A DNA stretch of 25,552 bases from a virus. Where the stretch lies: positions 1-25,552 of the IMG/VR virus record IMGVR_UViG_3300022591_000063. One strand, given 5' to 3'. The position numbers were made by a program, and so were the translations under genes. The notes below the pieces were generated by a model, which made no database searches, had not been told where the DNA came from, and saw nothing but the letters and a program-made list of their open reading frames with translations. This document shows, one piece after another, positions 1 to 25,552 of this stretch. Position 1 is the stretch's first letter. Every line of letters starts with the position of its first letter.

Positions 1-89
1 TCGCACTTCAAGCAGCGGTACACGCTGGCCGCAGCCGGATCGTTCTCAAGATCCTGCTGGATTTCGCTCTTGCGGGTGGTTGTTTTCAT
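1..89 (-). CDS. Partial leftward gene, unknown product (N-terminus only)
   Basis: Reading leftward from ATG at 89, an open frame runs off the window edge after 29 codons. The peptide starts MKTTTRKSEIQQDLEND and ends with a CLKC pair, so it may be the beginning of a small zinc-ribbon protein. An AAGGA ribosome binding site lies just upstream and a strong promoter (112-139) faces the same way, which is why I accept the start. Function unknown. Confidence 0.6.
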   Translation of the reverse strand, partial: MKTTTRKSEIQQDLENDPAAASVYRCLKC

Positions 90-111
90 GTCCTTATCTC
101 TCTCTGTATCC

Positions 112-139
112 AGTATAGCTGTTTAGTGGGTTGAGTCAA
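112..139 (-). promoter_or_regulatory. Sigma70-type promoter for the leftward gene
   Basis: On the minus strand TTGACT (134-139) and TATACT (112-117) are separated by 16 bp, close to bacterial vegetative consensus. The expected transcript starts about 15 bases before the ATG at 89 and includes its AAGGA ribosome binding site. Confidence 0.7.
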
Positions 140-162
140 GGACTGTTTTGTGAAAAATGCAC

Positions 163-180
163 GTAGTACGAAAGTACTAC
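163..180. promoter_or_regulatory. Perfect 7-bp dyad (operator candidate) between divergent promoters
   Basis: GTAGTAC-GAAA-GTACTAC is a perfect inverted repeat. It lies between the -35 boxes of the leftward (134-139) and rightward (192-197) promoters, the usual place for a shared operator. As RNA it could also form a GNRA-capped hairpin, but it lies upstream of both predicted start sites. Confidence 0.5.
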
Positions 181-191
181 GAGACCGCCGC

Positions 192-220
192 TTGGTTTCG
201 TGCCGAAACCATGCTACGCT
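192..220 (+). promoter_or_regulatory. Rightward promoter, probably giving a leaderless transcript
   Basis: TTGGTT (192-197) and TACGCT (215-220) are 17 bp apart. The GTG at 227 follows the -10 after exactly 6 bases with no Shine-Dalgarno sequence, so transcription would begin at or next to the start codon. The same geometry recurs at 2972, 19971, 23950 and 24991. Confidence 0.5.
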
Positions 221-226
221 CTACCC

Positions 227-376
227 GTGAGCACGACTCAGGGCAAGGGAGGGCGCCCGGCTAAGCCGACGCACTGCCCGGCATGCGCAAAGCTGTGCGA
301 TAGCCGGGGTGAAGCGATGGACCACCCGAGGACTCAGGAGTGCTTGCGCAAGCGCGTGCAAACAAAGGAGAAGTAA
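227..376 (+). CDS. Small zinc-knuckle-like protein, 49 aa
   Basis: GTG at 227 opens a 49-codon frame ending TAA at 374-376. The peptide is basic, starts VSTTQGKGGRPAKPTHC and holds CPAC, a further Cys 4 residues on and a late Cys, suggesting a small metal-binding fold. Its last codons contain the AAAGGAG ribosome binding site of the next gene, so the two are likely translationally coupled. The start follows a -10 box by 6 bases and has no Shine-Dalgarno sequence; another in-frame GTG at 200 is less likely because it lies inside the promoter. Function unknown; it may be a DNA-binding regulator. Confidence 0.5.
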   Translation: MSTTQGKGGRPAKPTHCPACAKLCDSRGEAMDHPRTQECLRKRVQTKEK

Positions 377-379
377 CCC

Positions 380-889
380 ATGGCTATTGCAATCGAGGGC
401 GGTCAGGAGACCGTGCTCGCAATTCCAAGCGTGTCCGTCCCCGCGATGTTTGACACTTTCCACCCGGAACTTCCCGCGCACAACTGGCAGGATTCCGCCG
501 CTACCGGAAAGGGTGTCATGTACTACTGCCAGAAAGTGGACATGCTGCCCGCCGGTGTCGAAGTGCTGACCCAGCTCCCCACTTTCGCAGTCTCCGCTGT
601 CAACGCGGCCAAGGCGAACTGGCCCGCAGGAATCGCTCAGGTTGGGAACCAGGTGTTCCCGACTGACGCAACCGGCACCGCCATCCCCGGTTCGCAGCCG
701 ATGAACATCCTGCCGACTCCGCTGCGCCAGTTGCGCGCGGATGAGTCGATTCAGATTATGGACGCCGCGATGGTTCCCGAAGTGGTCACTTCCGCTGCGG
801 CAGCCGATCCGGTCGTCGGTCCGGGCGGCCCGACACAGGCTCAGTGGCAGACCATTCTGGACGCTGCCAATAAGGTGCTTGGAGGGTAA
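380..889 (+). CDS. Hypothetical, possibly structural protein, 169 aa
   Basis: The ATG at 380 has a strong AAAGGAG site 8 bases upstream. The protein is neutral and rich in Ala, Pro and Val, with few charged residues, no signal peptide and no clear membrane segment. Its composition (many short beta-prone stretches separated by Pro/Gly) is like that of phage decoration or tail accessory proteins, but I recognise no domain and assign no function. It is followed after one base by the lipoprotein-like gene, so they probably share an mRNA. Confidence 0.75.
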   Translation: MAIAIEGGQETVLAIPSVSVPAMFDTFHPELPAHNWQDSAATGKGVMYYCQKVDMLPAGVEVLTQLPTFAVSAVNAAKANWPAGIAQVGNQVFPTDATGTAIPGSQPMNILPTPLRQLRADESIQIMDAAMVPEVVTSAAAADPVVGPGGPTQAQWQTILDAANKVLGG

Positions 890-890
890 C

Positions 891-1334
891 GTGGCAGACA
901 ACATCTCCCGCGTTTTTCTCTTCACGTTCTGCCTCGTGCTGGCCACCACGGCGTGCGTGAAGACGGCCACCAGCACGGCTCCAGCCGATCCGCCCCAGGT
1001 CACCGTGCTGAAGTACGTTCAGCTCGGGGCCACTGCCGACAACACCGCCGCCCACGTGCTGGTGACGCTGTGCGCGGCGCAGTCGGGCCAAACCGTGCCC
1101 ACGCTGGACGCCTCTGACTGTTCGGCCTACGCCGGGTATCTGAAGGTGTTTCCGCCCGTATTCGATGCCATCGCCACGGAGGCTGCCTCTTCCGATCCGT
1201 GGGCGACGATGCGCGTGAAAATTGCCGAGCTCGCCGCGAAAGCTGCGGTGAGCGCGACGATAACCAACCCGACCGTGAAGGCCCAGGTGGACGGGCTCAC
1301 GGCCATCGTCAACCAGATTCTGGGGGTGAAGTAA
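891..1334 (+). CDS. Signal-peptide-bearing, lipoprotein-like protein, 147 aa
   Basis: GTG at 891 is chosen because GGAGG lies just upstream and it gives an ideal N-terminus: a short polar start, a hydrophobic core (about residues 6-18: VFLFTFCLVLATT) and then Ala-Cys. This resembles a type II signal peptide, although the residue three before Cys is Thr rather than the usual Leu or Val. The mature part is Ala/Thr-rich with two more Cys and a probably helical C-terminus. It could be an exported phage lipoprotein acting at the envelope, for example in superinfection exclusion or lysis, since it precedes a holin-like gene. That role is an inference from position. Confidence 0.65.
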   Translation: MADNISRVFLFTFCLVLATTACVKTATSTAPADPPQVTVLKYVQLGATADNTAAHVLVTLCAAQSGQTVPTLDASDCSAYAGYLKVFPPVFDAIATEAASSDPWATMRVKIAELAAKAAVSATITNPTVKAQVDGLTAIVNQILGVK

Positions 1335-1558
1335 TGGCCACTCCGATCATCACCCTGGGTTTGAGCCTCGCAACCGAACTGATTCCCGAGGTCGTCAATC
1401 TCTACAAGGCCATCGCCGCGCTGCGTCAGAAGGGCGTTGCCGCGGCGGACGTCACGGCGCTGGTACAATCGCTCGAAACGAACGTGGCCGCGTTGGACGC
1501 CGATACGCTGGCAACGCTGGCGCAGATTCCCGTTGCCGCACCGAAGACGGGAGGCTGA
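1334..1558 (+). CDS. Hypothetical helical protein, 74 aa
   Basis: The ATG at 1334 overlaps the previous stop codon by one base (TAATG), indicating coupled translation. The short protein is mostly amphipathic helix (about residues 10-60) rich in Ala, Leu and Val, ending in a Pro/Gly tail. No domain is recognised. It lies between the lipoprotein-like and holin-like genes and is followed immediately by ATG (TGAATG), so it is probably part of the same lysis or envelope operon. Confidence 0.65.
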   Translation: MATPIITLGLSLATELIPEVVNLYKAIAALRQKGVAAADVTALVQSLETNVAALDADTLATLAQIPVAAPKTGG

Positions 1559-1891
1559 ATGAACATCACGCTTCCGCCTAACTGGAAAACCAGCGTGGCC
1601 GGGCTCATCGCTTCGCTGGGCTCGGCTGCCCTGGCTTTCATCCAATTCGCTGCCGTGCCACCCTACAACGTCCATTTCCCGCCGGTGGTGCTGGCGCTGG
1701 CGGCCTTCGCCGCGATTGGCGGCCTGGCTGGGCTTGGGCTGGCGGCGAAGGATCACAATGTGACCGGCGGCACGACGGTGCAGCCAGGTATCCCGGTGGC
1801 GGCCGTCTCCGCAAGCGTTCCAGCTACGCCGCAATTACCTGTTGCGACCGGTGGCACGAGCGCGCCTCCGGTGCCTACCGTACACTGGTAG
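1559..1891 (+). CDS. Holin-like two-transmembrane protein, 110 aa
   Basis: There are two strongly hydrophobic segments at about residues 12-32 and 43-63, joined by a short Pro-rich loop. A KDHNVTGG segment follows, then a low-complexity Pro/Ala/Val/Thr tail. Small phage membrane proteins with two hydrophobic helices and a KDxNVTGG-like stretch occur near lysis genes, so a holin is the leading idea. No endolysin is recognisable next to it, and a membrane anchor or phage membrane protein of unknown role is equally possible. The start follows the preceding stop directly (TGAATG), and a terminator-like hairpin follows. Confidence 0.65.
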   Translation: MNITLPPNWKTSVAGLIASLGSAALAFIQFAAVPPYNVHFPPVVLALAAFAAIGGLAGLGLAAKDHNVTGGTTVQPGIPVAAVSASVPATPQLPVATGGTSAPPVPTVHW

Positions 1892-1895
1892 GGTT

Positions 1896-1935
1896 CCCGG
1901 CCTCGTCACAAGCGGGGCCGGGCAGAGCCTTTTTT
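1896..1935 (+). terminator. Probable intrinsic terminator
   Basis: An 11-bp stem (1896-1906 with 1912-1922, mostly G-C with two G-T pairs) closes a 5-base loop and is followed 7 bases later by TTTTTT (1930-1935). The stem is strong but the U-tract is not directly adjacent, so termination may be partial. It sits between the holin-like gene and the next unit. Confidence 0.55.
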
Positions 1936-1946
1936 GGTGAACGAAG

Positions 1947-2267
1947 ATGATAGCTGGCAAAGCTGATCGAGACGAGGCAAAGAGGGCTCAATCGCTTCTC
2001 GCAAAACACAGAGCCAAAACGGCCTTCCGGGAAGGGGGCTGGACTAAGCGTAAATCTGCTCGGCCTATTCAGGTGCTGCAACTTAGCAGAGGCGTTCTTA
2101 CCCTGTCGAGTCCCCAGGCCGTTGGGGACATGATCCAACGTCGGATCGTGAAAAGGGAAGAATTCGAGGCCCTGCAGGGCGAGCCGGTGGTCCACGTGAA
2201 AAACGGCAAGCCCCTTACCGCCCAAGGGGCCAAACTGCTCGGTGTCCCATGGCCGCCAACCGAATAA
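1947..2267 (+). CDS. Hypothetical basic protein, 106 aa
   Basis: The protein is Lys/Arg-rich, with a helical N-terminal half (about residues 5-35) and a mixed C-terminal half containing two short beta-prone segments. No known domain is recognised. It begins just after the terminator-like hairpin with only a poor ribosome binding site, and its 3' end overlaps the start of the fibre-like gene by 19 bases, so translation of the two is probably linked. A virion-assembly or chaperone-like role for the neighbouring fibre would fit the position but is speculation. Confidence 0.6.
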   Translation: MIAGKADRDEAKRAQSLLAKHRAKTAFREGGWTKRKSARPIQVLQLSRGVLTLSSPQAVGDMIQRRIVKREEFEALQGEPVVHVKNGKPLTAQGAKLLGVPWPPTE

Positions 2268-2911
2268 ACCGCTTCATACCGTTCCTGCTCGGCGTGCTCG
2301 CAAATGGGCAGAGCCTGTTTTACCCCATCACTCCCTGCCGTGTGGCCGATACCCGCTTTGCCTCCTACGGACCGCTGGGGCCGCCCGCTCTCACAGCCGG
2401 GCAGTCGCGGGCCTTCCCCATACCGTCAGGCGCTTGTGGCGTCCCGGCTGGCGCTCTGGCCTACTTCCTCAACGTGACCGTGGTTCCCCGCGGGCCCCTG
2501 GGATACATCACGGCGTATCCTACCGGACAGCCCGTCCCGCTGGTGGCCACCTTGAATGACGACGCGGGAGAGATCCGCGGCAACGCGGCTATCGTGGCCG
2601 CGGGAACCGGCGGGGCCATCAGCATCTACACCACGGACGCCACGGATGTGGTGATCGATCTGTACGGATGGTTCATGGCGGCTCCGCCTCCCGTGCAAAT
2701 CGACCTGTACTCGGGTGACGGGACAACCTCGATCTTTGCGCTGACACGGCCTCCGTCAGCGGGTTCGATTCCGGTCGTGCACCGGAACGGCCTGTTGCAG
2801 GATGATCACCAGCAAGGTACGGTGCTTGCCGATTACACCATGACAGGCAACGCCATTGTATTCTCCGTCGCGCCAGGGGCTGGCGACAAGATCAGGATCG
2901 TATACCGGTAG
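2249..2911 (+). CDS. Fibre-like protein with PCRxxDTR beta module, 220 aa
   Basis: Residues about 24-140 form a module with PITPCRVADTR, a central FLNVTVV strand, a TAYPTGQ strand, TLN, NAAIV and a final TDATDVVIDLYGWF. This pattern is typical of repeated extracellular beta domains in Acidobacteria and some other soil bacteria. The C-terminal 70 residues hold another module (VHRNGLLQDD, DYTMTGNAIVF, GDKIRIVYR) that matches the common C-terminal domain of phage tail fibres and spikes. The combination suggests a short receptor-binding or virion surface protein made from a host-type extracellular domain. An N-terminal hydrophobic stretch (FIPFLLGVLA) could be a signal or a packing helix. Its position away from the tail genes is unusual. 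Confidence 0.65.
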   Translation: MAANRINRFIPFLLGVLANGQSLFYPITPCRVADTRFASYGPLGPPALTAGQSRAFPIPSGACGVPAGALAYFLNVTVVPRGPLGYITAYPTGQPVPLVATLNDDAGEIRGNAAIVAAGTGGAISIYTTDATDVVIDLYGWFMAAPPPVQIDLYSGDGTTSIFALTRPPSAGSIPVVHRNGLLQDDHQQGTVLADYTMTGNAIVFSVAPGAGDKIRIVYR

Positions 2912-2936
2912 TTCCAAAATTTCCACCACAAGTCTA

Positions 2937-2965
2937 TTGCAATCGCCATACGCGTATGTTATCGT
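2937..2965 (+). promoter_or_regulatory. Promoter with a palindromic operator in its spacer
   Basis: TTGCAA (2937-2942) and TATCGT (2960-2965) are 17 bp apart. The spacer contains the perfect palindrome CATACGCGTATG (2947-2958). ATG 2972 follows the -10 by exactly 6 bases with no Shine-Dalgarno sequence. The next gene encodes a ribbon-helix-helix protein, so autoregulation at this palindrome is plausible. Confidence 0.5.
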
Positions 2966-2971
2966 GCGTCT

Positions 2972-3136
2972 ATGGCAGAGACAGACAAAGCGAAAGGGCG
3001 ACTGACCACCGTCAGGCTTCGCCCGGACGTGCAGAAGGCACTGGACGCCGAATGCCTCAAGCTGGGTTGCAGCATTCGGAATCTCATCGATCACGCGCTC
3101 CGAGATCGGCTGAAGCTGCCCCCGAGGAAGCTGTGA
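2972..3136 (+). CDS. Ribbon-helix-helix (CopG/Arc-like) DNA-binding protein, 54 aa
   Basis: The 54-residue protein has a short basic start, a beta strand LTTVRLRPDV (about residues 11-20), helix QKALDAECLKLG, a turn CSIRN and a second helix LIDHALRDRLKL. This is the layout of ribbon-helix-helix repressors, which dimerise and insert the paired strand into the major groove of palindromic sites. It probably regulates its own operon through the palindrome in its promoter. Its last 27 bases are nearly repeated at 3874-3900 (25 of 27 match), marking a recombination boundary. Confidence 0.7.
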   Translation: MAETDKAKGRLTTVRLRPDVQKALDAECLKLGCSIRNLIDHALRDRLKLPPRKL

Positions 3137-3137
3137 G

Positions 3138-3380
3138 ATGATCGAGATCAGCGAGTGGTCCGACGCATTCTCCGCAGGCGTCCTGGCCGCCCTCGGCGTG
3201 GTCTACGACGCCGGCGAGGACTCGCTCGCAGAGGAAATAGTCTACGCATGCGGAGCCCGCGAAACACTGCGGGTCGCAAAAGCCCAGGGGGACCCCTACC
3301 TGCCAAGCATCAAGCGTACGGTAAAGGAACTGAGTCGCCGGAAGTGGATGGAGCGCGACGGGGTGATTTACGCGAGATGA
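3138..3380 (+). CDS. Hypothetical protein, 80 aa
   Basis: The start follows the regulator's stop after one base (TGAGATG). The protein is acidic and helical in its first half, with basic Lys/Arg in the second (KRTVKELSRRKWMERDGVIYAR), a shape seen in small winged-helix proteins: the end could be a recognition helix plus a beta wing. That is a structural guess only. Its stop overlaps the next ATG (ATGA), so these genes form one operon. It lies in the block bounded by the 3114-3140 and 3874-3900 repeats. Confidence 0.65.
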   Translation: MIEISEWSDAFSAGVLAALGVVYDAGEDSLAEEIVYACGARETLRVAKAQGDPYLPSIKRTVKELSRRKWMERDGVIYAR

Positions 3381-3658
3381 AGATCACCATCAAGCCCAGC
3401 GGCGTAGAGGTCACGGTGCTGGAGAGTGGCGCGGTCCAGATCGACGGGAGCATGGAGGCAGTGCAGTGTTTCGCTGGAGACATCCTGGAAATGATCGAAC
3501 GCGCGATCTGCGACGAATGCGGGCAGCCCAGCGACGATCTGAAGCAATGCGCGCACTGCCCGGCGATGATTTGTCCGACGTGCCGGAAGGAACCGCACTG
3601 CTGGGAAGAAGCCGGTAACGCGGCGAGTGCCGGGCCGGAGAGACCGTTCTGGTTGTAA
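3377..3658 (+). CDS. Protein with a C-terminal zinc-finger-like domain, 93 aa
   Basis: ATG 3377 overlaps the upstream stop (ATGA). The N-terminal half is beta-prone (MKITIKPSGVEVTVLESGAVQIDG). The second half holds CDEC, CAHC and CPTC pairs plus HC, enough ligands for one or two zinc sites of a treble-clef or RING-like type. Cys-rich C-termini of this sort commonly bind nucleic acid or protein partners. No family is recognised, so only metal binding is claimed. Confidence 0.65.
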   Translation: MKITIKPSGVEVTVLESGAVQIDGSMEAVQCFAGDILEMIERAICDECGQPSDDLKQCAHCPAMICPTCRKEPHCWEEAGNAASAGPERPFWL

Positions 3659-3689
3659 ATGCGGCTACTACATGATGGAGGGTTGAAAA

Positions 3690-3896
3690 ATGGCTGAAGA
3701 AGTGGTATCCGAGACGGCGCTCATCCGTCAGCAACGGGCTAAGGATGACAGCCCTCAGGCAATCGGAAGCGCGATCACCTACGCCCGCCGCTACGCTCTC
3801 ACGGCTATGGCCGGAGTGGCACCGGAAGACTTGGCTGACGTCGTGGCGGAGGTTCTAGAGAAGTGGTTGGCCGAGCTGCCACCGAGGAAGGTGTGA
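3690..3896 (+). pseudogene. Chimeric ORF containing an ERF gene fragment, 68 aa
   Basis: This short frame has a good GGAGGG ribosome binding site and an intact ATG, but its core is a piece of the next gene. Bases 3738-3830 match 4183-4275 at 90 of 93 positions and encode the same ERF motif (AIGSAITYARRYAL). Its last 27 bases resemble the end of the ribbon-helix-helix gene (3114-3140). The N-terminal domain of ERF is absent. It is therefore best read as a recombination product: a truncated ERF copy spliced to the tail of a regulator gene. It may still be translated and could interfere with ERF rings, but that is untested. Confidence 0.6.
3738..3830 (+). repeat. Duplicated ERF fragment, copy 1 (copy 2 at 4183-4275)
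   Basis: This 93-bp direct repeat differs from the copy at 4183-4275 at only three positions. The copies lie 445 bp apart in the same orientation, so recombination between them would delete the ERF start region. Confidence 0.85.
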
Positions 3897-3900
3897 GATG
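3874..3900 (+). repeat. 27-bp direct repeat of 3114-3140
   Basis: Bases 3114-3140 and 3874-3900 match at 25 of 27 positions and both end at GTGAGATG, a stop codon followed by the next start. They bound a 760-bp block and look like the scar of an insertion or duplication placed between the regulator and the ERF gene. Confidence 0.7.
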
Positions 3901-4671
3901 GGGGCCGATGTGCCGAACCGAAGCGAGAGTATTGCCAATCTAGCGTCGTCCCTTGCCGTCGCCCAAGGGAAAATAGAGAACGCCTCCAAGGACTCTGAAA
4001 ACCCGTACTTCAAGTCTTCCTATGCCGATCTGGCGTCCGTGCGTGATGCCGTCCGCAAACCATTCGCGGAGCATGGTTTGGCCGTCGTGCAACTGCCCTC
4101 TACCGATGGTGCGCTTGTGACGATCATAACGATTCTGCTGCATGAGTCCGGTGAGTGGATCTCGTCGGCACTGTCGATGAAGGCTAAGGACGACAGCCCT
4201 CAGGCAATCGGAAGCGCGATCACCTACGCCCGCCGCTACGCTCTCGCGGCCATGGCCGGAGTGGCACCGGAAGACGACGACGGCGAGAAGGCTCAGGCGC
4301 ACAGCCCGCGTGGATCTCAGGCGGCGGCTGATGCGGTAGCGAATAAGAAGGTAGAGGAATTGAAGAAGGAATTGAAGAAGCCGAAAGCCGACGACAAAGC
4401 GACTGAACACCGAGACTACCGAGGGAACCTGATGCCCGAAGAACTCGCTCCATTCTGTCGGGCGATCGACAAGGACATCAGCCAGTTCCAGGGCGTTCTA
4501 ACCAACTTCCGGCGCAAGTTTCTCGAAATGAAGATCGAACCGGAATTCGAGCGGATCGTGAAGAAGAATGCGGACATGAAGCCGGAGACATCCGATCCGG
4601 CCGTGCTCAAGGGCATCATCCTGGACCTCTGGAACGCCATGGAAGAAGCTCGGTCGCTCGGGGTCCAATGA
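3898..4671 (+). CDS. erf: ERF-family single-strand annealing protein, 257 aa
   Basis: Residues about 12-125 carry the ERF pattern: SLAVAQGKIENASKD, NPYFKSSYADLASVRDAVRKPFAEHGLAVVQ, a strand pair around LLHESGEWISSAL, then QAIGSAITYARRYAL and an acidic DDDGEKAQ. ERF proteins form rings that anneal complementary single strands during phage recombination and genome circularisation. The C-terminal half is a charged, Lys-rich linker (with a 12-bp unit repeated at 4357-4380) followed by a helical domain, probably for partner binding. ATG 3898 is two bases after the previous stop. It is followed by NinB-like and nuclease genes, a typical phage recombination set. Confidence 0.88.
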   Translation: MGADVPNRSESIANLASSLAVAQGKIENASKDSENPYFKSSYADLASVRDAVRKPFAEHGLAVVQLPSTDGALVTIITILLHESGEWISSALSMKAKDDSPQAIGSAITYARRYALAAMAGVAPEDDDGEKAQAHSPRGSQAAADAVANKKVEELKKELKKPKADDKATEHRDYRGNLMPEELAPFCRAIDKDISQFQGVLTNFRRKFLEMKIEPEFERIVKKNADMKPETSDPAVLKGIILDLWNAMEEARSLGVQ

Positions 4672-5072
4672 AGTTCCGCGGCACAGTTCGGCAGGGCATC
4701 CTTCGTTTGGAGAATCCGTCAGGCTTCAACGAACTACTGGCCACGTTCGAGGGGCGGCCTGTCAGTTTGAACATGAGCGCCGGTCGTGAGGATCGATCAC
4801 TCCCTCAGAATTCGTGGTACTGGGGAGTGATCGTCAGGATGATCGGCGAGCATTGCGGATACTCTGCCGAAGAGACTCACGACGCACTGAAGCAGATGTT
4901 TTTGCGTGATCGCGAGAACGAGCGCGACGGGCTCGTTAGAATCAAATCGAGCACACGCCTGGACACGAGGGAATTCTCGGACTACTGCGAACAGTGCAGG
5001 AAATGGGCGGCGGAATTCCTTAACCTGTACATCCCAGACCCGAACGAGGTTCCGATTGACGAGGTGCGCTGA
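4668..5072 (+). CDS. NinB-like phage recombination accessory protein, 134 aa
   Basis: The sequence has the pattern of phage NinB-type proteins: an N-terminal beta region, RSLPQNSWYWGVIVRMIGEHCGYSAEETHDALKQMFL, then SSTRLDTREFSDYCEQCRKWAAEFLNLYIPDP. In lambda-like phages NinB (Orf) assists strand exchange by binding single-stranded DNA-binding protein and DNA, partly replacing RecFOR. The start overlaps the ERF stop (ATGA), so the two are co-translated, which fits a joint job in annealing-type recombination. The family assignment rests on pattern memory; the annotation used elsewhere may be simply a conserved phage protein. Confidence 0.65.
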   Translation: MKFRGTVRQGILRLENPSGFNELLATFEGRPVSLNMSAGREDRSLPQNSWYWGVIVRMIGEHCGYSAEETHDALKQMFLRDRENERDGLVRIKSSTRLDTREFSDYCEQCRKWAAEFLNLYIPDPNEVPIDEVR

Positions 5073-5090
5073 AGCGCCAAAGGAGCAGAA

Positions 5091-5378
5091 ATGCCATCTG
5101 AAGATCCAATTTCTTTCATCGACAGACTGAAGGCGGAGATTGCCGAACGCGAGGACAAACTGGCGCGCAATCCGAACTACATCGAATTGCAGGCGCTGAA
5201 GCGCTCACTAGAAGCGCTGGAACCTCATCAATCTGGCGGGCGCGCGGCGAAACGCCCGAGTTGCACATGCGGGGCAGCCTTCAGCACGCACCCAGTGAAG
5301 ACCGTAGATGGAATCGAGAAGAGATTCTGCCCAAGGACCAACTTCACACGCGAATATTCGCCGGCGGTGAAATCATGA
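5091..5378 (+). CDS. Hypothetical protein with coiled coil and Cys pair, 95 aa
   Basis: A GGAG site precedes ATG 5091. Residues 8-45 are a charged helix with heptad-like spacing (FIDRLKAEIAEREDKLARN, LQALKRSLEAL). The C-terminal part carries CTCG and FCP, a possible zinc ribbon. A coiled coil plus a small metal site suggests a dimeric nucleic-acid or protein binder. It sits between the NinB-like and nuclease genes and its stop overlaps the next ATG. Function unknown. Confidence 0.6.
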   Translation: MPSEDPISFIDRLKAEIAEREDKLARNPNYIELQALKRSLEALEPHQSGGRAAKRPSCTCGAAFSTHPVKTVDGIEKRFCPRTNFTREYSPAVKS

Positions 5379-5722
5379 TTCTACTCTCTGAGGCATTAAA
5401 GATTAAGCCAGACGATCAAGGAAAACGCTGGCTTCCAGATGGATCATGGATGGTTGTCGGCGACGGGGTGACGCTCGGCAACGGGGTGACTTGGACGACA
5501 ACGCCCTGTCAGGTGATGTGCCATCCATACTTGGTTTATCCCCACAGCCTTACCGAGATCGGAGTCGGTTGCGTTATTCATCCTCTGACTTACTGGCTGC
5601 GAGAACAAGACCCGGATGAATTGGCGGAATACCCGGAGTGCAGACCGTGGGCGAATTATCGTGCAGCAATTGGGCTGGTCGTGGAGTGGCTCAAGACATA
5701 CGAACCGGCGGTAAAGCCGTGA
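5375..5722 (+). CDS. Hypothetical protein, 115 aa
   Basis: ATG 5375 overlaps the previous stop by 3 bases. The middle of the protein (about residues 25-75) is rich in Gly, Val and Thr in short periodic stretches (VVGDGVTLGNGVTW, IGVGCVIHP), which resemble turns of a beta-helix, followed by a helical end with many aromatic residues. No known enzyme motif is visible. It ends where a very small membrane protein begins (GTGA overlap). Confidence 0.55.
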   Translation: MILLSEALKIKPDDQGKRWLPDGSWMVVGDGVTLGNGVTWTTTPCQVMCHPYLVYPHSLTEIGVGCVIHPLTYWLREQDPDELAEYPECRPWANYRAAIGLVVEWLKTYEPAVKP

Positions 5723-5835
5723 CGCCTCTCGTGCTGGCCTTTGTGCTGGTGACGCTGGTGGCCTTCGTGCTAAGCGAATCGGAGACGGGAAGAAAAAGTG
5801 AGACACCACGCCAAAATCGACGCCAACCAGCCTGA
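5719..5835 (+). CDS. Very small single-pass membrane protein, 38 aa
   Basis: GTG 5719 overlaps the upstream stop (GTGA). Residues 3-19 are a hydrophobic helix (PLVLAFVLVTLVAFVL), followed by a charged, polar tail. There is no obvious ribosome binding site beyond coupling, and the gene overlaps the nuclease gene by 38 bases. Small membrane peptides in phage early operons may affect the host envelope or exclude other phages; no role can be assigned. The clean hydrophobic-then-charged pattern is the main reason to call it a gene. Confidence 0.4.
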   Translation: MTPLVLAFVLVTLVAFVLSESETGRKSETPRQNRRQPA

Positions 5836-6106
5836 GATTGTCAAGGCACTGCGCTCTGTCGGCTGCTCGGTGCAATCGCTGGCCACGGTCGGGAAGGGTT
5901 GCCCGGACCTGCTGGTGGGCTACCGCAGCGTGAACTTACTGATGGAGGTCAAGGACGGATCGCTCGCGCCAGCGCGCCGCAGATTGACGCCTTTGGAGGA
6001 TTCCTGGCATGCCCTCTGGAAAGGGCGGTGCTACGTCGTGGAGAACGTTGAGCAGGCGCTTGCGGTGGTTAAAACAGGGCTTGAATCGCTGGAAAATCTG
6101 AGGTAG
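5798..6106 (+). CDS. VRR-NUC-like nuclease (Holliday-junction-resolvase type), 102 aa
   Basis: The sequence matches the short phage VRR-NUC pattern: KIDANQPEIVKALRSVG, then GKGCPDLLVGYRSVNLLMEVKDG, whose Asp, Glu and Lys form a PD-(D/E)xK active site, and a C-terminal WHALWKGRCYVVENVEQAL. Such proteins of about 100 residues are usually annotated as junction resolvases or structure-specific endonucleases. GTG 5798 is the start because no ATG is available before the conserved region and GAAG lies just upstream. It closes the recombination operon, and its TAG stop is part of the next promoter's -10 box. Confidence 0.72.
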   Translation: MRHHAKIDANQPEIVKALRSVGCSVQSLATVGKGCPDLLVGYRSVNLLMEVKDGSLAPARRRLTPLEDSWHALWKGRCYVVENVEQALAVVKTGLESLENLR

Positions 6107-6109
6107 ACT
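6081..6109 (+). promoter_or_regulatory. Promoter of the replication operon
   Basis: TTGAAT (6081-6086) and TAGACT (6104-6109) are separated by 17 bp. The -10 overlaps the stop codon of the nuclease gene. A GTG (6115) follows after 5 bases and opens a 47-codon frame to 6258 that overlaps the replication gene start, but I do not call it a gene. If transcription starts near 6115, the replication gene has an untranslated leader of about 95 bases. Confidence 0.55.
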
Positions 6110-6123
6110 TTGAAGTGCTGGGA

Positions 6124-6186
6124 CCGGCGCGAGCCGGAATAGAAGACCGGGGCGCGGTGACGTTCTTGCGGGCGTCACTCACCCGG
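6124..6186 (+). promoter_or_regulatory. Structured leader RNA ahead of the replication gene
   Basis: Two hairpins are visible. One is CCGGC-GCGA-GCCGG (6124-6137), capped by a GNRA tetraloop. The other has GTGACG (6157-6162) paired with CGTCAC (6173-6178), extended by CCGGG (6147-6151) with CCCGG (6182-6186). They end 12 bases before the AAGGAG site (6199-6204), so they could affect translation of the replication protein. Confidence 0.45.
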
Positions 6187-6209
6187 CCATCTCACCGCAA
6201 GGAGATGAA

Positions 6210-7073
6210 TTGCCAAACCGCATCCTACGGGAAGGAATCAACAGCAGCCCCCGAATAAACTCCCTCCCTCCCGAAGCTGAAATCCTCTACCGACGACTTC
6301 TCAGTGTCGTGGACGACTTTGGCCGGTTCTATGCCAACCTGACGGCTATCCGAGGGGCCTGTTGGCCCACGCACTTGTCAGCACCTTGTGAGCAATCTGT
6401 CGGCAAATCGCTGACAATCTGCCGACAAGGTCTAAATCCTCTCATTAGACTTTATGAAGCCAATGGTTTGAGCTATCTGCAAGTTACTGATTTTGGACAG
6501 AAAATAAGGTCAAAGAGCAAGTTTCCAGAGCCAGAAAGATGGCTTGACATACAATTGTCAGCAGATTGTCAGCAACCTGCTGACAAAATGTCAGCACTAG
6601 GCGAAGGCGAAGGCGATATTCGTATTGCGGAGTCGGAGGCGAAGGCGAAGGCGAAGACGGAACACGCGCCAAAGAACGGCGCGCTCGCTTTCGGAGGCAC
6701 TGCGCCGAAAACAGACCGGGAACGATGGTTTGCCCAGGAGTTCTGGGTTACTGGAGTCGTCTGGGTGAAGGTAGGGACCGGAGATGCCCGGAAGGCTTGG
6801 CTTGGGAAGGTCCACACCAGAGCAGACGCCGAGATACTGATTGCCGCAGCCCGCCGGCAAGGCCCCGGAATCGTCCAACACGCGATGGTGAACGGACATA
6901 GCGTTCTCCACCCGGCTACATGGATCAATCAGGAGCGATATCGGGATGACCCAGGGGCCGAAGAATTGATGGCAAAGGCTGGGGCCGTCGCTGTCCGGAC
7001 TGAAACGAAAACGGAACGAACCAACGCGGCCATCGACCGTGCATTACTCAGGGAGGCCAACGGTGAAAATTGA
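6210..7073 (+). CDS. Replisome-organizer / replication-initiation-like protein, 287 aa
   Basis: TTG 6210 is chosen as start because AAGGAG lies 5 bases upstream and it yields NRILREGINSSPRINSLPPEAEILYRRLLSVVDDFGRF, the N-terminal winged-helix pattern of phage replication initiators (lambda O-like and DnaD-like replisome organizers). The following region is polar and unstructured, and its DNA carries the iteron clusters. A Glu/Ala/Lys repeat (about residues 132-150) comes from a GAAGGC hexamer repeat, and a C-terminal domain (about 170-250) may bind the helicase or its loader. Such proteins bind iterons within their own gene and recruit the host helicase. The low GC of residues 70-115 contrasts with its neighbours and fits an origin. 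Confidence 0.7.
   Translation: MPNRILREGINSSPRINSLPPEAEILYRRLLSVVDDFGRFYANLTAIRGACWPTHLSAPCEQSVGKSLTICRQGLNPLIRLYEANGLSYLQVTDFGQKIRSKSKFPEPERWLDIQLSADCQQPADKMSALGEGEGDIRIAESEAKAKAKTEHAPKNGALAFGGTAPKTDRERWFAQEFWVTGVVWVKVGTGDARKAWLGKVHTRADAEILIAAARRQGPGIVQHAMVNGHSVLHPATWINQERYRDDPGAEELMAKAGAVAVRTETKTERTNAAIDRALLREANGEN
6375..6428. repeat. Iteron cluster 1 (five 9-mers related to TTGTCAGCA)
   Basis: Copies start at 6375 (exact), 6386 (one mismatch) and 6397 (two mismatches) on the plus strand, and 6409 and 6420 (one mismatch each) on the minus strand. Spacings of 11, 11, 12 and 11 bp place them on one face of the helix. Because 11 is not a multiple of 3, protein repetition does not explain them. 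Confidence 0.75.
6429..6550. other. AT-rich segment between iteron clusters (candidate unwinding element)
   Basis: By hand count 48 of 122 bases are G or C (about 39 percent), clearly lower than the GC-rich surroundings. It is flanked on both sides by iterons, as expected for the duplex-opening part of a phage origin. Confidence 0.5.
6555..6596. repeat. Iteron cluster 2 (four 9-mers related to TTGTCAGCA)
   Basis: Exact copies start at 6555 and 6566 (plus) and 6578 (minus), and a one-mismatch copy at 6588 (plus). Spacing is 11, 12 and 10 bp. Together with cluster 1 this gives nine sites inside the replication gene. Confidence 0.8.
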
Positions 7074-7641
7074 AGCTGTGGACATCAAGAGCGCCATCAC
7101 GAAGATGGGAATGCTCAAATACTTCCCGACCGATGAGGATGTGCGGGCTGAGATCGGCGCACTACTGGCGCGGATGTGTCCGCATCTTGAGGCCCTGCAC
7201 TGGCTCACACGAGCGCTGATCGACGGCGTAGGAGAGTGGCCGGGTCCGGCGGAACTTCGGCGCATGCTGGCGAGCCGCTATCGGCTGGCGGACGGAGACG
7301 AAGGGGACGCTCCTGTGTTGGCGCCGGAAGACATCGACTGGAGCCGATTTCCGAGCCACGCCGATGAGCGCGCGCTTCCGCCGGCCGCGCCGAAGCTACT
7401 GGAGGCCGCCGCGGGTGAACTGGCGACAATTCCAGACCGTCCTGAGCATGAAATATTCAGCGAAGTGCTCCAGCACTTCTCGAAGCCGTGGCCCCGACCG
7501 GAGCCGAAACTGGAGGGGCAACTCCGCGCGCGGGACGAAGAGCTGGCACGGCAGATCGCGGAGAGCGGGCGGAAGCTGACCGAAGCACAGAAGGCGGCGC
7601 GCCTGGCGGAAGTAGAGAGCGCGCTCGGGAGGCAGGCGTGA
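7063..7641 (+). CDS. Replication-module partner protein, 192 aa
   Basis: GTG 7063 is preferred because GGGAGG lies 7 bases upstream; it overlaps the end of the replication gene. The N-terminal 75 residues are helical and end in WLTRALIDGVGEWPGPAELRRMLASRYRLADGDE, a pattern I have seen in phage proteins coded beside replication initiators. The C-terminal half is acidic and Pro-rich, then a long charged helix (LRARDEELARQIAESGRKLTEAQKAARLAEVESAL). The position suggests a helicase-loader-like partner, analogous to lambda P beside O, but no ATPase motif is visible, so this is inference. Its stop overlaps the methyltransferase start. Confidence 0.65.
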   Translation: MKIEAVDIKSAITKMGMLKYFPTDEDVRAEIGALLARMCPHLEALHWLTRALIDGVGEWPGPAELRRMLASRYRLADGDEGDAPVLAPEDIDWSRFPSHADERALPPAAPKLLEAAAGELATIPDRPEHEIFSEVLQHFSKPWPRPEPKLEGQLRARDEELARQIAESGRKLTEAQKAARLAEVESALGRQA

Positions 7642-8651
7642 GCGAAGCGGAGTTTTCGTCCGGGGATTGGGTCGAGTGGAAAGCCGCCCTCTGGAATCGA
7701 GCGACTGGTTCGCTGTACTCGGTTGGGCGTCGTGGAATCGTCGCGCGAGTGCTTGACGACGTGATGGCTGTAGCCCCGCTCCTGATCGAACTGTACTGCG
7801 GTTCCTTCGGATGGTCTGCGGGCTGGCTTGCCGCTGGCGGTCGCTCGGTGGGGTTTGATCTGGAGCATCACCCGTGGCATGGCCCCGTGCCCGCAAATGC
7901 CGACTTGGTGTTGCAGGATGTACTGACGCTCAGCGGGGTACAATTTCGTGATGCCAGCCTGATTCTGGCGAGTCCCCCATGCCAGGCGTACTCCTACATG
8001 GCGATGCCGTGGAAGCGCTCAAAACAGATCGCGCGGGAATATCGCAGCGGCCTGCGTTCCGTCGCGCAGCTCAACGCGTTGTTTGACGCCTGCTTTCGGA
8101 TTCAACGTGAAGCCTCGCAAGCGGCGGGGTATCACATTCCGATGATCGTGGAGAATGTTCGCGGGGCTCAGCCGTGGGTTGGGCCGTGCAAAGCGAACTA
8201 CGGGAGTTTCGCGCTTTGGGGCGACATCGGCATGGTGGGCAATCGGATTGTGGCGTTTCGGGATGGCCAGCCGAGCGGACGGACGCTGAGGGTTCCGAGA
8301 AAATCCGCTGGTGTGAAGGTCCCAGGCTTCAACTTCCACCAGCACGAGAACGGAGAGCCAGGCGGATCATTTCAAAGCGCGCAGGTTAAATCGGCGACGG
8401 CAAACATCCCGATGTGGCGTGATAGGCCGCCAGAGAATCAATGGAGCGGAACGCATGGGATGGCACTGGACGGAACGAAGATAGGCGGCGACTGGTTCAG
8501 CGGCCCGCAAAGCACATACCGAAAGCACGGCAAGGCGGCATCGGCGATGATCGCGAAAATACCGAGGCCGTTGAGCGATTTTGTAGCGCGGGCATTCTGG
8601 CCGGAGGGCGCAGCGGAGATGGAGAGCCACGGGAGTCAGGGGCGCATTTGA
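7638..8651 (+). CDS. C5-cytosine DNA methyltransferase, 337 aa
   Basis: The enzyme transfers a methyl group from S-adenosylmethionine to carbon 5 of cytosine. Motif I is ELYCGSFGWSAGWLAAGG (about 51-68), followed by GFDLEHHPW; motif IV with the catalytic Cys is SPPCQAYSY (112-120); motif VI is VENVRG (171-176) with the proton-handling Glu. The later part is less typical; I cannot place a QxRxR motif VIII, so target recognition may follow a divergent phage subfamily. GTG 7638 overlaps the upstream stop. No matching restriction enzyme is present, so it is probably an orphan enzyme protecting phage DNA from host restriction or marking replicated DNA. Confidence 0.82.
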   Translation: MSEAEFSSGDWVEWKAALWNRATGSLYSVGRRGIVARVLDDVMAVAPLLIELYCGSFGWSAGWLAAGGRSVGFDLEHHPWHGPVPANADLVLQDVLTLSGVQFRDASLILASPPCQAYSYMAMPWKRSKQIAREYRSGLRSVAQLNALFDACFRIQREASQAAGYHIPMIVENVRGAQPWVGPCKANYGSFALWGDIGMVGNRIVAFRDGQPSGRTLRVPRKSAGVKVPGFNFHQHENGEPGGSFQSAQVKSATANIPMWRDRPPENQWSGTHGMALDGTKIGGDWFSGPQSTYRKHGKAASAMIAKIPRPLSDFVARAFWPEGAAEMESHGSQGRI

Positions 8652-8977
8652 CCTTCAGCGACGAAGAGAAGATCCGCATAATCGGCGGGATGCTCGCGTT
8701 GACGAGTTACCTCGGCGGAAAGCCGATGCACGCGATCTGGCTCAGCCAGTACGGCACCATCACGGTGCAGCAGAAGATACTCGGTCCAGTTCGACGCATC
8801 GGATGGAAGCAGGCGGCGCGCATCGTGGAAACCGGCCGGGTGAACTTCACGGAGATGGGCGGATCGGTCGGGCGGCCAATCGCGAGGATAGCCCCAGCGC
8901 GCGCATTAGCTCCCCCAGGACGGGCCGGAAGGCCCCCGGAGGATGTCCGGGTGCCTGGAAGCAGACGGAGGGCGTAG
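8648..8977 (+). CDS. Hypothetical protein, 110 aa
   Basis: TTG 8648 overlaps the methyltransferase stop (TTGA) and is the simplest start. The first 65 residues look folded, with helices around DEEKIRIIGGMLALTSYL and WKQAARIVETG and a stretch IWLSQYGTITVQQKIL between them, which could include a helix-turn-helix. The last 40 residues are Arg, Pro and Gly-rich and probably disordered. No domain is recognised. As the last gene of the replication operon it may be regulatory. Confidence 0.5.
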   Translation: MTFSDEEKIRIIGGMLALTSYLGGKPMHAIWLSQYGTITVQQKILGPVRRIGWKQAARIVETGRVNFTEMGGSVGRPIARIAPARALAPPGRAGRPPEDVRVPGSRRRA

Positions 8978-8986
8978 CGGGGCTCT

Positions 8987-9014
8987 TTGCCTCGAACCGT
9001 GGTAAAAGTAGACT
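8987..9014 (+). promoter_or_regulatory. Promoter for the ParB-like gene
   Basis: TTGCCT (8987-8992) and TAGACT (9009-9014) are 16 bp apart. ATG 9025 follows the -10 by 10 bases, so the transcript would carry only about 3-4 untranslated bases. No Shine-Dalgarno sequence is visible. Confidence 0.5.
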
Positions 9015-9024
9015 CAGGTACACT

Positions 9025-9603
9025 ATGGCAGCGAAAGGACAGCCCAAGACCGGCAGTAGAAGGCGCATCACGCTTCTAACGCTCCCTGTCGATTCGCTGC
9101 AGGCGCTCCGCCGCAATCCGCAGTATCTCAGCGAAAAGCAGATGGAGGGGCTCAAGCGTTCTATCGAGCGCGACGGCTTTCTGGCGCCCATCGTCGTTCG
9201 CAGACTGCGCAAGTCCGTGGGTCGGCAGATGTACGAGATTCTGTCAGGCAATCATCGCGTGATGGCGTGCCGGGAGTTGGGACACAGCGAGATCGATTGT
9301 GTGCTAATCCATCCGTGCAGCGATGCGATGGCCGCTCGCATCGCCATGAACATGAACACCGTACACGGCGATCCGAATGTCGAACTGATCGCGCCTTTTC
9401 TCTCTGCGCTGGATGATCAGACGCTCTCGGAGATCTACTTGCCAGATGAAATGGCCAAACAAATTCGGGAGTTCGACGCCGTGCTGCAACAGCGACTGTC
9501 GGAGCTACAGATTCCCGATGCGCTGGACAACGAGAGTCCCAAGGGAATACCAAACTGTGTGTGCTCCACATGCAAACGACGCCACGTTGCCCTGACTTCG
9601 TAG
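9025..9603 (+). CDS. ParB/sulfiredoxin-fold nuclease-like protein, 192 aa
   Basis: Residues about 17-95 follow the ParB N-terminal domain: LPVDSLQALRRNPQYLSEKQMEGLKRSIERDGFLAPIVVRR, then YEILSGNHRVMACRELGHSEIDCVLI, where SGNHR (74-78) matches the GxxR box that binds CTP or phosphate in this fold. The C-terminal half is helical and ends with CVCSTCKRRH, a possible zinc site. Chromosomal ParB partitions DNA, but stand-alone phage proteins with only this domain are of mostly unknown function, with nuclease, regulatory or modification roles proposed. It overlaps the GNAT gene by about 40 bases, which ties the two together. Confidence 0.78.
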   Translation: MAAKGQPKTGSRRRITLLTLPVDSLQALRRNPQYLSEKQMEGLKRSIERDGFLAPIVVRRLRKSVGRQMYEILSGNHRVMACRELGHSEIDCVLIHPCSDAMAARIAMNMNTVHGDPNVELIAPFLSALDDQTLSEIYLPDEMAKQIREFDAVLQQRLSELQIPDALDNESPKGIPNCVCSTCKRRHVALTS

Positions 9604-10019
9604 CCGAGCAGGGCCGGGCGAACGAGTATCGCCGGGCGAAGGCGATTCTCAACCACGGCAAGCATCCGACGTTCATCGGTCGCTCGCTCTATGCGACATG
9701 CGCGCGCAACGGGGGCGTCTGTTTCTTCCGTGTGGGATCGACGGACGCGGCCGTAGCTATGATCGGGATGCGCACGAACTGCCTGCTGGTGCTCTGTGTC
9801 GAGCCGCACTTCCGCCGCCTCGGTCTGGGCGCGGCCGCGCTTGCGTATCTGCAGTGCAGCTTCGCCCGCGTCGTCGAGAGTGCCGTGCCATGGTTTGAGC
9901 GCCAGGGCTTCATCTCTATCGGCGAGATGAAGCAGGGTAAGTCGTTGAAAACACAGGTTATGGTGTTAAGCAGTCTGCGCGAGTTGGCGGGGCGGGTAAG
10001 CAGACTCCTAACTCCTTGA
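9561..10019 (+). CDS. GNAT-fold acyltransferase, 152 aa
   Basis: The CoA-binding motif is clear: LLVLCVEPHFRRLGLGAAALAYL (about 75-97), with RRLGLG as the pyrophosphate-binding loop, followed by VPWFERQGFISIGEM, the usual GNAT C-terminal strand and helix. The first 50 residues (ANEYRRAKAILNHGKHPTFIGRSLY) are specific to this phage group. The substrate is unknown. Mu Mom, which modifies adenine in DNA, also has a GNAT fold, so DNA modification together with the ParB-like neighbour is possible but unproven. GTG 9561 is used here; ATG 9570 in the same frame is an equally good start. Confidence 0.72.
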   Translation: MLHMQTTPRCPDFVAEQGRANEYRRAKAILNHGKHPTFIGRSLYATCARNGGVCFFRVGSTDAAVAMIGMRTNCLLVLCVEPHFRRLGLGAAALAYLQCSFARVVESAVPWFERQGFISIGEMKQGKSLKTQVMVLSSLRELAGRVSRLLTP

Positions 10020-10074
10020 TTATAAAGGCGGTAAAGTCGTCAAAAAAACGATCCCAAATCGCACGGCAATCGAG

Positions 10075-10110
10075 TATACTGTAATTGATCTCAGCCAGAG
10101 ATCAGGAGAA
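10075..10110 (+). promoter_or_regulatory. Promoter -10 plus dyad before the 10119 gene
   Basis: TATACT (10075-10080) is a good -10 box without a good -35. Just downstream is a perfect 7-bp inverted repeat TGATCTC-AGCCA-GAGATCA (10086-10104) immediately followed by GGAGAA (10105-10110). The dyad may be an operator, or an mRNA hairpin next to the ribosome binding site. Confidence 0.5.
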
Positions 10111-10118
10111 AACGAGCC

Positions 10119-10340
10119 ATGCTTATCGAACGAATCGACAAACAAAGCAACAGCGGCGGGTTTATTGGCGCAAACCAGCACGCAACGGAGTCGTATGCGG
10201 GCGAGGTGAACGGCAAGTCCTTTGAAGTAACGATAGATTCTTGCGCGTCTCCATCGTGGGGCGGAAAGGATCTGGGCTCTCTCGACCAAGACGATTGCAT
10301 TGAAATTCTCAACGCGATTTCTGCATTGAGTGACTTATGA
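10119..10340 (+). CDS. Hypothetical protein, 73 aa
   Basis: The ATG at 10119 has an AGGAG site upstream and its own promoter. The peptide is polar and acidic toward the end (DLGSLDQDDCIEILNAISALSDL), with a Gly/Ser-rich first half that could form a small beta sheet (YAGEVNGKSFEVTID). No domain is recognised. Its stop overlaps the next start (ATGA). Confidence 0.6.
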   Translation: MLIERIDKQSNSGGFIGANQHATESYAGEVNGKSFEVTIDSCASPSWGGKDLGSLDQDDCIEILNAISALSDL

Positions 10341-10468
10341 GCCATTCCACCATCAGCACGGACTACTCGAAACCGCTTGAAGTCATGTGGCTTTGTGCGC
10401 AGTGCCACCGACTTGAGCATCGGTCTTCTGCTGAGTCCCTCGCTGCCTCCTCGGCAGTCTCCGGATAA
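10337..10468 (+). CDS. Small CxxCHRxxH protein, 43 aa
   Basis: ATG 10337 overlaps the previous stop. The core DYSKPLEVMWLCAQCHRLEH is a pattern shared with HNH-type nuclease cores and with tiny phage zinc proteins, where two Cys and two His bind zinc. A full HNH nuclease would need more sequence on the N-terminal side, which is absent, so this is either a stand-alone zinc knuckle or a remnant. The Ser/Ala-rich tail is unstructured. It is too short for routine gene callers, but the overlap and motif support it. Confidence 0.55.
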   Translation: MSHSTISTDYSKPLEVMWLCAQCHRLEHRSSAESLAASSAVSG

Positions 10469-10526
10469 CGAGAAGCGTCCGGCTGGCAACCGGGGCCGGT
10501 ACGTAACCCGGCAAAAAAGGTCTAAA

Positions 10527-10823
10527 ATGGTCAACATCGCCTGTCTTTATCCCGAGCACTTTGCCCGCATCGTCGCGGGCCGCAAGCGCACCGAGTGGCG
10601 CAAGCGCAAGAGCGCCGATCCGCGACTGGAAGCTGTGCGCCCCGGCGAAGACCTGATGCTGTTGGAATGTCGCTCTATGCGCGCGCTGCGCACTCGTGTA
10701 ATGTGCATTCGGCGATATCGAGACACGTCTGGCTGGATCTACGCGATTCAGTTCGAGCCGCCCGAGCTGACGCTATCGACGCTGCCGCACTTGCAAGGCT
10801 GGCAGCGCCGCGCAATAATCTGA
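10527..10823 (+). CDS. ASCH/PUA-like domain protein, 98 aa
   Basis: The sequence CLYPEHFARIVAGRKRTEWRKRK near the N-terminus is the typical entry of ASCH-domain proteins, which have a PUA-like beta-barrel with a cleft for RNA or nucleotides; later GEDLMLLECRSMRALRTRVMCIRRY matches the barrel strands. ASCH proteins act in RNA-related regulation or as small nucleases or amidohydrolases. No catalytic set can be confirmed here. The ATG at 10527 has a purine-rich leader (AAAAAAGG). It precedes the terminase small subunit by 3 bases. Confidence 0.65.
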   Translation: MVNIACLYPEHFARIVAGRKRTEWRKRKSADPRLEAVRPGEDLMLLECRSMRALRTRVMCIRRYRDTSGWIYAIQFEPPELTLSTLPHLQGWQRRAII

Positions 10824-10826
10824 GAA

Positions 10827-11231
10827 GTGGCAGCGCCGCGAAAAATCAACGCCGACGAGTTAGGTACACTCGCTTCTTTGCAATGCACTCAGGCGGAACT
10901 GGCTGCTTTTTTCTGTGTATCTACACAGGCTGTCGAGGCCGCGCTGCGCAAGCCGGAATTTCGCGCCGCCTACGACAACGGTCGGCACAACGGTCTCATC
11001 TCGCTGCGCCGGGCGCAATTTCAGAAGGCGCTCGAAGGCAATTCCACGATGCTGATATGGCTGGGCAAGCAGTTGCTCGGCCAGAAAGACAGCATGATTC
11101 TCGGGGGCACGGGGCCGGAAGGAGCCATCGACGTCAATGTCATCGAGTCCGCCCGGCAACAGCTCGCTGATAGAATCGCTCGCGAGGCTGCCGCACAAGC
11201 AGCGGGAAGCGGCGATAGCAAGCCTGACTGA
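10827..11231 (+). CDS. terS: Terminase small subunit, 134 aa
   Basis: The N-terminal 45 residues hold a helix-turn-helix (ELGTLASLQCTQAELAAFFCVSTQAVEAALR), then KPEFRAAYDNGRHNGLISLRRAQFQKALEGNSTMLIWLGKQLLGQKD, a signature of small terminase subunits that recognise the phage packaging site. The C-terminal helix is for oligomerisation or contact with the large subunit. GTG 10827 is the only start that keeps the whole HTH. It overlaps the large-subunit gene by 95 bases in another frame, a tight arrangement that implies coupled expression. Confidence 0.85.
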   Translation: MAAPRKINADELGTLASLQCTQAELAAFFCVSTQAVEAALRKPEFRAAYDNGRHNGLISLRRAQFQKALEGNSTMLIWLGKQLLGQKDSMILGGTGPEGAIDVNVIESARQQLADRIAREAAAQAAGSGDSKPD

Positions 11232-12507
11232 AGCGCAGTGCGCCGCTCTGCTCTACCACTGGCCGTCCAACGCGCGTCCGAATCAACTTCCGCCTGGATA
11301 TCCGGGAGCGGCGAGTAAGCGCAGCGATTGGATACACTGGGTTCCCCTCGCAGGGCGCGGGTGGGGCAAAACCCTTGTAGGCGGTCAGACCGTGCGGATA
11401 TGGGCAGAAAACCCTAAAGCCAGAATCAACATCATTGGACCTACTGCATCATCTGTTCGCTCCGTTGTGATAAACGGACCAAGCGGACTGATGCAATGCT
11501 ATCCGCCCGGAGCCAGGCCAATTTTTGAGCCTTCGCTTCACCGGATCACTTTCCCGAGTGGTGCTCAGGCGGAAACCTTTTCCGCCGATGAACCCGAGCG
11601 GCTCCGCGGGCCGCAGTGCACCAACTATTGGGCGGACGAGCCATGCGCCTGGCGATTTCTGGAAGACGCCTGGAATAATTTGATGTTCGGCTTCCGTCTT
11701 GGAAGCAAACCACAGGGAATCTGCACCACTACACCAAAACCATCCGCGTGGCTGTCTGCTATCAGAGCAGCGCCGGAAACGATCTGTACCAGGCATTCCA
11801 CCTACGAAAATAGAGCGAATCTCTCCCCGGCGTTTTTTTCATCAGTGGTGCGTCCCTATGAGGGCACGCGCCTGGGAAGACAGGAACTTCTCGCCGAAAT
11901 TCTTGAGGACACGCCCGGCGCGCTGTGGACGCTGGCGATGATCGAAGCCAGCCGTATTCGCTTCTCCGATATCCGCTGGGACCGGATCATCAGGACCGTT
12001 GTCGCGGTCGATCCGGCAGTATCCACCACCGACGAAAGCGACAATACCGGAATTGTTGTGGTGGCGCTAACCGACACAAACCACGTGCTCGTGCTTGACG
12101 ATCAGACGTGTAAGCTCTCGCCAGCCATGTGGGGCGCCGTGGTGGTGACGGCGTATCGGCGACATCACGCGGACCGCGTGGTAGCCGAGGTCAACAACGG
12201 TGGTCAGCTCGTGGAGCGCAATATTCGCATTATCGAGCCGAACATCCCCTTTCGGGCGGTCCGCGCCAGCTCGGGCAAGTATGCGAGAGCAGAGCCGGTG
12301 GCTGCCCTCTACGAGCAGGGCCGCGTCCATCATGTCGGGAGTTTCCCGGATCTGGAATCGGAGATGGCCACTTATGTCCCTGGCGAGACAAAGAAGTCAC
12401 CTGACCGCATGGACGCGCTGGTGTGGGGCATTACAGAGCTTGTGGTGGACCCCGAAGAGGCCAGCCAGACGGCGTTCTTCCCGCCGTTCCAGATCAGCCC
12501 AATCTAA
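11137..12507 (+). CDS. terL: Terminase large subunit, 456 aa
   Basis: This is the DNA-packaging ATPase and nuclease. Walker A is AGRGWGKT (72-79), Walker B plus catalytic Glu is NYWADE (163-168), and the coupling motif is TTTPKP (197-202). The nuclease domain shows VVAVDPAVS (Asp 292), a VVAEVNNGG segment and DRMDALVWG near the C-terminus, giving the acidic triad of the RNase H-like fold. The length is normal for the family. The ATG lies inside the small-subunit gene; a TTG or GTG a little downstream cannot be excluded. The portal is 7.5 kb away rather than adjacent, because the accessory cassette lies between. Confidence 0.95.
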   Translation: MSSSPPGNSSLIESLARLPHKQREAAIASLTEAQCAALLYHWPSNARPNQLPPGYPGAASKRSDWIHWVPLAGRGWGKTLVGGQTVRIWAENPKARINIIGPTASSVRSVVINGPSGLMQCYPPGARPIFEPSLHRITFPSGAQAETFSADEPERLRGPQCTNYWADEPCAWRFLEDAWNNLMFGFRLGSKPQGICTTTPKPSAWLSAIRAAPETICTRHSTYENRANLSPAFFSSVVRPYEGTRLGRQELLAEILEDTPGALWTLAMIEASRIRFSDIRWDRIIRTVVAVDPAVSTTDESDNTGIVVVALTDTNHVLVLDDQTCKLSPAMWGAVVVTAYRRHHADRVVAEVNNGGQLVERNIRIIEPNIPFRAVRASSGKYARAEPVAALYEQGRVHHVGSFPDLESEMATYVPGETKKSPDRMDALVWGITELVVDPEEASQTAFFPPFQISPI

Positions 12508-12517
12508 TACATTTGCA

Positions 12518-12545
12518 TTGACAATCCGCCAAGCATATGCATAAT
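12518..12545 (+). promoter_or_regulatory. Strong promoter opening the accessory cassette
   Basis: TTGACA (12518-12523) is a perfect -35 box, followed after 16 bp by CATAAT (12540-12545). GTG 12553 comes 7 bases later with no ribosome binding site, suggesting a leaderless mRNA. A short palindrome GCATATGC (12533-12540) overlaps the -10. It probably drives the whole 12553-19843 unit. Confidence 0.65.
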
Positions 12546-12552
12546 TGAAACG

Positions 12553-12750
12553 GTGGCCGGAAGACGAAAGAAAACCCCCGAAGAGGTGAGCGCCAGCAGG
12601 CGCGCTGCGGCGATGGCCCGTTGGAACCACGAACCTGAGTGGTACCTGAAGGAGAAGGCACGCATGGCTCTGCGGGCCATTCTGCGCAAGTACCCGGATC
12701 TTCGTGACGAGGCGATAGAAGAAATGCAAGACAAGGCTGTTACCGAGTGA
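12553..12750 (+). CDS. Small basic helical protein, 65 aa
   Basis: The first 25 residues are very basic (GRRKKTPEEVSASRRAAAMARW), the rest is amphipathic helix (LKEKARMALRAILRKYPDLRDEAIEEMQDKA). This shape suits a small nucleic-acid binding or homeodomain-like protein, but no family is clear. It follows the strong promoter directly and begins with GTG, so it may be the regulator of the cassette. Confidence 0.6.
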   Translation: MAGRRKKTPEEVSASRRAAAMARWNHEPEWYLKEKARMALRAILRKYPDLRDEAIEEMQDKAVTE

Positions 12751-12762
12751 TAGGAGACTGGC

Positions 12763-13161
12763 GTGGACACTTTGAAGATCACGAAAGCCGATCTTAACGA
12801 GCGAAACGAATACGCCGTAGCGGATTCCCTGGAATTCCGAGGAAGCGTAGAAGTAGAAGCCAATTTGGGCGTCGTCAGGATTCGCGGGCGTGCCATCGTA
12901 GTCGGCGCCTTGAGCGTCAACGCTGGCTCCTCGCTGGAGGTCGGCGGGTCGCTGAAGGTCGGCGGGTCGCTGAAGGTCGGGCTATCGATCACGGCGAAAT
13001 GGATATCCTGTGAATTCCGGATATTCGCGGGATTGTGCGATTGGAAGATCCCCTCTCCTGAGGAGATGCGCATCAACGCCGAAGTACGCAAGGGCATTGT
13101 GTGCTTCGGCGAAGTGATGAAACCAGAAATTACGACAAAGAAGAAGGTGGCCGATGCCTGA
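12763..13161 (+). CDS. Beta-solenoid (bactofilin-like) protein, 132 aa
   Basis: GTG 12763 has a TAGGAG site upstream. The central part (about residues 20-75) repeats short beta stretches with Val/Leu/Gly, ending in three tandem SL(E/K)VGG hexapeptides that come from a tandem 18-bp DNA repeat. Such runs form right-handed beta-helices as in polymer-forming bactofilins. The C-terminal third has two Cys and a charged tail. It may assemble on the virion or act as a scaffold; no enzyme motif is seen. Its stop overlaps the next start. Confidence 0.6.
   Translation: MDTLKITKADLNERNEYAVADSLEFRGSVEVEANLGVVRIRGRAIVVGALSVNAGSSLEVGGSLKVGGSLKVGLSITAKWISCEFRIFAGLCDWKIPSPEEMRINAEVRKGIVCFGEVMKPEITTKKKVADA
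12931..12979 (+). repeat. 18-bp tandem repeat, two full copies and a partial third
   Basis: The unit TCGCTGAAGGTCGGCGGG occurs at 12931-12948 (one difference), 12949-12966, and partially at 12967-12979. It encodes successive SLKVGG turns in frame. Near-identity at DNA level points to recent expansion. Confidence 0.85.
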
Positions 13162-13330
13162 GTGGGTTTGCGAGTGCGGCTGGTTCGGCGATTACCTGAA
13201 GGTGATTCGCCGATTCTGCGGACAGTACGAGGCCGTCTGCCCGACCTGTCGCGAAAGCGCGTGGCTGCACCGAGGATGGGGCAAGCCAACGCGGACCGAG
13301 GCAACCAGTGAGGACCTGGTAAATGCCTGA
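13154..13330 (+). CDS. Small zinc-ribbon protein, 58 aa
   Basis: ATG 13154 overlaps the end of the solenoid gene and the TGA at 13328-13330 overlaps the start of the glycosyltransferase gene. The peptide has CEC, a single Cys (RRFCGQ) and CPTC, a set of ligands typical of a small zinc ribbon. Residue spacing suggests one zinc site. Function unknown; similar small zinc proteins recur throughout this cassette. Confidence 0.6.
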   Translation: MPEWVCECGWFGDYLKVIRRFCGQYEAVCPTCRESAWLHRGWGKPTRTEATSEDLVNA

Positions 13331-14117
13331 GCCTTCAGTGTGTTGCGTTTGCGTTTACGCGGATCGCCCACAGCTTGTGAGCCGAATGCTGGTCAGCTTC
13401 CGCTCGCAAACGTATGAGAACAAGTGGCTATTGATCTACGATAATGGCGTAGAGCGGTTCGACTTTGATCGCTTTCCACTCCAGTCGTGCGAGACTCTGA
13501 TACGTCTCGGAGATGGGCACGTCAAGAGATCCATCGGGATGCTGAGGAATTTCGCCAACGCAGCGGCGATCAATTGCGACATCATCGCGCACTGGGACTC
13601 CGACGACTGGTCCCACCCGAACCGGCTGGCGGAGCAGGTGGCGCTGCTGCAATCTAACCGTTTGCTGCAATCCAATCGTCTTACCTTGGACGCGGTGGGT
13701 TATCGTGAGATGCTTTTCTGGAGAAAGCTGGTCGAAACTGAGGATCTTCCGTGGACATTTGCCAAGGACATTCTGACGGGCCAGGAGTTCACGGGCGAGG
13801 CCTGGCTCTACACCAACCCAAACCGCTCCTACATCATTGGCACGTCGCTCTGTTATTTCAGGAGTGTCTGGGAAAGGAGACCATTCGCAAATCGAAACAT
13901 AGGGGAAGATCTTGAGTGGATCTCAGAGTTACGAACGTTCGGAGTGCCATCAAGTTCTCCGATCCCAGAGGGCCCGCTGAGCGGATCAAATCTTCATCCG
14001 CGCATGATCGCGGCGGTGCACGGCGGGAACATGACCGGCGAGGTCATCGTGCCGTCCTCAACAAACTGGATGAGAGTCCCGTGCTGGGATTCGTACTGTC
14101 GCGAGGCGATGAAGTGA
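13323..14117 (+). CDS. GT-A (family 2-like) glycosyltransferase, 264 aa
   Basis: The N-terminal domain has alternating strands and helices as in family 2 enzymes: SVCCVCVYADRPQLVSRML, WLLIYDN, and the metal-binding motif AHWDSDDWSHPNRL with WDSDDW at 91-96. The enzyme should transfer a sugar from a nucleotide donor in the cytoplasm. The acceptor is unknown; virion protein or a lipid-linked glycan are options. A tandem LLQSNR/LLQSNR duplication (13646-13681) sits just after the DxD motif. It is the first transferase of the cassette. Confidence 0.75.
   Translation: MPEPSVCCVCVYADRPQLVSRMLVSFRSQTYENKWLLIYDNGVERFDFDRFPLQSCETLIRLGDGHVKRSIGMLRNFANAAAINCDIIAHWDSDDWSHPNRLAEQVALLQSNRLLQSNRLTLDAVGYREMLFWRKLVETEDLPWTFAKDILTGQEFTGEAWLYTNPNRSYIIGTSLCYFRSVWERRPFANRNIGEDLEWISELRTFGVPSSSPIPEGPLSGSNLHPRMIAAVHGGNMTGEVIVPSSTNWMRVPCWDSYCREAMK
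13646..13681 (+). repeat. Tandem 18-bp duplication in the glycosyltransferase gene
   Basis: Units 13646-13663 and 13664-13681 differ at three positions and encode LLQSNR twice, in frame. It lengthens a helix after the DxD motif. Confidence 0.7.
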
Positions 14118-14386
14118 GCGTAATGAAAGCACTTAGTGTTCGTGGATTGCGGGCTAAGTTAAAAACTTCCCGAGAAACCATCAACGAGAAGGATCGGGAG
14201 TTGTACCGGCTGGGTCAGGAAAACCAGCAGTTGCGCGAGCAAAACCAGCAGTTGCGCGAGCAATTGGAGATATCACAAGGCCGTCAGTCTGTGCTGTTTC
14301 GCGCTCTTAATCAAGCGCTCAGTGCGGTCGAAGAGTCTCCTTACTGTACTTCTCCTGTGTCGTACAGGAAGCCGGTGAAGTTGTGA
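14114..14386 (+). CDS. Coiled-coil protein, 90 aa
   Basis: GTG 14114 overlaps the transferase stop (GTGA); ATG 14123 is an alternative. Residues about 8-60 are a long charged helix with heptads (LRAKLKTSRETINEKDRELYRLGQ then QENQQLREQ twice), the repeat arising from an exact 21-bp tandem duplication. The end is polar with a YRKPVK tail. It probably dimerises; it may scaffold the neighbouring enzymes, but this is inference. Confidence 0.6.
   Translation: MSVMKALSVRGLRAKLKTSRETINEKDRELYRLGQENQQLREQNQQLREQLEISQGRQSVLFRALNQALSAVEESPYCTSPVSYRKPVKL
14221..14262 (+). repeat. Exact 21-bp tandem duplication in the coiled-coil gene
   Basis: Bases 14221-14241 and 14242-14262 are identical and add one heptad of the coiled coil (seven residues), which keeps the register. 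Confidence 0.9.
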
Positions 14387-14598
14387 GGTGTGATATCTGC
14401 GCGAATGAGCTACGGGAGCCATCCCCAGAGGCGCATTGTCACGAGCGCTCCTGCATGGGGAACTTGTGTCTCGGGTGTTTTGAGGCATCAACTGTCCTTG
14501 AATTATTTCTCGTAAGGGCGTCGAACAGGACCGTAATGGGAGACTGGACCAGTGGGTGGCTGAGGGAGATCATCGAAAATCCAAGGAAGTATCTGTGA
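14383..14598 (+). CDS. Small Cys-rich protein, 71 aa
   Basis: GTG 14383 overlaps the previous stop. The N-terminal 35 residues carry CDIC, CHERSC and CLGC, ligands for one or two zinc ions in a treble-clef-like arrangement. The second half is helical with Trp pairs (MGDWTSGWLREIIENPRKYL). Unknown function; its stop overlaps the next GTG. Confidence 0.6.
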   Translation: MRCDICANELREPSPEAHCHERSCMGNLCLGCFEASTVLELFLVRASNRTVMGDWTSGWLREIIENPRKYL

Positions 14599-15401
14599 GC
14601 GTCTGGATGCTGTGCCCGTCCGCGCGCCCAGTGGAAGAAGCCGAGACGTGCTTCGCCCGATGGAGAGCCCTCGGCTACAAGCTGGCCGTTTTTCGCGAGC
14701 TCGTACGCGGCCCCGTCACGGCGGACTTACTGGTGAAGACACTGCCGTACCCCGGCTATGCGCTGGCACAGAACACCCTTTGCGCTCTGGTACTTGCCGA
14801 AGATTCCACAGCGGAGTGGCTGGTGTGCGCTGCCGACGACGTTCATCCGGACCCGACTTACGAGCCGGAAGAGATCGCTCTCCAGTGCGTGCATCAGTTT
14901 CTGGGGGATACTTTCGGCGTTATGCAGCCCACCGGGGATCGCTGGGGCGAGTGCCCGGCCTCTGAATGCCATGACTTCATCCCGCGTCCGCCGGGCTCGC
15001 CGATGCCTGATCGCTGTACGCTCTGCGGGCGCACCGAGGATGACGCGTTCCATCAGGGCGGCGCCTACATCGACCGCGTCGCTGGCTCGCCGTGGATCGG
15101 GCGCGAGTTCGCCCGGCGAATGTACGGCGGAAAAGGACCGTACTGGCCCGGCTACACCCACATGGGGGTTGATGAGGAACTGCGCGCCGTGGCACTCTTG
15201 CATGGCGTGTACTGGCCACGCCGAGATCTGATGCATTTCCACGCGCACTGGGGGCGTCCGCGCGCCGGCGAGCGCATCGGAAGAGCGGATCGGATGCCAG
15301 AGTTTCTTCGGACCGCGAACAGCGGCGAAGAGTGGAACCGGTACAAGAGACTGTTTGCCGAGCGGAAAGCCGCCGGATTCCCCGGATCGGAGCCATTATG
15401 A
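14595..15401 (+). CDS. Glycosyltransferase-like protein with zinc-site insert, 268 aa
   Basis: GTG 14595 overlaps the upstream stop and has AAGGAAG upstream. The first 85 residues have the GT-A pattern: VWMLCPSARPVEEAETCFARWRALGYKLAVFREL, then STAEWLVCAADDVHPDP, where ADDV (80-83) is a probable metal-binding motif. Between residues 120 and 152 lies C-x4-CH, then CTLC and a final FH, a likely structural zinc site inserted into the fold. The C-terminal part (WPGYTHMGVDEELRAVALLHGVYWPRRDLMHFHAHWG) resembles the acceptor side of GT-A enzymes. It probably adds a sugar in the same pathway as the flanking transferases. The family assignment is by motif only. Confidence 0.6.
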   Translation: MSVWMLCPSARPVEEAETCFARWRALGYKLAVFRELVRGPVTADLLVKTLPYPGYALAQNTLCALVLAEDSTAEWLVCAADDVHPDPTYEPEEIALQCVHQFLGDTFGVMQPTGDRWGECPASECHDFIPRPPGSPMPDRCTLCGRTEDDAFHQGGAYIDRVAGSPWIGREFARRMYGGKGPYWPGYTHMGVDEELRAVALLHGVYWPRRDLMHFHAHWGRPRAGERIGRADRMPEFLRTANSGEEWNRYKRLFAERKAAGFPGSEPL

Positions 15402-16156
15402 GTCTCATCAGCCTTCCTTTCGACGAGTGGATGGAAAACGTGGCGCTGGCGGCGCTGTCGTCGAAAGAGACCGTCTACGCCAGCTATGACATCGCACGGC
15501 TGGCAATCGAGCGCGGCGTGCCGGGCGACTTCGTTGAGTGCGGAGTGTACGGCGGTGCGCAGTGCGCGGCCATGGCGCGAGCGATTATGGATTGTGCTTC
15601 TGCTTCTCGAGATGACGCGAGCGCGTTCAAGGGCGGTCCTCAATGGATAAAGCACTATGATCGAGGCGAGGGAGCACGCCGCGTCCATCTCTTCGACAGC
15701 TTCGCTGGTATCCCACCCGCAGGGCCGGAGGATCGTGAGTTCCTCGAAGCCGGGCATCCCGAGGGTCTGAGCCTGTGCACGCTCGAAGCCTGCAAGGAGC
15801 ACATGGCGGCGTGGGGCATCCCTGATGAGTTGCTGGTATGGCATCCGGGTCCGTTCGGAAACACGATGAACATGCAGATGTTCGTCAGAAAGATAGACTC
15901 GTTGACGATGAAGGCATGCCCGGCCGAAATTGCCGTGCTTCGTCTGGACGCCGATCTCTACGACTCCACCCGCGTCTCCCTGGAGAACCTCTACCCGCTG
16001 GTGTCGCCCGGCGGCTGGGTGATCTGCGACGACTTTGACCTGAGCGGCGCGCGCAAGGCCGTAATGGAGCACGTCGGCCGGAACTTCGGACCGCTGGCCG
16101 TAATGGAGCACGTCGGCCGGAACTTCGGACCGCTGTACTGGCGCAAGGGACAATGA
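15398..16156 (+). CDS. TylF-family SAM-dependent O-methyltransferase, 252 aa
   Basis: The SAM-binding motif is GDFVECGVYGGAQ (43-55). RVHLFDSFAGIPPAGPED follows, then IAVLRLDADLYDSTRVSLENLYPLVSPGGWVICDDFD, the highly characteristic TylF (macrocin O-methyltransferase) block with the metal-binding Asp residues. Such enzymes methylate sugar hydroxyls. The C-terminus contains a perfect 39-bp tandem duplication that repeats AVMEHVGRNFGPL. ATG 15398 overlaps the previous stop. With the transferases it points to a methylated glycan. Whether the 13-residue insertion disturbs activity is unknown. Confidence 0.85.
   Translation: MSLISLPFDEWMENVALAALSSKETVYASYDIARLAIERGVPGDFVECGVYGGAQCAAMARAIMDCASASRDDASAFKGGPQWIKHYDRGEGARRVHLFDSFAGIPPAGPEDREFLEAGHPEGLSLCTLEACKEHMAAWGIPDELLVWHPGPFGNTMNMQMFVRKIDSLTMKACPAEIAVLRLDADLYDSTRVSLENLYPLVSPGGWVICDDFDLSGARKAVMEHVGRNFGPLAVMEHVGRNFGPLYWRKGQ
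16057..16134 (+). repeat. Perfect 39-bp tandem duplication in the methyltransferase gene
   Basis: Bases 16057-16095 and 16096-16134 are identical. The unit is a multiple of three, so the frame is kept and 13 residues are repeated. Absence of any divergence indicates a very recent event or an assembly duplication. Confidence 0.93.
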
Positions 16157-16905
16157 GTTACAACCCCGAGTTCGCCAGCAACGGCCAGGAGCGCGGCTTC
16201 AATGACGCTGTGATCGTCTCCTGTGGCATCGGAACCGAATACCAGGAGGCCCTGCATTCCACACGATTGCACTGCGAGAAGAATGTGCCCGAGGCCTGGC
16301 GGCTCTTCTACCGCGATTACCCGCTGGGCTGCCCGTCTCAGGAAGAAGCGCAGTACGCCTTCAAGATCTTCGCCCTTCGCCGGGCGATGGGCGCCGGCTT
16401 CCGCACGCTGCTGTGGATGGACTCCTGCTTTCAGCCGCTGCGCTCGATCCAGCCGCTCTGGGAAGAAATCCGCGAGAAGGGCTGGTACGTCCCTCAGCAG
16501 GGAGACGCCATGCTCTCGGAGTGGTGCAGCGACGAATTCCTGGAGCGTACCAGTACGAAACGCTCAGACGTGGAACAGGTCCACCTTGTATACTCGGGCA
16601 TCGTGGGGCTGGACATGTACCACCCGGTGGCAAAGCGTATCTGGCAGATGTGGGAGTCGATGTACGGGGCCGGTTTATTCAACGGCTGCCATCTCAACAA
16701 GCCGGGCGAGCCACGTGAACCGTGGGGCTTGAAGTGGCAGGGGCACGTCTCCGACGATCCAGGCGTCCGCGGGCATCGGCATGACGAATCGGCACTGTCG
16801 CTGGTGCTGCATCTGCTCGGGCTGACGCCGCAGCTTCCGACGTTCCTGACCCTCGGTGGGCCGGGAGGATCCATCGGGCATCACGTGAAGCTTGTGTGTC
16901 CGTAA
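16153..16905 (+). CDS. Sugar-transferase-like protein, paralogue A, 250 aa
   Basis: It shares motifs with the protein at 17794-18546: YAF-K-x-x-AL, a LLWMDSCFQPLRSIQPLWEEI block with WMDS (88-91) as a possible DxD-like metal site, and VRGHRHDESALSLVLHLLG near the C-terminus. I have seen this pattern in phage and bacterial proteins of glycan loci without known biochemistry; a GT-A-like fold is my inference. The start overlaps the TylF stop (ATGA). The two paralogues flank the FkbM-like gene. Confidence 0.6.
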   Translation: MSYNPEFASNGQERGFNDAVIVSCGIGTEYQEALHSTRLHCEKNVPEAWRLFYRDYPLGCPSQEEAQYAFKIFALRRAMGAGFRTLLWMDSCFQPLRSIQPLWEEIREKGWYVPQQGDAMLSEWCSDEFLERTSTKRSDVEQVHLVYSGIVGLDMYHPVAKRIWQMWESMYGAGLFNGCHLNKPGEPREPWGLKWQGHVSDDPGVRGHRHDESALSLVLHLLGLTPQLPTFLTLGGPGGSIGHHVKLVCP

Positions 16906-16936
16906 AAATGCCAACCCCGGCGAGAAGGAAGGCAGC

Positions 16937-17626
16937 ATGAGGGACTATTCTCAGTTTCACGAGCAGATAGCGATATTGAACGCACTCAATCCGTCACCGG
17001 AAACTCCAGGGCGTTTTTTGGATATAGGAGCTTTTGACCCGATCACCTTCTCTAACACGCGCGCCCTAGTAGAACTTGGCTGGTCGGGCGTTATGATCGA
17101 GCCGGCGCCGGGGCCGATGATTGAACTCCTGCGTTGCTGTACGAAGTGTGGCACTGGCGTGGATGAGCGCGAGCACGAGACCTATGGAAATCGCAAAGGC
17201 CAAACGTGTGGCAAGTGTGGTGGCCTGCGCTACGGCTTTGACCCGCGTTTTGAACTCATCCAGACGGCCGTGGGGATAGCGCCGGCCTTTGTCGAGATCA
17301 TGGTCACCGACGACGCGCTGTCGAGCAGCGACCCTAAGCACCTGAAGAAGTGGGGCGAAGTGGGCGGCTTCTACGGGCGCGTTTTCGTCCCGGTGATCAC
17401 CGTCGAAGAAATCAAGAGCCGCTGGACAGGGTTCTCTTTCGTAAACATTGACGCCGAGGGCATCTCTGCCGATCTGCTGAAGGAATTCTTTCGGCTCGGC
17501 ATGTTCCCGCCGGTGCTGTGCTGCGAGCATGACGGTCGCACTACCGAGCTTCTGGAGGCGGCGACACGCCACGGCTACCGCGCCGTGCTCGTGAACCATA
17601 CTAACGTCGTCATTGCGAGGCCCTGA
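16937..17626 (+). CDS. FkbM-family methyltransferase with zinc-ribbon insert, 229 aa
   Basis: FLDIGAFDPITFSNTRAL (27-44) is the SAM-binding motif. VMIEPAPGPMIELL follows, then VPVITVEEIKSRWTGFSFVNIDAEGISADLLKEF, the FkbM signature with NIDAEG. FkbM enzymes O-methylate sugars or polyketides. Unusually, residues 67-94 contain CCTKC and CGKCGG, a zinc ribbon inserted where FkbM proteins normally have a short linker. ATG 16937 is preceded by AGAAGGAAGG. It is likely a second methylation step on the same glycan as the TylF enzyme. Confidence 0.8.
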   Translation: MRDYSQFHEQIAILNALNPSPETPGRFLDIGAFDPITFSNTRALVELGWSGVMIEPAPGPMIELLRCCTKCGTGVDEREHETYGNRKGQTCGKCGGLRYGFDPRFELIQTAVGIAPAFVEIMVTDDALSSSDPKHLKKWGEVGGFYGRVFVPVITVEEIKSRWTGFSFVNIDAEGISADLLKEFFRLGMFPPVLCCEHDGRTTELLEAATRHGYRAVLVNHTNVVIARP

Positions 17627-17627
17627 G

Positions 17628-17765
17628 ATGCCCGCATCTGGGGGGATTGCAATCCCCAATCTTTCAGCGCATCCTGAAACTGGCCCCACGGCCTACGCAC
17701 TCCTGGACTGCTACCCGGAGGGACAGCGCCGAGACGTGGGGGCCAAACAAGAAGACGCGAGATGA
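17628..17765 (+). CDS. Possible small protein, 45 aa
   Basis: An open frame starts at ATG 17628, one base after the FkbM stop, and ends at 17765. The peptide (MPASGGIAIPNLSAHPE...) has no domain and contains the 16-bp palindrome in its early codons. It fills what would otherwise be a 168-base gap; a 10-codon frame (17762-17794) follows just before the next gene. Translation is uncertain and it could equally be a leader region. Confidence 0.35.
   Translation: MPASGGIAIPNLSAHPETGPTAYALLDCYPEGQRRDVGAKQEDAR
17642..17657. repeat. Perfect 16-bp palindrome
   Basis: GGGGATTGCAATCCCC reads identically on both strands with no loop, as expected for a protein-binding site rather than an RNA hairpin. 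It lies between the FkbM-like gene and the second transferase paralogue. Confidence 0.6.
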
Positions 17766-17793
17766 AAACTCTCAGGGCGAAAAGGAGAAAGTA

Positions 17794-18546
17794 ATGACGA
17801 GAGTTGTGATCTCAGTTGCAACTACCACGTACTATCAGCGCGGTCAGGACAGGCTGGGTGCGGCGCTGAAGGAACTCGGAGAGACCGGCCGATTCTGGCG
17901 TTTCATCCCGCCGGACTGGCCCCAGCACAAGAAGGTGCCTTATGCGTTCAAGGCTTACGCGTTGAAGGAAGCCTCGGAGCACGCCGATCTGCTGCTGTGG
18001 TGCGATGCCTGCATGATCCCGGTGCGCCCGCTGGGACCGCTGTGGGAGCGCATCGAACGTGACGGGTATTGGATGGGAAAGGACGGGTGGAACAATTACG
18101 AGTGGACGGCGGACAGCGGGTACCCGGATCTCTTTCCCGAATTTCAGCGCTCGTCCAACTATGACGGGGATTCTGCGCGGGCGCAGAATCGCGCTATCCC
18201 CCACGTCTGCGCTACGGCGTTCGGGCTGAATCTAAAGCACGCGAAGGGCAAAGCCTTTTTAGAGGAGTACTACCGCCTGGCCAGCCAGACGAAGGCATTC
18301 TGCGGACCGTGGCGCAACGCGAATCACCCCAATCATGCGGCAGTCGTGGGAGACTGGGGCGGCCGGATGCTGCCCTGTGGTCCGCCGGACGTGCGCGGAC
18401 ATCGCCACGATCAGACTGCGGCCTCCGTGATCGCCTGGCGACTCGGCTTCGAGTTGACGGAGCCACCGAACGTAATGACGTGGGGAGATCCAGAGGAGGC
18501 GGTAGAAGAGGAAACGTTTCTGATCGCTCACGGAGATTATGCATGA
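17794..18546 (+). CDS. Sugar-transferase-like protein, paralogue B, 250 aa
   Basis: It is clearly related to the 16153-16905 product: VPYAFKAYALKEA, LLLWCDACMIPVRPLGPLWERIERDGYWM (WCDA at 69-72), a WNNYEWTAD block, and VRGHRHDQTAASVIAWRLGF. The first strand-helix unit (RVVISVATTTYYQRG) is compatible with a nucleotide-sugar binding domain. A strong AAAGGAG lies upstream of ATG 17794. It probably acts in the same glycan pathway as its paralogue, perhaps on another acceptor. Enzyme class is inferred, not shown. Confidence 0.62.
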   Translation: MTRVVISVATTTYYQRGQDRLGAALKELGETGRFWRFIPPDWPQHKKVPYAFKAYALKEASEHADLLLWCDACMIPVRPLGPLWERIERDGYWMGKDGWNNYEWTADSGYPDLFPEFQRSSNYDGDSARAQNRAIPHVCATAFGLNLKHAKGKAFLEEYYRLASQTKAFCGPWRNANHPNHAAVVGDWGGRMLPCGPPDVRGHRHDQTAASVIAWRLGFELTEPPNVMTWGDPEEAVEEETFLIAHGDYA

Positions 18547-18986
18547 TCGACCAGAAGTTCATGACGCATTTGCCTTCCCTGTTCAGCGCGCTACTGGCGA
18601 CGGATGGCCCAGTGCTGGAGATCGGCGCCGGCTACGGCAGCACGCCGATGCTGCGGGCCTTCTGCAGGACGGCGCAGCGCGAGTTCTACAGCCTCGAAGC
18701 GGACCCAGCATGGGCTGATCGCGTGGGCGCTCTGCGAGACGACGGCTATCGGCTCCTTGCCGCCTTCGCAACACGTGGCCCGTGGTCCGTCGTCTTCGTC
18801 GATAATGCGCCGGCTCTGCGGCGCGGTCCCGATGCGAAACTCTTCCGCGACTCGGCGGAGTTCATCGTGATTCACGACTGGGAATCGCTTGAAGTCGCTT
18901 TCGACGTATCGGATTGGACGTACAGCAAGCTGGACACGCGAGACCCGCAGACCATGACGATTTCGATGACAAGGGAAATCGCATGA
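18543..18986 (+). CDS. Small class I SAM-dependent methyltransferase-like protein, 147 aa
   Basis: PVLEIGAGYGSTPMLRAF (23-40) is motif I, REFYSLEADPAWADRV is motif II with the acidic residue for the ribose, and WSVVFVDNAP is motif IV. The later part (FIVIHDWE) would be motif V. The protein is short, with little beyond the Rossmann core, so substrate binding may need a partner. It overlaps its neighbours on both sides (ATGA), which places it in the same operon as the glycosyltransferases. Confidence 0.72.
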   Translation: MIDQKFMTHLPSLFSALLATDGPVLEIGAGYGSTPMLRAFCRTAQREFYSLEADPAWADRVGALRDDGYRLLAAFATRGPWSVVFVDNAPALRRGPDAKLFRDSAEFIVIHDWESLEVAFDVSDWTYSKLDTRDPQTMTISMTREIA

Positions 18987-19843
18987 ACCTTGTGGCCTGT
19001 ATGCTCGCGCGCAACGAAGAGCACGAATTGGGGCTCACTCTTCGGGCCGCGCTGAAGTGGTGTGATCTTGCCGTAGTGCTCAATCACGCCAGCACGGACC
19101 ATACGGCGGACATCATTGCCGAAGTGCATCGCGAAACCGGTCGTGTGATCTGTCTGTCGGACAGCCACACGGAATGGCGAGAGATGCCCATGCGCCAGCG
19201 GATGCTCGAATGCGCCCGCGACAACGCGGCCACACATATCGCCCTTGTGGATTCCGATGAAATCCTGACCGGCAATCTTCTGCCGCGAGTCCGCGAACTG
19301 ATATCAGTGTGTCCCAGAGGCAGCACCCTGCAACTGCAACTCCCCGGCTACAACCTCCGTCATGGAATTCACCAGTACCACTCAAACGGGATCTGGGGAA
19401 ATCGATGGTTCAGCACGGCGTTCCCGGACATGCCGAGCCTCGGCTGGTCAGGGGATCGCTTTCACTCGCGCGAGCCAGGCCCGCAGTATCTTCATCCGTT
19501 CAGGCCAGTCGCACAGGGCGGCGGCGGCGTGATGCACCTGTGGGGGGCGAACGAGCGGCGACTGATCGCCAAGCACCGCAAGTTCCGCATTGAGGAAGCG
19601 ACACGCTGGCCCGAGAAGCCCCACGCTGAGATTGAGACCATGTACAGTTGGGCCACTGATGGGACCGGACCAGCGGACTGCCCGGAGACGTGGACTTTCA
19701 ACGCCGTGCCGGAGTCGTGGTGGGCGCCATACTTGCCGTGGATGGAGCATCTGCATCTGGACGCGGTACCATGGCAGGAGGAAGACTGCGAGCGCCTAAT
19801 TGCCGGGCACGGCCGCGAGTACTTCAAGGGATTGCGAGTTTGA
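18983..19843 (+). CDS. Family 2-like glycosyltransferase, 286 aa
   Basis: The first residues LVACMLARNEEHELGLTLRAALKWCDLAVVLNHASTDHTADII follow the family 2 start with donor-binding NHASTDHT, and HIALVDSDEILTG contains the DxD motif (VDSDE, 89-93). The rest of the protein is Trp- and His-rich, as in enzymes that bind a carbohydrate acceptor. It is the last gene of the cassette. Enzymes of this subfamily resemble those in lipopolysaccharide and phage glycosylation loci. The acceptor is unknown. Confidence 0.8.
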   Translation: MNLVACMLARNEEHELGLTLRAALKWCDLAVVLNHASTDHTADIIAEVHRETGRVICLSDSHTEWREMPMRQRMLECARDNAATHIALVDSDEILTGNLLPRVRELISVCPRGSTLQLQLPGYNLRHGIHQYHSNGIWGNRWFSTAFPDMPSLGWSGDRFHSREPGPQYLHPFRPVAQGGGGVMHLWGANERRLIAKHRKFRIEEATRWPEKPHAEIETMYSWATDGTGPADCPETWTFNAVPESWWAPYLPWMEHLHLDAVPWQEEDCERLIAGHGREYFKGLRV

Positions 19844-19970
19844 CGATCTTGGCCGGGTGATTGCATGGCGGTTCGGTTACACTGTCGCTGGACGCAACGA
19901 GGCGCGAACGCGTTCGGTGATATGCGCATGGGAACATCCGGCCAACTGAATTCAGGTGTAGACTATCCGC
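19844..19970 (+). promoter_or_regulatory. Intergenic region and portal promoter
   Basis: TAGACT (19959-19964) lies exactly 6 bases before the portal ATG, with no Shine-Dalgarno sequence, so a leaderless mRNA is likely; no good -35 is seen. A short open frame (GTG 19857, 30 codons) reads VIAWRFGYTVAGRNE, faintly like the C-terminal VIAWRLGF of paralogue B. It could be a gene remnant. Confidence 0.45.
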
Positions 19971-21977
19971 ATGAGACGCAAACTCCGCGGGTTGCTCGCG
20001 CGCTGGTGGCGCGCCCTCGCCCCCCGTCCCCTGCCTGAGGTCCTCAATGCTCAGCTCCGCATCGAAGCATTGGAGGCAACCCTTGTCGCCGCTAAGGAAG
20101 CAGAACTCCAGCAAATCCAACAACGGCGCGATCCACTGCTCGATCAGCTCGCGGAATTCGCCGAGGCTCAACAGATGCGCGGGGTGGGTCCGTGGAGGCC
20201 CTCCGGCCGCACGACGCAGGCCGTTATGGAGAGTGCTGCCATTGCGCTACACGAAGCCGCTGTCGATCTGCGGGAGACCAACCCCATTGTCAACCAAGGG
20301 TCCTACGGAGATATCCAGCTTGCGCTCGCGAATGTCGAGTGGCGCCGAGAGGTCAACCTGTCCTGGCTGGAATTCTCGCGCTGGGGTATTCAGCAGATCA
20401 TCCTCATCTGTCGGCTGCACTACATCAAAAATCCGATTATCCGCCGCCTGATCGACGTGGCCAGCGTGTACGTGTTCGGCCGCGGCGTGGAGGTGTCGAG
20501 TCCGGACGAAGACGCTCAGGAGACGCTGAAGGAGTTCTTCACCGATAACGTAGCCACGCTCGGACAAGTGGCTCTGACTAACCTAGAACGGCGCAAGTGG
20601 TACGATGGCAACCTGTTCTGGTGTTTTTTCCAGGATAAGCTGGCGAGCGGGAAAACGGCTGTCCGCCTAATCGATGCGACGGAGATTCAGGAGATCGTCT
20701 GCAACCCGGACGATGCGGATGAGCCGTGGTACTACAGGCGCGAATGGACAGCCAAGGTCTTTGACGCGGTACATGAGCGAGTCAGCGTAGAAAGCCACAC
20801 AGCCTGGTATCCGGCGCGTGGCTACGATCCCTCAGCGAAGCCAAAGAAGTTCGGCGAGCACGACGTTTTTTGGAACTCTCCTGTGTATCACCGGAAAGAC
20901 GGCGCGGTGGCGAACTGGCACTTTGGCTGCCCGCGAATCTATCCGGCAATCGATTGGGCGAAAGCCTCCAAGCTTTACCTGGAGGCCTGCCAGACAATCG
21001 AAATGGCCCTAAGCCAGTTCGCCCTGACATTGACGACCAAAGGCGGCCAGCAGGCACTCGAAGGGGCCAAACAGCAGCTCCAGACGACGGTGGGCCCGAC
21101 CTCGGCGCTGTGGGACCAGAATCCGCCAGCAGTGAAGGGCGCGACGTTCGCCAGCGGCCCCGGAACGAAGCTGGAACCGTTCACGCGCGGGACTGGCGCG
21201 GACCCGGAGAAGGTCCGACGTTACCTGCTGATGTGCTGCATGGTGGTGGGCGTGCCGGAGACGTTTCTGGCCGACGTGTCAACCGGTAACCTGGCCACGG
21301 CGACGACACTGGACCGGCCGACGGAGTTGGCGTTTCTTGAACGTCAGGAAGCCTGGCGCGAGGATCTGGTGGTGATCTGCATTGAGGTGCTGAGGACATC
21401 TCTGGCGGCGCCGAAGGGCAAGCTCCGCGAGGCGATAGAGCGCAGGCAGGCTCACGCCGAAAAGATCGCAGTGCAGGAGTCGCGGCGTGTGCGTCGGCCT
21501 GACGGGCGCATGGTCTATGAAAAGGCTGAGCCGAAAGCGAACGAAATCGAGGTCCGCGTGGAATTCCCGGCTGTCCGCGAAGGCGACATTCCGCAATTGG
21601 TGACGGCCACGGTTTCCTCTATGACTCTCAACAACAAGGGCGGCCAAATCACCGGCATCGACGAAAAGGAAGGTGTGCGCAAACTCGGAACGCTGATCGG
21701 AATCGAGAACGTCGATGAGATGGTCGAGGAGATGTACCCGGAGAGCGAGTACGACCCGGATCGCACGAAGGAGCCGCAGGCCGCGCCGATTGGGCCGGCC
21801 ACTCCGACACCCGGCGGACAGCCGCAACCGGCACCCAACGCTATCCCGCAGCCTCAGCCCGCACCGGGAACGAAACAACCGTCTCCGGCTGCGAAAGAGG
21901 CGCGCGCGCGGGTGAATGCGGCGCTGGAGAAGCTGGTAAGCGTGGTGGAGAGCTTTAATGGTGCTGGAAACGGTTGA
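19971..21977 (+). CDS. Portal protein, 668 aa
   Basis: A basic N-terminus is followed by a coiled coil (about 25-70) before the portal core begins. Core features are YIKNPIIRRLIDVASVYVFGRGVEV (about 145-170), a strand-rich clip region, the IDWAKASKLYLEACQTIEMALSQFALTLTTKG helix and CCMVVGVPETFLADVSTGNLATATTLDRPTELAFLERQE, a strong signature of long portal proteins. A Pro/Gln-rich tail ends in a short helix. The portal forms the dodecameric vertex for DNA entry. ATG 19971 has no Shine-Dalgarno sequence but a -10 box 6 bases upstream. The long N-terminal extension may bind scaffold or terminase. Confidence 0.88.
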   Translation: MRRKLRGLLARWWRALAPRPLPEVLNAQLRIEALEATLVAAKEAELQQIQQRRDPLLDQLAEFAEAQQMRGVGPWRPSGRTTQAVMESAAIALHEAAVDLRETNPIVNQGSYGDIQLALANVEWRREVNLSWLEFSRWGIQQIILICRLHYIKNPIIRRLIDVASVYVFGRGVEVSSPDEDAQETLKEFFTDNVATLGQVALTNLERRKWYDGNLFWCFFQDKLASGKTAVRLIDATEIQEIVCNPDDADEPWYYRREWTAKVFDAVHERVSVESHTAWYPARGYDPSAKPKKFGEHDVFWNSPVYHRKDGAVANWHFGCPRIYPAIDWAKASKLYLEACQTIEMALSQFALTLTTKGGQQALEGAKQQLQTTVGPTSALWDQNPPAVKGATFASGPGTKLEPFTRGTGADPEKVRRYLLMCCMVVGVPETFLADVSTGNLATATTLDRPTELAFLERQEAWREDLVVICIEVLRTSLAAPKGKLREAIERRQAHAEKIAVQESRRVRRPDGRMVYEKAEPKANEIEVRVEFPAVREGDIPQLVTATVSSMTLNNKGGQITGIDEKEGVRKLGTLIGIENVDEMVEEMYPESEYDPDRTKEPQAAPIGPATPTPGGQPQPAPNAIPQPQPAPGTKQPSPAAKEARARVNAALEKLVSVVESFNGAGNG

Positions 21978-22341
21978 TTCTTCGAGCGTTTACGCCATCG
22001 GCTATGACGCGGCGCGCCAGCGCATCATCGTGGTATTCAAGGCCTACGAGTACCCGGCGACGGCGGAACAGTTTGCCGCGCTGAAGTCCGCGCCGAGTAT
22101 CGGGCACGCGGTGGCTGCGCTGGCAAAAGGTGATTTGCAGGACGGACTGATAAAATCAGACGATTCCGCAAAACGGCTCGAAACCTTCGAGCCCGACGAA
22201 TGTTGCCCCATCGGTGAGGCCATCTCGAAGGGCATCGTGGGCGACACGTGGGTCTGTCCAAAGTGCGGAGAGACGTGGCGTGCGCGCCAGGTGGAGTCGG
22301 TGAGACACTGGAGCCCGGTCCCGATGCTCACGGTGATCTGA
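21958..22341 (+). CDS. KTSC-domain protein with zinc ribbon, 127 aa
   Basis: The first 55 residues (SSSVYAIGYDAARQRIIVVFKAYEYPATAEQFAALKSAPSIG) match the KTSC domain, a small beta domain common in phages and lysyl-tRNA-synthetase-associated proteins. The C-terminal part has CC and CPKCGETWRA, a zinc ribbon. The gene overlaps the end of the portal by 20 bases, so a structural or assembly role is plausible. The biochemical role of KTSC is unknown. Confidence 0.7.
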   Translation: MVLETVDSSSVYAIGYDAARQRIIVVFKAYEYPATAEQFAALKSAPSIGHAVAALAKGDLQDGLIKSDDSAKRLETFEPDECCPIGEAISKGIVGDTWVCPKCGETWRARQVESVRHWSPVPMLTVI

Positions 22342-22457
22342 TGTCGAATTCCACACTGATCCTGCTGGTTTTTGCTGTCGTGTACGTGGGCTTGGACTTA
22401 TGGAAGAAAGCGAGACACTGGCAGGAGAAGAATAGGAAACATGGCAGACCTGGTTGA
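22341..22457 (+). CDS. Very small single-pass membrane protein, 38 aa
   Basis: ATG 22341 overlaps the previous stop (TGATG). Residues 5-20 are hydrophobic (TLILLVFAVVYVGLDLW), followed by a strongly basic tail (KKARHWQEKNRKHGRPG). The positive-inside rule places the tail in the cytoplasm. It overlaps the MuF gene by 17 bases. Function unknown. Confidence 0.5.
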   Translation: MSNSTLILLVFAVVYVGLDLWKKARHWQEKNRKHGRPG

Positions 22458-23940
22458 AGCAATCGACGGCCTGACAGAGGCCCTTCGCGAGTCGCTCAAG
22501 CACCCAAAGCACGCCACCACTCTCGCGCCGATCCACGCCGATTTGACGAAGCTGTTGGTTGGGCGCTTCAAAAAGCAGAAACGGGCGCTGCTGAAGGAAT
22601 CGCGGACGTGGCTCAAATGGCTGAGCGAGAAGTACTCGGAAGCGGCTGGCGACTTGAAAGCCTCCATCAAGCACGCCGTTACCGTAAACCTCGAGGCCGG
22701 AGCAACACTCACGTCCGATCCCTCGAGGTCCGACGTAGAAGAGTGGGCCGATGGCATCGCCGCAGCGGCGGAGGGGGCCGGGCGCGTGATCTCCGCCGAT
22801 CTGGGGATTGAGACGGCTCTGGAGAAGTCTAAGGCCTACGCCACCAGCTACTTGCGTGACAAGGGATTTCAGAAGCTCGCGGCGGACATCGACGACACGA
22901 CGCGCGAGCGCATCGCCGATGCGGTGGCAGACGTGTACGCTGGCGGTGGAAGCTACGCGGACGCGGTGAAGGCCATCGAAGACAGTTTCGACGCGATGAC
23001 AGAGACCCGGGCGAACACCATCGCGACAACGGAGCTGGCGGACGTGTACAACTCGGCGATGCTGGACTCGGCGAAAGAAGCCGGGGACATGCAGAAGACG
23101 TGGAACGCCGAGGGGCCGGACCCGTGCGAGGAGTGCATTGCCAATGAGGATCAGGGACCGCTGGATCTTGATGAGGACTTTCAGAGCGGCGACGACGCGC
23201 CGCCAGCTCACCCGAACGCTGTGTTAGCGGGATCTTCGTTTCGTTCCTATGGGCGACTGTTGCGGATGGTGGCCGCTGAATATGATGGACCTGCCATTAC
23301 GCTGAATACCGGGAAGTATCGTACTACCATCGGGCCGAATCATCCGATGCTCACCACGCATGGCCTGAAGGCTGCGAAACTCCTCAAGATAGGCGACGAT
23401 CTGGTTTGTGACCTTCGTCCAATCAGGTCGCCGCGGGCCGGTAGTGAATCTGATTTCGATCAGATTGTGCTCGTTGAGGATTGCTTCAGAGCGCTCCGTT
23501 CTTCCTTTGGCCTGTCGGGGATTGCCGCCTCCAGACACGACTTCCACAGCGACGCCGTGAGCGACCAACACGAAATCGAGGTTGTATTTTCCAAAGGGAA
23601 ATTGCTGTCTGAATTCGATCCCTGCGGCCTTCAGAGATGTGGCGAACTCGATTTCTCGCTGCCCGATATGGAGGCCTTTTACGAAACGCGTGTTGGCCCG
23701 CATACAGAGAATGCCGAACGAATCCTTCTGGCCGCGTCTAGCGGCATGCGCCGGCTCAACGTTGATCCTGCGACCTTTGGGCATTATGTTCTCGCTACAA
23801 TTAAGGATATCAGGATTGAACACTTCAAGGGAAGAGCTTTCGACGCGAGCACTTCAGTTGGTCTGTATTGTTCTGACGGCTTTGTGGTTGCAAACTGCTT
23901 GTGCAGCGTGGGTTTCGTGAAATCCGAGAAAGAGGAGTAG
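22441..23940 (+). CDS. MuF-type minor head protein interrupted by an intein, 499 aa precursor
   Basis: Residues 1-259 and 486-499 form the extein. The MuF C-terminal region has TETRANTIATTELADVYNSAML, then TWNAEGPDPCEECIANEDQGP and PPAHPN, joined after splicing to CLCSV to restore the typical HPNCxCSV motif. The mature protein would be 273 residues, normal for minor head proteins that bind the portal. Residues 260-485 are the intein (see the separate entry). ATG 22441 lies inside the small membrane protein gene with AGGAG upstream. The opposite strand of the intein codes for an endonuclease-like ORF. Confidence 0.82.
   Translation: MADLVEAIDGLTEALRESLKHPKHATTLAPIHADLTKLLVGRFKKQKRALLKESRTWLKWLSEKYSEAAGDLKASIKHAVTVNLEAGATLTSDPSRSDVEEWADGIAAAAEGAGRVISADLGIETALEKSKAYATSYLRDKGFQKLAADIDDTTRERIADAVADVYAGGGSYADAVKAIEDSFDAMTETRANTIATTELADVYNSAMLDSAKEAGDMQKTWNAEGPDPCEECIANEDQGPLDLDEDFQSGDDAPPAHPNAVLAGSSFRSYGRLLRMVAAEYDGPAITLNTGKYRTTIGPNHPMLTTHGLKAAKLLKIGDDLVCDLRPIRSPRAGSESDFDQIVLVEDCFRALRSSFGLSGIAASRHDFHSDAVSDQHEIEVVFSKGKLLSEFDPCGLQRCGELDFSLPDMEAFYETRVGPHTENAERILLAASSGMRRLNVDPATFGHYVLATIKDIRIEHFKGRAFDASTSVGLYCSDGFVVANCLCSVGFVKSEKEE
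23218..23895 (+). mobile_element. Intein (Hint domain), 226 aa, in the MuF gene
   Basis: The intein begins at Ala260 (AVLAGSSF, block A) and ends at Asn485 (GFVVAN, block G), with Cys+1 after it. Block B is TIGPNHPMLTTHGLKAAKLLKIGDDLV with the conserved His; block F is GRAFDASTSVGLYCSDG. Oddities: residue 1 is Ala rather than Cys or Ser, the usual block B Thr is Gly, and the penultimate His is Ala. Ala1 with Cys+1 fits class 2-like inteins, in which Cys+1 attacks directly; the other substitutions may mean slow splicing. No LAGLIDADG endonuclease is coded in the sense frame. Confidence 0.78.
23224..23784 (-). CDS. Endonuclease-like ORF (Vsr/EDxHD type) antisense inside the intein, 186 aa
   Basis: Reading leftward from ATG 23784 there is an open frame of 186 codons (GTG 23823 would add 13). 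Its middle resembles Vsr-like homing endonucleases of phages: REIEFATSL, then AAGIEFRQQFPFGKYNLDF, then VAVEVVSGGG, an R/E-rich helix, a LIEIRFTT strand, IVAYLEEFR and EHRMIRPDGS near the end. The D and VEV positions fit a PD-(D/E)xK core, but the Trp-His after GGG found in relatives is replaced by Asn-Pro, so activity is doubtful. Codons lie exactly opposite sense codons, and its TAA stop is the complement of intein codon 3, so it is confined to the intein. A weak promoter (TTGAAG 23823-23828, CTTAAT 23800-23805) is possible. Confidence 0.55.
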   Translation of the reverse strand: MPKGRRINVEPAHAARRGQKDSFGILCMRANTRFVKGLHIGQREIEFATSLKAAGIEFRQQFPFGKYNLDFVLVAHGVAVEVVSGGGNPRQAKGRTERSEAILNEHNLIEIRFTTGPRRPDWTKVTNQIVAYLEEFRSLQAMRGEHRMIRPDGSTILPGIQRNGRSIIFSGHHPQQSPIGTKRRSR

Positions 23941-23943
23941 AAT
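23938..23943 (+). promoter_or_regulatory. -10 box overlapping the MuF stop codon
   Basis: TAGAAT begins with the TAG stop of the MuF gene and lies exactly 6 bases before ATG 23950. GAGGAG (23932-23937) is also present, 12 bases from the ATG, so either leaderless or normal initiation is possible. Confidence 0.4.
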
Positions 23944-23949
23944 CGAGTC

Positions 23950-24183
23950 ATGGACAACACCATTCAGAAAGTCAACGTAACGGTGAACAAGGTTCCCGTT
24001 GTGGTCCCCGCGGGAGTGCAGAGCTTCGCCAGTTTCGTGGCAGCGGCCAAACTCCCGAAGAACACGAAGTCGCTGACAGTTCGCCCTCGGCTGACGACCG
24101 TTGGGCCAAACGGCTCGATCAATCCGGTTGAGGGAGACAATATCACAACCGATGAGCTGGACATACCTGCAGCACAGCGGTGA
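23950..24183 (+). CDS. Hypothetical beta-rich protein, 77 aa
   Basis: The protein alternates Val/Thr strands (QKVNVTVNKVPVVVPAGVQSFASFV, SLTVRPRLTTVG) and ends in an acidic stretch. Small beta proteins beside MuF and portal genes are often decoration or head-tail proteins, which is the most I can say. It overlaps the start of the L,D-transpeptidase-like gene. Confidence 0.6.
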   Translation: MDNTIQKVNVTVNKVPVVVPAGVQSFASFVAAAKLPKNTKSLTVRPRLTTVGPNGSINPVEGDNITTDELDIPAAQR

Positions 24184-24520
24184 ACTGGCGGACCCGGATG
24201 GAGCGGTCATCGGTACCGGCTACAGCGGATTCGGCAGCGACAAAAACCGTCCCGAGGATCAGGCCGTAGCAGGCTGCGGACCCATACCACAGGGTGAGTA
24301 CACGATCTCGGTCGCTCAGAACAGCGTGCATCTGGGACCGACTGTCATGGCACTGATTCCTGAGCCGTCCAATGAGATGTTCGGACGAGGCGGCTTCTTT
24401 ATTCACGGTGACTCAATCCAGCATCCGGGGCAGGCGTCTCACGGATGCGTCATTCTGCCGCGTGGTGTGCGCCAGCTTTTGGCGTCGAGCCCGGACAAGC
24501 AGCTTCTGGTGAAGCCGTGA
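24152..24520 (+). CDS. L,D-transpeptidase-fold (DUF2778/Tlde1-like) enzyme, 122 aa
   Basis: Motifs are GCGPIPQGEYTI (about 41-52), GRGGFFIHGD with His85, and SHGCVILPRG with the catalytic Cys99, following the HG...SxGC signature of the DUF2778 family. Characterised relatives cut or remodel peptidoglycan cross-links with a Cys nucleophile. ATG 24152 overlaps the previous gene by 32 bases. In a phage it could be a virion-associated wall-degrading enzyme used at DNA entry, or a lysis factor; its place among head-neck genes favours the former. No signal peptide is present. Confidence 0.75.
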   Translation: MSWTYLQHSGELADPDGAVIGTGYSGFGSDKNRPEDQAVAGCGPIPQGEYTISVAQNSVHLGPTVMALIPEPSNEMFGRGGFFIHGDSIQHPGQASHGCVILPRGVRQLLASSPDKQLLVKP

Positions 24521-24969
24521 GCCGCATTTCAGCTACGGCTACCATCGTAGTTGGCGACGTTCCCGGCCTGCTGGCGAAGGTCGGCACGGGGCTGTTCACC
24601 GGGGTGGGAGATGCCGCCGCCATTGTCGAGACCGCCGCAAAGCAGAATTGCCCAGTGGACACTGGCGCGCTGCGGGAATCGATCGACACCCAAATGTACC
24701 GTGGCGTCCAGAACGCACAGCAGGGCGGCTCTCTGGCGTCAAGCCTGTTCAGTGTTACGGCGGAGGTCGCGCCTCACGAAGATTATGCGGCCTATGTAGA
24801 GTTCGGGACTGGCCGGCGCGGCGCTGCCTCTGCGGGCGCCGGGCCATTTGAATACCGCCAGGACTGGCCGGGCATGACGGCGCAGCCTTTTCTCCGTCCA
24901 GCGGCAGACGACAACCAGGAAGCCGCAGTGGATGCGATCAGGAGCGCCGTTCAGGACGCTCTCTCTTGA
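24517..24969 (+). CDS. HK97 gp10-like head-tail/neck protein, 150 aa
   Basis: GTG 24517 overlaps the preceding stop. The core AAKQNCPVDTGALRESID, EDYAAYVEFGTG and MTAQPFLRPAADDN are diagnostic of the gp10-like family, which sits at the head-tail junction of siphophages and helps tail attachment. The first 25 residues may form an extra strand. Length is normal. It supports a siphovirus-like architecture. Confidence 0.85.
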   Translation: MSRISATATIVVGDVPGLLAKVGTGLFTGVGDAAAIVETAAKQNCPVDTGALRESIDTQMYRGVQNAQQGGSLASSLFSVTAEVAPHEDYAAYVEFGTGRRGAASAGAGPFEYRQDWPGMTAQPFLRPAADDNQEAAVDAIRSAVQDALS

Positions 24970-24978
24970 TTCCGGGTG

Positions 24979-24984
24979 TATAAT
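24979..24984 (+). promoter_or_regulatory. Consensus -10 box, leaderless start
   Basis: TATAAT, the exact vegetative consensus, lies 6 bases before ATG 24991. There is no Shine-Dalgarno sequence and no good -35. It is the clearest example of the recurrent geometry in this window. Confidence 0.55.
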
Positions 24985-24990
24985 TCGGCA

Positions 24991-25155
24991 ATGACTACCT
25001 TTCAAGTCGTGTTTCTCGTGGTTGCGGCGGTCCTGTTCGCTGGCGGTGCATGGAGCCGCTGGTGGGCCACCCCGCAGCCGTACTATCCCAGTCTGGTGTG
25101 CGCTGGGCTGTTCTTCTGGGTGCTCTCGGTTCTCTGGCCGATGGTGGGCAAATGA
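24991..25155 (+). CDS. Small two-helix membrane protein, 54 aa
   Basis: Two hydrophobic stretches (about residues 4-20 and 34-51) are separated by a Trp/Pro-rich loop (WSRWWATPQPYYPS). Such a protein could be a holin-like or immunity-type membrane protein. The stop overlaps the next ATG (ATGA). No family is recognised. Confidence 0.6.
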   Translation: MTTFQVVFLVVAAVLFAGGAWSRWWATPQPYYPSLVCAGLFFWVLSVLWPMVGK

Positions 25156-25427
25156 CACCAGGGAGCGTTGCGGACATCACGCCGAACGGAGTGGCGACTC
25201 CGCTCGGGACGGCCGGTCAGAAGGCCACCGCGATCATGCTTACCGCCGTAGGGAACACGTGCCGATGGGGTGATGCAAACGTGGGAGCCACGCGCGGCCA
25301 GAAACTGCCGACTGGCGTTCCAGTCACCATTCATCGGGCGAGTTTCGCTCAGGGCGAGTGGCCGCTCGACAAGGTGTACGTCTACGCCACGGGAGCGGAT
25401 TACGTCACTGTGAGTTTCGGGGCCTAA
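25152..25427 (+). CDS. Hypothetical beta-rich protein, probably structural, 91 aa
   Basis: The protein contains Gly/Thr-rich strands (TAIMLTAVGNTCRWG, VPVTIHRASF, VYVYATGADYVTVSFG), as in small virion decoration or tail-tube accessory proteins. ATG 25152 overlaps the previous stop. It ends tail to tail with a leftward gene, overlapping by about 3 bases. Confidence 0.6.
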   Translation: MTPGSVADITPNGVATPLGTAGQKATAIMLTAVGNTCRWGDANVGATRGQKLPTGVPVTIHRASFAQGEWPLDKVYVYATGADYVTVSFGA

Positions 25428-25552
25428 TCGCCCACCGTTGGGCCCGGCGCGGCGAGAATGAGCCTCGCCGCCTCTGTGCCCGTGAACTTCCCTGAGCCCT
25501 GAGCGTCGAACTCTCGCGCCAGCACATCGCGCATGGCCTCCCGGCCCGCGAC
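25424..25552 (-). CDS. Partial leftward gene (C-terminus), unknown product
   Basis: Reading leftward from the window edge, 42 codons end at TAG (25424-25426). The peptide (REAMRDVLAREFDAQGSGKFTGTEAARLIL) has a sensible helix-loop-helix composition with no stop, so it is likely the true 3' end of a gene. No domain is recognisable from this part. Confidence 0.55.
   Translation of the reverse strand, partial: VAGREAMRDVLAREFDAQGSGKFTGTEAARLILAAPGPTVGD

Follow-up and report, generated by a model that had tools for sequence, protein, structure and literature searches.

An intein in a phage MuF gene with a Vsr-like endonuclease frame on the opposite strand of its own codons

A head gene of the MuF type was found to be interrupted by an intein whose DNA, read on the opposite strand in exact codon register, encodes a Vsr-like nuclease. 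The insert is very probably a mobile intein that carries its homing endonuclease in this way. It lies in a 25,552-nucleotide stretch of viral DNA (IMG/VR record IMGVR_UViG_3300022591_000063; hereafter the window). The architecture is conserved in phages of many hosts, both frames are under selection, and the element has spread horizontally among divergent MuF genes.

Results

The MuF gene is split by a predicted Hint intein

The MuF-type head morphogenesis gene occupies 22441-23940 on the plus strand and is split by the intein into an N-extein (22441-23217) and a C-extein including the stop codon (23896-23940). The N-extein matched Pfam Phage_Mu_F (PF04233) with an E value of 1.4e-6 and 29.4 bits, just below the gathering score of 29.6, and the gene matched phrog head protein families. 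Phage_Mu_F (PF04233) was matched by 61 of 95 N-exteins of the family and Phage_min_cap2 by 4 more, and the consensus of these 95 sequences (...CxxC...PPxHPN) has PPxHPN at its end. Judging from these matches, the host gene of the intein family is MuF in every recognisable case.

The intein consists of 226 codons (23218-23895, plus strand), begins with A-V-L-A-G-S and ends with V-V-A-N, which is followed by C+1; A1, N226, and C+1 are the splice-site residues. Inteins have Cys or Ser as the nucleophile at position 1, or Ala in class 2, a C-terminal Asn, and Cys, Ser, or Thr at +1. The Asn|Cys junction was present in all 143 inteins of which both ends were located, and residue 1 was Cys in 127 and Ala in 13 of them, the window being of the Ala type. 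The block B His was invariant in the family. Pfam Intein_splicing was matched by 71 of 80 family members, and a Pfam search gave no match for the window's own intein. A profile of the sense family matched inteins in the PDB with an E value of 2.7e-10 (RecA PI-MtuI). In the window, the N-terminal Hint half (23218-23427, plus strand; blocks A and B, with NHPML as residues 41-45) gave an hmm i-E of 2e-28, and the C-terminal half (23779-23895, plus strand; blocks F and G) gave 1e-18. The AlphaFold model of the sense product resembled the Mtu RecA intein (Z 12.7, rmsd 1.7 Å over 106 residues), with pLDDT of 90-98 at residues 1-70 and 93-98 at residues 191-227, and a disordered stretch at residues 143-179 between the Hint halves. 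The sense frame also returned PDB matches to gamma-tubulin complex proteins, which were judged spurious. These data support the assignment of the sense product as a Hint intein in MuF. The first-pass annotation had drawn the MuF gene as open across an intein at 23218-23895 with Hint blocks A, B, F, and G in the sense frame, and its coordinates proved to be exact.

Elsewhere in the window, an exact tandem duplication of 39 bases (16057-16135) was observed in the ORF at 15332-16156, doubling AVMEHVGRNFGPL, and short in-frame coding repeats with 18-base and 21-base units were present at 12931-12980 and 14220-14263.

The complementary frame resembles a Vsr-like nuclease

The minus strand of the intein is open, codon on codon with the sense frame, from 23853 to a TAA at 23224-23226, that is, beyond the ATG at 23784 of the 186-aa ORF (23224-23784, minus strand). 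In this register, the antisense wobble base pairs with sense position 1, and antisense position 1 with sense position 3. The coincidence of codon boundaries had been pointed out beforehand from the pairing of sense DFH with antisense VEV, and was confirmed: sense D108-F109-H110 (23539-23547) are the complement of antisense V-E81-V, and the whole sense motif D-F-H-S-D (DFHGD in the family; 23539-23553, plus strand) is the exact complement of the nuclease catalytic VAVEV. The TAA is indeed the complement of intein codon 3 (TTA, 23224-23226), and the frame never leaves the intein.

The antisense product of the window matched Pfam DUF559 (PF04480) with 22.2 bits, above the gathering cut-off of 20.6 (E 1.4e-4). 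Since only 13 of 100 relatives matched DUF559 at E 0.01, the antisense family stands at the edge of DUF559. Other Pfam matches among the 100 antisense members were MTES_1575 REase (63), HTH_23, HTH_58, and HTH_7 (24-27 each), and Vsr (2). When a profile of 100 antisense homologues was compared with the PDB, it matched 3HRL (E 9.5e-7) and I-Bth0305I (3R3P; E 1.8e-5), and its N-terminal part matched helix-turn-helix (HTH) proteins. The AlphaFold model had a confident core (mean pLDDT 84.9), and its best structural neighbour was Vsr (Z 11.7, 2.5 Å over 111 residues), followed by 3HRL (Z 10.5) and I-Bth0305I (Z 9.8). D70 (23575-23577, minus strand) and E81 (23542-23544, minus strand; the complement of intein F109) were invariant in the 100 homologues, and E44 (23653-23655, minus strand) and R98 (23491-23493, minus strand) were nearly so, being present in 96 and 99 of them. 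A Trp-His motif was found in 73 of the 100 homologues. An N-terminal region, in many cases with Pfam HTH matches, was present in 89 of the 100. Both are missing from the window and its clade. Taken together, profile and model support a Vsr/EDxHD-like endonuclease, which is under purifying selection and confined to the intein. The earlier suggestion of such a nuclease at 23224-23784 was therefore borne out by the matches to DUF559, 3HRL, and I-Bth0305I and by the Vsr fold predicted for the 186-aa product.

The window's clade has lost motifs and is still selected in the antisense frame

The window belongs to a clade characterized by Ala1 and by a nuclease lacking both the HTH and Trp-His. The absence of Trp-His had been taken as a sign that the window's nuclease may be decaying. 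This was not supported: Trp-His was absent in all 9 clade relatives, E44, D70, E81, and R98 were retained, and antisense selection persisted. In the intein middle of one pair of relatives (L018/L021), identity was 0.96 in the antisense and 0.84 in the sense frame, with 20/1/6 differences at sense positions 1/2/3, and the corresponding identities for the window and L017 were 0.57 and 0.42. A start ATG recurred in the clade at ~37-38 codons from the intein end, preceded by a good Shine-Dalgarno (SD) sequence in L017 and L024 and a weak one in the window. It is rather unlikely that the nuclease is functional in the family and a fossil in the window copy and its clade. The missing Trp-His, the missing HTH, and the weak SD of the window would fit a fossil, whereas the clade-wide nature of the loss, the four retained residues, the selection still acting on the clade's antisense frames, and the recurrent start argue against it. 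Since the clade is under antisense selection despite its losses, simple decay of the window copy is improbable. Its nuclease may have a different specificity or be weakened, but the copy does not stand alone as a wreck.

The two frames occur together in MuF genes of many phages

Tblastn searches from either frame found the arrangement in MuF genes of Rhodococcus, Edwardsiella, Pseudomonas, Mycobacterium, Gordonia, Salmonella, Pantoea, Vibrio, Klebsiella, E. coli, and Haemophilus/Aggregatibacter phages. IMG/VR and GTDB genomes were then searched with the antisense protein, using sub-alignments of a 13-sequence alignment, which yielded 170 loci including near-identical copies. In 170 of 170 nuclease homologues, the complementary frame was stop-free across the match and always part of a longer ORF. 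A search of IMG/VR from the sense side confirmed 461 stretches, of which 80 were kept and 68 were unique. All of the 68 unique inteins matched the nuclease profile (E < 1e-10), and 66 had no internal antisense stop. The check for broken antisense frames in homologous inteins, which the first-pass annotation had named as evidence against double coding, thus did not refute it. In the intein middle, variation was shifted to the antisense wobble base in 44 of 47 pairs.

No nuclease-free member of this MuF-intein family was found among the 68 unique sense-side loci, which were collected with a query from the same family; other MuF intein types may exist. No free-standing, non-overlapped close relative of the nuclease was found among the 170 homologues, and when 294 genomes from the order of Pseudomonas sivasensis were scanned with a profile (E 1e-12), the antisense copy alone was returned. 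Weak matches of the nuclease profile in the centre genomes lay within very long open frames and are perhaps large MTES_1575-type proteins. An antisense stop with the sense frame open was observed in L026/L004, L024, and L025 and in L210 and L250; such stops were present in 2 of the 68 unique sense-side inteins and 3 of the 170 nuclease homologues, as expected if the nuclease may decay but the intein may not.

In Escherichia phage fEg-Eco06 (L270, PQ141284; 1338-3275), a divergent member occupies a second insertion site within this MuF gene, STTC instead of HPNC, and DFYGDG replaces DFHGDG.

Empty sites and divergent exteins point to mobility

E. coli phage K1ind2, which was reported to lack the intein (PMC6776784), was compared with Snoke, and a precise empty site, PPAHPN^CRST, was revealed. 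Among 136 pairs of loci whose Hint halves were at least 55% identical, the MuF exteins (last 250 residues) were less than 30% identical in 106. The window and L017, for example, shared 72% identity in the N-terminal Hint half and 27% in the extein. A clean empty site and spread across divergent MuF genes are expected of a homing element.

The homing endonuclease of a phage can also help it in competition with another phage, and a real antisense nuclease might accordingly serve to exclude rival phages or have been domesticated for a host or phage function. We give such a non-homing role a small chance, because the exact confinement of the nuclease to the intein, the clean empty site, and the spread over divergent MuF genes fit homing.

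Selection acts on both frames

Differences in 47 independent pairs were tallied by sense codon position. In the exteins they numbered 5185/4420/7243 at positions 1/2/3, and in the last 20 intein codons, which lie beyond the antisense ORF, 148/126/426, so that position 3 was the most variable in both regions. The intein middle gave 3492/1763/2525, with more differences at position 1 than at position 3 in 44 of the 47 pairs, and its identity was higher in the antisense frame (0.598) than in the sense frame (0.446). Since the variation is highest at position 1, the antisense protein is the selected one in the intein middle. In the N-terminal Hint half, where both frames are needed, the counts were 1018/494/1199, and constraint on both frames was again seen toward this half.

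The constraint differs along the nuclease. In the part from the HTH to YNLDF, synonymous codons were used freely at conserved antisense codons, with an excess constraint of 0.07 bits, indicating that the sense protein is a free linker there. Opposite the catalytic VAVE, wobble bases were fixed, and GTG was used for V80 in 99% of cases against a background of 26% (z 15.6). The sense D-F-H-G-D was conserved like the antisense residues in the two columns compared (D 98% versus V 79%; F 91% versus E 100%), which indicates that both strands are constrained opposite VAVE.

The sense DFHGD(G) (window 23539-23553; A9/A10 columns) was nearly invariant, constrained beyond the antisense need, and located outside the canonical intein blocks. 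AlphaFold placed its region (sense residues ~84-125) in a partly structured subdomain.

Each frame bars only TTA, CTA, and TCA in the other, so that both proteins can still use every amino acid. In the nuclease genes of 109 non-redundant loci, none of these three codons was seen where ~396 were expected from local codon usage; these loci had been preselected for intact Hint ends, and the 170 of 170 open complements are the safer figure, because that set was unfiltered. As a control, 447 windows of 250 codons were taken from other long ORFs of the same loci, and 114 of them had an open codon-on-codon complement, namely 1 of 83 at GC up to ~0.55 and 113 of 364 at ~0.6-0.7.

Sense codon usage in GC-rich DNA might produce the antisense ORF as a by-product without function, and the finding that ~30% of ordinary long ORFs in GC-rich loci have an open codon-on-codon complement would be in line with this. 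A mere by-product is, however, extremely improbable: it would account neither for the profile and fold match to Vsr-like nucleases with an invariant D and E, nor for the displacement of variability to the antisense wobble base, nor for antisense-conserved codons in a linker without sense constraint, and the intein complements are open also at GC 0.35-0.5.

The 170 open complements, the PDB profile matches, and the wobble-shifted variation refute the by-product reading. A chance open frame was likewise rejected, on the basis of the open complements, the missing TTA, CTA, and TCA codons, the wobble-shifted variation, and the control windows.

Start, stop, and expression signals of the antisense gene

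In full-length members, the nuclease ATG was mostly located 20 or 22 codons inside the C-terminal end of the intein, and the ATG at 20 codons pairs with the block F His codon of GHVYNLE. The complement of the Tyr-Asn-Leu-Glu codons that follow makes SD-like GAGG, GGAG, or AAGG, and such sites were found at 47 of 98 nuclease starts compared with 57 of 365 internal ATGs. The nuclease stop commonly pairs with codon 2 of the intein. Both ends of the nuclease gene therefore fall within the intein, and the gene moves together with it. In L010 and in the window, scans of the DNA preceding the antisense start recognised no sigma-70-like promoter, and transcription is therefore the least understood step.

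Salmonella phage PK2 (L268, PV446483) is one of the few records that list the antisense ORF, as hypothetical protein XRA40007.1 (1504-2313, minus strand), while the Snoke annotation is without any entry for it.

Discussion

We propose that the sense strand would be translated as part of MuF and that, as motifs and model suggest, the two Hint halves would meet across the mostly disordered linker and splice out to restore the head protein. From the antisense strand, a separate transcript would be translated into an endonuclease of the Vsr/EDxHD type, which in most members carries a helix-turn-helix at its N terminus. This nuclease would cleave MuF genes that lack the intein, at the HPN^C(R)C codons, and the whole element would be copied in during repair. 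We infer cutting and homing from the empty sites, the movement between unrelated MuF genes, and analogy with the family.

Like mini- and full-length inteins (Mtu RecA, Mxe GyrA; KlbA-type for Ala1), the sense product has the Hint fold with its blocks A, B, F, and G and the Asn|Cys junction, and it is inserted where the host protein has a conserved motif. Known endonucleases of inteins are in frame, or free-standing beside split inteins. Dassa et al. in 2009 reportedly described relatives of EDxHD/Vsr-like nucleases as free-standing between split-intein halves. In known full-length inteins the endonuclease lies in frame between the Hint halves, whereas the present one is encoded on the opposite strand and extends over the N-terminal Hint half.

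The nuclease resembles I-Bth0305I (3R3P) in its catalytic fold, its E...D...E core, and its carriage by phages, and, in members with the N-terminal HTH region, in the coupling to DNA-binding modules. I-Bth0305I is, however, a group I intron protein, and EDxHD enzymes of introns have been described (PMC3943268); the present gene is antisense inside an intein. Vsr mismatch endonuclease is the best fold match, and most members have its V-x-V-D/E...W-H motif. In contrast, Vsr is a non-mobile, non-overlapped cellular repair enzyme. Porphyra group I introns (PMC2585584) carry His-Cys box homing endonuclease genes antisense to the host element; the other strand there is intron RNA and encodes no protein, so there is no double coding.

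In the ShiLan element (PMC11855218), a homing nuclease is also hidden out of frame with the host frame kept open, but it is of the HNH type and on the same strand, with no splicing domain and no intein. Open insertions with hidden nucleases and without splicing motifs thus exist, but that our insert is such a tolerated insertion rather than a splicing intein is hardly credible in view of the Intein_splicing matches, the invariant block B His, the Asn|Cys junction in 143 of 143, and the Hint model.

The intein in the capsid morphogenesis gene of Guernseyvirinae (Snoke, LSPA1; PMC6776784) is the same element as the double-coded intein analysed here and was recovered in both phages. It was described there as an intein only, and the antisense nuclease was neither mentioned nor annotated. 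A full-text literature search turned up no report of an endonuclease encoded antisense to an intein; this search did not reach Gosselin et al. 2025 (bioRxiv 10.1101/2025.01.02.630785), Gorbalenya 1998, or Dassa 2009. The greatest threat to the novelty of the arrangement is the preprint of Gosselin et al., which deals with actinobacteriophage inteins and refers to a non-canonical architecture in its title. The parts are all of known kinds; their combination, a double-stranded coding of intein and nuclease, is new within the literature covered.

The results probably represent a class of mobile inteins that is widespread and apparently obligate. In this class, one stretch of DNA would carry conserved functional sites on each of its strands, the nuclease VAVE being the exact complement of the constrained sense DFHGD. 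In well above 100 phage loci, the same codons encode an intein on one strand and a nuclease on the other. Few natural examples of long antisense protein coding are as clear, since both enzymes can be identified and selection is measurable on both frames, and the exteins and non-overlapped intein ends provide natural controls within the system. The antisense coding explains why such inteins seem to be endonuclease-free, and annotation pipelines mostly overlook such genes. It raises the questions of how an antisense gene is expressed within a late head operon, what role the sense DFHGD motif plays, and whether double coding spares the nuclease the decay that homing genes usually undergo. If the proposed reading is true, a splicing element and its homing enzyme are locked into one sequence.
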